64,000 nt of DNA, from positions 2,604,001-2,668,000 of the forward strand of contig NZ_CP139976.1 of NCBI RefSeq assembly GCF_034424625.1, in the 5' to 3' direction. The notes below the pieces were generated by a model that saw nothing but the letters and a program-made list of their open reading frames with translations, searched no databases and was not told the origin of the DNA. Position numbers and translations under genes: made by a program. The DNA is from Janthinobacterium lividum. Its GTDB lineage: Bacteria > Pseudomonadota > Gammaproteobacteria > Burkholderiales > Burkholderiaceae_D. Of this stretch, positions 1-64,000 are shown piece by piece (the first letter of the stretch is position 1; each line of letters begins with the position of its first letter).

Positions 1-142
1 CCTGCATGCCGGCGCCGACCCGCGCCAGATTGCCCGTCAGCGGGATTTCCGCGCCGACCAGAAATTCGTCGGCGCTGGCCTGTGCCATCCAGGCGCTGGC
101 AAGCAGCGCTGCCATGGCGATGCGTGTATAGGTGCGTTTCAT
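1..142 (-). CDS. Branched-chain amino acid-type ABC transporter substrate-binding protein (N-terminal part only)
   Basis: Only the first 47 codons lie in the window. The protein starts MKRTYTRIAMAALLASAWMA, a typical Sec signal peptide with cleavage after the AQASA region. The mature part begins DEFLVGAEIPLTGNLARVG, the start expected of LivK-type periplasmic binding proteins (IGxxxPLTG). An AGGAGG ribosome site sits 7 bases before the ATG. It follows the acyl-CoA ligase on the same strand after 60 bp, so it probably supplies the uptake step of the same carboxylic-acid catabolic operon. The ligand cannot be told from this fragment. Confidence 0.75.
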   Translation of the reverse strand, partial: MKRTYTRIAMAALLASAWMAQASADEFLVGAEIPLTGNLARVGAGMQ

Positions 143-202
143 CGTGTCTCCTCCTGTGATGTGGCTTGGTTTTATTGTCGGGTCTGGTACAGCATGGTCA
201 AC

Positions 203-1741
203 TTATCGTGCATTCTGCGCCATTTGCCGCAGCTGCCCCTTTAAAATCTTGCCCGTGGCGGCCGCTGGCAGCGCTTCCATGACGATGATGGCGGATGGGC
301 ACTTGTACGGCGACAGGGTCTGTGCCAGCCATGCCTGCAATTCTGCCACGCTGGCGGGCTGGCGCGGGTCCAGTTCCACGTAGGCGATGACGTCCTCGTT
401 GCCATCGGCCACAGTGCGTCCCACTACGGCCGACTGCACCACGGAAGGGTGGGCGTTCAGCGCCGTTTCCACTTCCAGCGGATACACATTGAAGCCGGAG
501 CGGATGATCAATTCCTTGGTGCGTCCGACAATGAACAGCGCGCCGTCCGCTTCCTGGCGCGCCATGTCGCCCGTATTGAGCCAGCCGCCGTCGCGCATGG
601 TGGCCGCCGTCATGGCCGGTTCGCGGTAATAGCCGGCCATGATGTTCGGTCCGCGTATCCACAATTCTCCCGGCTCGCCCGGCGTCACATCCGTACCGGC
701 CAGGTCCACCACGCGCACTTCCACGCCCGGGATCGGCATGCCGACGGAATCGTCGCAGCGCGGCGCTTCCAGGCGCGTCTGGCTGATGGTGGGCGCGCTT
801 TCCGTCATGCCGTAGCCATTGTGCAGCGCGGTACCCAGCAGCTTTTCCACGTCGCGCTTGAGCGATGGCGCCAGCGGCGAGCCGCCCGCATACGCAAAGC
901 GCAGCCGCGTGGGCAGCGGCGTATCGGCGCCACCCAGGGTTTGCAGCAGCTTGGCGTACATGGCGGGCACGCCCTGCACGATAGTCAAGCCGTCGTCCTT
1001 CAGGGCCGAGAGGAGGCCATCGACGGAAAAGCGCGGCACCAGATACAGCGCGGCGCCCGCATACAGGGTGCCCAGTGCTACCGAGGCCAGGCCGTACACG
1101 TGCGAAATCGGCAGCACGCCATACGCGCGGTCGCTGCGCGTCAGGCCCCGCAATGTGCTGGAGACTGCGGCGATGAACAGCAGGTTGCGGTGCGTGAGCA
1201 TCACGCCTTTTGACTGGCCTGTCGTCCCCGTCGTGTAGATCAGCGCGGCCACCTGTTCGTTGCCGGGGAGCGTGTCTTCCGCGATGGCGGCGTCGTTCAA
1301 TTCGCCGGCCAGCAGCTCGCCCATGCCATCGACGGTGACAGGGCGGGCGCCGCGCCGCGCCGCATGCACGGCCGCTTCCGGCGAGGCGCCTGCCAGGAAC
1401 AGCACACGCCGCGCGGAACTGTGCGCGGCGATGGTATCGATCTCGCGCGCCGACAGGCGGGCATTGACGTTGACGATCCACGCATCGATGCCGGCGGCCG
1501 CGAAGATCAGCGCCACCTGCAGCGCGCCATTTTCTCCCACCACCATCAGGCGGTCGCCGGCGCGCACGTCGAGGTTGCGCAGCAGCTGCGCTGCACTTTC
1601 CACACTGTGCTGCAGCTGCGCGTAGGTCCAGCTGCGGCCACCTTCATGCAGCGCCGGCGCGTCCGGCGCGCGCGCCGCCCAGTAGACAGGGATGGCCGAC
1701 AGGCGCGCCGGCAAGCCGGCCAGCAGGGTTGGGATGTCCAT
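203..1741 (-). CDS. AMP-dependent acyl-CoA synthetase/ligase (ANL superfamily)
   Basis: The 512-residue protein should activate a carboxylic acid with ATP to an acyl adenylate and then the CoA thioester. The adenylation core is complete: the P-loop-like YTTGTTGQSKGVMLTHRN, YGMTES, the GDM aspartate, GRTKELIIRSGFNVYPLEVE at the hinge, and the catalytic lysine in ATGKILKGQLR near the C-terminus. I chose the ATG at 1741 because GGAGG lies 6 bases before it; an in-frame GTG at 1756 lacks a site. The start is only 11 bp after the stop of the acyl-CoA dehydrogenase, so the two are cotranscribed and probably act in sequence. The substrate is unknown; medium-chain, branched or cyclic acids are all possible. 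Confidence 0.9.
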   Translation of the reverse strand: MDIPTLLAGLPARLSAIPVYWAARAPDAPALHEGGRSWTYAQLQHSVESAAQLLRNLDVRAGDRLMVVGENGALQVALIFAAAGIDAWIVNVNARLSAREIDTIAAHSSARRVLFLAGASPEAAVHAARRGARPVTVDGMGELLAGELNDAAIAEDTLPGNEQVAALIYTTGTTGQSKGVMLTHRNLLFIAAVSSTLRGLTRSDRAYGVLPISHVYGLASVALGTLYAGAALYLVPRFSVDGLLSALKDDGLTIVQGVPAMYAKLLQTLGGADTPLPTRLRFAYAGGSPLAPSLKRDVEKLLGTALHNGYGMTESAPTISQTRLEAPRCDDSVGMPIPGVEVRVVDLAGTDVTPGEPGELWIRGPNIMAGYYREPAMTAATMRDGGWLNTGDMARQEADGALFIVGRTKELIIRSGFNVYPLEVETALNAHPSVVQSAVVGRTVADGNEDVIAYVELDPRQPASVAELQAWLAQTLSPYKCPSAIIVMEALPAAATGKILKGQLRQMAQNAR

Positions 1742-1752
1742 CGCGGCCTCCT

Positions 1753-2907
1753 TCACTTTTGCGCTGCCTTGATCATGTTGCGGGCGATGACGATCTGCTG
1801 GATCTGCGTCGTGCCTTCATAGATGCGGAACAGGCGCACATCGCGGTAGAAACGCTCGGCCGCGTATTCGCTGATGTAGCCGGCGCCGCCGTGGATCTGC
1901 ACGGAGCGGTCAGCGACCCTGCCGCACATTTCGGAGGCGAACAGTTTGCAGCACGATGCTTCCGTCGAAATGTCTTCCTTGTTGTCGCGCCGGCGCGCCG
2001 CGTCGAGCACCATGCTGCGCGCCGCGTAAATCTCCGCCTTGCTGTCGGCCAGCATGGCCTGGATCAGCTGGAATTCCGCGATGGGCTGGCCGAACTGCTG
2101 GCGCTCCATCGCATACGCGAGGGCGTCGGCCAGCATGCGCTCGGCCGCGCCCACGCAGACGGCGGCGATGTGCAGGCGGCCCTTGTCGAGCACCTTCATG
2201 GCCGTCTTGAAGCCCACGCCTTCCTTGCCGCCGATGATGTTCGCGGCCGGCACACGGCAATTTTCAAAGATGACGTCGCAGGTATGTGCGCCTTGCTGGC
2301 CCATTTTCTTATCAATCTTGCCCAGCGAGAGGCCGGGCGTGTCCTTTTCCACGATGAAGGCGGAAATCGCCGAGGCGCCCCGCTTGACGGGATCCGTGCG
2401 GGCCATGACGGTAAAAATGCTCGCTTCGGGCGCGTTGGTGATATAGCGTTTGCTGCCGTTGAGGATATAGAAGTCGCCGTCGCGCACGGCCGTCGTGCGC
2501 AGGGACGCCGCGTCGGAGCCCGATCCCGCTTCCGTCAGGGCGAACGAGCCGATGATCTCGCCCGCCGCCAGCTTGGGCAGATAGTATTGTTTTTGCGCTT
2601 CCGTACCGTCGATAACGATGCCTTGCGAACCGATGCCGTTGTTCGTGCCGATCAGCGAGCGGAAGGCGGGCGAGGTGCGGGCGATTTCGAAAGCGACTCT
2701 GACTTCCTCTTCCATGCTCAGTTCCAGGCCGCCGTAGGCTTCCGGGATCGACAGGCCGAACAGGCCCAGTTCGCGCATCTGCGCCACGATGGCGGGCGGG
2801 ATGGTGTCCGTTTCGGCTACCAGCGCCTCGTTCGGCACCAGTACTTCGCGCACGAAACGGGCGATGCTGTCGAGCAGGATGTTCAGGGTTTCTTCGTCGC
2901 GTATCAT
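1753..2907 (-). CDS. Acyl-CoA dehydrogenase family protein
   Basis: A 384-residue FAD enzyme of the usual family length that should oxidise an acyl-CoA to the enoyl-CoA and pass electrons to ETF. Visible signatures are the flavin-binding ALTEAGSGSDAAS, the middle beta-domain, the C-terminal QIHGGAGYISEYAAERFYRD and the catalytic-base region RIYEGTTQIQ with its glutamate. A GAGGAA site precedes the ATG. It lies 51 bp downstream of the IclR gene and 11 bp upstream of the ligase. The order regulator, dehydrogenase, ligase, binding protein suggests a substrate-inducible operon for a fatty-acid-like or dicarboxylic compound. Confidence 0.93.
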   Translation of the reverse strand: MIRDEETLNILLDSIARFVREVLVPNEALVAETDTIPPAIVAQMRELGLFGLSIPEAYGGLELSMEEEVRVAFEIARTSPAFRSLIGTNNGIGSQGIVIDGTEAQKQYYLPKLAAGEIIGSFALTEAGSGSDAASLRTTAVRDGDFYILNGSKRYITNAPEASIFTVMARTDPVKRGASAISAFIVEKDTPGLSLGKIDKKMGQQGAHTCDVIFENCRVPAANIIGGKEGVGFKTAMKVLDKGRLHIAAVCVGAAERMLADALAYAMERQQFGQPIAEFQLIQAMLADSKAEIYAARSMVLDAARRRDNKEDISTEASCCKLFASEMCGRVADRSVQIHGGAGYISEYAAERFYRDVRLFRIYEGTTQIQQIVIARNMIKAAQK

Positions 2908-2958
2908 CGGTTTCCTCGGCGCTTTGATTTGAACTGTCGTTGAGAGGGGGCGCGCAGT

Positions 2959-3795
2959 CTAACCGCGGCCCAGGTTTTTTTCCACTGTCTTGACCAGGGC
3001 GACCAGGCGCGGTCCCAGGTCCGATTCGAGTTTTTCGCGCGACAGCAGGAAGGCGGGACCGCCGCAATTGAAGGCCATCACCTGTTCACCATCGGCACCC
3101 AGCATGGGCACGCCCACGGCATGCACGTCGTTCTGCCATTCGCCGGCCGAGATGCAAAAGCCCCGGTCCTGGTAATCCTTGAAGCCTTGTTCGATACCGG
3201 CCTTGATGCGCGGCCAGCGTTCCGTCTCGTGCACGCGCGCATGGTCCATCAGGTAGTCGCGTTCGGCCTGCGGCAGGATGCACAGCAGGGCCTTGCCCAT
3301 GGCGGTCGTCATCAGGGGGATGCGCGAACCGACGTCGAGGCGCAGGGTGACGTTGGCGCTGCTGCGGCACGTTTCCACGTACACCATGCTGAGGCGGTCG
3401 CGCGTGCCCAGCGAAACGGAGGCCTGCGCATGCTCGGCCAGTTCTTCCATCAGCGGGCGCGCCATCTTGCGTACATCGAGGTTCGACAGCATGCGGTAAC
3501 CGAGAGCCAGCACGCCGGCGCCCAGCTGGTACTTGCCCAGGCTGTCCGAATAATTCAGGTAGCCGAGTTTGGTGAGGGTATAGGTGAGGCGCGAAATCGT
3601 CGGTTTCGGAATGCCCGTGCGCCTGGCCATGTCCGCATTCGACAGGAATACTTCGCCGGGGCGAAAGCAGCGCAGTACTTCCAGCCCGCGCGCCAGCGCG
3701 TTGACGAACTGGCGGTCCTTGCCTTCCTCGTCATCGCTGAAGACGATGATTTCCGGATCTGCTGTGGTCTGAATATTTGTCATATTTGCATTCAT
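2959..3795 (-). CDS. IclR family transcriptional regulator
   Basis: A 278-residue regulator with an N-terminal winged helix (about residues 27-85: FVNALARGLEVLRCF, then DMARRTGIPKPTISRLTYTL) and a C-terminal IclR effector domain (STAMGKALL-like region and the conserved glycine-rich end). IclR proteins bind small organic acids and control nearby catabolic genes. The MNANMT start is taken because GGGAG precedes it at a suitable distance; an internal ATG at 3783 is possible. It is the first gene of the operon reaching the left window edge and is divergent from the TonB receptor, so it may act on both sides of 3796-4060. Confidence 0.92.
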   Translation of the reverse strand: MNANMTNIQTTADPEIIVFSDDEEGKDRQFVNALARGLEVLRCFRPGEVFLSNADMARRTGIPKPTISRLTYTLTKLGYLNYSDSLGKYQLGAGVLALGYRMLSNLDVRKMARPLMEELAEHAQASVSLGTRDRLSMVYVETCRSSANVTLRLDVGSRIPLMTTAMGKALLCILPQAERDYLMDHARVHETERWPRIKAGIEQGFKDYQDRGFCISAGEWQNDVHAVGVPMLGADGEQVMAFNCGGPAFLLSREKLESDLGPRLVALVKTVEKNLGRG

Positions 3796-4060
3796 TTTCA
3801 GGCTCCCTGGAAATCAGTTTGCCTAGCCAAAATCGACGTGTCAACCATTTTGTGAAACATTCGTTCGCACAGCGAAATGCTGCGCTGCATGAATTTTTCT
3901 CGGAAAATTGACCTGCGCAGGCGTTTTGGCGCTTGTCGCTTGAGCCTCGTTATATACGTCTGTATATTGCGCTGTTGGGTGACGGCCGCCGCAAGAGTGG
4001 CCGCTTTTTTGAGTATCGCTATATGAGACTCTATATAACGACAGTGGAAAGATCGAAACG
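3796..4060. other. Divergent regulatory region between iclR-type gene and TonB receptor
   Basis: This 265-bp region is AT-rich compared with its flanks. It carries an inverted pair CGTTATATA (3949-3957) and TATATAACG (4033-4041). Just before the receptor start there is also an odd palindrome core GAGACTC. These could be IclR operator or promoter elements. No clear Fur box was recognised. The assignment is inference from position and symmetry only. Confidence 0.35.
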
Positions 4061-6049
4061 ATGTTGAAACAGGTATTGGCAGGTGCCGTGATGCTGGCGC
4101 TGGCGCACATGGCACAGACGGCGCGGGCGCAGCAAACCGCCGACAAGGACGAGGCGGCGCCGTTCGTGCTGGGCACGGTGACGGTGATCGGCCAGCGCGA
4201 GCAGGCAGGGCAGATGGAACAGCAGGTGGGGTCGCAAGTGAGCCGCGCCGAGATGCGCCGCTTTAACCGCGACAACGTGGGCGATGCTCTGAATTTGCTG
4301 TCCGGCGTGTCGCTGTCGACCAATGCGCGCAACGAGAAAACCGTCGCGATCCGCGGCTTCGACTCTCGCCAAGTGCCGCTGTACATCGACGGCATTCCCG
4401 TCTACGTGCCGTATGACGGCTATGTCGATTTCAACCGCTTCACGACGGCCGACCTGGCCGCCATCCAGGTGGCCAAGGGCTACAGTTCCGTGGCCTATGG
4501 GGCCAATACTCTGGGCGGCGCCATCAACCTGGTGTCGCGCAAGCCGTCCGCGCGGATGGAAGGCGATACGTCCATCGGTTTCGGCTCGGGCAGCGAGCGC
4601 CAGGTGTCGGCCAACGTGGGCACGAACCAGGGCCTGTGGTATCTGCAGGCGGGCGTGTCGTACATCGACAGCGACGGCTTTCCCCTGTCGTCCGATTTCC
4701 GCCCGACGGCCACGGAAGACGGCGGCACGCGCAACAACGCCTACCGCAAGGATCATAAACTGTCGTTCAAGGTGGGCTACACGCCCGTGGGCGGCGACGA
4801 ATATGCACTCAGCTACTACAAGCAGCATGGCGAGAAGGGCCAGCCGCCATCGACGAATCCCGTCGGCGCGCGCTACTGGCAATGGCCGTACTGGAACAAG
4901 GAAAGCGTGTACTTCGTCTCGCAGACGCGCCTGGGCGACGCCGAGCGCCTGAAACTGCGCCTGTACCACGACAGCTACGACAATGAAATCACCTCCTACA
5001 CGAACGGCAGCTACGCGGCCCTGAAAACCAGCGGCCAGGGCAGCGTCAGCGGCGGGCGCAGCATCTATAACGACCGCACGAACGGCGGCGCGGTGGAGCT
5101 CGAATCGTTCCGCCTTGCCGCGCACAGCCTGCGCTTTGTCGCCAGCTACAAGGCCGACGAGCATCAGGAACTCGATGCCAAGGGCGTGCGCACCACCTGG
5201 TACAAGGATGCCCTGTGGACCCTGGGCGCGGAAGACAGCATTGCCCTCAATGCGGCGACGGAACTGTCGCTGGGCGCCTCGCGCAATGCACTGCGCCCGG
5301 ATACCGTCTACAGCGCCGGCAATGCGTATACCTTGCCGGAGAATCAATCGGCCACCGACCTGCAGGCGGGCCTGTTCCACAAGATCGGTACTGATGCGAG
5401 GGTGTACGCCACGGTGGCGCGCAAATCGCGCCTGCCGACCCTGAAGGACCGCTATTCGCAGCGCCTGGGCACCTATATTGAAAACCCGAACCTGCGCGCC
5501 GAGGAGGCGCTCAATTATGAAGTGGGCTACCAGGCAAGCGTGCGCGGGCTGGCGCTCGATGCCGCCCTGTTCTACAGCGACGTGAAGGACAAGATACAGA
5601 GCGTGGCGAATGTGGCGGGCGTGCGCGCGCAGATGCGCAACGCGGGCAGGGCGCACATCAGCGGCGTGGAACTGGGCTTGCGCGGCAGCGCCGGCGCGTG
5701 GCTGGACTTCGGCGGCAACTACACGTACACGGAAATGAAGAACGTCAGCGACCGCGCCATCCGCCTGACGGACGTGCCGCGCCACAAGCTGACGGCGCAC
5801 GCCGTGCTGCACGCGGCGCGCCAGCTCGATGTCGTGGCCATCGCGGAAGCGAACAGCGGGCGCTGGGTCTCGAACACCCTGGAACTGGGCGGCTTTGCCA
5901 CCGTCAACCTGAAGGCCGTGTACCGGCCCTTGCCGGCCTTGACCCTGGAAGCGGGCGTGAGCAACCTGGCTGACCGCAACTATGCACTGGCAGACGGTTT
6001 CCCCAGCGCGGGGCGCACCTGGCTGACCAATGCGCAATACCAGTTCTGA
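4061..6049 (+). CDS. TonB-dependent outer-membrane receptor
   Basis: A 662-residue outer-membrane transporter. It has a signal peptide ending near QTARA, a short TonB-box-like stretch (FVLGTVTVIGQ) and a plug domain (about residues 50-165: NVGDALNLLSGVSL, VAIRGFDSRQVPLYIDGIPV, GYSSVAYGANTLGGAINLVS). A 22-strand-type barrel follows and ends in the terminal aromatic signature YQF. The length is on the short side of the family. The ligand is unknown; the plug resembles siderophore/cobalamin/BtuB-like receptors, but no haem or cobalamin genes are adjacent. It sits 30 bp before a small exported protein with a sulfite-oxidase-like fold, so the two are probably cotranscribed and may handle the same ligand. 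Confidence 0.92.
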   Translation: MLKQVLAGAVMLALAHMAQTARAQQTADKDEAAPFVLGTVTVIGQREQAGQMEQQVGSQVSRAEMRRFNRDNVGDALNLLSGVSLSTNARNEKTVAIRGFDSRQVPLYIDGIPVYVPYDGYVDFNRFTTADLAAIQVAKGYSSVAYGANTLGGAINLVSRKPSARMEGDTSIGFGSGSERQVSANVGTNQGLWYLQAGVSYIDSDGFPLSSDFRPTATEDGGTRNNAYRKDHKLSFKVGYTPVGGDEYALSYYKQHGEKGQPPSTNPVGARYWQWPYWNKESVYFVSQTRLGDAERLKLRLYHDSYDNEITSYTNGSYAALKTSGQGSVSGGRSIYNDRTNGGAVELESFRLAAHSLRFVASYKADEHQELDAKGVRTTWYKDALWTLGAEDSIALNAATELSLGASRNALRPDTVYSAGNAYTLPENQSATDLQAGLFHKIGTDARVYATVARKSRLPTLKDRYSQRLGTYIENPNLRAEEALNYEVGYQASVRGLALDAALFYSDVKDKIQSVANVAGVRAQMRNAGRAHISGVELGLRGSAGAWLDFGGNYTYTEMKNVSDRAIRLTDVPRHKLTAHAVLHAARQLDVVAIAEANSGRWVSNTLELGGFATVNLKAVYRPLPALTLEAGVSNLADRNYALADGFPSAGRTWLTNAQYQF

Positions 6050-6079
6050 TTTTTTGATTGTTCCATGAAAGGACACAGC

Positions 6080-6616
6080 ATGTTGAAGAAAATATTCCTT
6101 GGTTTTGCTTCGGCCGCCCTGCTGGCGACGGCGCCCGCATGGGCCGGCCCGGCGCCGGCGAGCGAGCATATGAGCCATGCGCTGACCGTGACGGGCAAGG
6201 TGGCAACGCCGTTGACCCTGACAGTGGCCGACCTGCGCCAGCTGCCGCCGGCGAATGGCGGCGAGCTTGCCGTCACGCGCCACAACGGCGACAAGGCCGA
6301 GACCATTACCAGTTACAAGGGCGTGCGCCTGCGCGATATCCTCGACAAGGCGGCGCTCGATGCGCCGGGCCATAACGATGTCAAGAAACTTGCCATCATC
6401 GCCACGGCCACCGATGGTTATGCGGTGGTGTTTTCCTGGGGCGAGCTGTATAACGCGCCGGCCGGCGAGGGCGTGATCGTCTACTACGAGAAGAACGGCA
6501 AGGCGCTTGACGAGAGCGATGGCGAGATATCCCTGATCTCGGCCAGGGATATCCGCACGGGTCCGCGCCACGTGAAGTGGTTGAACGGTATCGAAGTGCG
6601 CAAGCTGGTGGAATGA
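6080..6616 (+). CDS. Exported small protein of the sulfite-oxidase (oxidoreductase molybdopterin-binding) fold, lacking cysteine
   Basis: A 178-residue protein with a clear signal peptide (MLKKIFLGFASAALLATAPA, cut after WA) and then a domain resembling the molybdopterin-binding fold: LTVTGKVATPLTLTVADLRQ, SYKGVRLRDILDKA, DGYAVVFSWGEL, SARDIRTGPRHVKWLNGIEVR. Catalytic members use one cysteine to bind molybdenum, but no cysteine occurs anywhere in this mature protein, so a redox role is doubtful. The ATG at 6080 is preferred to the one at 6065 because AAAGGA precedes it. It follows the TonB receptor and ends before a strong terminator. It may be a periplasmic ligand-binding partner of that receptor; that role is inference. 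Confidence 0.75.
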   Translation: MLKKIFLGFASAALLATAPAWAGPAPASEHMSHALTVTGKVATPLTLTVADLRQLPPANGGELAVTRHNGDKAETITSYKGVRLRDILDKAALDAPGHNDVKKLAIIATATDGYAVVFSWGELYNAPAGEGVIVYYEKNGKALDESDGEISLISARDIRTGPRHVKWLNGIEVRKLVE

Positions 6617-6630
6617 CGCGCAACTGATGG

Positions 6631-6669
6631 AAAAAACGCGCCGTGGAGCCATCCCCGGCGCGTTTTTTT
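6631..6669. terminator. Bidirectional rho-independent terminator
   Basis: An A-run, the stem AACGCGCC, a 14-base loop, the matching GGCGCGTT and a T-run. It lies 14 bp after the exported protein gene and directly at the 3' end of the convergent hydrolase gene. The A- and T-runs make it usable from both strands. Confidence 0.9.
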
Positions 6670-7597
6670 ATGCCCCCAGCGCTTGCCGCATGGCTTGGCC
6701 CGCCACGTCGAACAATCCCCGCGCCGCTGGCGTCAAGCCCAGCATGTGCATCGACGCATGGATCATGCCGTCGAGCTGCACGCACTCGGCCGCCACGCCG
6801 TCGTCGCGCAAATACCGCGCATAGGCTTCGCCTTCGTCATGCAGCGGGTCGTACTCGCACACCAGCACGGTCGCCGGCGGCAAGTCCTTCAGCGAGGCGG
6901 CCCGCAGGGGCGCCGCGTAGGGCTGCGCGCCGTCAGCCGGCTCGTTCAGGTACGCCGACCAGCAAAAGCGCATGGCTTCCCGCGTCAGCGAATGGCCTTC
7001 CGCATAGCGTTGGTAGGACGGCGTGTCGAAGGCGAAATCGAGCGCCGGGTACAACAGCAGCTGGTGCGCCAGCGCGGGACCGGCCTGGTCGCGCGCCATC
7101 AGGGCCGCCGCTGCCGCCAGGTTGCCGCCGGCGCTGTCGCCGCCCACGGCCAGCCGTTTCACGTCGATGCCCAGCGCTTCGGCATGGTCCGCGACCCAGC
7201 AGAGCGCCGAGTAAAAGTCCTCCAGCGGCACGGGGAACTTGTGCTCGGGCGCCAGCCGGTAGTCGACGGAAAAGACCACGCAGCCGGTGGCGTTGGCCAG
7301 CGCGCGGCACGGATTGTCGTACAGGTCCAGCGAGCACAGACACCATCCTCCCCCATGCGCGAAGACGATGGCGGGCAAGGGCTGGCCCGTGTCCGCGCCG
7401 GCCGGCACATAGGCGCGCACGGTCAGCGCATGCTCGCCTGGCAGCACGTAATCCTTGATCGACGCGACGTCTTCCAATGGTCCGTGCAGCTGGCGCAAGC
7501 CCGTTTCCGTGGCGGCGCGCAGGTCCGCCAGCGAGGCGGGCTGCGGCGCATCCTTGCCCTCGTCCAGCCAGACGGCGATCAGCGGGTCGAGGCTCAT
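6668..7597 (-). CDS. Alpha/beta hydrolase, hormone-sensitive-lipase family esterase
   Basis: A 309-residue HSL-type esterase. The oxyanion motif HGGGW, the nucleophile elbow GGDSAGGN, the acid in CEYDPLHDEG and the histidine in GMIHASMHML are all present, so the triad looks intact. It should hydrolyse short-chain or bulky esters in the cytoplasm. The start at 7597 overlaps the TGA of the preceding hydrolase gene (ATGA), the sign of translational coupling; no strong ribosome site is needed there. Last gene of the isomerase-hydrolase-esterase operon. Confidence 0.9.
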   Translation of the reverse strand: MSLDPLIAVWLDEGKDAPQPASLADLRAATETGLRQLHGPLEDVASIKDYVLPGEHALTVRAYVPAGADTGQPLPAIVFAHGGGWCLCSLDLYDNPCRALANATGCVVFSVDYRLAPEHKFPVPLEDFYSALCWVADHAEALGIDVKRLAVGGDSAGGNLAAAAALMARDQAGPALAHQLLLYPALDFAFDTPSYQRYAEGHSLTREAMRFCWSAYLNEPADGAQPYAAPLRAASLKDLPPATVLVCEYDPLHDEGEAYARYLRDDGVAAECVQLDGMIHASMHMLGLTPAARGLFDVAGQAMRQALGA

Positions 7598-8460
7598 GCG
7601 GGTGCTCCGGCCAGGAAGGGCAGCAGGTGGGCGATGAACGCTTCCGGCTGTTCTTCCATGATGAAGTGGCCGCATTCGGCGACGATGGCGCCCTGCAAAA
7701 TATCGGCCTTGCCCTGCATGGTCAGCAGGGGCGCGTCATTCGTCGCATGGTCGGCGCCGATGGCCAGCACGGGCATGGCCAGGCTCTTTTTCGCCCGCTC
7801 CAGGTTTTGCCGGATGGTTTCCGGAATGGCGCGGTAGTAGGCGAAACCGGCGCGCAGGGCGCCCGGCGTGGCATAGGCGTCCGCATACACATCGACGGCC
7901 ACCTTGTCGCGGCGGTACGACCAGCGGTCCAGGATGAAGCGGATGTATTCGCGTTCCTTGCCTGCCGTGAGCATCTCCGGCAAATCGAGCACCTGGTTGA
8001 ACATGAAGTGCCACAGGAAGATGTTGTCGGACGGCGCGACAAAAATCGGCGGCGCCGGCGCCAGGCCTGGAATGACGGCTTCCGTCAGCGCCAGTTTCGT
8101 CACGGCCTGCGGGAAATCGCTGGCCAGCGCATAGCCGACCCACATGCCGATATCGTGGCCGACGACATCGTACTGCGCATGGCCCAGGGCCAGCATGGCG
8201 CGGTGCAGGGTCGCGGCAACGGCGCCCGTGTCGTAGCCGCCGGCCGGGCGTTCCGAGTGGCCGCTGCCGGGCGGATCGATGGCGATCGCCTGGTAGCCCT
8301 GGGCGGCCAGGGCCGCCATCACATGGCGCCAGGCATACCAGGTTTGCGGCCAGCCGGGGATCAGCAGCACGGGTTTGCCTTCGCCGGCGATGACGCAATG
8401 CAGGCGCTGGCCGTCGATGCGCACATAGTCGTGGGTGTAGCTGTCTTGATTCTGATGCAT
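7594..8460 (-). CDS. Alpha/beta hydrolase, epoxide hydrolase/haloalkane dehalogenase-like
   Basis: A 288-residue hydrolase. The motifs are LLIPGWPQTWYAWR (HGxP-like oxyanion region with PGWP), IAIDPPGSGHS, the nucleophile elbow VVGHDIGMWVGYA with aspartate in place of serine, and the histidine in AECGHFIMEEQPE. An aspartate nucleophile is typical of epoxide hydrolases and haloacetate/haloalkane dehalogenases. Which bond it cuts cannot be told. An AAGGAA site precedes the ATG. It lies 12 bp after the isomerase gene and overlaps the next esterase by 4 bp. Confidence 0.88.
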   Translation of the reverse strand: MHQNQDSYTHDYVRIDGQRLHCVIAGEGKPVLLIPGWPQTWYAWRHVMAALAAQGYQAIAIDPPGSGHSERPAGGYDTGAVAATLHRAMLALGHAQYDVVGHDIGMWVGYALASDFPQAVTKLALTEAVIPGLAPAPPIFVAPSDNIFLWHFMFNQVLDLPEMLTAGKEREYIRFILDRWSYRRDKVAVDVYADAYATPGALRAGFAYYRAIPETIRQNLERAKKSLAMPVLAIGADHATNDAPLLTMQGKADILQGAIVAECGHFIMEEQPEAFIAHLLPFLAGAPA

Positions 8461-8472
8461 GGTGTTTCCTTG

Positions 8473-9534
8473 TTAGTTGTGCTCGATGCCGAGCAGGGTA
8501 TTGATCTGCTGCGCGCTGACGGGGGCGCCGGCGAAGTCGTCGAAGATCTTGTCGGTCACGGGAATGATGTGGGCATTGATGAAGGCCACGCCTTCACGCG
8601 CACCCACTTCCTGGTCCTTCAGGCAGCATTCCCATTCCAGCGTGGCCCAGCCCGCGTAATCGTTTTGCGCCATCTTCGAGAAAATCGCCTTGAAGTCGAC
8701 CTGGCCATCGCCCAGCGAGCGGAAGCGTCCGGCGCGGTTTTCCCACGACTGGTAGCCGCCGTAGATGCCTTGCCGTCCTGTCGGATTGAATTCCGCATCC
8801 TTCACATGGAACATGCGGATGTGGTCTTTATAAATGTCGATGAATTCCAGGTAGTTCAGCTGCTGCAGCACGAAGTGGCTCGGATCGAACAGCATCTTGC
8901 AGCGCGGGTGGCGGCCCACGCGTTCATAAAACATCTCGAAGCTGATGCCGTCATGCAGGTCTTCGCTCGGGTGGATTTCGTAGCACAGGTTGATGCCCTG
9001 TTCTTCGCACACGTCGAGGATGGGCAGCCAGCGGCGCGCCAGTTCGTCGAAGGCCGCCTCGATCAGGCCGGGCGGGCGCTGCGGGAACGGGAATAAATAT
9101 GGCCAGGCGAACGAACCGGAGAACGTGCCCATGTCGGTCAGGCCCAGGCGCTTCGATGCCATGGCCGCCAGTTTCACTTGCTCGATGGCCCACTCGGTGC
9201 GCGCCGCCGGCTGGCCGTGCAGGTGTGCCGGCGCAAAGCTGTCGCACAGCGCGTCGTAGGCCGGGTGCACGGCCACCAGCTGGCCGAGGATATGCGTCGT
9301 CAGTTCGCTGATGACGAGGCCATGGCTGGCCAGCATGGCGACCAGGTCGTCGCAGTATTGCTGGCTGTGCGCCGCTTGCGCCACGTCGAACAGGCGCGCA
9401 TCCCAGGCGGGGATCTGCAGGGCCTTGAAGCCCATGCCGGCCGCCCACTCGGCGATGGCGGGCAGGGTGTTGAAGGGCGCCGTATCGGCGGCGAATTGTG
9501 CCAGGTGCAGGCTTGGTCCTTGGATGGTTTTCAT
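8473..9534 (-). CDS. Sugar phosphate isomerase/epimerase family protein (xylose isomerase-like TIM barrel)
   Basis: A 353-residue AP-endonuclease-2-type TIM barrel. Candidate metal ligands lie in the expected strands: YEIHPSED (Glu/His), MLFDPSHFV (Asp/His), MFHVKDAEF (His/Asp) and TLEWEC (Glu). Such proteins isomerise or epimerise sugars or inositol-like compounds. It is first in a three-gene operon with two hydrolases, which suggests an ester- or ether-linked sugar-like compound is opened and then isomerised. GGAG precedes the ATG, and the palindrome at 9549-9564 lies just upstream. Confidence 0.88.
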   Translation of the reverse strand: MKTIQGPSLHLAQFAADTAPFNTLPAIAEWAAGMGFKALQIPAWDARLFDVAQAAHSQQYCDDLVAMLASHGLVISELTTHILGQLVAVHPAYDALCDSFAPAHLHGQPAARTEWAIEQVKLAAMASKRLGLTDMGTFSGSFAWPYLFPFPQRPPGLIEAAFDELARRWLPILDVCEEQGINLCYEIHPSEDLHDGISFEMFYERVGRHPRCKMLFDPSHFVLQQLNYLEFIDIYKDHIRMFHVKDAEFNPTGRQGIYGGYQSWENRAGRFRSLGDGQVDFKAIFSKMAQNDYAGWATLEWECCLKDQEVGAREGVAFINAHIIPVTDKIFDDFAGAPVSAQQINTLLGIEHN

Positions 9535-9548
9535 ATCGGCTCCTATTG

Positions 9549-9564
9549 TTTGTCGATCGACAAA
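9549..9564. promoter_or_regulatory. Perfect 16-bp palindrome, probable operator
   Basis: TTTGTCGATCGACAAA is perfectly symmetric. It is 15 bp upstream of the isomerase start, just above its ribosome site, and 110 bp from the divergent TetR gene. A repressor bound here would block the isomerase-hydrolase operon. The adjacent TetR protein is the simplest candidate binder; a LacI or GntR protein elsewhere is also possible. Confidence 0.6.
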
Positions 9565-9674
9565 GAATAGGCGAAATTTTCCCTTCGGTCAAGCCCGTGA
9601 TGCAAAATAAATCGGGAACGCGCCGTGGGCGCCAGGCGTTATACTGGCCGCCACTTCGCAAGCAGAGGATCAAG

Positions 9675-10280
9675 ATGGCAGGAAGACCGAGGGAATTTGA
9701 CCGCGCGCTGGCGCTGGCAAAAGCGCGCGACGCGTTCTGGACGCGCGGCTACGAGGGTGTATCGATGGCCGACCTGGTGGCGGCGCTGGGCATCGCCTCG
9801 GCGCGCATCTATGCGGCGTTCGGCTCGAAGGAGCAGTTGTTCCGCGAAGCCGTGGAATTGTATGAAACGGGAGAAGGCGCTTTTGCCGTGCATGCGCTGG
9901 CGGCCAGCCTGAATGTGCGCGACGCGGTGGCGCGCATGCTGGAAGAAGCGGTGCTGCTGTACACGCGCAGCGGCCAGCCGCAAGGCTGCATGGTGGTCAC
10001 GGCCGCCACGAATACGAGCGCGGAAAACGCGGGCATCGCCGACTGGCTGGCGCAGCACCGCCGCGCACGCACGCAAGCTGTCATCGAACGCCTGCGCGCG
10101 GCGCAGCAGGCGGGAGAATTAAAAGGGGAGGCGGACGTGCAGGCCTTGGGCGACTACTATGCGGCCTTGCTGCATGGCCTGTCGGTGCAGGCGCGCGACG
10201 GCATTCCCGCCGAACGGCTGCTGGCGCTGATTGCGCCGGCGATGGCGCCTTTGGTGCTGGAAATGCAAAAACCAGACTAG
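9675..10280 (+). CDS. TetR/AcrR family transcriptional regulator
   Basis: A 201-residue regulator. The N-terminal HTH (about residues 7-53) reads RALALAKARDAFWTRGYEGVSMADLVAALGIASARIYAAFGSKEQLF, and the C-terminal ligand domain resembles the TetR_C subgroup with QPQGCMVVTAATNTSAEN. The ATG follows AGAGGATCAAG. It is divergent from the isomerase-hydrolase operon, the usual arrangement for a local repressor whose ligand is a substrate of the operon. Confidence 0.9.
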   Translation: MAGRPREFDRALALAKARDAFWTRGYEGVSMADLVAALGIASARIYAAFGSKEQLFREAVELYETGEGAFAVHALAASLNVRDAVARMLEEAVLLYTRSGQPQGCMVVTAATNTSAENAGIADWLAQHRRARTQAVIERLRAAQQAGELKGEADVQALGDYYAALLHGLSVQARDGIPAERLLALIAPAMAPLVLEMQKPD

Positions 10281-10312
10281 CGTGTCGATAGTCGCCGTGG
10301 ATGTTTGCTGCC

Positions 10313-10684
10313 TCAGGTCTTGACGTCGATCAGGCTGCCCAAGGCCTGGTCGGCCGCCTTGACGACATTCGCCGATAAATTAAAGCCGGCCTTGTAGACG
10401 AGGTTATCCGTCAGCTCGGACGCGAGGCCCACGCCGTTCGGCCGGCTTTCCGCCGCCTTGGCCGCATTCGCGTTGGCACCGCTGACGCTTTCGCTGGCGG
10501 CCAGCTTGCGTCCTTCGACAGACAGGGTAACGCCAGTGCCAGCCGGGCTGGCTTCCTGGAACTCGGCTTGTTGCGGCTGGAAGCCCGGCGTGTTCGCATT
10601 GGCGATATTGTTGGCGGCCACATCCAGCGCGCGCTGGTTGGCGGTCAGCCCCGAGGTACCGGTGGTGAGGGCGGATATGGACAT
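10313..10684 (-). CDS. Stand-alone flagellar basal-body rod-like protein
   Basis: A 123-residue protein. Its N-terminus matches the Flg_bb_rod signature: ISALTTGTSGLTANQRALDVAANNIANANTPGFQPQQAEFQEA. The C-terminus LTDNLVYKAGFNLSANVVKAADQALGSLIDVKT resembles the C-terminal rod signature of FlgB/FlgC/FlgG. It has both ends and almost no middle, and there is no flagellar operon around it. The ATG at 10684 has AAGGAG 6 bases upstream. It may be a minimal rod-like paralogue; incorporation in a flagellum is inference. Confidence 0.75.
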   Translation of the reverse strand: MSISALTTGTSGLTANQRALDVAANNIANANTPGFQPQQAEFQEASPAGTGVTLSVEGRKLAASESVSGANANAAKAAESRPNGVGLASELTDNLVYKAGFNLSANVVKAADQALGSLIDVKT

Positions 10685-10864
10685 GGCAACTCCTTCAGAA
10701 TGCGCCCAGTTTACTCCCGCCAGCGGGAAAAGTGGTTGGTGCAAGGCAACATTTTTTCACGCGGGTGCCTGCCGCAAAAAATAGGTGCATCACGTAATTT
10801 TTTTATATTGTTCTGTGGCATTTCGCTGCCTAGACTGGCAGGGAAGTCATCCACGGAGTCCGCC

Positions 10865-12040
10865 ATTTTTCACCTGTTTCGTCCTATTTTCCTGGGTTTT
10901 CTGCTCAGCCTGCCTTACCTGCCCCTGAAAGCCCAGCTTGCCCATTCGTCACTGCCGCTCGATGTGCGCCTGAACGAGCAGGTCATTATGGTACCGGCCG
11001 GCGATGGCTTGCGCGAGATGCTGGAAACGACGGTGTTCCGTCCAGCCGGCCCCGGCCCGTTTCCCCTGCTGCTGATGAATCATGGCAAGCAGGCCGGCCC
11101 GGCCCGGCTGCAGGCGCGCGAGCGCTTCATCTATATGGCGACCGAATTCGTGCGCCGCGGCTATGCGGTGATGCTGCCCATGCGCGCCGGCTTTGCCCGT
11201 TCCACGGGCGCCTACCGCGATTTCGGCTGCGACATGCTGGGCAATGCCCAGGGCCAGGCGCGCGACATGCTGGCCGCGCTCGCGTATGCGCGCCGCCAGA
11301 GCTGGGTCGACCCGGAACGCATCGTCGTCGCGGGGCAGTCGTATGGCGGCATGGCGGCACTGGCGCTGGCCACCCGGGTGCTGCCCGGCGTGCGCGGCGT
11401 GCTCAATTTTTCCGGCGGCTTGCGCGTCGACATGCCCGGCTGCGACTGGCAAGGGGCGCTGGCCAAGTCCTTCGCCACCATGGGCGCTTACAACCACATT
11501 CCCAGCCTGTGGCTGTATGGCGCGAATGACTCGTATTTTTCGCCGGCCCTGGCGCGGCGGTTGTTCAATTCCTTTACCGGATCGGGCGGCCGGGCGCAAT
11601 TGCTCGCCTATGGTCCGTTCAAGCGCGACGCGCACCTGACCCTGGGCAGCCGCGACGGCGTGGCCGTGTGGTTGCCCGCCACCGAGCGCTTCCTGCGGAA
11701 GATCGGCATGCCGGTGCGCCAGGTCTACCGCGTGGCCGAGGCGCCGTCGCCGCCCGCCACGCATTTCGCGCCGCAGGACGATATCGCCGCGGTGCCCTAC
11801 CTGGAAGAGCAGGGGCGCGCCGCCTACCGCATCTTCCTGGAGAAAACCGCGCCGCGCGCCTTTGCCCTGTCGGCCAGCGGCGCCTGGGGCTGGGCCGAGG
11901 AGGGCGAAAGCCCCGATGTGCGCGCGCTGGCCTCGTGCCAGCGCCGGAGCAGCCTGCCGTGCCAGCTGTATTCCGTCGATGAAAGCGTCGTTTGGCCGGT
12001 CGCCGGCGCCAGCGCGAGCGCCGCCGGCGGCGCGCAATAG
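10865..12040 (+). CDS. Secreted alpha/beta hydrolase (dienelactone-hydrolase/S9-like), probable ATT start codon
   Basis: A hydrolase of about 391 residues. The signal peptide FHLFRPIFLGFLLSLPYL is followed by LPLKAQLA. The fold shows LLLMNHGKQ, RGYAVMLPMRAGFARS, the nucleophile elbow VAGQSYGGMAAL, WLYGANDSYFS (acid) and a histidine at KRDAHLTL. No ATG or GTG lies at the head of the signal peptide. The only placement with a ribosome site is an ATT at 10865 with GGAG 6 bases before it. A TTG at 10808 is in frame but has no site and would spoil the signal peptide. It is probably periplasmic; substrate unknown. Confidence 0.75.
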   Translation: MFHLFRPIFLGFLLSLPYLPLKAQLAHSSLPLDVRLNEQVIMVPAGDGLREMLETTVFRPAGPGPFPLLLMNHGKQAGPARLQARERFIYMATEFVRRGYAVMLPMRAGFARSTGAYRDFGCDMLGNAQGQARDMLAALAYARRQSWVDPERIVVAGQSYGGMAALALATRVLPGVRGVLNFSGGLRVDMPGCDWQGALAKSFATMGAYNHIPSLWLYGANDSYFSPALARRLFNSFTGSGGRAQLLAYGPFKRDAHLTLGSRDGVAVWLPATERFLRKIGMPVRQVYRVAEAPSPPATHFAPQDDIAAVPYLEEQGRAAYRIFLEKTAPRAFALSASGAWGWAEEGESPDVRALASCQRRSSLPCQLYSVDESVVWPVAGASASAAGGAQ

Positions 12041-12152
12041 GCGGGCTGCGCACGATAGTTGTCGCCGAAACGGGGGATGGGCGAATATACTAGACGAAAA
12101 GGGAGGCGTTGCGCTTCCCGTCCGCCCTTATCATCAGCGAGAATTCACCCTT

Positions 12153-13664
12153 ATGGCGTCATCCCCAGAAAACCTCAGCATGGCCGTGTTTTGCGACTTT
12201 GAAAACGTCGCGCTTGGCGTGCGAGATGCAAATTACGAAAAATTCGATATCAAGCCCATCCTTGAACGCTTGCTGCTGAAGGGCAGCATCGTTGTCAAGA
12301 AGGCATATTGCGACTGGGACCGTTATAAAAGTTTCAAGGGCACCATGCATGAGGCGAACTTCGAACTGATCGAAATTCCCCATGTGCGCCAGTCCGGCAA
12401 GAATTCGGCCGACATCCGCCTGGTGGTCGATGCGCTGGACCTGTGCTACACCAAGGCCCACGTCAACACCTTCGTCATCATCAGCGGCGACTCCGATTTT
12501 TCGCCGCTCGTGTCGAAACTGCGCGAAAACGCCAAGCAGGTGATCGGCGTGGGCGTCAAGCAGTCGACCTCCGACCTGCTGGTGGCGAACTGCGACGAAT
12601 TTATTTTCTACGATGACCTGGTGCGCGAGAGCCGCCGCACGGCCGCCAAGCGCGACGCGCGCGAAAGCCCGGCTGCTGCCGCCAAGCGTTCGCCGGACGA
12701 GGAAGTGCGCCGCAAGGAAAAGTACGAGTCGCGCAAGACGGAAGCGATCGAGATGGCTGTCGAAACCTTCGACGCGCTGGTGTCCGAACGGGGCGACAGC
12801 GGCAAGATCTGGGCCTCGATGCTGAAGGAAGCGATCAAGCGCCGCAAGCCCGATTTCAGCGAGTCGTATTACGGTTTCCGTACTTTCGGCAACCTGCTGG
12901 AAGAAGCGCAGACGCGCGGCTTGCTGGAATTTGGCCGCGATGAAAAATCGGGCGCCTATGTCTACCGCAGCAGCGGCCTGGTGGCCGTGCCCGTTGCCGT
13001 GAACGGGGACGCCGCCGGCGAGGCCATCGTTGCCGGCGAGACGGGCGTGACGGCGGAAGAGGGCAATCAGCGCGAAGGCGGCAGCCGCCGCGATTCGCGC
13101 CGCAATGGCCGTGGCGGCCGCAAGCAGAACGAGCAACGCCGCGGCGAGTCCGCACCACAGGCTTTCGTGCCGGTGGCCGACGCGGAAACAGTCGTCGTCG
13201 ATCAATATGCGCCGGCGCCGCAGCCGGAAGTGCAGCACGAAGTGGCCGAAGCCGCCGCCGCAACGGTGACCGAGCTGGCGACGGAAGAAGGCAACGCCAA
13301 GCGCGGTTCGCGCCGCAATGGCCGCGGTGGCCGCAAGAATGGCGATGGCGGGCGTGAAGCGCGTGCCGAAGTTGTCGCCGTCGAGGTGGCGCCGGTGGTG
13401 GAAACCATGCCGGAGCCTGTACCTGAGCCTGTACCTGAGCCGGTAGTGGAAGCGAAGCCGAAGGCCAAGCCGCGCACGCCGGCCCGCAAGGCGGCAGCGG
13501 CGAAGAAACCGGCCAAGAAGGCGGCTGACGTCGTGGTGGAAGCCGCACCTGTCGTTGAAGTGGCGCCGGTGGAAGTGGCCGTTGTGGCCGAAGACAAGCC
13601 AGCCAAGGCGCCGCGCAAGACGCCGGCGCGCCGTCCTGCGCGCAAGAAGGCGGAAGAAGCTTGA
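12153..13664 (+). CDS. NYN-domain and OST-HTH/LOTUS-domain protein with basic repeat tail
   Basis: A 503-residue predicted RNA-binding or RNA-processing protein. The NYN (PIN-like) domain is at about residues 8-155, with acidic residues in VFCDFEN, ADIRLVVDALD and ISGDSDFSPL, as in LabA/DUF88 nucleases. A LOTUS domain follows at about 210-285 (GKIWASMLKEAIKRRKPDFS, YGFRTFGNLLEEA). The tail is low-complexity: two copies of SRRNGRGGRK, a PVPEP tandem, and Ala/Lys/Pro stretches like histone H1. NYN plus LOTUS is a known bacterial pairing (LOTUS binds structured RNA or G-quadruplex), with the target unknown. The start at 12153 has only a weak purine-rich site. Confidence 0.88.
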   Translation: MASSPENLSMAVFCDFENVALGVRDANYEKFDIKPILERLLLKGSIVVKKAYCDWDRYKSFKGTMHEANFELIEIPHVRQSGKNSADIRLVVDALDLCYTKAHVNTFVIISGDSDFSPLVSKLRENAKQVIGVGVKQSTSDLLVANCDEFIFYDDLVRESRRTAAKRDARESPAAAAKRSPDEEVRRKEKYESRKTEAIEMAVETFDALVSERGDSGKIWASMLKEAIKRRKPDFSESYYGFRTFGNLLEEAQTRGLLEFGRDEKSGAYVYRSSGLVAVPVAVNGDAAGEAIVAGETGVTAEEGNQREGGSRRDSRRNGRGGRKQNEQRRGESAPQAFVPVADAETVVVDQYAPAPQPEVQHEVAEAAAATVTELATEEGNAKRGSRRNGRGGRKNGDGGREARAEVVAVEVAPVVETMPEPVPEPVPEPVVEAKPKAKPRTPARKAAAAKKPAKKAADVVVEAAPVVEVAPVEVAVVAEDKPAKAPRKTPARRPARKKAEEA

Positions 13665-13684
13665 TTGACACCCCCAAAGCAGGT

Positions 13685-13717
13685 ACCGGGGGCGGACCCT
13701 CAGGGTCCGACCCCGGT
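13685..13717. repeat. REP-like GC-rich palindrome
   Basis: Two 16-base arms (left 13685-13700, right 13702-13717) are complementary except one position, with a single-base loop. The core GGGTCCGACCCCGG resembles the dispersed GGTCnGACCC repeats common in betaproteobacterial intergenic regions. It lies 20 bp after the NYN-LOTUS gene and may also end its transcript. Confidence 0.6.
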
Positions 13718-13798
13718 CTTTCTATTGGGGGGAAGTTGCTTCACCTGGCCCCCAAGCGTGTACGATGAGCCTGTCTTTAACGCGGCAGGCGGTGATGC

Positions 13799-14416
13799 AT
13801 GTATTACGGTGAACGCTTCAACAGCATTTCCCATACGGTGGGCGCCGCGCTGGCGGCCATCGGCGGCGTCATCCTGATCGTCGTGGCGGCCCGCACGGGC
13901 GATGCCTGGAAAATCGTCAGCTGCAGCGTGTATGCTGCCATGCTGCTCACCCTGTACCTCACTTCCACCCTGTACCACAGCGTGCGCGGCAAGGCCAAGG
14001 CCGTGCTGCAGCGGCTCGACCACTGCGCCATCTACCTGCTCATCGCGGGGACCTACACGCCATTCATGCTGGTGACCCTGCGCGGGCCCTGGGGCTGGTC
14101 GCTGTTCGGCGTCGTGTGGGGCCTGGCCCTGCTTGGCATCGTGCAGGAATATGTGTACGCGAAAGGCGCGCGCATCCTGTCACTGGTGATTTACGTGGCC
14201 ATGGGCTGGCTCATCGTCATCGGCATCAAGCCGCTGCTGGCGGCGCTCGAGTGGAATGGCTTCCTGTGGCTGGTGGCAGGCGGCCTGTGCTACACGGGCG
14301 GCATCGCTTTCTATGCCACCGACCACAAGCTGCGCCATGGCCATGGCATCTGGCATTTGTTCGTGCTGGCCGGCAGTAGCTGTCATTTTATCGCCATTTT
14401 GTTCTACGTTGCCTGA
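13799..14416 (+). CDS. Hemolysin III family (PAQR-like) membrane protein
   Basis: A 205-residue protein with seven predicted membrane segments, the usual length for the family. Signature residues are present: the N-terminal ERFNSISHTVGA, the SxxYH motif in TSTLYHSV, LDHCAIYLLIAGTYTPF, and the C-terminal HGIWHLFVLAGSSCHF. The His and Asp residues of this motif set coordinate zinc in PAQR relatives. The hemolysin name is historical; bacterial members have been linked to lipid and membrane homeostasis. The start at 13799 is preceded by GGCGGTG. It stands alone between the REP-like element and the LysR gene. Confidence 0.92.
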   Translation: MYYGERFNSISHTVGAALAAIGGVILIVVAARTGDAWKIVSCSVYAAMLLTLYLTSTLYHSVRGKAKAVLQRLDHCAIYLLIAGTYTPFMLVTLRGPWGWSLFGVVWGLALLGIVQEYVYAKGARILSLVIYVAMGWLIVIGIKPLLAALEWNGFLWLVAGGLCYTGGIAFYATDHKLRHGHGIWHLFVLAGSSCHFIAILFYVA

Positions 14417-14430
14417 CGTTGGCTGCTGCC

Positions 14431-14458
14431 TTCACTGTTGCCATGATTCCATTATAAT
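14431..14458 (+). promoter_or_regulatory. Candidate sigma-70 promoter for the LysR gene
   Basis: TATAAT at 14453-14458 with TTCACT at 14431-14436 and a 16-bp spacer, 49 bp before the LysR ATG. The -10 is perfect and the -35 weak, as often seen for autoregulated LysR genes. Confidence 0.5.
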
Positions 14459-14507
14459 GGCGCGATATGTGAAAATAGCGCAACAATGCGGCAATAATAA
14501 GGCAACA

Positions 14508-15389
14508 ATGGATATCAATTCGGACGACCTGAAAATCTTCGTCACCGTCATCGACAGCGGCACCCTGAGCGCGGCCGCCGTGCACCTGGGACAAACCACC
14601 TCGGGCGTCAGCCGCGCCCTGTCGCGCCTGGAAGACAAGCTGGCCACGTCGCTGCTGACGCGCACCACGCGGCGCATGGAGCTGACGGAAGAGGGGCAGC
14701 TGTTCCTGGACAAGGCGCGCGCCATCCTCGCGTCGATGGAAGACGTGGAAGAATCGATCCGCATCCGCCGCCAGAAGCCGGCCGGGCGCCTGTCCGTCGA
14801 TGCGGCCTCGCCCTTCATGCTCCATTGCGTGGTGCCCCACGTGGCGGAATTTCGCGCCATGTACCCGGACATCCGCCTGGAGCTGACCAGCAACGACCAG
14901 ATCGCCGACCTGCTCGAGCACCGCACCGACATCGCCATCCGCATCGGCGCCCTGGTCGATTCGACCCTGCATGCGCGCCCCCTCAGTGCCAGCCCGCTGC
15001 ACGTGCTGGCCACGCCCGCCTACCTGGCGCGCCACGGCACACCGGCCACGCCGGAAGCGCTGTCCGGCCATGCGCTGCTGGGCTTTGCGCAATATGAACT
15101 GGGCAATAGCTGGCCGCTGCGCCACGAAGCCGGCAACAGCCTGCAGATCGTGCCCGCGCTGGCCGCGTCCAGCGGCGAAACCCTGCGCCAGCTGGCCCTG
15201 CACGACCAGGGCATCGTCTGCCTGTCCGACTTCATGACGAAGGACGACATCGCGGCCGGCCGCCTGGTGCAGGTGCTGCAGCCGTTCTATACGGGCTACC
15301 GCCAGCAGATCCACGCCGTCTACTACCGCAACACGCAGCTGGCGCAGCGCATCAGCTGCTTCCTGGAGTTCCTGCAACAGAAGCTGTAA
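14508..15389 (+). CDS. LysR family transcriptional regulator
   Basis: A 293-residue LysR regulator. The N-terminal winged helix (residues 1-62) reads DLKIFVTVIDSGTLSAAAVHLGQTTSGVSRALSRLEDKLATSLLTRTTRRMELTEEG; the substrate-binding domain follows and contains VDAASPFMLHCVVPHVAEFRAMYPDIRLEL, IAIRIGALVDSTLHARPL. It resembles the broad DsdC/YafC-like clade. No divergent target gene is present: hemolysin III upstream is on the same strand, so the target cannot be inferred. The downstream zinc-ribbon gene starts 9 bp after the stop and may be cotranscribed. Confidence 0.92.
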   Translation: MDINSDDLKIFVTVIDSGTLSAAAVHLGQTTSGVSRALSRLEDKLATSLLTRTTRRMELTEEGQLFLDKARAILASMEDVEESIRIRRQKPAGRLSVDAASPFMLHCVVPHVAEFRAMYPDIRLELTSNDQIADLLEHRTDIAIRIGALVDSTLHARPLSASPLHVLATPAYLARHGTPATPEALSGHALLGFAQYELGNSWPLRHEAGNSLQIVPALAASSGETLRQLALHDQGIVCLSDFMTKDDIAAGRLVQVLQPFYTGYRQQIHAVYYRNTQLAQRISCFLEFLQQKL

Positions 15390-15397
15390 GGCAGGGC

Positions 15398-15646
15398 ATG
15401 AAGACGAAGAGCATGGAGTGTCCCACCTGCGGCGAATATGGCGACCTGCTGCACGCAACGGTCAAGAAGACGGGGCAGGCGGTGATCGTTTGCACGGAAT
15501 GCGACTTGCTGTGGATGCATCCGCAACAGGACATCGATCCGGCCCGCGCGCTCGACGTGGCGTCGTTTCTCGAGCAAGCGGGCATTGAGCCCGATTGGCA
15601 GGAACTGCAATTTGGTGCCAGGGTGCCGCCGCCGGCTACAGCATGA
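15398..15646 (+). CDS. Small zinc-ribbon protein
   Basis: An 82-residue protein with two CxxC pairs, CPTC (residues 8-11) and CTEC (32-35), spaced as in rubredoxin-like zinc ribbons, then a helical tail ending VPPPATA. It begins 9 bp after the LysR stop. Its last 11 bases overlap the stop of the convergent c-di-GMP gene. The function is not recognised. Confidence 0.7.
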   Translation: MKTKSMECPTCGEYGDLLHATVKKTGQAVIVCTECDLLWMHPQQDIDPARALDVASFLEQAGIEPDWQELQFGARVPPPATA

Positions 15647-18515
15647 CGTGCGTTTCTTCCGCCCGCAGCAGCGCTTCCACTTCGTGTGCGGGCAGCGGCC
15701 GGCTGAAGTAAAAACCTTGCGCCTCGTCGCAGCCATGGCGGCGCAGGTAGTCGAGCTGCTCGGCCGTTTCCACGCCCTCGGCCACCACGCGCAGTTTTAA
15801 ATTGTGCGCCAGGGCGATGATGGAAACGACGATGGCCGCGTCGTCCGCGTCGCGCGCCACGTCGCCGACGAAGCTGCGGTCGATCTTCAGCACGTCGATG
15901 GGGAAGGTGCGCAGGTAGGCGAAGCTGGAATAGCCGGTGCCGAAGTCGTCGATCGACAGCTTCACCCCCAGCGCCTTCATGTCGTGCAGCTGGCTGACGG
16001 CCAGCGCCACGTCGTGCATGAACAGGCTTTCCGTCAGTTCCAGCTCCAGGCAGGCCGGCGGCAAGCCCGTTTCCAGCAGCACGTCGGCGATCGACGCCAC
16101 CAGGTTCGGCTCGTTGAACTGGCGCGCCGACAGATTCACGGCCAGGCGCAAGGTGTCCAGTCCCGCCGCATGCCAGCGTTTTACCTGCGCGCACGCTTCG
16201 CGCATGACCCAGGCGCCGATCGGCACGATCAGGCCCGTGTCTTCCGCCAGCGCGATGAAGCGCTGCGGCGCCACCATGCCCAGGTCGGGGTGCTGCCAGC
16301 GCAGCAGCGCTTCCACGCCGACGATGCGGCCGCTGGCCAGGTCCACCTGCGGCTGGTAATGCAGCACGAACTGCTCGCGTTCCAGGGCGTTGCGCAGCGC
16401 CGTCTCGATGCGCAGGCGCTCCAGGGTGGCCTGGTTCATGGCCGTCGTGTAGAACTTGATGTTGTTGCGGCCCTGTTTCTTGGCGCAGTACATGGCGATG
16501 TCGGCCTGCTCGATCAGGTTCTGCGTCTCGCCATTCAGGGTCACGTCGCCGGGGGCGTCGTAGCGCGACATGTCATAGACGGCCACGCCGATGCTGCAGG
16601 TGACGAAGAATTCCTTGCCATCCAAGAGTACCGGCTGCGCCACGGCATCCATCACGCGCTGCACGATGGCGCCGCTGAGCACTTCGTCGGCCTGTTCGCA
16701 CAGGATGGCGACGAATTCGTCGCCCGACAGGCGCGCCACCGTATCGCTTTCGCGCAGGCTGGCCTGCAATCGCGTGGCGATGGTTTTCAGCAGCAGGTCG
16801 CCAGCCTTGTGACCCAGGCTGTCGTTGACGAACTTGAACCGGTCGAGGTCAATCAACAGCACCCATAATGCGCGGTTCTTGCGGCGCGACAGGGCCATCG
16901 CCTGCGCCAGGCGGTCGCGCAGCAGGGCGCGGTTGGGCAAGCCTGTCAGCACGTCGTGGTGGGCGATGTGCTGGATTTGCTGCTCGGCCAGCTTGCGTTC
17001 CGTGATTTCCGAACCCGTACCCCGGTAGCCGCGAAATTCGCCCAGCTCGTTGAACAGCGGTTCGCCATTGATGCTGAACCAGCGCAGCTGGCCATCGCGG
17101 TCCTGCATCGCATATTCGAGGTTGGAAAAGGGCAGGTGCGCTTCCAGGTTGGCGATATGCTGCTTGCCCCAGCGCGAATTGCGCATCTCTGCATTGTTGT
17201 CCCAGCGGGTCAGGCCGATGAAGCGTTCCAGCGGCATGTTCGACTTGTCCGTGAAACCGCTGGTGATGTGGGTGAAGCAGAAGTTGGCATCCTGTTCCCA
17301 GTACCAGTCCGAGGACAGGGCCAGCAGGCGGCGGAAGCGCTTTTCGCTCTCCTGCAAGGCGCGCTCCGTGCGCTGGCGCGCCCGCACGTCGGCGCTGAGC
17401 AGCTCGTTGCTGCGTTTGAGGTCGGCCGTGCGCTGCTCCACCAGCAGTTGCACGCGGCGCGAACGCTGCGTCAGCGACTGCACGAAGGCGGCCGTCAATA
17501 CGCTGAACAGCAAACCCGTGATCAGGGTAAACAGGGAGCCCAGATGGTCGGCCAGGAAGGGGCGGGGATGAGCCACCACGCGCACGTGCCAGGGCCGGCC
17601 GGCGGAAGCGAAGGCCCGGTCATAATGGCTGTGGTAGGCAAAGTGCAGCCAGCGGGGCAGCGACTCCCAGGCGCCGCCCGGTTCGTCGTCCGGCGCCTGA
17701 CCATGCCGGAAGATCAATTGGCGCGGGTCGGCGCCGGCATCGGCGTAGACGCTCAGTTCAAGCTGCGAGTCGCCCAGCAGGTCTGCGCCGGCGAGGATTT
17801 TCTGCACCAGTTCCCCGGCGCGCACGATGACCGCCGTATCGCCGATCAATGCCGCGCGCCGCTGCTGTACCGTCTGCAGGGGCACGCCGTGGCGGTACAC
17901 GGGGCGCACGATGACGAAGCCCTGCTGCGGTCCCTGCGCCAGGGCCAGCAGGCCGGTGGCGGTGGTCTGGCCGCTGACGATCGCCTGTTCCAGCGCGCGC
18001 GCCAGCACGCCGTTCGGGCTGACGTTCAGGCCGAAGGCGGGGCGGTTGCCCTGCAACGGTTCGAGGTAGTCCACCACCAGGTAGCTGGCGCGCGTCGTGG
18101 CGGGCACGACGACGCCATCGCGCATTTCCGTCATGGCGTAGTCGGGCACGATGCGCCGCAGCTCGGCCTCGAATGCCGCGCGCTGCGCATGCGGCACGAT
18201 GCGGTGGAAATTGAAGGCCTGGATGAACGGGTGGCGCTGCAGCAGCGGCGTGGTGAAGTCGTGGAACTGTTCCCGTGTGACGGGCACGACGGCTGCAAAC
18301 AGCTGGTTCGTCGTCGTCAGCACCTCGACGGCATCGTCGAGTCCCTGCTCGATGGCGGCCACCCTGGCGCTGGCGCGCTGCTGCAGGCTCAGGCTCATCT
18401 TGTCGTATTCGAGCTGGCTGATGGCGGCGAACAGCACGGCCGTCACGCTGACGCCGCAGGCAAAGGTCAGCGCGGCCGCGGCAGAAATCGACAATGGCAG
18501 GCGGCCACGCAGCAT
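15636..18515 (-). CDS. CHASE-PAS-GGDEF-EAL c-di-GMP signalling protein
   Basis: A 959-residue membrane sensor. A TM helix lies at about 8-32, a periplasmic CHASE domain at about 70-305 (HPFIQAFNFHRIVPHAQRAAF), a second TM at about 326-346, a short coiled stretch, and a PAS domain at about 390-505 (SSDWYWEQDANFCF). The GGDEF domain is at about 518-685, with SGDEF at 597-601 in place of GGDEF. The EAL domain is at about 705-945, with EALLRW at 735-740, DDFGTGYSS and the other metal-binding motifs intact. SGDEF variants can be active, so the net activity (synthesis or hydrolysis) is open, but the EAL half looks catalytically complete. AGGAAA precedes the ATG. Confidence 0.93.
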   Translation of the reverse strand: MLRGRLPLSISAAAALTFACGVSVTAVLFAAISQLEYDKMSLSLQQRASARVAAIEQGLDDAVEVLTTTNQLFAAVVPVTREQFHDFTTPLLQRHPFIQAFNFHRIVPHAQRAAFEAELRRIVPDYAMTEMRDGVVVPATTRASYLVVDYLEPLQGNRPAFGLNVSPNGVLARALEQAIVSGQTTATGLLALAQGPQQGFVIVRPVYRHGVPLQTVQQRRAALIGDTAVIVRAGELVQKILAGADLLGDSQLELSVYADAGADPRQLIFRHGQAPDDEPGGAWESLPRWLHFAYHSHYDRAFASAGRPWHVRVVAHPRPFLADHLGSLFTLITGLLFSVLTAAFVQSLTQRSRRVQLLVEQRTADLKRSNELLSADVRARQRTERALQESEKRFRRLLALSSDWYWEQDANFCFTHITSGFTDKSNMPLERFIGLTRWDNNAEMRNSRWGKQHIANLEAHLPFSNLEYAMQDRDGQLRWFSINGEPLFNELGEFRGYRGTGSEITERKLAEQQIQHIAHHDVLTGLPNRALLRDRLAQAMALSRRKNRALWVLLIDLDRFKFVNDSLGHKAGDLLLKTIATRLQASLRESDTVARLSGDEFVAILCEQADEVLSGAIVQRVMDAVAQPVLLDGKEFFVTCSIGVAVYDMSRYDAPGDVTLNGETQNLIEQADIAMYCAKKQGRNNIKFYTTAMNQATLERLRIETALRNALEREQFVLHYQPQVDLASGRIVGVEALLRWQHPDLGMVAPQRFIALAEDTGLIVPIGAWVMREACAQVKRWHAAGLDTLRLAVNLSARQFNEPNLVASIADVLLETGLPPACLELELTESLFMHDVALAVSQLHDMKALGVKLSIDDFGTGYSSFAYLRTFPIDVLKIDRSFVGDVARDADDAAIVVSIIALAHNLKLRVVAEGVETAEQLDYLRRHGCDEAQGFYFSRPLPAHEVEALLRAEETHVML

Positions 18516-18669
18516 GGTTTTTCCTATCTCACTTCATGGATACATGGGTTCGGCGGCGCCTGCCGGCCCCACGCAGGCCGTAGTTTGTCATAAACCACAT
18601 CCATCATGCTGATTTTGCACCAAATCACTGCTAATAAGCAACAATATCTATGGCCGGGGAGGATGACTT

Positions 18670-19446
18670 TCAGTCGCTGCCCGCGCCTGACTGGCGGCGC
18701 ACACGCCACAACTGCCAGGCCGGCAGCCAGCGGTTCAGGAAAGCCAGGCCGGCCATCCGCCGCCAGCGCACCAGGCGCACCACGCGCACGGCGCGGCCGT
18801 CGGCGCCTTGGCCTTGCTCCGGCTTGGCGGCGAAGATGATGCGGTTATTGCCCGCGATGCCGTCGAAGTGGCACACGGCACCGCGGAAGGTGAGCATCAG
18901 GCGCGCCAGCATGGCAGGGTAGTGCTCGTCATAACTGAACAGATTGGCCACCAGCACGCCGCCGGGCAGCAGCGCGCGCAGGCAGTCCGCATAGAAGCGC
19001 GCGCTGCCCAGTGCCGGCGGCAAGCCCGTCTCGTCATAGCCGTCGAGCAGCAGCACGTCGGCGCAGCCCGGATGCTGGCGGATATAGCTGACGGCATCCG
19101 TCTCGATGATGCGCAGGCGCGCGTCGTCGGGCGGCAGCATGAACTGCTCGCGCAGGGCGATCACGTCGGCGCGCAATTCCAGCACGGTGATGCGGGTGTC
19201 GGGCAGGTGGCGGTGGCAGAATTTCAGCAGCGAGCCGCCACCCAGTCCCACCATCAGGATATGCCGCGGGCGCGGCACGAACAGGGTAAAGCACATCATG
19301 GCGCGCGCATAGCGCAGCAGCAGATGGTCGGGGCGCGACAGCAGCATTTCGCTCTGGATCATGCCGGGCTGGAATTCCAGGCGGCGCCGGTCGCCACAGG
19401 TATGCACCTGCGGGGCAAGTGGGGTGGTGCTTCTGTTTTCCGGCAT
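18670..19446 (-). CDS. Spermidine synthase-like methyltransferase-fold protein
   Basis: A 258-residue Rossmann-fold protein related to SpeE. The glycine loop MVGLGGGSLLKFCH, the acidic strand end VLELRADVIALRE, the DAVSYI region and the central VLLLDGYDE are present. It lacks a typical N-terminal beta-domain and is shorter than true SpeE, so it may be one of the stand-alone homologues common in Burkholderiales with unknown substrate. The start is uncertain: the ATG at 19446 has no clear ribosome site, and an in-frame ATG at 19521 would add 25 residues. It has a basic C-terminus (RRMAGLAFLNRW, WRVRRQSG). Confidence 0.75.
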   Translation of the reverse strand: MPENRSTTPLAPQVHTCGDRRRLEFQPGMIQSEMLLSRPDHLLLRYARAMMCFTLFVPRPRHILMVGLGGGSLLKFCHRHLPDTRITVLELRADVIALREQFMLPPDDARLRIIETDAVSYIRQHPGCADVLLLDGYDETGLPPALGSARFYADCLRALLPGGVLVANLFSYDEHYPAMLARLMLTFRGAVCHFDGIAGNNRIIFAAKPEQGQGADGRAVRVVRLVRWRRMAGLAFLNRWLPAWQLWRVRRQSGAGSD

Positions 19447-19550
19447 GGGACGACTTCGCTGAGTGGACTGGGGGAGATGCTTTGTTGCATTCAGAGAAAT
19501 CTGATAAGCTCCCGTGAGCATACCCGATTAATCCGCGCCGAGCATGCGTA

Positions 19551-19580
19551 TATGTAGATGCAATATGTAGATGTATATGG
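19551..19580. repeat. Short tandem repeat, 13-bp unit
   Basis: TATGTAGATG is repeated at 19551 and 19564 and the next unit begins TATGG at 19577, giving about 2.4 copies with a 13-bp period. It lies in the divergent region between the spermidine-synthase-like gene and the small gene at 19625. Confidence 0.55.
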
Positions 19581-19624
19581 CGCGCGGCGGCACGGCCGCG
19601 CAGTCGGGCACCATGGAGACAAGC

Positions 19625-19900
19625 ATGTTTTTGGATCACCCCATTATTACGGCGACGAACAGTTTTACGGAGCCTGACCGCATCGAGCGGCTGACGCGCG
19701 TGTATGGCTACGCGGCGGCGCTGGCCGACCAGGCCGACAATGTCGGTTTCATTGAAAAAGTGGCGCAGATCCACGATCACAAGGGCACCCTCATCGTGTT
19801 CTGGCACGAGGCACCCAGCGACGTGGAGAAGCAGTATTTCGTGCAGGCGTGGGCCAGCAAGGTCGGCGACGGCAGCACCAATGTCGAGCACGAAATCTGA
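19625..19900 (+). CDS. Conserved-looking small hypothetical protein
   Basis: A 91-residue acidic soluble protein (starts MFLDHPIITATNSFTEPDRI, ends STNVEHEI) with no recognised domain. It is rich in codons typical of its neighbours, and GGAG sits 6 bases before the ATG at 19625, so it is probably real. An ATG at 19613 is in frame but has no site. It is followed after 37 bp by the diguanylate-cyclase gene on the same strand. Confidence 0.6.
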   Translation: MFLDHPIITATNSFTEPDRIERLTRVYGYAAALADQADNVGFIEKVAQIHDHKGTLIVFWHEAPSDVEKQYFVQAWASKVGDGSTNVEHEI

Positions 19901-19937
19901 CCTGGCGCGCCGCGCCTGCGCATCGATAGCCTAGCCC

Positions 19938-21089
19938 ATGGATATCAAGACCCTGGTACTGGCCCTGGCGCTCGGCAACCTGAGCCTGTGCGCGGCCCTG
20001 TTCTTCTTCGAGTACGAGCGCAAGAAGTCGCTCAGCATGTCCACCTGGGCGGTGGCCAAGCAATGCCAGGCCGTGGCCTGGTGCCTGCTGTACTTCCGCG
20101 GCGTGCTGCCCGATTTCCTCTCCATCTTGCTCGGTAACAGCCTGCTGTTTGCCGGCATGGCGCTCGATGCGGGCGCGCTGTGGCAGGCGGCCGGGCGCAG
20201 CGGCTGGCGCCGTTATGTCTTGCCGACGCTGGGGCTGTCGGTGACCCTGTTTGCCGCCTGTTACCTGTTAGATGTGGCGCCGCTGCTGCGCAGCGCCGGC
20301 GGTTCGCTGATCGTGGCCGGTTTCTTCCTCGCCGGCGTGGCCGCCCTGTGCCTCAAGTGGCGCGAGGCGAGCATGCTGCGCCGTTTCCTCGTCGTCAGCA
20401 TGGGCTTGCTGTCGCTGCTGATCGCCGCGCGCGGCGTGCTGGCCGCCGCCGTCCCCGATTTTGACGCGGAGCTGCTGCAGCTGGCCGGTTTTGGCGCCCT
20501 GTACCTGATGATGCTGACGAATGCTTTCGGCTACCTGCTGCTGTCGCGTGAAAAACTGGGCGGCGAGCTGGCGCGCCTGGAAGTGCTCGATGCGGCCACG
20601 GGCGTGCCGAACCGGCGCGGCTTTTACCAGGCGCTGGCGCCATGGATGGCACTGGCGCGCCGGCCTGGCTTGCCGACGGCGCTGGTGGTGCTCAATATCG
20701 ACCACTTTAAAAGAGTCAACGACAGCTATGGCCATCCGGTGGGCGATGCGGTGCTGAAAACCATCGTCGACACGTGCCGCCAGCAGTTGCGCGACAGCGA
20801 CCTGATGGGCCGCCTGGGCGGCGCCGAATTCGCCATCCAGCTGCCGCGCACGACCCTGGCCGATGCGCTGATGGTGGCCGAGCGCATCCGCGCCGCCGTC
20901 GAAGCGCTGCCCGTCAAGACGGAGCGCGCCGTGCTGCAGCTGACGGCCAGCCTGGGCGTGACGACCATCCGCGCCGAGGACAGCACCGTCAGCCTGTTCA
21001 AGCGCGCCGACGAGGCGCTGCAGGCGGCCAAGCAGGCGGGCCGCAACAGGGTAGTGGAAGCGCAGGGTGCCAGCACCCTGGACATTTAA
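19938..21089 (+). CDS. Membrane-anchored GGDEF-domain protein with altered active site (GGAEF)
   Basis: A 383-residue protein. The first 205 residues hold about six hydrophobic helices without a recognised sensor family. A GGDEF domain follows (about 215-375), starting LEVLDAATGVPNRRGFYQAL, with NIDHFKRVNDSYGH and ASLGVTTI. The signature loop reads GRLGGAEFAI: the third residue, normally Asp or Glu and a metal ligand for GTP, is Ala. On family knowledge this should reduce or abolish cyclase activity, so it may be a c-di-GMP or GTP sensor. No EAL domain. It is convergent with the small exported protein gene at 21106. Confidence 0.88.
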   Translation: MDIKTLVLALALGNLSLCAALFFFEYERKKSLSMSTWAVAKQCQAVAWCLLYFRGVLPDFLSILLGNSLLFAGMALDAGALWQAAGRSGWRRYVLPTLGLSVTLFAACYLLDVAPLLRSAGGSLIVAGFFLAGVAALCLKWREASMLRRFLVVSMGLLSLLIAARGVLAAAVPDFDAELLQLAGFGALYLMMLTNAFGYLLLSREKLGGELARLEVLDAATGVPNRRGFYQALAPWMALARRPGLPTALVVLNIDHFKRVNDSYGHPVGDAVLKTIVDTCRQQLRDSDLMGRLGGAEFAIQLPRTTLADALMVAERIRAAVEALPVKTERAVLQLTASLGVTTIRAEDSTVSLFKRADEALQAAKQAGRNRVVEAQGASTLDI

Positions 21090-21105
21090 TTCAGCCCAAG
21101 CCCGC

Positions 21106-21435
21106 TTACTTCTTGCGCGAGCCCAGCCAGCTGGGTTCCTTGCCGCATTCCTTGGGCAGGAACAGGGCATCGAGGCCGGGATCGCAGCGATGGTCAGGCG
21201 CCTTCATCGGTTCGACGGTCAGCCATTCGCTCTTGGGCAGTATCTTTTCTTCGCGTGGTTCCACGGGCGGCGCGGGCGGCAGGCTGTCTTGCCACCTTGG
21301 CTCTGCGGCAGGCGCGGGCGCGGTGGCCCAGTTCGCGTCGACCTGCGCTGGCGGTGTGTCCGCGTGTGCGGCGGCGCTCAGCAAGCTGCCCGCGAGGATG
21401 AACGCACGCATGGCGGCGCGGTGTACGGAAATCAT
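21106..21435 (-). CDS. Small exported hypothetical protein
   Basis: A 109-residue protein with a signal peptide (RAFILAGSLLSAAAHA, cut before DTPPAQ), a Pro/Ala-rich middle and two cysteines near the C-terminus (HRCDPG and PKECGK) that could form a disulfide. No domain recognised. It ends 16 bp from the convergent GGDEF gene. An ATG at 21411 (MRAFILAG) could be the true start and would give a tidier signal peptide. Confidence 0.55.
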   Translation of the reverse strand: MISVHRAAMRAFILAGSLLSAAAHADTPPAQVDANWATAPAPAAEPRWQDSLPPAPPVEPREEKILPKSEWLTVEPMKAPDHRCDPGLDALFLPKECGKEPSWLGSRKK

Positions 21436-21730
21436 GGTCTGTCCTTGGTCGGTGCCGCGAGGGCGGGCCTGGCATTATGACGCCAGCCGGAAGCAAAAAC
21501 ACAAGAAAATTGCAACGGCATGTTACCAAAGGGACTATAGTTACTGGTAGCAAGCAGGTGCATCACAGCAAGGGGCTCGAACGGTGAGCAAGGCGCGGGG
21601 CGCCGCTACCCGAACGTGTGCATTCCCTAACTTTCATTTAAGCTAAGCAAGTTATGCTATCGAGCGCACGCCAGGCTGCCCTGTGCCGTCCGCACCGCAG
21701 TTCCTCTTTCTTACTCTTGCCAGGCCCATA
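21436..21730. other. Intergenic region before the Ca2+/H+ antiporter gene
   Basis: 295 bp between divergent genes. I see an imperfect repeat around GTTACCA and GTTACTGGTA (21518-21552) and several TATA-like hexamers, but no promoter convincing in both boxes. No gene is supported here. Confidence 0.4.
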
Positions 21731-22813
21731 ATGAAAATGCTCAAATCCCTGCCTGTATGGCCGCTTGCCGCCCCCGTTGCCGGCTGGCTGTTCCTGTTCG
21801 GTTCCACCTTCAATGTCGGCGGCGCCTACCAGATTTTGCTGGTGGCGGGCCTGATCGGCAGCGTGCTGGCCGCCGTGTACCACGCGGAAGTGGTGGCGCA
21901 CCGCATCGGCGAACCGTACGGCACGCTGGTGCTGGCGCTGGCCGTGACCCTGATCGAGGTGGCGCTGATCGTCTCGCTGATGCTGGCCGGCGGACCGGAA
22001 ACGACAGGGCTGGCGCGCGACACCGTGTTTGCCGCCATCATGATCATCCTGAACGGCATCGTCGGCATCTGCCTGCTGCTGGGCGCCGGGCGCCACAAGG
22101 AGCAGACCTTCGGTCTGCTGGGCGTGAGCGCCTCGCTGGCCACCCTGGCGGCGATTGCCGTTTTGACCCTGGTGCTGCCGAACTATACCTCGAGCGCCGC
22201 CGGTCCCTTCTACAATTCCAGCCAGTTGATCTTCATCGCCGTCATTTCCCTGGTCCTGTACGGCACCTTCGTGCTGGTGCAGACGGTGCGCCACCGCGAT
22301 TACTTCCTGCCCAAGGAAGCCGTCGGCGATGAAGAGGTGCATGCGGCGCCGCCCACGGCCACCGTCGCCTGGGTCAGCGCCGGGGCGCTGCTGGTGTGCC
22401 TGGGCGCCGTGGTGCTGCTGGCCAAGTCGCTGGCGCCCGCGCTGGAGACGGCGATCGCCGCCATGGGCGCGCCGAAAACCCTGGTCGGCATCGTCATCGC
22501 CGCCATCGTGCTGCTGCCCGAAGGCTTGGCCGCCGTGCGCGCCGCGCGCGCGAATCGCCTGCAAACGAGCTTGAACCTGGCGCTCGGTTCCGCGCTGGCC
22601 AGCATCGGCCTGACGATTCCCGCCGTGGTGGTGGTGTCGCTGGCCACGGGCCTGACGATTACCCTGGGACTCGACATCAAGTCGACGGTGCTGTTGCTGC
22701 TGTCGCTGATGGTGGCCACCCTGTCGCTGGGCACGGGCCGCACCACGGTCATGCAGGGCACGGTGCACCTGGTGATTTTCGCGGTCTATCTGTTTACCAC
22801 TATCGTCCCATAA
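21731..22813 (+). CDS. chaA: Calcium/proton antiporter of the ChaA/CaCA family
   Basis: A 360-residue inner-membrane protein with about 11 hydrophobic helices. The two inverted CaCA alpha-repeats are visible: VALAVTLIEVALIVSLMLAG with its acidic residue, and IVIAAIVLLPEGLAAVRAARANRLQTSLNLALGSALASIGLTIP, the second ending in the conserved Ser/Gly pattern. ChaA exchanges cytoplasmic Ca2+ or Na+ for H+ at alkaline pH. The start at 21731 gives a normal N-terminus; the ribosome site is weak (AGG). It is followed by the Pho-box region of ppx on the same strand. Confidence 0.87.
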   Translation: MKMLKSLPVWPLAAPVAGWLFLFGSTFNVGGAYQILLVAGLIGSVLAAVYHAEVVAHRIGEPYGTLVLALAVTLIEVALIVSLMLAGGPETTGLARDTVFAAIMIILNGIVGICLLLGAGRHKEQTFGLLGVSASLATLAAIAVLTLVLPNYTSSAAGPFYNSSQLIFIAVISLVLYGTFVLVQTVRHRDYFLPKEAVGDEEVHAAPPTATVAWVSAGALLVCLGAVVLLAKSLAPALETAIAAMGAPKTLVGIVIAAIVLLPEGLAAVRAARANRLQTSLNLALGSALASIGLTIPAVVVVSLATGLTITLGLDIKSTVLLLLSLMVATLSLGTGRTTVMQGTVHLVIFAVYLFTTIVP

Positions 22814-22834
22814 GCACCGCGGCTGGTCGCCGTT

Positions 22835-22863
22835 TTGTCACAATCCTGTCACGCCGCTGTCAT
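22835..22863 (+). promoter_or_regulatory. PhoB box (three half-sites) upstream of ppx
   Basis: TTGTCAC (22835-22841), CTGTCAC (22846-22852) and CTGTCAT (22857-22863) are spaced exactly 11 bp apart, the PhoB direct-repeat arrangement with 7-bp units and 4-bp spacers. A -10-like TAGTGT begins 10 bp later at 22874. This predicts induction of ppx under phosphate limitation. Confidence 0.75.
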
Positions 22864-22891
22864 ACGATGAGGGTAGTGTGGTAGGATTTTT

Positions 22892-22951
22892 AAATCGTTT
22901 AAATGATTTATATAGTTTAGCAACTGAGTTTGCCAACTTTTTCAGTTGGCA
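22892..22951 (+). promoter_or_regulatory. Inverted repeats in the ppx 5' region
   Basis: Two elements lie between the Pho box and the ppx start. An AT-rich inverted repeat at 22892-22909 has arms AAATC and GATTT around TTTAAA. A hairpin at 22931-22951 has arms TGCCAACT and AGTTGGCA with a 5-base loop. The latter competes with an alternative pairing of CAACTGA (22921-22927) with TCAGTTG (22942-22948), so two exclusive RNA folds are possible. Confidence 0.45.
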
Positions 22952-22977
22952 TTGCAATGACAAGACAAGAGGCCAGT

Positions 22978-24435
22978 ATGTATGCAGCGGTGGACCTGGG
23001 GTCCAACAGTTTTCGTTTACACGTCGGCAAGCATGATGGCGACACGATCCGCGTGGTCAAGAGCGTGCGCGACCCGATACGCCTGGCCGCCGGCCTGGAC
23101 GCCAATGGCGACCTGACCGAGGCGGCCATGCAGGGCGCCCTGGCTTGCCTGCAGCGCTTTCGCGCCATCCTCGCCGGCTTCGAACTCGATGCCGTGCGCG
23201 TGGTGGCCACGTCGGCCATGCGCGTGGCGCGCAACGGCGCCGTCTTCCTGCCGCTGGCCGAACAAGCCATCGGCCATCCGATCGAGATCATCTCGGGCGA
23301 GGAAGAGGGGCGCTTGATCTACATGGGCGTGGCCAATGCGCTGGCCATTCCCGGCGAACGCCGGCTGGTGATGGATATCGGCGGCGGCTCGACCGAACTG
23401 ATACTCGGGCGCGGCAACGATATCGAACGGGTCGAGTCGTTCAGCCTGGGCACGGTCAAGCAAAGCTTGTCGTTCTTCATCGGCGGGCGCATCGACGCGC
23501 CGTCGTTCGAGGCGGCCATCCTGTCGGCGCGCAGCCATTTCGAGGATGCCGCGCCGCCGTACCGTCCGCAGCACTGGAAGACGGCCTACGGCTCTTCCGG
23601 CACCATCCGCACCATCGCCGACATCATCGCCCGCAACAAGCTGGGCGACGGCTTGCTCACGAGCGCCAGCCTCGATGCGCTGGCGCGCCGCTTCATCGAA
23701 CTCGGTCACACCAGCCGCATCGACATGCCCGGCTTGCGCCCCGACCGCGCCAGTACCATCGTCGGCGGCCTGGCCATCTTGATCGGCCTGTTCCGCGAAC
23801 TGGCCATTCCCGCCATGACGCCGATCGAGGCGGGTCTGCGCATGGGCGTGATGTGGGATCTGTACCTGCGCTCGACCAAGCGCGACCGCCGCGAACAGTC
23901 GGTGCAGGGCTGCATGGAGAAATTCCATATCGACCAGCAGCGCGCCGGCCGGGTGGCCGAGCAGGCGCTGGCCATGTATGCGCAGCTCAAGCCCACGTCC
24001 GACGCCCTGGTGAAATCCCTGCGCTGGAGCAGCCTGCTGCACGAAGTGGGCCTGGCCGTGTCGCAGACGGGCTACCACAAGCACGCTTCCTACATCGTGG
24101 AGAACGCGGACTTGCCCGGTTTTACCACGCGCGAACAGAAGACCATGAGCCGGCTGATCCTGGCGCAGAAGGGCAACTTGCGCAAGATCGGCGAAGTGCT
24201 GTCCGACCCCGATTTTGCCAAGGCCGTGCTGGCGCTGCGCCTGTCGATCTTGCTCATGCATGCGCGCATCGAAGCCGATTTCAGCGAACTGCGCCTGCGC
24301 ATGAAGAACCGCATCGAACTCGACATCAAGCGCGGCTGGGTCGCACACCATCCCACCGTGTCGTTCTGGATCGAGAAGGAGCAGGAATTCTGGGATGAGG
24401 TCGGGGTCGATTTCACCATCCGCGCCAGTGCCTAG
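22978..24435 (+). CDS. ppx: Exopolyphosphatase (Ppx/GppA family)
   Basis: A 485-residue ASKHA-fold hydrolase that removes phosphate from polyphosphate ends (or the 5'-phosphate of pppGpp). The phosphate-1 motif AAVDLGSNSFRLHVG, the catalytic-Glu region SGEEEGRLIYMGV, the phosphate-2 motif VMDIGGGSTELILG and SSGTIRTIADI are intact. An HD-like helical C-terminal domain begins at about residue 310. I chose the ATG at 22978 because the family starts MYAAVDLGSN and AGAGG precedes it; an upstream ATG at 22957 would add 7 residues. No ppk is adjacent. The PhoB box upstream fits a role in phosphate starvation. Confidence 0.92.
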   Translation: MYAAVDLGSNSFRLHVGKHDGDTIRVVKSVRDPIRLAAGLDANGDLTEAAMQGALACLQRFRAILAGFELDAVRVVATSAMRVARNGAVFLPLAEQAIGHPIEIISGEEEGRLIYMGVANALAIPGERRLVMDIGGGSTELILGRGNDIERVESFSLGTVKQSLSFFIGGRIDAPSFEAAILSARSHFEDAAPPYRPQHWKTAYGSSGTIRTIADIIARNKLGDGLLTSASLDALARRFIELGHTSRIDMPGLRPDRASTIVGGLAILIGLFRELAIPAMTPIEAGLRMGVMWDLYLRSTKRDRREQSVQGCMEKFHIDQQRAGRVAEQALAMYAQLKPTSDALVKSLRWSSLLHEVGLAVSQTGYHKHASYIVENADLPGFTTREQKTMSRLILAQKGNLRKIGEVLSDPDFAKAVLALRLSILLMHARIEADFSELRLRMKNRIELDIKRGWVAHHPTVSFWIEKEQEFWDEVGVDFTIRASA

Positions 24436-24528
24436 AAGGTCATGCCGTGCGCATGACTTGATGTGCAGCAAGCAAGATTTTAAAAAACAGTATATATTGT
24501 TTATATTATTTATTAGATTGGAAAATCC

Positions 24529-25194
24529 ATGACCAAAACCGTCCCAGCGAAAAAAGCCGACAGCGCGCCCGTATCGATGTTCCCTACCAGCGCCTCGATC
24601 AATGCGGCTGCGGCCAAGGCGGCACCGGCTGCTAAACCAGCTGCGAAAGCAGCCGTCAAGCCAGTGGCAAAAGCCGCCGTCAAGCCGGCGGCAGCCAAGC
24701 CAGCGGCGGTCAAGCCAGCCGTGGCCAAGGCGCCAGCCGCCAAACCGGCAGCGAAGGCCGCCGTTGCCAAGCCTGCGGCCAAAGCCGTCGTCAAAGCCGC
24801 CGTCAAACCGGCAGCCAAGCCAGCCGTGAAAGCTGTCGCCAAGCCTGCGGTGAAGACCGTCGCCAAGCCGGCCGCGAAAGCCGCCGCCAAACCGGTAGCC
24901 AAGGCGGCCGCCAAGCCTGCGCCAGCGAAAAAAGCGCCGGTCGCCAAAGTCGCCGCCGTCAAGGAAAAAGCCCGCAAGCCGAAACTGGTGCGCGACAGCT
25001 TCACCATGCCGGAAGCGGAATACGAAGTCCTGGGCCAGGTGAAGAAAGCCTGCCTGAAGGCCGGTTTCGAGATCAAGAAAAGCGAATTGCTGCGCATCGG
25101 CGTGGCGCTGATCAGCCAGATCGACCTGGCCACCCTGCAAAACGTGCTGGCCGGCTTGCCGCAGCTGAAAACGGGCCGTCCGAAGAAGGATTGA
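24529..25194 (+). CDS. Histone H1-like Ala/Lys/Pro-rich protein with C-terminal DNA-binding-like domain
   Basis: A 221-residue protein. Residues about 25-145 consist almost only of A, K, P and V in degenerate repeats of the AKPAAKAAVKP type, like eukaryotic H1 tails and the bacterial H1-like proteins of Ralstonia and Bordetella. The last 70 residues are an ordinary globular domain (KLVRDSFTMPEAEYEVLGQV, IKKSELLRIGVALI) that looks like a ribbon-helix-helix-type or related dimer. It probably binds DNA and condenses the nucleoid. An AT-rich stretch upstream (24478-24525) with TATATT-like hexamers is the likely promoter. It starts 93 bp after ppx. Confidence 0.83.
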   Translation: MTKTVPAKKADSAPVSMFPTSASINAAAAKAAPAAKPAAKAAVKPVAKAAVKPAAAKPAAVKPAVAKAPAAKPAAKAAVAKPAAKAVVKAAVKPAAKPAVKAVAKPAVKTVAKPAAKAAAKPVAKAAAKPAPAKKAPVAKVAAVKEKARKPKLVRDSFTMPEAEYEVLGQVKKACLKAGFEIKKSELLRIGVALISQIDLATLQNVLAGLPQLKTGRPKKD

Positions 25195-25262
25195 TGGCGC
25201 GGGCAGGGGCCGCCCCCTGTCTGCCCGTTCTGGTTTACCATGGGGCCTGTGCTAGTTCCCCC

Positions 25263-26090
25263 ATGGTTGCCATGTCAGAAGATACAGAGATCGAACGCGC
25301 CGGCTTTGTCGAGCGCGCCATTGTCCGCCACCAGGCGGGCATTTCTACCCCAGCCATCGACCACGTCGCCGAGGAAATTCCCGTCGCGCTGGTCTTCAAT
25401 GGCATTTCCCACGTCGTCATGATGGCCACCCCGCGCGACCTGGAAGCGTTTGCCTACGGCTTCGCGCTGACGGAAGGCGTGGTCGCTTCCGCTGGCGCCA
25501 TCTTCGACTGCGAAGTGTTCCTGCGTCCTGATTCCGCCGAAGTGGCTTTGAGCATCGCCCAGGAAGATTTCGTGCGCCTGAAGGATCGGCGCCGCCAACT
25601 CACGGGCCGCACGGGCTGCGGCGTGTGCGGCATCGACAGCATCGACATGCTCGATTTGCGGCCCGCAGCGCTGCCGCCGGCGCTGATCCACGTCGACCTG
25701 CCGGCCGCGCTGGCGCGCGCATCAAGCGGCTTGCGAGAACACCAGGCGCTGATGCGGGAAACGGGCGGCGTGCACGCAGCCGCGTGGTGCACGCCCGATG
25801 GCGATATCGCGCACGTATTCGAGGATGTCGGCCGCCACAATGGCCTGGATAAACTGATCGGCCATTTGGCACTGAGCGGGGCGGACATGCGGCGCGGCTT
25901 CGTCTTCCTGTCCAGCCGCGGCAGCTACGAGCTGGCGCGCAAGGCGGCGCGCATGCAGATACCGTTGCTGGCGACGATCTCCGCGCCCAGTTCGCTGGCC
26001 ATTTCCATCGCCACGCAGGCGGGCATGAAGCTGGTGGGTTTCTGCCGCCAGGATGCGTACGTCGACTACACCCCCGGTATCAGTATTTAG
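25263..26090 (+). CDS. fdhD: Formate dehydrogenase accessory sulfurtransferase FdhD
   Basis: A 275-residue protein that moves sulfur from IscS to the molybdenum cofactor of formate dehydrogenase. The two key cysteines are in GRTGCGVCGIDS (residues 119 and 122). HAAAWC, FEDVGRHNGLDKLIG and the C-terminal FCRQDAYVDYTPG are typical of the family. The start is uncertain between the ATGs at 25263 and 25272; neither has a strong ribosome site. Its stop overlaps that of the convergent formate-dehydrogenase-like gene by two bases, so enzyme and activator sit together on opposite strands. Confidence 0.94.
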   Translation: MVAMSEDTEIERAGFVERAIVRHQAGISTPAIDHVAEEIPVALVFNGISHVVMMATPRDLEAFAYGFALTEGVVASAGAIFDCEVFLRPDSAEVALSIAQEDFVRLKDRRRQLTGRTGCGVCGIDSIDMLDLRPAALPPALIHVDLPAALARASSGLREHQALMRETGGVHAAAWCTPDGDIAHVFEDVGRHNGLDKLIGHLALSGADMRRGFVFLSSRGSYELARKAARMQIPLLATISAPSSLAISIATQAGMKLVGFCRQDAYVDYTPGISI

Positions 26091-28393
26091 GCAGCACTGC
26101 GCTGCAGCAGCACGGGGACGGACTTCGACGTGGGCGTGCCGGCGCCGTCGGCCGTGCTGGCCAGCGGCACCAGCGCGTTCGTCTCCGGGTAATACGCGCC
26201 CAGGCAGCCGCGCGGGATGTCGTAGGCCACGAGCCGGAAGCCGTCGGCGCGGCGCGCCACGCCATCGTCCCAGGCGCCGATCAAGTCCACCAGGTCGCCA
26301 TCGGCAAAGCCCAGCATGGCGATATCTTCCGCGTTGGCGAAGACGACCTTGCGCGTGCCGTACACGCCGCGGTAGCGGTCATCCATGCCGTAGATGGTGG
26401 TGTTGTACTGGTCGTGCGAGCGCGTGCTCATCAACACCATCAGGCGCTCGCCATGCCGCGCGCGGGCGCGGTGCAGCGGCGTGTCGAGGTCCAGCGGAGC
26501 GACGAGGAAGCTGGCCTTGCCGCTGGCCGTCTTCCACACGCGTTCGCGCGACGCCACCGTCAGATGAAAGCCGCCCGGCTGCGCCACCCTGGCGTTGTAG
26601 TCGTAAAAGTCATCGAATACCTTCTCGATATCGTCGCGGATGCGCGCATAGTCTGCCGCATACGCGCGCCAGTCCACCAGGCTGCTCCCCACGGTCGCTT
26701 CGGCCATGCCGGCCACGATGGCCACTTCCGAGCGCAGCTGCGGCGAAGCGGGCGCATTGCGGCCGTACGAGATATGCACCATGCTCATCGAGTCTTCCAC
26801 CGTCACGCCCTGCGCCACGCCGTGCTGCAGGTCGATCTCCGTGCGCCCCAGGGTGGGCAGCAGCAGCGCTTCCTTGCCGATGACCAGGTGGCTGCGATTG
26901 AGTTTGGTGGCCACCTGCACCGTCAGCGCGCACTGGCGCAGGGCGGCAAAAGTGAGTGGCGTGTCCGGCGTGGCCGCGGCAAAATTGCCGCCCAGCGCGA
27001 TGAACACCTTTAGCTCGCCGCGCTGCATGGCTTCGATGCTGGCCACTACGTCGTGGCCATGCGCGCGCGGCGGCTCGAATCCATACACCTGGCCCAGGCG
27101 GTCGAGGAAGGCCTTGGTCGGCTTTTCCTCGATACCCACCGTGCGGTCGCCCTGCACGTTCGAGTGGCCGCGCACGGGGCACAGCCCGGCGCCCGGCTTG
27201 CCGATCTGGCCGCGCAGCATCATCAGGTTCGACAGCATGCGGATGGCCGCCACGCTGTGCTTGTGCTGCGTCAGTCCCATGCCCCAGGTGGCGATGATGC
27301 GCTGGCCCTTGACGAAGATGTCCGTCAATGCCTCGATCTGCGCGCGCGCCACGCCCGATTCTTTCAGCAGCAAGTCCCAGCTTTCGGCCCGCAGGTCGGC
27401 GCGGAAGGCGTCAAAGCCGCTGCAGTGTTCCGCGATGAAAGCGTGATCGACGACGGCGGGCCTGCCTGCCGCCAGCGCCGCATCGTCATGCTCGACGACG
27501 CGCTTGGCGACGGCCTTGATCAGGGCGAAGTCGCCGCCCAGGGTCGGCTGCACGAACAGGCCGGCCAGGCGCGTGCTGCCCAAGGTCGCCATTTCCAGCG
27601 CGCTTTGCGGATCCATGAAGCGCTGCAAGCCCCGTTCGCGCAGGGGATTGATGGAAACGATGCTGCCGCCGCGGCGCGCGCAGTCGCGCAGTTCGCCCAG
27701 CATGCGCGGGTGGTTGGTGGCGGGATTCTGGCCGAAGATGAGGATGGTGTCGGCCAGTTCGAAATCGGCCAGGGTCACCGTGCCCTTGCCGATGCCCACC
27801 GTGGCCGGCAAGCCGCGGCTGGTGGCCTCGTGGCACATGTTGGAGCAGTCGGGGAAGTTGTTGGTGCCGTACAGGCGCGCCATCAGCTGGTACAGGAAGG
27901 CCGCTTCGTTGCTGGCGCGCCCCGACGTGTAGAACGCGGCCTGGTCCGGATCGGGCAGGGCGCGCAGGTGGCGACCCACGAGGGCGTAGGCGTCATCCCA
28001 GGAAATCGGCACGTAGCGGTCGCTGGCAGCGTCGTACACCATCGGTTCGGTCAGGCGGCCATGCTGTTCGAGCGCGTAGTCCGACTGTTGCAGCAGCTGG
28101 GTGACGGTATGGCTGGCAAACAGTTCCGGGCCGGCGCGGCGGCTGGTCGCTTCGGCGGCGACGGCCTTGGCGCCGTTCTCGCAAAAGGCAAACGTGGAAG
28201 CGTGGTCGCGGTCGGGCCAGGCGCAGCCGGGGCAATCGAAACCGTCCGGCTGGTTTTGCGCCAGCAGCGCTTTCAGATTGCCGGGCGCGACCCGCTCCTG
28301 GCGCAGGCTGATGGCCACGTGTTTCAAGGCATCCCAGCCGGCTGCCGGCTTGGAGTAGGGCGTGATGTGTGGTGGGTCCTGGTCTTTCATCAT
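26087..28393 (-). CDS. FdhF/YdeP-like molybdopterin oxidoreductase (formate dehydrogenase alpha-subunit type)
   Basis: A 768-residue member of the DMSO-reductase family. The N-terminus has a reduced cysteine set, CPGC (54, 57) and C71, probably an altered Fe-S site. The cofactor domain shows FYTSGRASNEAAFLYQLMARLYGTNNFPDCSNMCHEATSRG, where Cys187 lines up with the Sec/Cys molybdenum ligand of FdhF, then GQNPATNHPRML and TWGMGLTQHKH. The C-terminal MopB domain contains LMVLMSTRSHDQYNTT. This is the YdeP-type subgroup, whose substrate is not firmly known. The adjacent FdhD supports a formate-dehydrogenase-like enzyme with a sulfurated cofactor. Start uncertain by one codon (28390 or 28393). Confidence 0.9.
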   Translation of the reverse strand: MMKDQDPPHITPYSKPAAGWDALKHVAISLRQERVAPGNLKALLAQNQPDGFDCPGCAWPDRDHASTFAFCENGAKAVAAEATSRRAGPELFASHTVTQLLQQSDYALEQHGRLTEPMVYDAASDRYVPISWDDAYALVGRHLRALPDPDQAAFYTSGRASNEAAFLYQLMARLYGTNNFPDCSNMCHEATSRGLPATVGIGKGTVTLADFELADTILIFGQNPATNHPRMLGELRDCARRGGSIVSINPLRERGLQRFMDPQSALEMATLGSTRLAGLFVQPTLGGDFALIKAVAKRVVEHDDAALAAGRPAVVDHAFIAEHCSGFDAFRADLRAESWDLLLKESGVARAQIEALTDIFVKGQRIIATWGMGLTQHKHSVAAIRMLSNLMMLRGQIGKPGAGLCPVRGHSNVQGDRTVGIEEKPTKAFLDRLGQVYGFEPPRAHGHDVVASIEAMQRGELKVFIALGGNFAAATPDTPLTFAALRQCALTVQVATKLNRSHLVIGKEALLLPTLGRTEIDLQHGVAQGVTVEDSMSMVHISYGRNAPASPQLRSEVAIVAGMAEATVGSSLVDWRAYAADYARIRDDIEKVFDDFYDYNARVAQPGGFHLTVASRERVWKTASGKASFLVAPLDLDTPLHRARARHGERLMVLMSTRSHDQYNTTIYGMDDRYRGVYGTRKVVFANAEDIAMLGFADGDLVDLIGAWDDGVARRADGFRLVAYDIPRGCLGAYYPETNALVPLASTADGAGTPTSKSVPVLLQRSAA

Positions 28394-28449
28394 GTCTTTC
28401 GGCTGGGCGAGTGTGGTAATTATGCACGATCCCCGAATGACATTGACTT

Positions 28450-28489
28450 GCGTCATGGAAATGACATTCGGCTGTCATTTTCCTGACAT
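28450..28489 (+). promoter_or_regulatory. Tandem PhoB boxes (four half-sites) upstream of olsB
   Basis: GCGTCAT (28450), ATGACAT (28461), CTGTCAT (28472) and CTGACAT (28483) are spaced exactly 11 bp apart, forming two PhoB boxes in register. A -10-like TACGCT lies at 28500-28505, the correct distance for a PhoB-activated promoter with no -35. The site is 48 bp before the olsB start codon and 57 bp from the divergent fdh-like start. Confidence 0.8.
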
Positions 28490-28536
28490 ATTAGACAAGT
28501 ACGCTGGAGTCGTCTTGATCACAGGGGGATGAAACC

Positions 28537-29298
28537 ATGCAGAACATAATCGCATCAAACGAAGCCAAGGCCCGGCCGGTCCAACTGGTGCTGAGCCAGG
28601 CCACGACAGCGGCGGAAGTGCGCGAAGTCCAGCGTTTGCGCTACAAGGTGTTTATCGAAACCATGGGATTGAGTTCGCTGGCCAATGCCGATGGCCTCGA
28701 CAGCGATGAATTCGACGCGCACTGCGACCACCTGATCGTGCGCGACGCCGATACCCTGAAAGTGGTGGGCACCTACCGCGTGCTGAGCGCGGCCAAGGCG
28801 GCCAAGATCGGCCGGCTGTATTCGGAAAACGAGTTCGACCTGAGCCGCCTGAAGAACCTGCGCGGACGCATGGTCGAAGCGGGCCGCGCCTGCATCCACC
28901 CGAAATACCGGGGCGGCAGCGTGATCATGCTGCTGTGGTCGGGTCTGGCCGAATACATGCGACGCGAGCGCTGCGACTACCTGGTCGGCTGCGCCAGCAT
29001 CAGCCTGGCCGATGGCGGCCATAACGCCGTCGCCGTGTACCAGGCGCTGGCCGAAAAGCACATGGCCCCAAGCGAGTACCGCGTCACGCCGCACCTGCCT
29101 TTCCCCATCCACCAGGTGGAAGCGGCGCACAAACCGCAGGTGCCGCCGCTGATCAAGGGCTACCTGCGTTCGGGCGCCTGGATTTGCGGCGAACCGGCCT
29201 GGGACCCTGATTTCGAAAGCGCCGACATGTTCATGATGATGCCGCTGGCGAATCTGGACGAGCGCTATGCGCGCCATTATGGCGTGGTGCCTGGCTAA
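28537..29298 (+). CDS. olsB: OlsB-type N-acyltransferase (ornithine-lipid synthesis; GNAT fold)
   Basis: A 253-residue protein of the Acetyltransf_5/autoinducer-synthase-like fold. Motifs include AAEVREVQRLRYKVFIETMG, HLIVRDADTLKVVGTYRVL, YSENEFDLSRL, EAGRACIHPKYRGGSVIMLLW and DYLVGCASISL. OlsB transfers a 3-hydroxyacyl chain from acyl-ACP to ornithine to give lyso-ornithine lipid, which OlsA then acylates; no OlsA is in the window. The tandem PhoB boxes upstream agree with the known induction of ornithine lipids by phosphate starvation. GGGGGA precedes the ATG. Its last 68 bases overlap the 3' end of the convergent CHAT gene. Confidence 0.82.
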   Translation: MQNIIASNEAKARPVQLVLSQATTAAEVREVQRLRYKVFIETMGLSSLANADGLDSDEFDAHCDHLIVRDADTLKVVGTYRVLSAAKAAKIGRLYSENEFDLSRLKNLRGRMVEAGRACIHPKYRGGSVIMLLWSGLAEYMRRERCDYLVGCASISLADGGHNAVAVYQALAEKHMAPSEYRVTPHLPFPIHQVEAAHKPQVPPLIKGYLRSGAWICGEPAWDPDFESADMFMMMPLANLDERYARHYGVVPG

Positions 29299-32200
29299 GG
29301 GCGGGAAGCGAGGACTGCAGCTGGCTGGCCAGCGCCTGCACGGCGCTGCGCAAGCCGGTGTCCGCGCTGTCGGGCGGCAGCAGTTCGAGCAGGAAGCGCA
29401 GCGGCGCCGTGATCGCTTCGGGTTCGCCGATGCTGCCGTGGCGCCGCACGGCGTCGTGATATAGCGCCATGAAGGCGGCGCGCGCGGGCGCGTCGAAAGG
29501 CTGGCCGTCCGGCACCTGCCACAGGGCCGCCAGCAGGGCGGCGCGCACGGGGGCGCCGGCATCGATGGCGCGGTGTTCGTCCGCGTGGCGCTGGCGCGCA
29601 TAGGCGATGGCGTCGTGCAGCAAGTCGCCCAGCTGCGGATCGAGCGCGCGCCAGGCGCTGTCGTCGGCATGGGCTTTCAGCAGCAGGGCGCCCGCCAGCA
29701 CCTGGAAAATGAGGTCGCAGTCGGCCACGCCGCTGCGCCGCCGTGCTTCTTCCAGCGCGGCCAGGCAGGCATCCGTCATGTCGCGCAGGGCCGGCGCGCC
29801 GGAGCTTCCTGCGCCGCAGGCCAGGCGCGCCTGCAAGGCCCAGTAGCGTCCCAGCAGCGCCAGGCGCTGCGCCGTGGGCGCCAGCGCCACCAGCAGGTCG
29901 ATATGCTGTTTTCCGTCCTGCAGCAACTGCCGGCCCTGTGGCATATCAGGCACGGCAGGCACTTCGATGCCGGCGCCCGCATCGAGGCCGCACAGGGCGG
30001 CGCCCTGGCGTATCTCCAGTTCCGCCCAGTGCGCCAGCGCGCGCAAGCCCACCTTGCCGTCGGCCGCGCTGTGCGCCGCCCGGTAGTGTTCGATGGCGCG
30101 CAGGGTGTTTTCCAGGCCACCGAGGCCGGCCCGCGTGGCGGCCATGTTTTCGCGGATGTCGGCGCAACCGAAGAAGCGCGCGCGCACGGCTTCCTCGATG
30201 CTGCCCAGCTTTTCCTCGATGGCCGCGCGGCGCGCAGGATCGGCGCCCGCCAGGCGCGCGTGCAGGGTTTCCAGGTCGGCCAGCAGGTGGCCGTGGTAGT
30301 GGTAGTCAGGCGCTTGCCAGGGCCGGCTCTGGGTGTTCGGAAAGCGGTAGCGGTCGTCGCCATACGCCTGGTAGGCGCCCCAGGTGTTCGAGGCCGGGAA
30401 CTGCAGGTACGCCGCTTCTCGCGCCAGGCGCACGGCGTCGCCGAAGTATTCGCCGCTCAGCATGGCGTGATAAAAGCTGTGCGCGAAGATGCTGGCCGCC
30501 TGGTCGTCGATGCGCCAGCCGGCAGCGATCACCGCCTGCGAGCCCATTTCAATGAAGGCCGTGGCCAGGCTGGCGGCCAGTTTCGACCATGGCGCGATGG
30601 CGTCGGGGCGCATGTCGCCCAGGTGGCAGCAATTGATGAAGACGAATTGCGGCACGCGCTTCAATTTACCTACCTGCGCCGCCGTCAGGCGGGTCTTCGG
30701 CCCCAGCACCAGCCCTGTATGGGCGATGCCGGGGCCGGCCACTTCGCCGTGGCCGGCCAGGTGAATGGCGAAATAGCGCTCATCGAACAGATGCACCAGC
30801 ACGCGCTGCGCCTGCGGGCGCAGCAGCTCGCGCACCTGGTAGCCGTACGCGCCGAACATGCGCGCCACGTCCTGCGCCTCGGCCTGCGCGGCGGGCAGCT
30901 CGGGCAGGCCGGAATCGGTATCGCCGATCACCAGCACGCTGTTGCTGGGCGGGCTGACGGCGGACGGCTGCTCGCGCAGGCTGGCCAGCTGGCGCACCAT
31001 GCCGATGCGCGTCGACAGCGGGCTTTCCTCGCTGCCCGCCTCGTCGCGCATCAGCTCCCACGGATAGATGGCGGCGCTCTGGTCGACGGCCAGGATCAGG
31101 CCGCGCATCTCGGGGATGGCCGCCTTCAGGCCATTGGGCAGCATCAGTTCGTACAGGGCGCGCGACAGGCCCGGCTGGTCGGTGGTGTTGTCGGTGGCGT
31201 CCATGATCAGGCCATCGACGGCTTGCCGCTGGTTCGGTTCCTCGTCGACGCTGTTGTGGGCGCGGTCCGTCAGCACGGTGAAGCGCAGGGCGCCGGAGAG
31301 ATCCGCGGCGACGATCTGCACGCGGCGCCAGCCATTGTCGCCGCTCAGGCTGGGCAGGATGCGCCTGTAGCCGCCCGGGCTGTGGCGGATGCGCTGTTCG
31401 AAGGTGAAGCTGCCCTGGTAGCGCGCCTCGGCCATGATCTGCTCGATGGCCATGGCGGCGGCGATGGCGCGCGCCTCCGACTGTTCGTAGATGGCGATGT
31501 GGCCGATGCGGCAAGCCATGCCCGCGTCTTCCAGGCGCCGGTTGGCGCTGCGCGCGCCGTCGAGCAGGGCGCGGGCGCACAGGGCGATGCTCAAGCCGCC
31601 ATAGCCGGAGCCGGACAGCAGGCTGGCCACGCGCAAGCCGTGTTCGCCCATCGGCGGCGCGGCTACATGGCCGGCTGCGCGCACCTGCAGGCAGACGCAC
31701 GCGTATTCGAGCAGGCCGCCGGCAAAGGCGCGCGCCAGTTCGCCCGGCGTCAGCTCGCCCAGCGCGCCCAGGCCGATGACGATGGCGCCGCCGGGCCGGC
31801 GCGCCGCATCGGGCTGCAGCACCACCAGGGCGGAGTCGGGGCGCTGCGGAAAGCGCCCCAGCGCGTGGATTTCCTGCAGCTTGCCGGCCAGCAGGCGGTC
31901 CAGGAAGCTCATGCTGCCGCGCAGCGATTCGGACGCGTAGCAGCCGCTCATGACGGGTGCGTCGGCCGAGGCCATGCTGCCGTGGATGACGGATAGGCTC
32001 AGCTGTGGCGCGCGGCTCTCCGGTGCGCTGGCGGGGCCGGCGGCGCCGATGGCCGCGTCGAGCAATTCCTGCGGCTGCGGGTACAGCGGCGTAGCATCGG
32101 GCACATACGGATGGAAGCGGGGCGGGACGCCGCCAGGCGCGTGCGGCGGGTGCCGCGGCAGGGAGGTCCCCTGGCCGCTGTCGAGCAGTTGCGTGATGGC

Positions 32201-34696
32201 CGGGTAGTAGTCCTTTTGCAGCAGCAGGTCGCCATGCGCCACCGGCAGGTAGCAGGCCGCTACGCCGTCCGGCACCGCGCCTTGCCAGGCCGTGCGGCCA
32301 TCGCCGTCCGGCGACCAGGCGGTCTCGATGCCGCCGTCGCGCAGGCGCAGCGCCACTGGCGTGTCGGCGCAGCCGGCCAGGTAGCTGCAATGGCGGGCGT
32401 CGAGCGGGGCCGCTTGCAGCAGGGCCACGGTGGCGCGCGCCGCGGCCAGCGCTGGCGCCTCGGGCGCCTGCCAGCCGCCGGGCAGGCCCGCTTGCCCATC
32501 GCCGGCGGCCAGCTGGGCCCAGGCGGCGGCGTCGAAATAATCGATGCCGCTCCCCGCCTGGGGCCACGGCAGCATTTCCAGCACGCCGGGAAAGGCGCGC
32601 ACGAAGCCGAGAAACTGGCGCCGCGTGTGCTTCCAGCCTATCCAGCACGCCAGCATCTGCACCAGCCGGTCGCGTCCCAGCAGCACTTGCACCATCGCCT
32701 GCGTGCCACGGTTGGCCGTGCCCACCTGCAGCAGGCGGCTGCCGGGCAGGGCGCCGAAGCGCTGCCAGCGGTCTTTCAGGGCCAGGCGCGCCACCAGCCC
32801 GCCCATGCCGTGGGCCACGATGCGCAGCGGCTGGCCGCGCTGTTCGGCGTCGCCCATGGCCTCGTCGAGCACGGGCAGGAAGGCGCTGCCGGAATGCTGC
32901 AGCGAGAGGCGCCAGTCATAGGCAAAGGGCCGCACTTCCTGGCTTTGCGCGAGGAAGCGGGCAAACGGTTCATAGCAGGATTCGATCCAGCCGGCGCTGA
33001 CGATGTGCGGCTGGCCCACGGCCAGGCGTTCGATGCGCCCTTCGACCAGGTTGACGGGGTCGAACCAGATGCGGTTGCTGCCCACTTGCAGGTGGCTGCC
33101 CAGCATGTCGGGCAGCAGCAGCACGATGGGCGCGTGCGCGCGCCGTTTCGGCACTTCGCCGCCGCGCCCCAGCGCGCCATGTTCCAGGCCGGCCAGCGGC
33201 TGGTAGCCGGTTTCGTCGCCCGTGAGCGCCTGCACGGTGGCCAGGCTGGACGGCGCGCGCTCGAAGTAGTTCAGGTGGTGCGTCTGCGGCCCGCGCAGCA
33301 GCAGTTGCCGCACCGGCGTGCTGCGCGTGGCGCCGCCGGCCATCGAGGCGCAATTGACCACCAGGTCGTTCTGCCCGCCGTACAGCTGTTCGCCCAGGCA
33401 GTCGCCCAGCCAGCCCAGCAAGCCATCGCCGCTGCAGGCGCCGGCCAGCACATACAGCGGGCTGGCCACGCGCACGTCGGGCGCGTTGAGCAGCGCCACC
33501 AGGGGCGAGTCGGGCATCATCGCTTCCAGGCCAGGCAGGATGCGCGCGTCGCAGCGCTGCTGCACCACGGCCAGCAGGAATGCCACGGCGCCATCGGGAG
33601 CGTCGTCCTGCAGCAGCAGGTTGAACATCACGCTGGCCCAGCGGTCCAGCCGGCCCGACATCAAGGTGGTGCCGCGCGCCGGGCAGGCCACGCGCACGAA
33701 GCGGGCGATGCGGATGGCGCGTTTCTTCAGTTCCACGCTCAGTTCGCGCAGGCGCGCCGCATCCTCGTCGTAGCCGCCGCGGCCGCCCAGCCGTGCCTGC
33801 GCCGTGAAGTGGTCGATATCGTGGCTGTTGAACGCTTCGCCACCCACCGTGTTTTCGCTCAGCCGCTCCAGGCCGTCGCCGGCCAGGTCGACGGCGCCGC
33901 GGCTGTCGATGCGCTGCGCCCGCGCCAGCAACTCGCCCACCAGGCCGCCGCGCGAATGGGCCAGCAGGTGCAGCACGGCGCCGTGCGGCAACTGGCGCAC
34001 GAGGGCCAGCGCATTCTGGATGGGGCTGTCGCTGAGGCTGCGGTGCTCAAAGCCATAGATGCGGTTGCCGTACTGCGCCGCCAGTTGCGGCGCCAGGCCG
34101 TTGCGCCACAGGCCGCCAAAGCTGCGCTGGGTCGACGAGGCCGTGCCGTGCAACAGCAGCAGCACAGGTTCCGGTCCGGCGGGCAGGCTGGCGACGGCCG
34201 TCATGTTGCCGGCCTCGATGCCGCAGCGGTACAGACCCAGGCGCTGTTCCAGCTGGCGGTCCTGGAAGGCGCCCGCCGCCGCCAGCGCCGTCATGGCGGC
34301 GGCGCCGCAGCGGTACACGCGCACGGCCCGCAGCATCCAGGCGCCCAGGCCGTCGCGGCTGGCGCCGGGCGGCTGGCGCGCCGCCTGCGGACGCAAGGCC
34401 AGCCCCACTTCGATGCTGGCGGGCGCGCCGTCGCGCGCTGCCGTGGCCGGTCCCAGGTAGCGTGGCAGGTCCAGGCTGCCCGCCAGCAGCGAACTGCCGT
34501 CGCACAGCAGCAGTTGCACCACGTCGGACGGGCCGATATCGAGGGCGATGCGGCAGCTGCCGATGCCGCGCGCGCTGGATAGCACATGGGTCTGGCCATG
34601 CCAGCCGGGCGCGGCGGGGCAGTCGCCGGCATTGGCGAGGGGATCGCGCGTGAGCGTCAGGCGCAGCACGGGCGGCGCAAGAGGGGCGCTGGACAT
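29231..34696 (-). CDS. Giant protein: two alpha/beta-hydrolase domains fused to a CHAT caspase-like protease
   Basis: 1821 residues, no signal peptide. Residues 170-480 form an alpha/beta hydrolase with LLLLHGTASST (oxyanion His183-Gly184), nucleophile elbow AHSRGG (Ser248), NDLVVN (Asp444) and THHLNYF (His473/474): an apparently intact triad. Residues 520-850 form a second, PGAP1/LCAT-like hydrolase (IVLLLPDMLGSHLQ), but its elbow reads AHGMGG, with Gly630 in place of serine. Residues about 890-1150 resemble a macro/aminopeptidase-N-like fold (AIVIGLGALGELTPGELARA). The CHAT domain (about 1170-1445) keeps its His in HLAGHGE (1316) and Cys in INCCHLGD (1357). The remaining 370 residues are helical. 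No ribosome site is evident. It overlaps olsB by 68 bp at the 3' end. Function unknown; a protease-gated lipase or cell-death effector is inference. Confidence 0.9.
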   Translation of the reverse strand: MSSAPLAPPVLRLTLTRDPLANAGDCPAAPGWHGQTHVLSSARGIGSCRIALDIGPSDVVQLLLCDGSSLLAGSLDLPRYLGPATAARDGAPASIEVGLALRPQAARQPPGASRDGLGAWMLRAVRVYRCGAAAMTALAAAGAFQDRQLEQRLGLYRCGIEAGNMTAVASLPAGPEPVLLLLHGTASSTQRSFGGLWRNGLAPQLAAQYGNRIYGFEHRSLSDSPIQNALALVRQLPHGAVLHLLAHSRGGLVGELLARAQRIDSRGAVDLAGDGLERLSENTVGGEAFNSHDIDHFTAQARLGGRGGYDEDAARLRELSVELKKRAIRIARFVRVACPARGTTLMSGRLDRWASVMFNLLLQDDAPDGAVAFLLAVVQQRCDARILPGLEAMMPDSPLVALLNAPDVRVASPLYVLAGACSGDGLLGWLGDCLGEQLYGGQNDLVVNCASMAGGATRSTPVRQLLLRGPQTHHLNYFERAPSSLATVQALTGDETGYQPLAGLEHGALGRGGEVPKRRAHAPIVLLLPDMLGSHLQVGSNRIWFDPVNLVEGRIERLAVGQPHIVSAGWIESCYEPFARFLAQSQEVRPFAYDWRLSLQHSGSAFLPVLDEAMGDAEQRGQPLRIVAHGMGGLVARLALKDRWQRFGALPGSRLLQVGTANRGTQAMVQVLLGRDRLVQMLACWIGWKHTRRQFLGFVRAFPGVLEMLPWPQAGSGIDYFDAAAWAQLAAGDGQAGLPGGWQAPEAPALAAARATVALLQAAPLDARHCSYLAGCADTPVALRLRDGGIETAWSPDGDGRTAWQGAVPDGVAACYLPVAHGDLLLQKDYYPAITQLLDSGQGTSLPRHPPHAPGGVPPRFHPYVPDATPLYPQPQELLDAAIGAAGPASAPESRAPQLSLSVIHGSMASADAPVMSGCYASESLRGSMSFLDRLLAGKLQEIHALGRFPQRPDSALVVLQPDAARRPGGAIVIGLGALGELTPGELARAFAGGLLEYACVCLQVRAAGHVAAPPMGEHGLRVASLLSGSGYGGLSIALCARALLDGARSANRRLEDAGMACRIGHIAIYEQSEARAIAAAMAIEQIMAEARYQGSFTFEQRIRHSPGGYRRILPSLSGDNGWRRVQIVAADLSGALRFTVLTDRAHNSVDEEPNQRQAVDGLIMDATDNTTDQPGLSRALYELMLPNGLKAAIPEMRGLILAVDQSAAIYPWELMRDEAGSEESPLSTRIGMVRQLASLREQPSAVSPPSNSVLVIGDTDSGLPELPAAQAEAQDVARMFGAYGYQVRELLRPQAQRVLVHLFDERYFAIHLAGHGEVAGPGIAHTGLVLGPKTRLTAAQVGKLKRVPQFVFINCCHLGDMRPDAIAPWSKLAASLATAFIEMGSQAVIAAGWRIDDQAASIFAHSFYHAMLSGEYFGDAVRLAREAAYLQFPASNTWGAYQAYGDDRYRFPNTQSRPWQAPDYHYHGHLLADLETLHARLAGADPARRAAIEEKLGSIEEAVRARFFGCADIRENMAATRAGLGGLENTLRAIEHYRAAHSAADGKVGLRALAHWAELEIRQGAALCGLDAGAGIEVPAVPDMPQGRQLLQDGKQHIDLLVALAPTAQRLALLGRYWALQARLACGAGSSGAPALRDMTDACLAALEEARRRSGVADCDLIFQVLAGALLLKAHADDSAWRALDPQLGDLLHDAIAYARQRHADEHRAIDAGAPVRAALLAALWQVPDGQPFDAPARAAFMALYHDAVRRHGSIGEPEAITAPLRFLLELLPPDSADTGLRSAVQALASQLQSSLPALSQAPRHNGAHSARPDSPAASS

Positions 34697-34986
34697 GCGG
34701 TTGGGATCGCTGGTTAAAAGCCGACCTTGATGCCTGCGCGGACTATGCGTGTTGTGTCAGATCAAGTGTGAGTGGAAATGCTGGCTGGCGGGGCAATGCA
34801 GGGTGAAGGCGGGGAGGGTGTGGAACTGGGGCGGGAGGGCAGAGAAACGGTCAGCATGGTTTGGGCTGGGTCTCTTCGCTATCGTGCTCGGATGTTGTGC
34901 GGTGAGCGAACTACGCGAATTTCATGGCAAAAGTTCATGGCGCCGGGAACCTGGGTGCCTGGCATGGCATTACAACAGTGGTTATA
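34697..34986. other. Gap between the CHAT gene and the HTH gene
   Basis: 290 bp with no supported gene, and purine-rich on the plus strand (GGGGAGGG-type runs around 34810-34845). It must hold the promoter of the CHAT gene unless that is read through from the HTH gene. No clear sigma-70 pair was found. Confidence 0.4.
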
Positions 34987-35274
34987 TCAATGGACTGGCG
35001 TGGCGGACAGTTCCTTCAGTTCGCGGATGGTGATGTCCGATTTTTCATGCATGCGCAATAAAATCGTTGCACCGACCGACAGTTTGCCGTGACGAATCTT
35101 GCTGATGATGGGGGGCTGGACTTCCAGTACACGGCACAGTTCCGCATCATTTTTCAGGTTCATCTTCTCGATCAGGGTATCGAGCAGCTTGTTGGGCACA
35201 AAACTCGATGGTTCGAGCGCACGCGCCCGGTTCATCGCCTCAATCATTTCCAGCTTCTTTTGCCGAACGTTCAT
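34987..35274 (-). CDS. Small XRE-like helix-turn-helix protein
   Basis: A 95-residue protein with a lambda-repressor-like HTH at about residues 25-85: LLDTLIEKMNLKNDAELCRVLEVQPPIISKIRHGKLSVGATILLRMHEKSDITI. The helix-turn-helix reads NDAELCRVLEVQPPIISKIR. It resembles small phage- or plasmid-type repressors common in Oxalobacteraceae. AGGAGG lies just upstream of the ATG. It is on the same strand as, and 290 bp upstream of, the CHAT gene, so it may regulate it. Tandem TACAACATT repeats lie about 95-117 bp upstream. Confidence 0.8.
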   Translation of the reverse strand: MNVRQKKLEMIEAMNRARALEPSSFVPNKLLDTLIEKMNLKNDAELCRVLEVQPPIISKIRHGKLSVGATILLRMHEKSDITIRELKELSATPVH

Positions 35275-35368
35275 TTACTCCTCCTTCAGGTTATGCAAGG
35301 GACGAGACCACTTTGACGCGGTCCCGGCTATAGTTCGTCATCGCAGTACGGCTGTCTGGGTGACGTAG

Positions 35369-35391
35369 TACAACATTCGCGTTACAACATT
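35369..35391. promoter_or_regulatory. Direct repeat, possible operator of the HTH gene
   Basis: TACAACATT occurs at 35369-35377 and again at 35383-35391, a 14-bp period, upstream of the small HTH gene and downstream of the ABC ATPase gene. It may be an autoregulatory site. Confidence 0.35.
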
Positions 35392-35455
35392 GATAACCAG
35401 GCAAGTGTTTAAATAATACTACGATAACAAAACTTGTGACAGATGGTCAGTTAAA

Positions 35456-36148
35456 TTAACTGATTGTTTGATCAGTTTGGTTGACGATTGTTGTATTTTG
35501 TAGTCCGCTTTTCGTCAGAATCATGGTCCGGTCCGCCATTTCGGCGGCGGCCAGCGAATGCGTGACCATGATCGCGCAACTGCCGTTGGCCTTGATTTCG
35601 GCGCGCAGCAATTGCAGGATGCTGTGCGCCGTGTCCGGGTCGAGGTTGCCGGTGGGCTCGTCGGCCAGCACCAGTGCCGGCTTGTGGACGAGTGCGCGGG
35701 CAATGGCCACGCGCTGCATTTCGCCGCCGGACAATTGCTGCGGAAAGTCGCCGCCGCGCCCGCCCAGGCCGACCGCCTCGAGCATGCTGGCGGCACGCTC
35801 CTGGGGCAGTCCGTTGAGCAGCAGCGGCAGGGCCACGTTTTGCAGCAGGGTCAGATGCGGCAAGACGTGGAAGGCCTGGAAAATAAAGCCCATGCGGGCG
35901 CGACGCAGCCGGGTGGCGGCGGCGTCATCGAGGCTGGACATGGCAATGCCGTCCACCAGGATAGGGTGCGCTTCGGCACCCGCGTCGGGCGTATCGAGGC
36001 CGGCGATCAGGTTCAGCAAGGTCGACTTGCCCACGCCCGAGTCACCCATGATGGCGATGAATTCCCCGGCCTTGAAGCGGCAGGAAATGTTGGCCAGCAC
36101 GGGACGGGCATTGGCATAGGACTTCGACAGATGGCGCAATTCGAGCAT
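35456..36148 (-). CDS. ABC transporter ATP-binding protein (LolD/MacB type), without partner permease
   Basis: A 230-residue ATPase with Walker A GDSGVGKST, Q-loop FIFQAFHVLPHLT, signature LSGGEMQRVAIARAL, Walker B ALVLADEPTGNLD and the H-loop VTHSLAAAEMA. The PTGNLD form is typical of LolD/MacB/FtsE-type ATPases that work with FtsX-like permeases. No permease gene is adjacent: egtD is divergent and the HTH gene lies downstream. I chose the start MLELRHLSKSY at 36148; an upstream ATG would add 20 residues without homology. A weak hairpin (35458-35477) overlaps the stop codon. Confidence 0.88.
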   Translation of the reverse strand: MLELRHLSKSYANARPVLANISCRFKAGEFIAIMGDSGVGKSTLLNLIAGLDTPDAGAEAHPILVDGIAMSSLDDAAATRLRRARMGFIFQAFHVLPHLTLLQNVALPLLLNGLPQERAASMLEAVGLGGRGGDFPQQLSGGEMQRVAIARALVHKPALVLADEPTGNLDPDTAHSILQLLRAEIKANGSCAIMVTHSLAAAEMADRTMILTKSGLQNTTIVNQTDQTIS

Positions 36149-36472
36149 GGTGTTAACGGCTATCGTAAAGGGAGGCACGCGGGGGAGAGGGGGGCCTGGG
36201 AACTGCAAAGGGGCGCGGATTGTTTGGCCGGCAATGTGTAGTATACGACAGGCTTATGCTTTTTGCTTGGTAATACCACTTTTGTGTGGTTCCTGCGGCA
36301 GACGGCGCGCATCGACCTTAAGTTACCTGCCGCACCGCTGGCTTGCGCGGATTCCGCTATGATGAGAAAAAGTCATCGGCAGAGGCGCCCGCAAACCGCT
36401 GCGGCAGGGGCGGTGCGCCCGGTGGCTGACCGTGCAAGCCCTTCGTGAACCTAACATTGACGACGCCAGCCC
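36149..36472. other. Divergent region between ABC ATPase and egtD
   Basis: 324 bp without a gene. A short hairpin ACCAC/GTGGT surrounds 36275-36290, and TATGAT is at 36358-36363, but no convincing -35 partner was found. The egtD start lacks a strong Shine-Dalgarno sequence. Confidence 0.4.
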
Positions 36473-37465
36473 ATGACCATGCCACTTGCGCAACAGCAGT
36501 CCGATTTCCGTCCCGCCAGCCACGCCAGCGCGGCCAGCGCCACTCCTGCCACGATAGCCGAGATCAGCAGCGGCCTGCTGGCGCGCGATGCCTGGACGTC
36601 GCCCAAGTACCTGTACGACGCGCTCGGCTCCAAACTGTTCGAAGCCATCTGCGCCTTGCCCGAGTACTATCCGACGCGCACGGAAGCGGCCATCTTCGCC
36701 CGCCATGGCGCCGAGATCGCCCACGCCGTGGGGCCGGGCAGCACCCTGATCGACCTGGGCGCGGGCAATTGCGCCAAGGCCGCCAGCCTGTTCCCCCTGC
36801 TGCACCCGGCCCAATACGTGGCCGTGGATATTTCCTACGATTTCCTCAGCGAATCGCTGAGCCGGCTGCAGCAGCGCTTTCCGCACATCGAGATGACGGG
36901 CCTGGGCCTGGATTTTTCCAGCCGCCTGGACTTGCCCGACAGCGTGCGCGAGGCACGGCGATTGTTCTTCTATCCCGGCTCGTCGATCGGTAATTTTGCG
37001 CCCGAGCAAGCAACCGCCTTTTTTCGCCGCCTGCGCGCGAATGCGGACGGCGATGGCGGCCTGCTGATCGGCGTCGATCTGATCAAGGACGATGCCATCC
37101 TCGACGCCGCCTATGACGATGCGCTGGGCGTCACGGCCGCCTTCAACCTGAACATGCTGCGCCACGTGAACGGGCTGATCGGCGCCGATTTCGACGTGCG
37201 CGCGTGGCAGCACCACGGCTTTTTCAATGCCGACGAGCGCCGCGTCGAAATGCACCTGGAAGCGCGCAGCGAGCAGTTTGTCCATTGGAAAGGCGGCCAG
37301 CGGCGCTTCGCGAAAGGCGAGCGCATCCATACTGAAGACAGCTATAAATACACGCGCGCCACCTTCGTCGGCTTGCTGGAGCAGGCAGGGTTTTCCACAG
37401 TGCAAGTCTGGACGGACCCGCAGCAGTGGTTTGCCGTCATTTATGCGCGTGTCATCAGGGACTAA
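36473..37465 (+). CDS. egtD: L-histidine N(alpha)-methyltransferase EgtD
   Basis: A 330-residue SAM enzyme that trimethylates histidine to hercynine, the first step of ergothioneine synthesis. The family signature is clear: KYLYDALGSKLFEAICALPEYYPTRTE, the SAM loop IDLGAGNCAKA, FFYPGSSIGNF, GVDLIKD, and the C-terminal TEDSYKYT and WFAVIYARV. Start at 36473; an ATG at 36479 is equally possible. It is followed 7 bp later by egtB with AAGGA between, so the two form an operon. No egtA, egtC or egtE is present here. Confidence 0.94.
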   Translation: MTMPLAQQQSDFRPASHASAASATPATIAEISSGLLARDAWTSPKYLYDALGSKLFEAICALPEYYPTRTEAAIFARHGAEIAHAVGPGSTLIDLGAGNCAKAASLFPLLHPAQYVAVDISYDFLSESLSRLQQRFPHIEMTGLGLDFSSRLDLPDSVREARRLFFYPGSSIGNFAPEQATAFFRRLRANADGDGGLLIGVDLIKDDAILDAAYDDALGVTAAFNLNMLRHVNGLIGADFDVRAWQHHGFFNADERRVEMHLEARSEQFVHWKGGQRRFAKGERIHTEDSYKYTRATFVGLLEQAGFSTVQVWTDPQQWFAVIYARVIRD

Positions 37466-37472
37466 GGAAAAG

Positions 37473-38714
37473 ATGCTGATCGATCATTACCACTCAGTGC
37501 GCCAGCACTCGCTGCGGCTGGCCGAACCCCTGTCCGACGAGGATTGCGGCGCCCAGTCGATGCCGGACGCCAGTCCCGTGAAATGGCATCTCGCGCATAC
37601 CACCTGGTTTTTCGAAACGTTTATTCTGGAAAGCATGGAAGCGGCGTTCGCGCCATTCCACCCGGCCTTCCGCGTGCTGTTCAATTCCTATTACAACGGC
37701 GTGGGCGAGAAGCACCCGCGCGCCCAGCGTGGCTTGCTGACGCGCCCCGGCATGGACGTCGTGCGTGCCTACCGGATGGATGTCGATGCGCGCATCGGCC
37801 GCCTGCTGGCGGGCGAACTGGCGCGCGAGGAGCGCGAACGGCTGACCATGCTGCTGGCGCTGGGGCTCGAACACGAGCAGCAGCACCAGGAATTGCTGTT
37901 GACGGACGTCAAGCACCTGCTGGCGCAGAGCGCCCTGTTTCCTGCCTACCTGGATCGCATGGATAGCGCGGCGCCATCAGTGCAGCAAGCCGCGCAGCCC
38001 ACTGCCTGGCTCGCCTTCGACGGCGGCCTGGCGCAGATCGGCCATGCGGGCGACGGTTTTTGCTTCGACAATGAGTTGCCGCGTCATCCGCAATATGTGG
38101 CGCCGTTCGAACTGGCCAGCGCCCTGGTGACGAATGGCGACTACCTGGCCTTCATCGAGGCGGGCGGCTACCGTACGGCGCATTGGTGGCTGGCCGAAGG
38201 CTGGGACTGGGTGCGCAGCGGGCAGCTGGAATGCCCGTTGTACTGGCAGCGCGACGAGGCGGGGCAATGGCAGGAATTCACTCTATATGGTTTGCATCGG
38301 CTCGACCTGCAGGCGCCGGCCACGCATCTGTCCCTGTTCGAGGCGGACGCCTATGCGCACTGGGCCGGCGCGCGCCTGCCGACGGAAGCGGAATGGGAAG
38401 TGGCGGCGCAAGGCGTCGCGCTGCAAGTTGGCCAGCTGCATCCGGCCGCCGGCGCACCGGGAACAGGACTGCGGCAAATGTTCGGCCACTGCTGGCAGTG
38501 GACCAGCAGCAGCTACGCGCCGTATCCCGGCTACCGCACGGCGCCCGGGGCGCTCGGCGAATACAACGGCAAGTTCATGCTGAACCAGTATGTGCTGCGC
38601 GGTTCATCGTGCGCCACGCCGGCCGGCCATGCGCGCGCCAGCTACCGCAATTTCTTCCCGGCCGGCGCGCGCTGGCAATTTTCCGGCATCCGCCTGGCGC
38701 GCCAGGTGGAATAA
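37473..38714 (+). CDS. egtB: Ergothioneine biosynthesis protein EgtB (iron-dependent sulfoxide synthase)
   Basis: A 413-residue non-haem iron enzyme that joins hercynine to the sulfur of gamma-glutamylcysteine or cysteine. The N-terminal DinB-like domain carries the three iron ligands: WHLAH (His42), and HEQQH (His134 and His138). The C-terminal FGE-sulfatase domain runs from about residue 175 to the end (ALVTNGDYLAFIEAGGY, RLPTEAEWEVAAQG, GHCWQWTSSSYAPYPGY, VLRGSS). The length is normal. Since egtC is absent, the enzyme may use cysteine directly or a distant amidase may act; this is inference. Its stop is one base from the convergent chemotaxis gene. Confidence 0.94.
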   Translation: MLIDHYHSVRQHSLRLAEPLSDEDCGAQSMPDASPVKWHLAHTTWFFETFILESMEAAFAPFHPAFRVLFNSYYNGVGEKHPRAQRGLLTRPGMDVVRAYRMDVDARIGRLLAGELAREERERLTMLLALGLEHEQQHQELLLTDVKHLLAQSALFPAYLDRMDSAAPSVQQAAQPTAWLAFDGGLAQIGHAGDGFCFDNELPRHPQYVAPFELASALVTNGDYLAFIEAGGYRTAHWWLAEGWDWVRSGQLECPLYWQRDEAGQWQEFTLYGLHRLDLQAPATHLSLFEADAYAHWAGARLPTEAEWEVAAQGVALQVGQLHPAAGAPGTGLRQMFGHCWQWTSSSYAPYPGYRTAPGALGEYNGKFMLNQYVLRGSSCATPAGHARASYRNFFPAGARWQFSGIRLARQVE

Positions 38715-38715
38715 C

Positions 38716-40320
38716 TTAGTGCAGTCGCGGGACGGCGGGTGCGTCAGGGCGGGGCGGCGCCTTGGCGGCAGTGTTCTGTTCCAGCTTGAACTGGCTGACG
38801 AGGGTTTCCAGTTCGCCCGCCTGTTCATGCATGGCCGCCGCCGCCGCGGCCGCTTCCTCGACGAGGGCCGCGTTTTGCTGCGTCGTCTGGTCCATCTGCA
38901 TGATGGCCGCATTGATTTGCTCGATGCCTTCGCTCTGCTCGTGGTTGGCGACGCTGATTTCACCGACGATGGCGCTGACCCGGCCCACGCTGGCCACTAC
39001 TTCATCCATCGTGGCGCCCGCCTGGCTGACCAGTTGCGCGCCCTGGCCGACCCGGCTGACGGAGTCGGCGATCAGTTCCTTGATTTCTTTCGCCGCCGCC
39101 GCCGAGCGTTGCGCCAGGTTACGCACTTCGGACGCCACCACGGCAAAGCCGCGTCCCTGTTCACCTGCGCGCGCCGCTTCCACCGCCGCGTTCAGTGCCA
39201 GGATATTCGTCTGGAAGGCGATGCCGTCGATCACGGCGATGATGTCGACGATCTTGCGCGACGATGCATTGATGGCATCCATGGTGCCGATCACTTCCGC
39301 CATGGCCGAGCCGCCGCGCTGGGCGATGGCCGATGCCGAGCGCGCCAGGCTGTCGGCCTGGCGCGCATTGTCGCTGTTGCTGCGCACGGTGCCCGTCAGT
39401 TCGATCATCGACGAGGCCGTCTCTTCCAGCGCGCTGGCTTGCGCTTCCGTGCGGGCCGACAGGTCGGCATTGCCGCTGGCGATCTGGCTCGACGCCACGG
39501 CTATCGTGCCCGTGCCGCCGCGTACCTGCCCCACGAGGGTGGCCAGGTTGGCGTTCATGTCGCGCAGCGCCTGCAGCAGCTGGCCCGCTTCATCCTTGCC
39601 TTCGGCCACGATTTTGCTGCTCAGGTCGCCTGCGGCCACGGCTTGCGCCACGCGCAAGGCATAGGCGATGGGCGTAGTGATCGAGCGCGTGACCCGCCAG
39701 GCAAAGAGCACGCCCAGCAGCAGCGCGGCCGTGCCCAGGCTGGCCATCAGCACATTCGCTGCGGAAATATTCTGCTGGATTTGCTGGCCGCCATGCACGA
39801 CCACGCCGCGCTGGATTTCATTCAGGCGGTTCACCGTCTTTTGCAACTGATTCAGGGCGGGCAGGGTATCGTCGCGCACGTGCTTGGCCGCTTCCGCGCG
39901 CTGTCCCGCCACCAGCAGCTTGTCGGCCTGGCTGAACGAGACAACATAGGCCTTGCGCTGCTGCTTCAGGGTAGCCAGCAGTTCCTTGCCTTCAGGCAGC
40001 ACGATCAGGCGGTCGAGCACGACCAGCGCATCGGTGATGGTGGCCTTGTTGGCGTCGATTTCGCCGTGGATGGCGTTGGCGCGGGCCGGATCTTCATGGA
40101 TGAACAGTTCCAGCACCAGTGCCGCGTTCGAACGCGTGGTGCTGCGGATGGTGGCGATGGCGTCGGCCTTGGCCCAGTCTTTCTCGATGATGGCTTCGCT
40201 GAGCGCGCCGATCTTGTCGAGCCGGAAAAGGCCCGTGCCTACCAGCACTGCCATCAGTAACAGCACCACGCCAAAACCGGCGCCCAGGCGCACGCCTATC
40301 TTCATATCCGTCAATTTCAT
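38716..40320 (-). CDS. Methyl-accepting chemotaxis protein (Tar/Tsr type)
   Basis: A 534-residue receptor. TM1 is at about 10-30, a four-helix-bundle ligand domain at 35-190 (4HB_MCP type), TM2 at about 192-210, a HAMP domain ([20 protein letters not shown]), then the long signalling coiled coil with the conserved hairpin [43 protein letters not shown]. The C-terminus lacks an NWETF-type CheR tether. It senses an unknown small molecule. The ATG at 40320 lies 53 bp after a TATAAT -10 (minus strand, 40374-40379). Confidence 0.94.
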
Positions 40321-40425
40321 ACTGATTCCCTCGGTAGCTAATGATCTGTCTCCGGTGGTCTTGTTATGCAACGATTATACGGTCGGTGATACCTGATTTG
40401 CACTACTAATTGCCCAATAGAAATG

Positions 40426-40461
40426 AAAAAGCGGCACGGCGATCAAGCCGTACCGCTTTTT
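40426..40461 (-). terminator. Rho-independent terminator of leuA
   Basis: AAAAAGCGGCACGGC, a 6-base loop, GCCGTACCGCTTTTT; one mismatch in the stem. On the minus strand it lies 28 bp after the leuA stop and ends in a T-run. It may also act on plus-strand transcripts. Confidence 0.85.
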
Positions 40462-40489
40462 CTCCCTATGAGGGATGCCCTGGCCGTGC

Positions 40490-42196
40490 TCAGGCGGCGT
40501 TGGCAGCCACGTCGGCCTCTGTTGTTTTTTCAGCGTCCGTCTGCTTGATGCGGCGGTTCACGGCCGACAAGACAGCCTTGAACGAGGCGGTGACGATATT
40601 GCTGTCGATGGCGGCGCCGAACAGGGTCGGGCCATTGTCGAGGCGCAACTCCACGTAGCAAGCCGCTTGCGCGTTGGCGCCGGAGCCGATCGAGTGCTCA
40701 TGGTAGTCCATCAGCTTGATGTCGAGACCGAGGGCGTTGACGAAGGCATCGATGGGGCCGTTGCCGCCGCCTTGCAGGGCCAATGGCGTCTGACGGTGCG
40801 ACAGGCTGATGTCGATCTGCACGGATTCGTCGCTGCTCGTGTCTTCCACCATGCGGTGCGAAGCGTAGGCGTACGGCGCCGTCTGCTCCAGGTATTCCTT
40901 CTGGAAGATTTCATGGATATCCTGCGCGGCGATTTCGCGGCCCGTGGCGTCGGCCACGGCTTGCACGGCGCGCGAGAATTCGATCTGCAGGCGGCGCGGC
41001 AAGACCAGGCCGTATTCCTGTTCCAGCAAGTACGCCATGCCGCCCTTGCCGGACTGGCTGTTGACGCGGATCACGGCGTCATAGCTGCGGCCCAGATCGG
41101 CCGGGTCGATCGGCAAGTACGGCACTTCCCAGATGCTGTCCGGTTGTTGCTTGGCGAAACCTTTCTTGATCGCATCCTGGTGCGAGCCGGAGAATGCCGT
41201 AAATACCAGGTCGCCCGCATACGGGTGGCGCGGGTGGACGGGCAGCTGGTTGCACTCTTCCACGCACTTGCGCACGGTATCGATGTCGGAGAAATCGAGG
41301 CCCGGATGCACGCCCTGCGTGTACAGGTTCATCGCCAAAGTCACCAGGTCGACGTTGCCCGTGCGCTCGCCATTGCCGAACAAGCAGCCTTCCACGCGGT
41401 CGGCGCCCGCCATCACGGCCAGCTCGGCCGACGCGACGGCCGTGCCGCGGTCGTTATGCGGATGCACGCTGATGATGATGGAATCGCGGCGCGCCAGTTT
41501 GCGCGACATCCATTCGATCTGGTCCGCGTACACGTTGGGCGTGCTGCATTCCACGGTCGATGGCAAATTGATGATCATCTTGTTGGCCGGCGTCGGCTTC
41601 CAGATGGCGCTGACGGCGTCGCAGATATGCTTGGAGAAATCGAGTTCCGTGGTGGAAAACGATTCCGGCGTGTATTCGAAACCCCATTCCGTTTCCGGAT
41701 GCTGCGCCACCAGCTGTTTTACCAGGGTGGTGCCGGTGGTGGCGATATTCGTGATTTCCTCGCGCGACATGCCGAACACGACTTTGCGGAACACGGGCGC
41801 CACGGAGTTGTACAGGTGGACGATGGCGCGCTTGGCGCCGACGACGGATTCCACCGTACGGCGGATCAGCTCTTCGCGCGACTGGGTCAGCACGATGATG
41901 GTGACGTCGTCCGGGATGCGGCCTTCATCGACGAGCTTGCGTACGAAATCGAAATCCGTTTGCGATGCCGATGGGAAGCCCACTTCGATTTCCTTGAGGC
42001 CGATGGCGATCAGCATGTCGAAGAACCGCAGCTTCTTTTCCGCGCTCATCGGCTCGATCAGCGACTGGTTGCCGTCGCGCAAGTCGGTGCTCATCCAGAT
42101 AGGCGGTTTGCTGATGATCTGGTTCGGCCATTGACGGTCGGTCAATTTGACGGGAGGAAAGGCGCGGTATTTGGAAGCTGGGTTTTGCAACATCAT
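40490..42196 (-). CDS. leuA: 2-isopropylmalate synthase
   Basis: A 568-residue enzyme of the long LeuA form that condenses 2-oxoisovalerate with acetyl-CoA as the first committed step of leucine synthesis. The HMGL-like barrel (to about residue 330) contains [11 protein letters not shown], the metal-binding [16 protein letters not shown] and [15 protein letters not shown] LeuA dimer/allosteric domain at the C-terminus (about 430-555: [25 protein letters not shown]) gives feedback inhibition by leucine. AGGAG lies upstream; the start is either 42196 or 42193. A leader peptide rich in Leu codons precedes it, so expression is probably set by leucyl-tRNA charging. Confidence 0.95.
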
Positions 42197-42243
42197 GATC
42201 GGGTACTCCTGAAGATAGGGGGAAATCAATGGTTGTGGCGCAA

Positions 42244-42281
42244 GCTTGCCGGGCGGCCACGCAACACTAGGCCAGGCAAGC
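42244..42281 (-). promoter_or_regulatory. Stable hairpin in the leuA leader RNA
   Basis: GCTTGCC (42244-42250) pairs with GGCAAGC (42275-42281), and inside it GGCC (42255-42258) pairs with GGCC (42270-42273). It lies about 48 bp before the leuA start codon. No T-run follows on the minus strand, so it is not an ordinary terminator. A perfect ACACGCCGGCGTGT palindrome also occurs further upstream in the leader. Confidence 0.5.
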
Positions 42282-42432
42282 GATCGGTAGCGATAGCGGT
42301 GCAGCGACGATGCCAGCGGGGGCGGTCGCAGGGGGAACTACGTGTACGAATGGGGATGGTGCAAACATCATCAAACCTTCCAGGGTTTTTGAAACACGCC
42401 GGCGTGTGGCCAGGCGAAGCAATGCGGCAAAC

Positions 42433-42501
42433 TTATGCGCGTGCTAGGTGTAGTCGCGATAGCGACAGCAGGGAAGGGGATGGATGTTTGAAGGAGGACA
42501 T
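42433..42501 (-). CDS. leuL: Leucine-rich leader peptide of leuA (attenuation candidate)
   Basis: A 22-codon reading frame starting MSSFKHPSPS and followed by LLSLSRLHLARA and a TAA stop. Five of twelve residues in the second half are leucine; three use CTA, the rarest leucine codon in a GC-rich genome. This is the composition of amino-acid leader peptides, in which stalled ribosomes control the downstream gene. There is no Shine-Dalgarno sequence: the predicted transcription start coincides with the ATG, so it is probably translated from a leaderless mRNA. The frame ends about 235 bp before leuA. The name leuL is by function and is not from a match. Confidence 0.7.
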   Translation of the reverse strand: MSSFKHPSPSLLSLSRLHLARA

Positions 42502-42507
42502 GCACTT

Positions 42508-42537
42508 AATGTAAGGGAGGTTGGGGCGGGCTGTCAA
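42508..42537 (-). promoter_or_regulatory. leuA promoter
   Basis: On the minus strand TTGACA (42537-42532), an 18-bp spacer and TACATT (42513-42508). The expected start of transcription is about 42501, the first base of the leader-peptide ATG. Confidence 0.75.
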
Positions 42538-42560
42538 GCGTTTCCTGGCGTCACGTTGTG

Positions 42561-42848
42561 TCAAGCGTAATGCACTTGCGCGGCCAGGTCCGGCATTTCC
42601 TGCGCCATGCGCGCCAGGATGCGCTGCAGGATGGCCGCATCGTGCGGCAGCCGTGCGGCGAAGGCTGGCCAGCCGCGCAGCTCCAGTTGTTGCGGCATGT
42701 CCACCAGGCCAGTGACGGCGTCCCAGAACGCATCCCAGTTCATGCCGTAGAAGGAAGGAAAACCCAGCGCGGCGGCCAGCGCCGCATGCAGCTGGCGCGG
42801 CGAGTTGATATCGCTCAAGTCGATCGTGACAAGGGCTTGCCTGCTCAC
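42561..42848 (-). CDS. Barstar-family protein
   Basis: A 95-residue protein of the barstar (RNase inhibitor) family: IDLSDINSPRQLHAALAAALGFPSFYGMNWDAFWDAVTGLVDMPQQLELRGW covers the signature, in which the FYGxNWDAFWD helix contacts the RNase in barstar. The start is GTG at 42848, overlapping the TGA of the preceding gene (GTGA), so it is translationally coupled. There is no barnase-like RNase nearby. It may be an immunity protein kept alone, or the partner of the unknown upstream gene. Confidence 0.82.
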   Translation of the reverse strand: MSRQALVTIDLSDINSPRQLHAALAAALGFPSFYGMNWDAFWDAVTGLVDMPQQLELRGWPAFAARLPHDAAILQRILARMAQEMPDLAAQVHYA

Positions 42849-43504
42849 AGTATTCCCTTGAGCAAGTTCTGCAGGTTTTCCCGCATGCCGCCGACCACCG
42901 TTTCGTGGCGTTCCAGGATGGCGGGGGCGTCCTTGAATGGCTCAGGGTCGAGATACAGGCGCGGCAAGTCGGCCACGGCTACGCCGCGTGGGCCGCCGCG
43001 CAGGATGTCATCCGCATGCTGCTGGATCGAGTTGACGGCCGCCTGGACGCGCGGCGTCGCGGAGGCGGCCAGGCAGGCGGCCAGCGCGGCGTCGAGGTCG
43101 GCGCGCGCGGGGGCTTGCGGCAGCACGGGGGCGGCGATCTGTTCCAGCGGCGACATGTTGACGGCCGGCTTGCGGTACGCGAGCAGGGTATCGAGCGCCA
43201 TCAGCCGGTGTGGGCCGCCTTGCCCGAGCCAGCCGGCGATGCGGGGCCAGGGCGTGCCCAGCAGCGCTGCCGCCACGCCCCATTGTCCCGCCACGGGCGA
43301 GCCGACATTGGCGTCGATCCAGGCGAGGGCGGCTGGATTGCCTGTGTAGGCCAGCAAGATGGCGTTCGACGAGCGCAGCGCGGGCGCCTGCGTGGCGAGG
43401 ATGGCGGTCAGCCAGGCGAGGGCGCCGTCGGGCTGCTGCTGCGATAGCTGTTGCGCAAATGGGTCGCTCAGGGCGCGGCTGTCGGCAAATTGGTGTTCTG
43501 ACAT
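42845..43504 (-). CDS. Hypothetical protein, HEAT-like helical, coupled to barstar
   Basis: A 219-residue Ala/Leu-rich soluble protein (starts MSEHQFADSRALSDPFAQQL). It is made of repeated short helices such as ALAWLTAILATQAPALRSSNAILLAYTGNP and WGVAAALLGTPWPRIAGWLG, suggesting a HEAT-repeat-like fold. No catalytic motif. The gene ends in a 4-bp overlap with the barstar gene. There is no resemblance to barnase, so it is not obviously the toxin of a toxin/antitoxin pair. Confidence 0.72.
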   Translation of the reverse strand: MSEHQFADSRALSDPFAQQLSQQQPDGALAWLTAILATQAPALRSSNAILLAYTGNPAALAWIDANVGSPVAGQWGVAAALLGTPWPRIAGWLGQGGPHRLMALDTLLAYRKPAVNMSPLEQIAAPVLPQAPARADLDAALAACLAASATPRVQAAVNSIQQHADDILRGGPRGVAVADLPRLYLDPEPFKDAPAILERHETVVGGMRENLQNLLKGIL

Positions 43505-43683
43505 ATTGATTGGAGGAAAGTAAAAACCAGGCGCCAGTCTAGCAGTGGTCCGCTGGATGGGGCGGCGCGCACGAACATTGTCAGCATAAACATTTAAGAC
43601 GGCCTTCAGTGCAGGCAGCCCCGCTTGCGCTACAATCGGCTCTCCTTTATTGCCACTGCCGCGCGCGGTTCCCCCTCTCCACC

Positions 43684-44595
43684 ATGTTCCCTAAACGCCT
43701 GACCTTGCTTGCCCTAGCCGCCTTTGCGCTGGCCGGCTGCGATACCACCGCCCCGAAACCCGTTCAAGTATTGACGCCACCCGAGCCCATTGTCGTCACG
43801 CCGCGCAAGATCAAGATCGGCCTGGCGCTGGGCGGCGGCGCGGCGCGCGGTTTCGCGCATATTGGCGTGATCAAGGCGCTCGAATCGCAGGGCATCGTCG
43901 CCGATATCGTCACCGGCACCAGCGCCGGCAGCGTGGTGGGCGCCATGTATGCGGCGGGTAACTCCGGCTTTGCCTTGCAAAAGATGGCGTTCGACATGGA
44001 CGAGGCGGCCATTTCCGACTGGGCCTTGCCCCTGTTCGGCAAGTCCTCCGGCGTGCTGAAAGGCGAAGCGCTGCAAAGCTATGTCAACAAGGCCGTGGGC
44101 GGCGTGCCGCTGGAAAAGCTGAAGATTCCCTTCGGCGTGGTGGCGACCGATTTGAAAAATGGCCAGCCGATCCTGTTCCAGCGCGGTAACACCGGCATGG
44201 CCGTGCGCGCCTCGTCGGCCGTGCCCGGCGTGTTCCAGCCGGTGACGATTGCCGGCCACACCTATGTTGATGGCGGCCTCGTCGCTCCCGTACCCGTGCG
44301 CTTCGCGCGCGACATGGGCGCCGATTTCATCATCGCCGTGAATATCTCGTCGCAAACGGATACCCAGAAGGCCATCAGCTCGATGGAAGTGCTGATGCAG
44401 ACCTTCGCCATCATGGGCCAGCGCATCAACCAGTTCGAGCTCAAGGATGCGGACGTGGTGATCCAGCCCAGCCTGGGCACCATGAAGGGCAACGATTTCA
44501 ACAGCCGCAATCAGGCGATCCTGGCGGGCGAGCAGGCGACCTTTGCCGTCATGGCGCAGCTCAAGCAAAAGCTGAAAGCCAAGCGCGAGCAGTAG
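43684..44595 (+). CDS. Patatin-like phospholipase, RssA type, lipoprotein
   Basis: A 303-residue protein with a lipoprotein signal ending LAGC (Cys19) and a patatin domain (residues about 43-255). The oxyanion loop GGGAARGFAHIG, the nucleophile motif GTSAGS (Ser80) and the acid in YVDGGLVAPVP form the Ser-Asp dyad. It should be an outer-membrane-anchored lipid acyl hydrolase. The ATG at 43684 is chosen because the lipobox is then at the right distance. The gene stands alone between the unknown/barstar pair (divergent) and the GlcG-like gene. Confidence 0.92.
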   Translation: MFPKRLTLLALAAFALAGCDTTAPKPVQVLTPPEPIVVTPRKIKIGLALGGGAARGFAHIGVIKALESQGIVADIVTGTSAGSVVGAMYAAGNSGFALQKMAFDMDEAAISDWALPLFGKSSGVLKGEALQSYVNKAVGGVPLEKLKIPFGVVATDLKNGQPILFQRGNTGMAVRASSAVPGVFQPVTIAGHTYVDGGLVAPVPVRFARDMGADFIIAVNISSQTDTQKAISSMEVLMQTFAIMGQRINQFELKDADVVIQPSLGTMKGNDFNSRNQAILAGEQATFAVMAQLKQKLKAKREQ

Positions 44596-44654
44596 GGGGT
44601 AGCGCCGTCGCGCATTTCGTATACAATTTTGATTCAACATAACAAGGATGCACC

Positions 44655-45062
44655 ATGCAATCGAAACCGATTTTGACCCTGGACGACGTAAAGAAAATCG
44701 CTGCCGCCGCCGAAGCGGAAGCGGTCAAGAATAACTGGGCGGTCACGATCGCCATCGTCGACGACGGCGGCCACCTGCTGTGGCTGCAGCGCATGGATGG
44801 CGTGGCGCCGATCTCGTCGCACATCGCCCCATCGAAAGCCAAGACGGCCGCACTGGGCCGCCGCGAATCGCGCATCTATGAAGAGATGATCAATGGCGGC
44901 CGCGTGTCGTTCCTGAGCGCACCGGAAATCGACGGCTTGCTCGAAGGCGGCGTGCCCATCGTGTTCGACGGTCACTACGTGGGCGCCGTCGGCGTCTCGG
45001 GCGTCAAGTCTGCGGAAGATGCGCAAATCGCCAAAGCAGGCATTGCTGCGCTCACCGCCTAA
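44655..45062 (+). CDS. GlcG/HbpS family haem-binding-like protein
   Basis: A 135-residue protein of the GlcG/HbpS family (DUF336): LTLDDVKKIAAAAEAEAVKNNW, TIAIVDDGGHLLWLQRMDGVAP, SKAKTAALGRRES, GGVPIVFDGHYVGAVGVSGV. Family members bind haem or cobalamin-like ligands or modify flavo-proteins, and the true role is unclear. AAGGAT precedes the ATG. A strong terminator follows. Confidence 0.9.
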   Translation: MQSKPILTLDDVKKIAAAAEAEAVKNNWAVTIAIVDDGGHLLWLQRMDGVAPISSHIAPSKAKTAALGRRESRIYEEMINGGRVSFLSAPEIDGLLEGGVPIVFDGHYVGAVGVSGVKSAEDAQIAKAGIAALTA

Positions 45063-45085
45063 GTAGTAGCCGCAATTGCAGAACC

Positions 45086-45116
45086 AGCCGCCCCGCGCAA
45101 GCCGGGCGGCTTTTTT
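45086..45116 (+). terminator. Rho-independent terminator
   Basis: The stem GCCGCCC/GGGCGGC encloses a 10-base loop and is followed by six T's, 24 bp after the GlcG-like stop. Confidence 0.9.
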
Positions 45117-45177
45117 CATGGGGCGCAGTTTTTATGTTGCCATGCAAAAAAATGCCGCCGATTCTGAATTTTCTTCC

Positions 45178-45206
45178 TTGTGGAAAAGCTTCCTTTTGGT
45201 TATAAT
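45178..45206 (+). promoter_or_regulatory. carAB promoter
   Basis: TTGTGG (45178-45183), 17-bp spacer, TATAAT (45201-45206). The expected start is near 45213, which leaves an mRNA leader of about 145 nt before carA. Confidence 0.75.
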
Positions 45207-45232
45207 TCAAAGGTTTAGCCAATCACACATAT

Positions 45233-45337
45233 ACCGTAGCGACTACCCATCCCCTCATTCAAAATGACCGTTGAAACACCCTGAGTGCATCTGGCTCGGG
45301 TAACTAGGCGGTCGGTCTGACGTGGCGCAGCTACGGT
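45233..45337 (+). ncRNA. Candidate structured leader RNA of carAB
   Basis: Three nested helices can form. The outer one pairs ACCGTAGC (45233-45240) with GCTACGGT (45330-45337). The middle one pairs GACCG (45266-45270) with CGGTC (45309-45313). The inner one pairs ACCC+GAG (45278-45285, one bulged T) with CTCGGGT (45295-45301). The outer helix closes 21 bp before the carA start, next to the ribosome site at 45347. The 8-bp perfect outer helix enclosing further helices is unusual for an untranslated leader. I do not recognise the motif; a pyrimidine, arginine or glutamine-type regulatory role is a guess. Confidence 0.5.
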
Positions 45338-45357
45338 AACTTTATCAGGAGTTGCCC

Positions 45358-46528
45358 TTGCCGCCATTTTTTTCTGGCCCTGCCGTTCCAGCCATATTAG
45401 CGCTTGCTGATGGAACGATCTTTAAAGGTTTTTCGATCGGTGCCGCCGGTCATACCACGGGCGAGGTTGTTTTCAATACCTCCATGACCGGGTATCAGGA
45501 AATCCTTACCGACCCAAGCTATTGCCGCCAGATGGTCACCCTGACCTATCCGCATATCGGCAATACGGGTGTCAATCCGGAAGATGTCGAATCTTCCAAG
45601 GTACACGCCGCTGGCCTCATCATCCGCGATCTGCCTTTGCTGGCATCCAATTTCCGTTCCACCCTTTCCCTGTCCGACTACCTCAAAGCTGAAAATATCG
45701 TCGCCATCGCAGGCATCGATACACGCAAGCTCACGCGCATCCTGCGTGAAAAAGGTGCGCAGGGCGGCGCCATCCTCGTCGGCACGCAAGGCAATGAGCC
45801 ATCCGCCGCGCAAGCGCTGGAACTGGCCCGCTCCTTCCCCGGCCTGGCCGGCATGGACCTGGCCAAGGTGGTGTCGAGCAAGGACGCCTATGAATACCGC
45901 GAAACGGAATGGACGCTGGGCGAAGGCTATGGCCAGCTGGCCGACGCGGACGCGAAATACCACGTGGTCGCCTTCGACTACGGCGTCAAGCGCAACATCC
46001 TGCGCATGCTGACGGCACGCGGCTGCAAAGTCACCGTGCTGCCCGCGCAAGCGACGGCCGCCGACGCCCTGGCGCTGAATCCGGACGGCATCTTCCTGTC
46101 GAACGGTCCCGGCGATCCGGAACCATGCGACTACGCGATTGCCGCGACGAAAGAGCTGATCGAGAAGGGTATCCCGACCTTCGGCATCTGCCTCGGTCAC
46201 CAGATCATGGCGATCGCTTCCGGCGCGAAGACGCTGAAGATGAAGTTCGGCCACCACGGCGCCAACCACCCGGTGCAAGACCTGGAAACGAAACAGGTCT
46301 TGATTACCTCGCAAAACCACGGTTTCGCAGTCGACGCGACAACCTTGCCCGCGAATTGCCGCGTGACCCATGAATCGCTGTTCGACGGTTCCCTGCAGGG
46401 CTTTGCCCGCACGGACAAGCCGGCCTTCTGCTTCCAGGGCCACCCTGAAGCGTCGCCGGGCCCGATGGATGTTGCTTACCTGTTTGACCGCTTCATCAAC
46501 CTGATGGCTGCGGAGGAGAAAAAGAAAA

Positions 46529-46536
<8 letters not shown>
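45358..46536 (+). CDS. carA: Carbamoyl-phosphate synthase small subunit (TTG start)
   Basis: A 392-residue glutamine amidotransferase subunit that hydrolyses glutamine and passes ammonia to CarB, for arginine and pyrimidine synthesis. The N-terminal CPSase domain ([34 protein letters not shown]) is followed by a class-I GATase with the catalytic Cys in [10 protein letters not shown] and His/Glu in [11 protein letters not shown]. Start TTG at 45358 because AGGAG lies 6 bases before it; another TTG at 45352 is too close to the site. It overlaps carB by 8 bp. Confidence 0.95.
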
Positions 46537-49759
<3,223 letters not shown>

Positions 49760-49805
49760 GTGCGTTTGCAGTGGCCGCCGTTAGGCGGTACACTGCATGC
49801 TTATC

Positions 49806-49850
49806 AACCACAGAGTTCCGTGCAGAGCAGCGCGCGGCCTCTGTGGTTTT
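49806..49850 (+). terminator. Terminator after carB
   Basis: A perfect 10-bp stem (AACCACAGAG with CTCTGTGGTT) and a 23-base loop, followed by a short T-run, 46 bp after carB and 73 bp before greA. Confidence 0.65.
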
Positions 49851-49922
49851 CACTTGGTAAGTCCGTTAACCGTGGCAAAACACGGACAACGGCACCGATA
49901 ACTAGCAGATAGTAGAGATAAC

Positions 49923-50399
49923 ATGACCTCAGTCCCATTGACCAAATACGGCGCAGAACTCTTGAAGGAAGAGCTGCATCATTTGAAGACCAAGGAACGC
50001 CGCATCGTCATCGATGCGATCGCCGAAGCGCGTTCGCACGGAGATTTGTCGGAAAACGCCGAGTACGATGCCGCCAAGGAACGCCAGGCCTTCGTCGAAG
50101 GCCGCATCGCCGAACTCGAAGGCAAGCTGGGTGCAGCGCAAATCATCGACCCGACCGCGCTTGACGCGGAAGGCCGCGTGGTGTTTGCCTCGACCGTGAA
50201 CCTGGAAGACCTGGAATCGGGCCAGAAAGTCACGTACCAGATCGTCGGCCTCGATGAAGCCGACCTGAAAATGAACAAGGTTTCCGTGACGTCCCCGATC
50301 GCCCGCGCGCTGATCGGCAAGTACGCCGGCGACGTGGTGGAAGTGCAGGCGCCGTCCGGCCCGCGCGAATACGAAATCCTGGAAGTACTGTACATCTGA
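49923..50399 (+). CDS. greA: Transcription elongation factor GreA
   Basis: A 158-residue factor that rescues backtracked RNA polymerase by stimulating transcript cleavage. The N-terminal coiled coil (residues 1-75) carries the tip acids in [25 protein letters not shown], and the C-terminal FKBP-like domain ends YEILEVLYI. Normal length. The stop TGA overlaps the ATG of the next gene (TGATG), so the two are coupled. Confidence 0.96.
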
Positions 50400-50848
50400 T
50401 GCTGGGCCGCGTGCGCATCCTCGTTGCCACCCTGTGGGCCGGCAGCCTGTGGACCATCGGCTTCATCGTGGCGCCGACCCTGTTTGGCACCCTGAGCGAT
50501 CGTGTACTGGCAGGCAATATTGCCGGCAGCATGTTCCGCGCCGAGGCCTGGCTGTCGATCGCCTGTGCGCTGGTACTGCTGGCCTTGCTGCAATGGGCTC
50601 CCGGCGCGCTGGAACTCAAGCGCCGGCGCCTCTTGGCAGCGCTGGTGCTGTCGATGCTGGTGTGCGCGCTGCTCAGCCATTTCGGCATCTCGCCCCTGAT
50701 GGCCGAACTCAAGGCGCAAGCGCAGGGTTCCTCCGGCATCATGGACGAGGCCATGCGCAGCCGCTTCGGCATGCTGCATGGCGTGTCGACCGTGATCTTT
50801 GCCGTGCAGAGCTTGCTGGCGGGCGTGCTGATCTGGAAGCAGCAGTAA
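50399..50848 (+). CDS. DUF4149-type membrane protein
   Basis: A 149-residue protein with four hydrophobic helices (VRILVATLWAGSLWTIGFIVAP, WLSIACALVLLALL, LAALVLSMLVCALLS, STVIFAVQSLLAGVLIW). It fits DUF4149, which commonly sits between greA and yhbY in betaproteobacteria. It is coupled to greA by a TGATG overlap. Function unknown. Confidence 0.85.
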   Translation: MLGRVRILVATLWAGSLWTIGFIVAPTLFGTLSDRVLAGNIAGSMFRAEAWLSIACALVLLALLQWAPGALELKRRRLLAALVLSMLVCALLSHFGISPLMAELKAQAQGSSGIMDEAMRSRFGMLHGVSTVIFAVQSLLAGVLIWKQQ

Positions 50849-50861
50849 TCGCCTCGGGTGT

Positions 50862-50948
50862 TGTCGGATTATGCGCTACGCGCTAATCCGACCTACATGA
50901 CATACGTAGGTCGGATTAGCGAGGCCGCAGGCCACGCGTAATCCGACA
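50862..50948. repeat. Large imperfect palindromic repeat (REP/MITE-like)
   Basis: The ends TGTCGGATTA and TAATCCGACA are inverted. Inside is a perfect pair of 16-base arms, 50881-50896 and 50906-50921, around a 9-base loop. The GTCGGATTA family is a widely dispersed intergenic repeat in GC-rich proteobacteria. It lies between two convergent genes, where it can also act as a transcription barrier. Confidence 0.75.
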
Positions 50949-50979
50949 ATCGCCGGCGTGTGAATATCGTAATAGCAAT

Positions 50980-51015
50980 AAAAAAGCGGAGCAGGGAATA
51001 TCCCGTGCTCCGCTT
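50980..51015 (-). terminator. Terminator of yhbY
   Basis: The stem AGCGGAGCA/TGCTCCGCT is extended by GGGA/TCCC, with the T-run on the minus strand. It lies 45 bp after the yhbY stop. Confidence 0.85.
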
Positions 51016-51059
51016 CTTGTTTCAAGCCCGGCCGCCTTGCGGTTGCCGGGTGAACAGGC

Positions 51060-51530
51060 TTACTTGCTGCCCAGTGCGCTTTTCTTGGCGCTTTTCTGAC
51101 GTGGCTTGGCACGCTTGATGGAACCGCCTTCGGTAACGCGCTCATTGCCCTTGATCATGACTTTCGTCACGCTCGGGCGCTTGGTGCCGCTGGCGCTGGC
51201 CTTGACGATGGTCACTTCGCGCATGCCTTTGCCGGCGCTGACCTTCTCCTTAACCACTTCTTTTTTCGGACGGTAGATTACCAGCAGTTTGCCAATATGT
51301 TGTACCGGGGCGGCGCCGAGATTGCCGCAAATCGTATCGTACATTCCGACGCGCGCTTCGCGGTCGTCGCCGAACACGCGGACTTTAATCAGACCGTGCG
51401 AATCCAGGCCAAGGTCGATCTCTTTGAGGACAGCAGGTGTCAAGCCCGCTTCGCCAATAATGACGATAGGCTTCAGCGCGTGTGCTTCGGCGCGCAGTGC
51501 GCTGCGCTCTACGGGTGTAAGTTTTAGCAT
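51060..51530 (-). CDS. yhbY: YhbY/CRS1-type RNA-binding protein
   Basis: A 156-residue protein. Residues 1-95 form the YhbY/CRM domain (LTPVERSALRAEAHALKPIVIIGEAGLTPAVLKEIDLGLDSHGLIKVRV, with the GxxG-like GEAG loop and a C-terminal YRPKKE). The remaining 60 residues are a basic, low-complexity tail (KRAKPRQKSAKKSALGSK) beyond the usual YhbY length. YhbY associates with pre-50S ribosomes. Divergent from rlmE, with a 42-bp gap. Confidence 0.9.
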   Translation of the reverse strand: MLKLTPVERSALRAEAHALKPIVIIGEAGLTPAVLKEIDLGLDSHGLIKVRVFGDDREARVGMYDTICGNLGAAPVQHIGKLLVIYRPKKEVVKEKVSAGKGMREVTIVKASASGTKRPSVTKVMIKGNERVTEGGSIKRAKPRQKSAKKSALGSK

Positions 51531-51572
51531 AATAATATTTAGTAATTCCCTTAAAAGCAGTATTCTACGCGA

Positions 51573-52256
51573 ATGGCAAAGAAGAAATTAAACAAAAACT
51601 GGTTGCACGACCACATAAATGATCCTTATGTGAAGTTGGCGCAAAAAGAGGGCTACCGCGCCCGGGCAGCATACAAGCTCAAAGAAATCGATGAAGACGA
51701 GAAACTGATCAAACCTGGCCAGGTGATTGTCGACCTTGGTTGCACTCCCGGCAGCTGGGCCCAGTACACGCGGCGCAAGCTGGCCGGCAAGGACGGCGGC
51801 GGGGTCAATGGTACCCTGATTGGCCTGGACATGCTGGAAATGGAGCCGATCGCCGATTTCCACTTCATCCAGGGCGACTTCCGCGAAGCGCGCGTGCTGC
51901 GCCAGCTGGAAGTGGTGTTGCAGGGCCGCAAGGTCGACCTGGTCCTGTCGGACATGGCGCCCAACCTGTCGGGCATCGCCACGGCGGATGCCGCGCGCAT
52001 GGAGCACTTGATCGACCTGGCCATCGAATTTTCGCAATTGCACCTGAAGCCGTCTGGCGTGCTGCTGGTGAAATGCTTTAAAGACATGGGTTTCAGCCAG
52101 ATCGTGGAGAAATTCCGCGCTGAATTCAAGGTCGTGGTGCAGAAAAAGCCCAAGGCCAGCCGCGATAAATCGTCGGAAATCTTCCTGATGGGCCGTGGAA
52201 TCAAGAATCCGCTGAAAAATGCCGTGGAAGAAGATGATTCCGCCCTTGATATTTAA
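51573..52256 (+). CDS. rlmE: 23S rRNA (uridine-2'-O-)-methyltransferase RlmE (FtsJ/RrmJ)
   Basis: A 227-residue SAM enzyme that methylates U2552 of 23S rRNA at the 2'-O position. The motifs are [14 protein letters not shown] (K), [13 protein letters not shown] (SAM; C-T replaces the more usual A-A), [11 protein letters not shown] (D), [10 protein letters not shown] (K) and [14 protein letters not shown] (E), giving the K-D-K-E tetrad. A heat-shock gene in E. coli. It is followed 202 bp later by ftsH, the classic pairing. Confidence 0.96.
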
Positions 52257-52458
52257 GCGGGAATCCGCACATGGGAACGAGAAGTGCAGTAGCGTCTGAT
52301 GGCATAAAAGCCTAAATTGTTTATACTGCATTTTTTTGCGTGAACGCGATTTTTTCGCGCGCACGGATCGGCGGGCTTTGGCACGGCCCGCTTATTGCGA
52401 GTAAAATCGTGTTTCTAGCTATAGGTAAAGAGATGCGCACTGCATCCAAGGAGTCTTC

Positions 52459-54342
<1,884 letters not shown>

Positions 54343-54388
54343 TTAGGGCCGCCCTGACGGGTGGCACGCAAGGGTATGGCAAGAACGA

Positions 54389-54415
54389 GGGTAAGGAGCA
54401 ATCCTTGCCCTTTTT
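54389..54415 (+). terminator. Rho-independent terminator after ftsH
   Basis: GGGTAAGGA, a 4-base loop, TCCTTGCCC, then five T's, 46 bp after ftsH and 42 bp before folP. Confidence 0.85.
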
Positions 54416-54457
54416 CGTTGCCGCAGCAGTTTTTTCCTGACGACTACAAAGATTTAC

Positions 54458-55291
54458 ATGCGACACTATTTGCAATTCGGCCGTTTCGGCTTCAACCTGC
54501 AGGGCACGCAAGCGCTGGTGATGGGCATCCTGAACATCACGCCCGACTCGTTTTCCGATGCGGGCCAGTATCAACACCTGGAGTTTGCCATTTCGCGCGC
54601 CGAGCAGATGATACTCGACGGTGTCGACATCATCGACATCGGCGGCGAATCGAGCCGTCCCGGCGCGCCGCCGCTGCCGCTGCAGGATGAGTTGCAGCGC
54701 GTCATGCCGGTGCTGTACGCCTTGCGCGACTGCGGCAAGCCCCTGTCCGTCGACACGTACAAACCGGAAGTGATGCGCGAAGCCATCCTGGCGGGCGCCG
54801 ACATGATCAACGACATCAACGGTTTCCGCGCGGCCGGCGCCATCGACGCCGTGCGGGACAGCGATTGCGCACTGTGCATCATGCACATGCAAAGCGTGCC
54901 GCAAACCATGCAGGACCAGCCTCAATACGAAGACGTGGTGCGCGAAGTCATCGACTTCCTGCGCGAACGCATCGACACGATGACGGCGGCCGGCATCGAC
55001 CGCGAACGCCTGTGCGTCGATCCCGGCTTTGGCTTTGGCAAGACGGTGGAGCAGAACTATACCTTGCTGCGCGCCACGCGCCAGCTGCGCAGCGAACTGG
55101 ACCTGCCCGTGCTGGCCGGCCTGTCGCGCAAGTCGATGATCGGCGCCGTCACGGGACGCCCCGTCGAGCAGCGTCTGGCCGGCAGTGTTGCCGGTGCGCT
55201 TGCTGCGGTAGCACAAGGTGCGGAAATTATCCGTGTGCATGATGTAGCTGAAACCGTCGATGCACTGAAGGTCTGGCGCATGGCGCACTGA
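54458..55291 (+). CDS. folP: Dihydropteroate synthase
   Basis: A 277-residue TIM-barrel enzyme that condenses dihydropterin pyrophosphate with p-aminobenzoate in folate synthesis; the target of sulfonamides. [29 protein letters not shown], the SVDTYKPEV strand, [14 protein letters not shown], the sulfonamide-region [11 protein letters not shown] and RVHDV are intact. It has normal length and is followed by glmM after 40 bp. Confidence 0.96.
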
Positions 55292-55331
55292 GCCTGTAAG
55301 ATTCATTATAAACAACAAAAAGAGAAATACT

Positions 55332-56669
55332 ATGACGCGTAAATATTTTGGTACCGATGGCATTCGTGGCCTGGTGGGCACGGCGCCGATTACCCCCGAT
55401 TTCGTCATGCGCCTCGGCTATGCTGCCGGCAAGGTGCTGGCCAAGTCGCAAGGCGGCAAGACCCGTCCGACGGTGCTGATCGGCAAGGACACGCGCATTT
55501 CCGGTTACATGCTGGAAGCGGCGCTGGAGGCGGGCCTGTCGGCCGCCGGCGTGGATGTGATGCTGGCCGGCCCCATGCCGACGCCGGCAATCGCCTATTT
55601 GACGCGGGCCCTGCGCCTGTCGGCCGGTGTCGTCATTTCCGCTTCGCACAATCCGTATCATGACAATGGCATCAAGTTCTTTTCCGGCCAGGGCACCAAG
55701 CTGCCCGACAGCGTAGAACTGGAAATCGAAGCGGCGCTCGACGAACCCATGGCTTGCGTGCCGTCGGACAAGCTGGGCCGCGCCAAGCGCCTCGATGACG
55801 CCCAGGGCCGCTACATCGAATTTTGCAAGGGCACCTTCCCGAACGAGCTGGACTTGCGCGGCCTGAAGATCGTCGTTGATTGCGCGCACGGCGCCGCCTA
55901 CCATATCGCGCCGCACGTCTTCCATGAACTGGGCGCGGAAGTCATCGCCATCGGCAACAAGCCCGACGGCTTCAACATCAATGCGGGCTTCGGCGCCACG
56001 GCAACCAAGGCCATGGCCGAAGCCGTCGTCGAGCATGGCGCGGACCTCGGTATCGCCCTTGATGGCGACGCCGACCGCCTGATCATGTGCGACGCCACCG
56101 GGCGTCTGTATAACGGCGATGAGTTGTTGTACGTCATGGTCAAGGACCGCCTGGCGACAGGCTCCGTGGCCGGTGCCGTCGGCACCTTGATGACGAATAT
56201 GGCGCTGGAAGTGCTGTTCAAGCAGCAGGGCATCGGCTTTGCGCGCGCCAAGGTGGGCGACCGCTACGTGCTGGAAGTCATGAAGGAAAAAGGCTGGATC
56301 CTGGGCGGCGAAGGTTCCGGCCATTTGCTGTGCCTGGACAAGCACACGACGGGCGACGGCATCGTCTCCGCGCTGCAAGTATTGTCCGCGCTCAAGCGCA
56401 GCGGCCAGAGCCTGCAGCAATGCCTGGCCGAGCTGGTGTTGTTCCCGCAAACCCTGATCAACCTGCGCGTGGCGCCCGGTTTCGACTGGCAGAAAAATGC
56501 CGCCATGGTGGCCGAGAAGGAACTGGTCGAGGCCGAGCTGGGCGACACGGGCCGCGTGCTGATCCGCGCTTCGGGCACGGAACCGCTGATCCGCGTAATG
56601 GTGGAAGCGAAAGACAAGGAGAAGGCCGAGTCGATGGCCCGCCGCATCGCCGATAAAGTGACCGCGTGA
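55332..56669 (+). CDS. glmM: Phosphoglucosamine mutase
   Basis: A 445-residue mutase that converts glucosamine-6-phosphate to glucosamine-1-phosphate for peptidoglycan and LPS. The phosphoserine is Ser105 in [15 protein letters not shown]; the metal loop is [13 protein letters not shown]; the sugar loop GGEGSGH and the phosphate loop [12 protein letters not shown] are present. Normal length. It forms the end of the rlmE-ftsH-folP-glmM block, a typical gammaproteobacterial and betaproteobacterial order. Confidence 0.97.
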
Positions 56670-56751
56670 CAGGCAGGAACCGATAGTTATTTCCATCTAA
56701 TTCGTCTATGGCAATTGACGAAATTGGGTAGGGGCGTTATTATCTTGTCTT

Positions 56752-56828
56752 CGGAGTGTGGCGCAGCCCGGTAGCGCACCTGGTTTGGGACCAGGGGGTC
56801 CAAGGTTCGAATCCTTGTACTCCGACCA
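56752..56828 (+). tRNA. tRNA-Pro(TGG)
   Basis: A 77-nt cloverleaf. Acceptor CGGAGTG pairs with TACTCCG (one G-U pair). The anticodon stem CCTGG/CCAGG encloses TTTGGGA with anticodon TGG. The T-arm is CAAGG-TTCGAAT-CCTTG, and the CCA end is encoded. Confidence 0.95.
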
Positions 56829-56838
56829 AAGTCATAAG

Positions 56839-56866
56839 CGGGCTGTCAGAAATGACAGCCCGTTTT
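56839..56866 (+). terminator. Terminator after tRNA-Pro
   Basis: A perfect 10-bp stem CGGGCTGTCA/TGACAGCCCG with a GAAA tetraloop and four T's, 10 bp after the tRNA. Confidence 0.88.
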
Positions 56867-56922
56867 CTATTCCGCGCTGGCATTTCATTGCTGGCGCGCA
56901 TGGATTAAAATACTGCACCTCT

Positions 56923-56997
56923 CCGCCCATCGTTCAACGGATAGGACAACGGTCTTCTAAACCGTGAATGGGGGTTCGATTCCCTCTGGGCGGACCA
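56923..56997 (+). tRNA. tRNA-Arg(TCT)
   Basis: A 75-nt cloverleaf. Acceptor CCGCCCA pairs with TGGGCGG. The anticodon stem ACGGT/ACCGT encloses CTTCTAA with anticodon TCT. The T-loop is TTCGATT, and ACCA is encoded. Confidence 0.93.
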
Positions 56998-57080
56998 GTT
57001 TCATACTGGCCACGATCATGCGGCGGCAAACTGCCGCAACGCAGCTCCTCTTTCCCTCCATTCGGTTTTCGCGCAGCTGC

Positions 57081-57260
57081 TCACGGCTGCGCAAACAGTA
57101 CCACGCTCAGCAAATACAGCAGTGGCGCCGCGCACAGCAGCGCCGAGCATGCCGAAATGATTTTTCTGTTGGCCAGTCGGGCCAGGCGCAGTCGTTCCCG
57201 CACGGGCAGGTGCTGGCGGAGCACCTTGCGTGCGCGTGGCTGAAACGGTTGTTCATGCAT
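57081..57260 (-). CDS. Small membrane protein, hypothetical
   Basis: A 59-residue protein. The first half is basic (QPRARKVLRQHLPVRERLRLAR), and a single hydrophobic helix follows (SACSALLCAAPLLYLLSVVLFA). GGGAG precedes the ATG at 57260. No domain is recognised. It is the only supported reading frame between the tRNA pair and the PEP-CTERM gene. Confidence 0.5.
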   Translation of the reverse strand: MHEQPFQPRARKVLRQHLPVRERLRLARLANRKIISACSALLCAAPLLYLLSVVLFAQP

Positions 57261-57382
57261 GGGGACTCCCTCGTCGGTCGGCAGTGGATGCCGCCAAGCA
57301 TAGCGAGGGGAGTCTAAAAATAGTGTAAACAGTGGGCCTGGCGCCGCAAGTGCGGCGTAAACAGGCCGCGCGTGTGGCGGGC

Positions 57383-57409
57383 GGCAGCGGGCGCTGGTGC
57401 GCCGCTGCC
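57383..57409 (-). terminator. Strong hairpin at the 3' end of the PEP-CTERM gene
   Basis: GGCAGCGGGCGC and GCGCCGCTGCC pair with one bulged base around a TGGT loop, 12 bp past the stop codon of the minus-strand gene. No T-run follows, so termination is uncertain. Confidence 0.4.
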
Positions 57410-57420
57410 GTTCATGCGGC

Positions 57421-57987
57421 TTACTTTCCTTGGCGGCGGCGTGCCAGGAAGCCCAGCAGGCCCAGGCCGGCGAGCAGCATGGCATAGGTTTCAGGTTCCG
57501 GCACGGCGGAAATGAAGGCCCTGTAGTTGCTCAGATCCTTGGGCAGGCCCTCCACCGTGAAGGTGGTGCCGGCAGCCACGGGAGCGGCCCAGTGGAACAC
57601 CAGTTCGCCCTGGCCGAAGTGGATGGCCAGATAGTCATAGGCGGCCGCGCTCGTATAGGAATTGACACCGCCACTCAAGCCTGCCGTGGTGCCGGCAGTG
57701 CAGCCCGAGGTGGCGTTGTCGCAATACGAGACGGCGGCGCCCAGGCTGGTGCCGAACACGCCATTGATATAACCCTGGATGTCCGAGGGACTCTGTGGTA
57801 CCAGGTTATCGTCATAATATTTCACCTGCAGTGCCGGCGATGGTGAATAGGTGACGGTGCTGCCGGCGATGACGAAACCGCTGGCCGGACCCACATCCAC
57901 CCAGGTGGCCGCTTGCGCCGCACTTGCCAGTACAGTCATTGCGGCCAGCATGGATGCCTTGATGGCAATGCTCTTTACGCTTTTCAT
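57421..57987 (-). CDS. PEP-CTERM sorting-domain protein
   Basis: A 188-residue exported protein. It has a signal peptide (residues about 1-27, cut after AQA), a middle of low complexity with a predicted beta-rich fold (GFVIAGSTVTYSPSPALQ, TSYTSAAAYDYLAIHFGQGE), and the C-terminal sorting signal VPEPETYAMLLAGLGLLGFLARRRQGK: the VPEP motif, a hydrophobic helix and an arginine cluster. Such proteins are processed by an exosortase (EpsH type) and attached to the surface or exopolysaccharide. No exosortase gene is in the window. Cys pair in SYCDNATSGC. Confidence 0.92.
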   Translation of the reverse strand: MKSVKSIAIKASMLAAMTVLASAAQAATWVDVGPASGFVIAGSTVTYSPSPALQVKYYDDNLVPQSPSDIQGYINGVFGTSLGAAVSYCDNATSGCTAGTTAGLSGGVNSYTSAAAYDYLAIHFGQGELVFHWAAPVAAGTTFTVEGLPKDLSNYRAFISAVPEPETYAMLLAGLGLLGFLARRRQGK

Positions 57988-58294
57988 GAAAATCCCCTTT
58001 TGCTTGAGACAGTCGCTTCATAGTGTCGGGACGCGTCCCTGCATGCCGGGGAAGTCATCCCATTGCCCGTTTTTAGCTGCTTTTACCTATTTCCTGCGCG
58101 TAGTGAATACGCATATGAAAGCTTACTCTTGATATAAATTAATACAATTTTAATAATTCTATTGGGTGGCTTGACAACATCGTATATGGCTATGTTTGGC
58201 AGTGCCAGCGATAGCCACCATGAGGTTGGGAAATGGCGTGACAAGGGCGCCAGTTTGTGCTGGCGGCGTCTTGCCTTGGGGAAGGGAGGGGGCG
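57988..58294. other. AT-rich intergenic region
   Basis: 307 bp between the PEP-CTERM gene and the GbsR-type regulator, clearly lower in GC than its flanks around 58110-58170. It should hold the PEP-CTERM promoter on the minus strand. A TTGACA at 58171-58176 on the plus strand has no matching -10. No gene is supported. Confidence 0.4.
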
Positions 58295-58867
58295 TCAGTC
58301 GCTGTTGTTGCTGACGCCAAACAGGCGATCCTTGGCGTTGAGCAGTTTTTGCACCTTGGCGCCCATTTTCATCAGCTGCGCCATCGATTCGGGCGACAGG
58401 CGCTGCAAGTCGTCGAACCAGGTGTTGGCCAGGTCGACCAATTCATACATTTCGCGCATGCGCTCCTGCGCATACTGGTCCACGGGTTCCGTGGCCGGCG
58501 CCAGCAGCGATTCGCGCAGCACCGTCAGGGTGGGCGCTACTTCGCGGCGGCGGCGCTCGGCGGCCACCACGCGGAAGATTTGCCACACATCGCCCAGCGA
58601 GGAAAAATACTCGCGCCGGTCACCGGGAATGCGCGACTGGCGTATCAAGCCCCAGCCCTGCAGTTCCTTGAGGCCGATGCTCACGTTCGAGCGTGAAAAA
58701 CTCAGGTGTTCCGCGATTTCATCCGCGTGTAAAGGATGCTCCGCGACAAACAACAAGGCGTACACTTGCCCCACCGTGCGGTTAAAGCCCCAGCGGCTGC
58801 CCATCTCGCCGAAATGGCTGACGAAGGTCAGGATCAGCGGCGTCATTTGGATATGTTGAGTTTTCAT
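58295..58867 (-). CDS. GbsR/MarR-like transcriptional regulator
   Basis: A 190-residue winged-helix regulator of the GbsR type: MTPLILTFVSHFGEMGSRWGFNRTVGQVYALLFVAEHPLHADEIAEHLSFSRSNVSIGLKELQGWGLIRQ covers the DNA-binding half, followed by the acidic wing and a helical C-terminus (DQYAQERMREMYELVDLANTW). The start at 58867 is preferred because it matches the family; an upstream ATG at 58939 would read into the cyd promoter. It is divergent from cydD, with only 118 bp between, so it probably regulates the cyd operon. Confidence 0.87.
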   Translation of the reverse strand: MKTQHIQMTPLILTFVSHFGEMGSRWGFNRTVGQVYALLFVAEHPLHADEIAEHLSFSRSNVSIGLKELQGWGLIRQSRIPGDRREYFSSLGDVWQIFRVVAAERRRREVAPTLTVLRESLLAPATEPVDQYAQERMREMYELVDLANTWFDDLQRLSPESMAQLMKMGAKVQKLLNAKDRLFGVSNNSD

Positions 58868-58906
58868 AATTATCTGAATTTTTTCACGCCACACCCGCAG
58901 GGTCAA

Positions 58907-58964
58907 TTGATATATGTCATGTTTCGCAGTATTATACAAAATATCGAATTTACAGAAAATTCTG
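58907..58964 (+). promoter_or_regulatory. cydD promoter with overlapping operator-like sites
   Basis: TTGATA (58907-58912), a 17-bp spacer and TATTAT (58930-58935) make a good sigma-70 promoter, with an expected start near 58942. The -35 lies inside TTGAT-N4-GTCAT (58907-58920), which resembles an FNR half-site pair but diverges in the right half. An inverted repeat CAGAA/TTCTG (58953-58964) sits in the early transcribed region and is a candidate binding site of the divergent GbsR-like protein. Confidence 0.6.
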
Positions 58965-58985
58965 AAAACTCAAGAAGTATAGAAG

Positions 58986-60674
58986 ATGCCGACCACGCCC
59001 TTGTCCTTGCCCCGCTTTATTCTTCCCCGTGCCGCCAGCCTGGCGCAGGGCGGTGCCGCCTTGCTGTGGCTGCCACAAGCGGCCTTGCTGGCCTGGGCCG
59101 TGCAAGCCATGCAGGGCGGTGCGCCCTGGCGTGCGGCCCTGCTGCCGGCCGCTGGCGTGCTGCTGCTGGGTGTGCTGCGCGCCGGCTGCGAAGCGTGGGG
59201 CGCGCGGCGCATGTATGCGGCGGCGCGCGAGCACCTGTCGACCTTGCGCGCGCAAGTGGCACAGGCGCTGGCGCAGCGTTCGCCGCTGGACCGCCAGCGC
59301 GCCCAGTCGGGCCAGGCGGCCAGCATCATCGCCGAACAGGCCGAAGCCATCGTGCCGTATCTGGTGCGCTACAAGCCGGCGCGCTGGAAAGTCATGCTCG
59401 TGCCGCTCGTGATCCTCGCCGTGGTGACGCCGCTGTCGTGGATCGCCGCCTTGATCCTGCTCATCGCCGCGCCCCTGATTCCCGTCTTCATGGCCCTTGT
59501 CGGCATGGGCGCGCAAGCGGCCAGCCGCGCACAGATGGTGGAAATGGGCAGCATGAACGCCTTTCTGCTGGACCGCCTGCGCGGCCTGGCCACCTTGCGC
59601 GCGCTCGACGCCGTCGACGCCACCGCTGAACGGCTGGACGCCTCGTCGCAATCCGTGCGCCGGCGCACGATGGTGGTGCTGCGCATCGCCTTTTTGTCGT
59701 CCGCCGTGCTGGAACTGTTTTCCGCGCTGGGCGTGGCCATGGTGGCGGCGTTTATCGGTTTCTCCTTGTTGGGCAGCATCAATTTCGGCACCTGGGGCCG
59801 GGAACTGAACCTGGGGCAGGGCTTGTTCATCCTGCTGCTGGCGCCCGCGTTTTTCGAGCCCTTGCGCGAACTGGCCGCCGTCTGGCATGACAAGGCAGCC
59901 GGCGAAGCGGGCCTGGCCGGCTTGCACGACCTGGCGGGCGAGGGCGTGCCCCTGCCTGGCGCGCAGGTACTGCCTGCCGCCGTCTCCGCCGCCGCCATGG
60001 CGGTGGCGGCACCGCCCGCCGTGGAGCTCCGGCAATTGCGCTTTGCCCATCCCGGCGAGGCGCCCGTGTTTGACGGCTTCGACTTGAAGGTGCGTGCCGG
60101 CGAACACGTGGCCCTGCTGGGCGCCAGCGGCGCCGGCAAGACCACCTTGCTATCCTTGCTGGCCGGCTTGCTGCCCGCCAGCGGCGGCGACATCCGCATC
60201 GGCGGCGTGCGCCTGACCGACAGCACGGTCAATACCTTGCGCCAGCGCATGGCCTGGATGGGGCAGCGCCCGCACGTGTTTGCCGCGTCCGTCAGCCAGA
60301 ACGTGACCCTGGGCCGCGTTGGCGCGCATGCCGCGCAGGTGACGCAGGCCCTGCACCTGGCTGACCTGGCCGCCGTGGCGCAGGCGCAGCCGGCCGTCAT
60401 GCTCAGCGATGGCGGCCAGGGCTTGTCCGGTGGCGAAGCCGTGCGCCTGGCCCTGGCCCGCGTGGCCCTGCATCCGCATGCCGACCTGCTGCTGGTCGAT
60501 GAACCGACGGCGCACCTGGACAGCGAAACGGCGGCGCGCGTGACGGATGCCTTGCTGGCACTGGCGAAAGGCAAGACGATGATCGTCGCCACGCACGACC
60601 CCGTGCTGGCTGGCCGGCTGCAGCGCACGGTGCAGGTCGATGCCCGAGTCCTGGTACAGGAGCAGCAGGCATGA
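58986..60674 (+). CDS. cydD: Thiol reductant ABC exporter subunit CydD
   Basis: A 562-residue half-transporter with six TM helices (about 15-310) followed by an ATPase domain with Walker A GASGAGKTT, signature GLSGGEAVRLALAR and Walker B LLLVDEPTAHLD. With CydC it exports glutathione or cysteine and is required to assemble cytochrome bd and c-type cytochromes. First gene after the promoter; its last codons overlap cydC by 4 bp (ATGA). Confidence 0.93.
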   Translation: MPTTPLSLPRFILPRAASLAQGGAALLWLPQAALLAWAVQAMQGGAPWRAALLPAAGVLLLGVLRAGCEAWGARRMYAAAREHLSTLRAQVAQALAQRSPLDRQRAQSGQAASIIAEQAEAIVPYLVRYKPARWKVMLVPLVILAVVTPLSWIAALILLIAAPLIPVFMALVGMGAQAASRAQMVEMGSMNAFLLDRLRGLATLRALDAVDATAERLDASSQSVRRRTMVVLRIAFLSSAVLELFSALGVAMVAAFIGFSLLGSINFGTWGRELNLGQGLFILLLAPAFFEPLRELAAVWHDKAAGEAGLAGLHDLAGEGVPLPGAQVLPAAVSAAAMAVAAPPAVELRQLRFAHPGEAPVFDGFDLKVRAGEHVALLGASGAGKTTLLSLLAGLLPASGGDIRIGGVRLTDSTVNTLRQRMAWMGQRPHVFAASVSQNVTLGRVGAHAAQVTQALHLADLAAVAQAQPAVMLSDGGQGLSGGEAVRLALARVALHPHADLLLVDEPTAHLDSETAARVTDALLALAKGKTMIVATHDPVLAGRLQRTVQVDARVLVQEQQA

Positions 60675-62353
60675 AAAATTCACTGATACGCAACCCCGTC
60701 CTGCGCCAGTTGCTGCTGGCCCAACCCGGCAAGTTGATCGGCGGCGCCTTGCTGGCGGCCCTGACGGCGGTGGCCGGCATGGCCTTGCTGGGCTTGTCCG
60801 GCTGGTTTATTACCGCCACCTCGATCGCCGGCCTGCATGCGTCCACCGCGATCCTGTTCGACGTGTTCGGCCCGTCCGCCGGCATCCGCCTGCTGGCCAT
60901 CGGCCGCACGGGTTCGCGCTATGCGGAGCGCCTCGTCACGCACGACGCCACGTTCGCCGCGCTGGCCAGCATCCGCGTGCGGCTGTTCCGTGGCTGGTCG
61001 CGCCCGGAAGCGGCCAGCCGCCTGCTGCGCCAGCCCGCCAAGCTGCTGTTCCGCCTGACGGCCGATATCGATGCGCTCGAATCGCTGTACTTGCGCCTGC
61101 TGGTGCCTGCCTTCACGGCCTTGTGCGCGGCCTTGCTGGCCGGCGTGGCGCTGGGCGTGATGCAGTGGCAGCTGGGCCTGGGTCTGGCCGCATGGCTGCT
61201 GGCCGCCGGCGGCGGCATCAGCTGGATCGTCGCGCAGCGCGCCCGCCGTCCCGCCATCGTGCGTTCGCGCGCCATCGAAAAGTTGCGTTCGGGCACCATC
61301 GACCTCGTGGCGGGCCAGACGGACCTGGTGATGGCGGGACGCATCGACGCCCAGTGCGCCGCGCTGGCGCAGATCGACCGCTCGCTGGCGCAAGCCGATT
61401 TTGCCCTGCTGCGCCTGGAGACGGCGGCCGGCGCCGCGTATGGCGTGGCGGGCAGCGCGACCCTGGCCGGCGTGCTGCTGGCCGTGGCCGCGCTGCAGGA
61501 GCAGCAGGCGCTGAGCGTGCCGGCCGCGGCCCTGGCCCTGCTGATCGCCCTGACGGCCGTGGAACCGTTTGCGGGACTGCGCCGCGGCGCGCTGGAAGCG
61601 GGCCGCATGCTGCTGGCCATGCGCCGTCTGGCGCCGCGCCTGGCTGGACAGGACGTAGCGGTGCCGCCCGTGGACGCCGCGCCGGGCTTGCGCCTGGAAC
61701 GCGTCAGCGCCGCCCATGCGGGCAGCCATGTGGCCATCTTGCATGACGTATCGCTGCATATCGCCGCCGGCGAGCGCGTGGCCTTGATCGGTCCCAGCGG
61801 TGCGGGCAAGTCCACCTTGCTGGCCCTGGCCGCGCGCGAGCTGGCGCCGCTGTCGGGCACGGTAGCCGCGCCGCGCGCCTGCCTGTTCACGCAGAAGACG
61901 GAATTGTTCCAGGACAGCTTGCGCGACAACCTGCGCCTGGCCGACCCCACCGCCAGCGATGCGCAGCTGTGGGCGGCGCTGCAGGCAGCCGGCCTGGACG
62001 GCGAAGTGCGGGCCTTCGCGGACGGCTTGGGCACCATGTTGGGCGAGGGCGGTTTGGGATTGTCGGGCGGCCAGGCGCGGCGCCTGGCGCTGGCGCGGCT
62101 GTTCCTGCACGAGTCGACCTTGTGGCTGCTCGACGAAGCGACGGAAGCGCTGAATGCGCAGACGGCAAGCGACGTCCTGCAGCGCCTGGGCGCGCGCTGC
62201 GAAGGGCGCAGCTTGCTGATCGCAACCCACTTGCGGCGCGAAGCGGCGCTGGCGGACCGGCTGCTGCGCATCCGCGACGGCCGCATCGTCGAAGAGCTGC
62301 GACGCGGCACGGATGGCTTCGAAGCGGCCCTGGCGGGCTTGCGGGGGGATTAA
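60671..62353 (+). CDS. cydC: Thiol reductant ABC exporter subunit CydC
   Basis: A 560-residue half-transporter, the partner of CydD. Six TM helices (residues about 20-300) are followed by the ATPase domain with Walker A GPSGAGKST, signature GLSGGQARRLALAR and Walker B LWLLDEATEALN; the glutamate after the Walker-B aspartate is present. It overlaps cydD and ends 114 bp before cydA, so cydDC and cydA likely form one transcript. Confidence 0.93.
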   Translation: MKNSLIRNPVLRQLLLAQPGKLIGGALLAALTAVAGMALLGLSGWFITATSIAGLHASTAILFDVFGPSAGIRLLAIGRTGSRYAERLVTHDATFAALASIRVRLFRGWSRPEAASRLLRQPAKLLFRLTADIDALESLYLRLLVPAFTALCAALLAGVALGVMQWQLGLGLAAWLLAAGGGISWIVAQRARRPAIVRSRAIEKLRSGTIDLVAGQTDLVMAGRIDAQCAALAQIDRSLAQADFALLRLETAAGAAYGVAGSATLAGVLLAVAALQEQQALSVPAAALALLIALTAVEPFAGLRRGALEAGRMLLAMRRLAPRLAGQDVAVPPVDAAPGLRLERVSAAHAGSHVAILHDVSLHIAAGERVALIGPSGAGKSTLLALAARELAPLSGTVAAPRACLFTQKTELFQDSLRDNLRLADPTASDAQLWAALQAAGLDGEVRAFADGLGTMLGEGGLGLSGGQARRLALARLFLHESTLWLLDEATEALNAQTASDVLQRLGARCEGRSLLIATHLRREAALADRLLRIRDGRIVEELRRGTDGFEAALAGLRGD

Positions 62354-62467
62354 CAAGAACGGAGACAGGCGGTACTGCAGGCCAGCTTGAGGGCAGCGGA
62401 ACCAATCGAATCGCATCAGATAGATACCAAGTTTACAATTACAGTAGGGAAACACCAAGGAAATCAT

Positions 62468-64000
62468 ATGGACTTCGATATTGTCGCTTTATCCAGACTG
62501 CAGTTCGCGCTGACAGCTCTGTACCACTTTATATTTGTTCCGCTGACGATCGGCCTGTCAGTGATCCTCGCCATCATGGAGACGGTTTATGTGATGACGA
62601 ACCGCCCCATCTGGCGCGACATGACCAAGTTCTGGGGTGTCTTGTTCGGCATCAACTTCGCCATGGGCGTGGCGACGGGCATCGTCATGGAATTCCAGTT
62701 CGGCATGAACTGGAGCTATTACAGCCATTATGTGGGCGACATTTTCGGCGCGCCGCTGGCCATCGAGGGCTTGATGGCCTTCTTCCTGGAAGCGACCTTC
62801 GTCGGCCTGTTCTTCTTCGGCTGGGATAAGCTGTCGAAGCGGGGCCACCTGGTCACGACCTGGCTGGTGGCCATCGGTTCGAACTTCTCGGCCCTGTGGA
62901 TCCTGATCGCCAACGGCTGGATGCAAAATCCCGTCGGCGCGGCCTTCAATCCGCAAACCATGCGCATGGAAGTGACGGATTTCGGCGCCGTGCTGACGAA
63001 TCCCGTGGCACAGGCCAAATTCGTGCACACGGTGTCGGCCGGCTATACGGCCGCGGCGATTTTCGTGCTGGGTATTTCCGCCTGGTATCTGCTGAAGGGC
63101 CGCCACGTGCAGCTGGCCAAGCGCTCGATGACGGTGGCCGCCTCGTTCGGCCTGGCCGCCTCGCTGTCGGTAGTGGTGCTCGGTGATGAAAGCGGCTACC
63201 TGTCGTCCGAACATCAGAAGATGAAGCTGGCCGCGATTGAAGCCATGTGGACCACGGAGCCGGCCCCGGCCGCCTTCACGGCCTTCGGCTTCCCTGACGC
63301 GAAAGCGCGCGAAACGCATTACGCCGTGCACATCCCGATGGTCATGGGCTTGATCGGCACGCGTTCGCTGACGACGGAAATCCCTGGCATCGAGCAACTG
63401 GTCGACCGCGGCGAGCTGCTGATCAAGGATGGCATCAAGGCGTATGACGCGCTGCAGACCATCCGCGGCGTGGCGCCGGGCAGCCCCGTGCCGCAAGAGG
63501 CGAAGGACATGTTCGAGTCGAAAGGCCAGTCCATGGGCTATGCCCTGCTGCTGAAACGCTATGTCGACGATCCGCGCCAGGCCACGCCCGAGCAGATCCG
63601 CAAGGCCGCGCTCGACACCGTGCCGCCCGTGGGGCCCCTGTTCTGGTCCTTCCGCGTGATGGTGGGCCTGGGCATGTTCTTTATCTTGTTGACTGGTACG
63701 TTCTTCATCCTGTCGACGCGCCGCACCCTGGACAAGCACCGCTGGCTGCTGAAAGTGGCCGTGTTCGCCATCCCGCTGCCATGGGTGGCCATTGAGGCGG
63801 GCTGGATCGTGGCCGAAGTGGGCCGCCAGCCGTGGGTCATCGAGGGCGTGCTGCCGACGGCCGTGGCCGTGTCGAACCTGGGCGCGACGACCTTGCTGAT
63901 CACGATTGCCGGCTTTGCCGCCATCTACACCGTGTTGTTGATTATCGAAATGAAGCTCATGCTCAAGGCCATCCGCAAGGGGCCGGAAGAGAAGGCGCCG
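62468..64000 (+). CDS. cydA: Cytochrome bd ubiquinol oxidase subunit I (3' end outside window)
   Basis: The first 511 codons; typical CydA is about 520-530 residues, so only the end is missing. The oxidase reduces oxygen to water with ubiquinol at low oxygen. Key sites are visible: a haem-ligand histidine in ALYHFIFVPL (His20), the GWIVAEVGRQPW signature, and the long periplasmic Q-loop region (residues about 250-370). AAGGAAATCAT precedes the ATG. The next gene beyond the window should be cydB. Confidence 0.95.
   Translation, partial: MDFDIVALSRLQFALTALYHFIFVPLTIGLSVILAIMETVYVMTNRPIWRDMTKFWGVLFGINFAMGVATGIVMEFQFGMNWSYYSHYVGDIFGAPLAIEGLMAFFLEATFVGLFFFGWDKLSKRGHLVTTWLVAIGSNFSALWILIANGWMQNPVGAAFNPQTMRMEVTDFGAVLTNPVAQAKFVHTVSAGYTAAAIFVLGISAWYLLKGRHVQLAKRSMTVAASFGLAASLSVVVLGDESGYLSSEHQKMKLAAIEAMWTTEPAPAAFTAFGFPDAKARETHYAVHIPMVMGLIGTRSLTTEIPGIEQLVDRGELLIKDGIKAYDALQTIRGVAPGSPVPQEAKDMFESKGQSMGYALLLKRYVDDPRQATPEQIRKAALDTVPPVGPLFWSFRVMVGLGMFFILLTGTFFILSTRRTLDKHRWLLKVAVFAIPLPWVAIEAGWIVAEVGRQPWVIEGVLPTAVAVSNLGATTLLITIAGFAAIYTVLLIIEMKLMLKAIRKGPEEKAP

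Follow-up and report, generated by a model that had tools for sequence, protein, structure and literature searches.

The window, the whole 64-kb stretch of Janthinobacterium DNA that was analysed, encodes on its reverse strand a single 1821-residue protein in which two hydrolase-like regions, a macro fold, a CHAT caspase-like protease and an all-helical array follow one another. Tentatively, and with a confidence that stops short of calling it probable, we read this protein as an orphan effector and sensor from a nucleotide-signal, caspase-and-lipase conflict family, probably one of self-killing defence, the function being a predicted one. The gene, its modules and its two neighbours are arranged as follows:

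29231..34696, (-) strand: gene of the 1821-aa fusion protein, stop codon included (from the ORF list; intact in its own genome; homologues co-linear over most of its length)
34247..34696, (-) strand: N-terminal beta-rich region, residues 1-150 (no Pfam match; residues 1-21 of low confidence)
33197..34246, (-) strand: hydrolase 1 (DUF7379), residues about 151-500 (alpha/beta-hydrolase order of strands and helices; triad Ser248/Asp444/His474)
33953..33955, (-) strand: codon of Ser248, putative nucleophile of hydrolase 1 (from conservation)
33365..33367, (-) strand: codon of Asp444 of hydrolase 1 (from conservation)
33275..33277, (-) strand: codon of His474 of hydrolase 1 (from conservation)
32147..33154, (-) strand: hydrolase 2, LPLA2/LCAT/Tle4-type phospholipase fold, residues about 515-850 (from fold search)
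32807..32809, (-) strand: codon of Gly630, where hydrolase 2 would have its nucleophile (Asp799 and His821 retained)
31433..32011, (-) strand: macro fold, like the leucyl-aminopeptidase N-domain, residues about 896-1088
30335..31348, (-) strand: CHAT caspase-like protease, residues about 1117-1454
30749..30751, (-) strand: codon of His1316 of the CHAT dyad (from conservation)
30626..30628, (-) strand: codon of Cys1357 of the CHAT dyad (from conservation)
29306..30298, (-) strand: all-helical TPR-S-like array with the fold of the ASK1 central region, residues about 1467-1797
34987..35274, (-) strand: 95-aa HTH gene upstream of the fusion gene, one edge of the site (weak HTH_37 match)
28537..29298, (+) strand: convergent OlsB-like GNAT acyltransferase gene, the other edge of the site (matches to OlsB models below their cut-offs)

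That these modules form one protein, as the first-pass annotation had proposed, holds: the reading frame is real and unbroken in the Janthinobacterium genome, and at least 762 homologues, co-linear across most of the length, were returned by one search, indicating a recurrent architecture. NCBIfam models gave no match to the protein.

Residue conservation was counted in an alignment of 106 distant relatives and, within the genus, among the Janthinobacterium copies, 21 of which are full-length. Position 248 is Ser in 105 of the distant relatives (a gap in the other) and in 20 of the 21 genus copies; Asp444 and His474 are present in all 106, and residue 473, the other candidate for the triad histidine, is His in just 40. 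As judged from this near-invariance, the esterase/lipase triad appears intact, as had been claimed. The strand and helix order of hydrolase 1 fits an alpha/beta-hydrolase, the fold lists for the N-terminal half being filled by hydrolase 2 rows, and the corresponding region of two relatives matches Abhydrolase_6 (P0015 and P0074, the latter exceeding the Pfam cut-off). The description as two hydrolases proved overstated: fold searches assign the second to the lysosomal PLA2/LCAT/Tle4 type, but the window protein carries Gly630 at the place of the nucleophile, where 105/106 distant relatives have Ser. Among the full-length genus copies, this residue is Gly in 19, Ser in one and Ala in one; outside Janthinobacterium, Asp799 and His821 are kept in 51/51 loci.

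The macro-like region noticed earlier corresponds to the macro fold at residues about 896-1088. As a separate observation, stand-alone macro-like matches occur in genomes G011 and G013; in G013 a 211-aa ORF resembles the N-domain of M17, and visual inspection of the listed ORFs revealed no caspase. The CHAT assignment was borne out by a PF12770 score of 97.8 bits (cut-off 24), and the predicted His1316/Cys1357 dyad is found in 106/106 distant relatives. The statement that the protein has no TPR sensor proved mistaken: CHAT is followed by a helical array that resembles the ASK1 regulatory region, the fold lists for the C-terminal half consisting mostly of CHAT and macro rows, and TPR-S matches several relatives at this place. 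P0015, P0025 and P0074 pass the TPR-S cut-off, P0072 falls just under it and P0008 has no match; the Pfam TPR-S model (PF20308) gave no sequence match to the window protein at E 0.1 and none across its own genome.

The conservation of these modules also bears on an alternative that we consider unlikely, though a serious contender, namely that the protein is a regulated CHAT protease with another substrate, both hydrolases being scaffold or on the way to becoming so. CHAT is the module with the lowest dN/dS in 10/10 genus pairs, its dyad is kept in 24/24 genus copies, and one relative of the same family (L139) has a 700-aa form made up of the macro and CHAT parts alone. The nucleophile of hydrolase 2 has been lost in 20/21 full-length genus copies and that of hydrolase 1 in 1/21, the latter loss also weighing against the conflict reading in that it suggests the lipase activity may not be essential; at the 51 loci outside Janthinobacterium, the corresponding losses number four and one. 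Against this stand the near-invariance of Ser248, Asp444 and His474 and a dN/dS for hydrolase 1 of 0.21-0.53 within the genus, indicating that this domain is still constrained.

Support for a conflict role comes from the gene neighbours of relatives elsewhere. The neighbour study started from 74 loci, the best 74 of 217 confirmed candidates; seven from Janthinobacterium (L033, L034, L035, L037, L040, L043, L044) and four on short contigs (L055, L064, L069, L076) were left out, which gave 7 Janthinobacterium and 56 other loci, four of the 56 with less than 1 kb upstream. A full-length ORF of the fusion gene was obtained for 58 of the 63. Neighbours were counted by profile searches of six-frame pieces, with relatedness among loci ignored and with metacaspase, TIR-like and TIR profiles built from the same loci in which they were counted: among the 56 non-Janthinobacterium loci, (i) a metacaspase gene lies at most 1.3 kb away in 29, in 26 of these upstream and on the same strand as the fusion gene; (ii) a TIR-like/TPR-S gene lies within 10 kb in 15; (iii) a TIR gene lies within 10 kb in 16. 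At least one of the three partner types is found within 5 kb in 39 of these 56 loci, and none within 10 kb in 17. The pairing is operon-like: of the 19 metacaspase and fusion gene pairs whose spacing was measured, 18 have a gap of 3-128 bases and one has an overlap of 103; in 21 aligned partner metacaspases the dyad His is present in 20 (one gap) and the Cys in all. Of the TIR-like partners scanned, 9/9 matched TPR-S and 8/9 MAP3K_TRAF_bd.

A later check covered 11 further loci, of which L142, apparently the same contig as L079, was set aside. The ten new loci, chosen before their neighbours were known except for G097 (metacaspase already visible) and with partial matches such as G262 and G295 left out, yielded a metacaspase and/or TIR match in the stretch around four, a smaller share than among the original 56 loci, which slightly reduced our confidence in the conflict reading; in six, no partner was present in the stretch examined. 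Following proteins of the same domain order and their neighbours, the check proposed at the outset, has identified caspase and TIR-type genes as the recurrent neighbours elsewhere. These metacaspase, TIR-like/TPR-S and TIR genes support the view that lipase and protease together serve in conflict. That view also fits the repeated loss of the gene in Janthinobacterium, a loss likewise compatible with a gene that is merely dispensable.

In Janthinobacterium itself, 0/7 loci have a metacaspase, TIR-like/TPR-S or TIR gene within 10 kb, no metacaspase or TIR-like/TPR-S match occurs in the window, and visual inspection of the genes around it there showed nothing unusual, all of which weighs against the conflict reading. 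The proposal of a self-contained system fits the Janthinobacterium branch, which has no partner neighbours, but not for the wider family, where partner genes are common. Partners could instead be encoded elsewhere on the chromosome, for example a TIR protein or a distant caspase, and act as in the operon versions. The genome does hold one TIR_2 protein and three further caspase-domain proteins, but against the partner metacaspase model two of these caspases score weakly, at 27.5 and 16.6 bits, and the third has no match, where partners reach about 300; together with the genome-wide lack of a TPR-S match, this makes the involvement of distant partners improbable.

The fusion gene occupies one site across Janthinobacterium and has been deleted there repeatedly. 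Its 3' end shares 68 bases with that of the OlsB-like gene and the two stay together in the genus, as might be expected of housekeeping lipid metabolism, such as remodelling linked to an OlsB-like ornithine-lipid acyltransferase. Such a role is very improbable: in ten genomes of the set G001-G024, the fusion gene is absent or fragmented and the OlsB-like and HTH genes persist, and the recurrent neighbours elsewhere are caspase and TIR-type genes. The HTH gene was also considered as an antitoxin or dedicated partner and rejected, because it is kept where the fusion gene is gone and because its family has several copies per genome. Phage records and viral contigs searched for relatives of the fusion protein contained none; 19 plasmid records match it, and in five the match spans at least 80% of the query. 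That the protein is an antibacterial lipase secreted as a type VI effector of the Tle4 kind is very unlikely, as the nucleophile of that domain is replaced (Gly630) and the protein has no strongly hydrophobic stretch of the signal or membrane-helix type (top 19-residue mean 1.61, at residue 1655).

If the protein is an orphan effector and sensor of a conflict family, it could operate in the following manner: The TPR-S array, perhaps together with the macro fold, would sense a signal linked to infection or stress, probably an NAD-derived nucleotide, and its reading of this signal would turn on the CHAT protease. The protease may then release or activate hydrolase 1 of the same chain, which would attack membrane lipids and lead to cell arrest or death, with hydrolase 2 presumably serving as a dead lipid-binding scaffold. 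Elsewhere in the family, the cascade may also involve a caspase encoded by its own gene, a step that in Janthinobacterium would have been lost or be carried out inside the single protein. A more specific version is doubtful: a two-step cascade of two caspase-class proteases, metacaspase and CHAT, in the wider family, controlled by a TPR-S receptor of the ASK1 type that responds to a TIR-made nucleotide and leading to release of the lipase, with Janthinobacterium merging sensor, protease and lipase into a single self-sufficient suicide protein and retaining the dead second lipase as scaffold. Were this true, one bacterial protein would parallel the pyroptosis chain of sensor, caspase and membrane attack.

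In the literature searched, no description of the TPR-S/CHAT/hydrolase architecture was recognised and the word DUF7379 did not occur. If the proposed role is correct, a little-described large family would be an immune effector that joins, within a single chain, a signal sensor akin to the regulatory core of human ASK1, a separase/Craspase-like protease and membrane-attacking lipases. It would offer a bacterial analogue, open to experiment, of membrane lysis driven by caspases. The single Janthinobacterium site, where the gene is intact in some genomes and missing or disrupted in others, would serve as a natural experiment.

Several known systems share parts of this design. TPR-S systems with predicted NAD-derived signals were reportedly described by Burroughs and Aravind in J Bact in 2020; shared with these are the co-linear C-terminal TPR-S of the relatives, the TIR-like/TPR-S partner genes and the similarity to ASK1 (MAP3K), but the Janthinobacterium protein differs in having neither a TPR-S sequence match nor a nearby TIR-like partner. 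In the Craspase protein Csx29 (TPR-CHAT, type III-E CRISPR), the array is N-terminal to CHAT and contacts Cas7-11, whereas in the window protein it comes after CHAT and lipase folds are fused. In type IV Thoeris, a protease triggers or carries out the toxic step in phage defence. For BovA of Borvo, also a CHAT protein, we know of no fused hydrolases; its PADLOC match to the window protein reaches 18.1 bits and covers the CHAT core (residues 1271-1427) alone, and PADLOC gave no match to the relative P0025. Borvo (BovA) is given with PF12770 in a review table. Canu is a caspase-nuclease defence with the nuclease effector encoded by a separate gene, and the likeness lies in a protease that activates or executes a toxic step in phage defence. 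The prokaryotic conflict systems of Kaur et al. 2020 (PMC7159879) are a published precedent for the pairing, with caspase and alpha/beta-hydrolase, two enzyme classes also present here, working together; in the VMAP systems described there, the caspase domain always has an alpha/beta-hydrolase gene as neighbour, whereas the window protein unites hydrolases, macro fold, CHAT and sensor in one chain.

The 1821-aa fusion protein picked out by the first-pass annotation is real and of interest; its ORF is intact in its own genome, which groups with Janthinobacterium judging by the nearest named relatives and where a genome search returns the gene as the single full-length match. The gene and the two markers on either side of its site are:

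29231..34696, minus strand, 1821-aa fusion gene (ORF)
34987-35274, HTH gene flanking the site
28537-29298, OlsB-like gene flanking the site

The wider family was not visible to that annotation. A protein search with 7,996 candidates scored revealed 762 homologues at E<=1e-3, so the protein is not a one-off; among the best 120 of these, 106 are distant (P0015-P0120), with 43-51% identity over 81-99% of the query. Outside the genus few genomes carry the fusion: among 274 surveyed in the class, 30 match the family profile at E<=0.001, and only 5, its own genome included, do so across >1,400 positions. A 700-aa protein from another genus of the same family (L139:5324-7423) comprises the macro and CHAT parts of the fusion only, and a stand-alone 211-aa protein (L130:4765-5400) resembling the macro/M17 N-domain part is found in a genome without the fusion at the usual site. 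A plasmid protein annotated as trypsin-like peptidase (NZ_CP042263.1 164596-165519, hit H10) resembles the hydrolase 2 region, which suggests that the lipase pairs with other proteases, too.

Judged by residue conservation, the CHAT protease is the fixed core of the fusion protein. Asp444 and His474 of hydrolase 1 and His1316 and Cys1357 of CHAT are each present in 106/106 distant relatives, and the CHAT dyad is kept in 24/24 genus copies, including three cut by contig ends.

Residues at position 248 (hydrolase 1) and position 630 (hydrolase 2 nucleophile); the sets overlap and are not to be summed
P0015-P0120 (106): 248, Ser 105, gap 1; 630, Ser 105, Cys 1
13 closest homologues (>=63% identity): 248, Ser 12, Gly 1; 630, Gly 9, Ser 3, Ala 1
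21 full-length genus copies: 248, Ser 20, Gly 1; 630, Gly 19, Ser 1, Ala 1
51 other (non-Janthinobacterium) full-length loci: 248, Ser 50, Cys 1; 630, Ser 47, Gly 4

From these counts, hydrolase 1 is mostly kept, and hydrolase 2 probably lost its catalysis at least twice; Asp799 and His821 of the latter are present in 51/51 other full-length loci. The first-pass annotation thus misjudged the second hydrolase, whose position 630 is Gly in the window, and likewise the sensor, denying TPR repeats in a protein that carries a TPR-S/ASK1-like helical array.

For 10 genus pairs, a simple counting method yielded dN/dS values of 0.15-0.45 for the whole protein, 0.21-0.53 for hydrolase 1, 0.14-0.48 for hydrolase 2 and 0.00-0.18 for CHAT, the lowest part in 10/10 pairs; whole copies are therefore under selection. 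The gene is present in 24 of 40 same-genus genomes, its own included (21 whole, three cut by contig ends). Within G000-G024, 12/12 whole copies sit between the HTH and OlsB-like markers, nine genomes (G001, G003, G005, G008, G009, G011, G012, G013, G018) have the markers 178-453 bases apart and no fusion gene, and G015 holds it in pieces only. Five genomes (G005, G008, G015, G018, G036) retain remnants of the gene's ends by blastn, and the breakpoints fall into four or more patterns. At the other six sites tested blastn found no fusion-gene piece beyond the OlsB overlap, so that older loss and ancestral absence fit equally well there. Frequent loss of a selected gene is as expected of costly defence genes, and also of dispensable ones. 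In three draft assemblies, G023, G028 and G039 (L022-L024), the contig ends inside the gene around residues 754-856, close to the stretch where its G+C content peaks (73% at window 32001-33000); this is probably an assembly effect. For the HTH protein, seven additional matches occur in its own genome, with comparable sets across the genus; window 24529-25194 encodes a 221-aa protein that is rich in Ala, Lys and Pro, contains KPAAKAA-like repeats and resembles histone H1 by eye.

Gene neighbours were studied at 63 of 74 loci, seven from Janthinobacterium and 56 others. In 29/56 of the latter, a metacaspase gene lies <=1.3 kb from the fusion gene, and 26 of these genes are upstream and co-oriented with it; a single further locus has one elsewhere within the 10 kb flanks. 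The spacing is 3-128 bases in 18/19 measured pairs, with overlap in one; both of two scanned partners are Peptidase_C14, and among 21 aligned members 20 retain the dyad His (one gap) and all 21 the Cys. A TIR-like/TPR-S gene is found <=10 kb away in 15/56 loci and TIR domains in 16/56. The TIR-like partners consist of an N-terminal TIR-like region followed by TPR-S (9/9) and MAP3K_TRAF_bd (8/9); their ELG-type Glu, presumably the catalytic one, is invariant in nine aligned members. At least one of the three partner types occurs <=5 kb away in 39/56 loci, and 17/56 have none within 10 kb. A later check of 11 more loci, 10 of them new (one repeats L079), found a metacaspase and/or TIR match in four (L135, L136, L138, L141) and neither in six; L135, a distant homologue inside the same genus, adjoins a TIR gene. 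The compact L059 cassette (L059:3473-15394) is ordered TIR-like/TPR-S, patatin-TIR, metacaspase, CHAT fusion, and its patatin phospholipase-TIR fusion beside a caspase is noteworthy in its own right. Elsewhere, a TIR + SLOG-cluster2 protein lies upstream of a CHAT-fusion relative (L060:5871-8066), and a downstream ORF (L050:16482-20498) encodes a ParA/AAA_31-like ATPase fused to numerous TPRs and to an FtsZ/tubulin GTPase with FtsZ_C.

All three partner types are absent within 10 kb from 7/7 Janthinobacterium loci. The own genome encodes one CHAT protein, one TIR protein distant from the fusion gene and three further caspase-domain proteins, two of which match the partner metacaspase profile weakly (27.5 and 16.6 bits); a profile search found no TPR-S match. 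The Janthinobacterium copy is therefore a local orphan and, by the models searched, one genome-wide as well.

TPR-S modules are reportedly predicted readers of NAD-derived signals. By analogy with like modules elsewhere, a signal would reach the TPR-S array, which would then activate the CHAT protease; active CHAT may release the lipase, and the released lipase may arrest the cell. In the literature, CHAT proteases are present in Craspase and Borvo (review table), toxic enzymes are unlocked by proteolysis in canu and Hachiman, caspases are paired with alpha/beta-hydrolases (Kaur 2020, PMC7159879), TIR/DrHyd enzymes are producers of NAD-derived signals, and a metacaspase fused to lipase and amidase was already on record in 2012. 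The fusion protein is a new, fused and orphaned version of an already known kind of conflict system.
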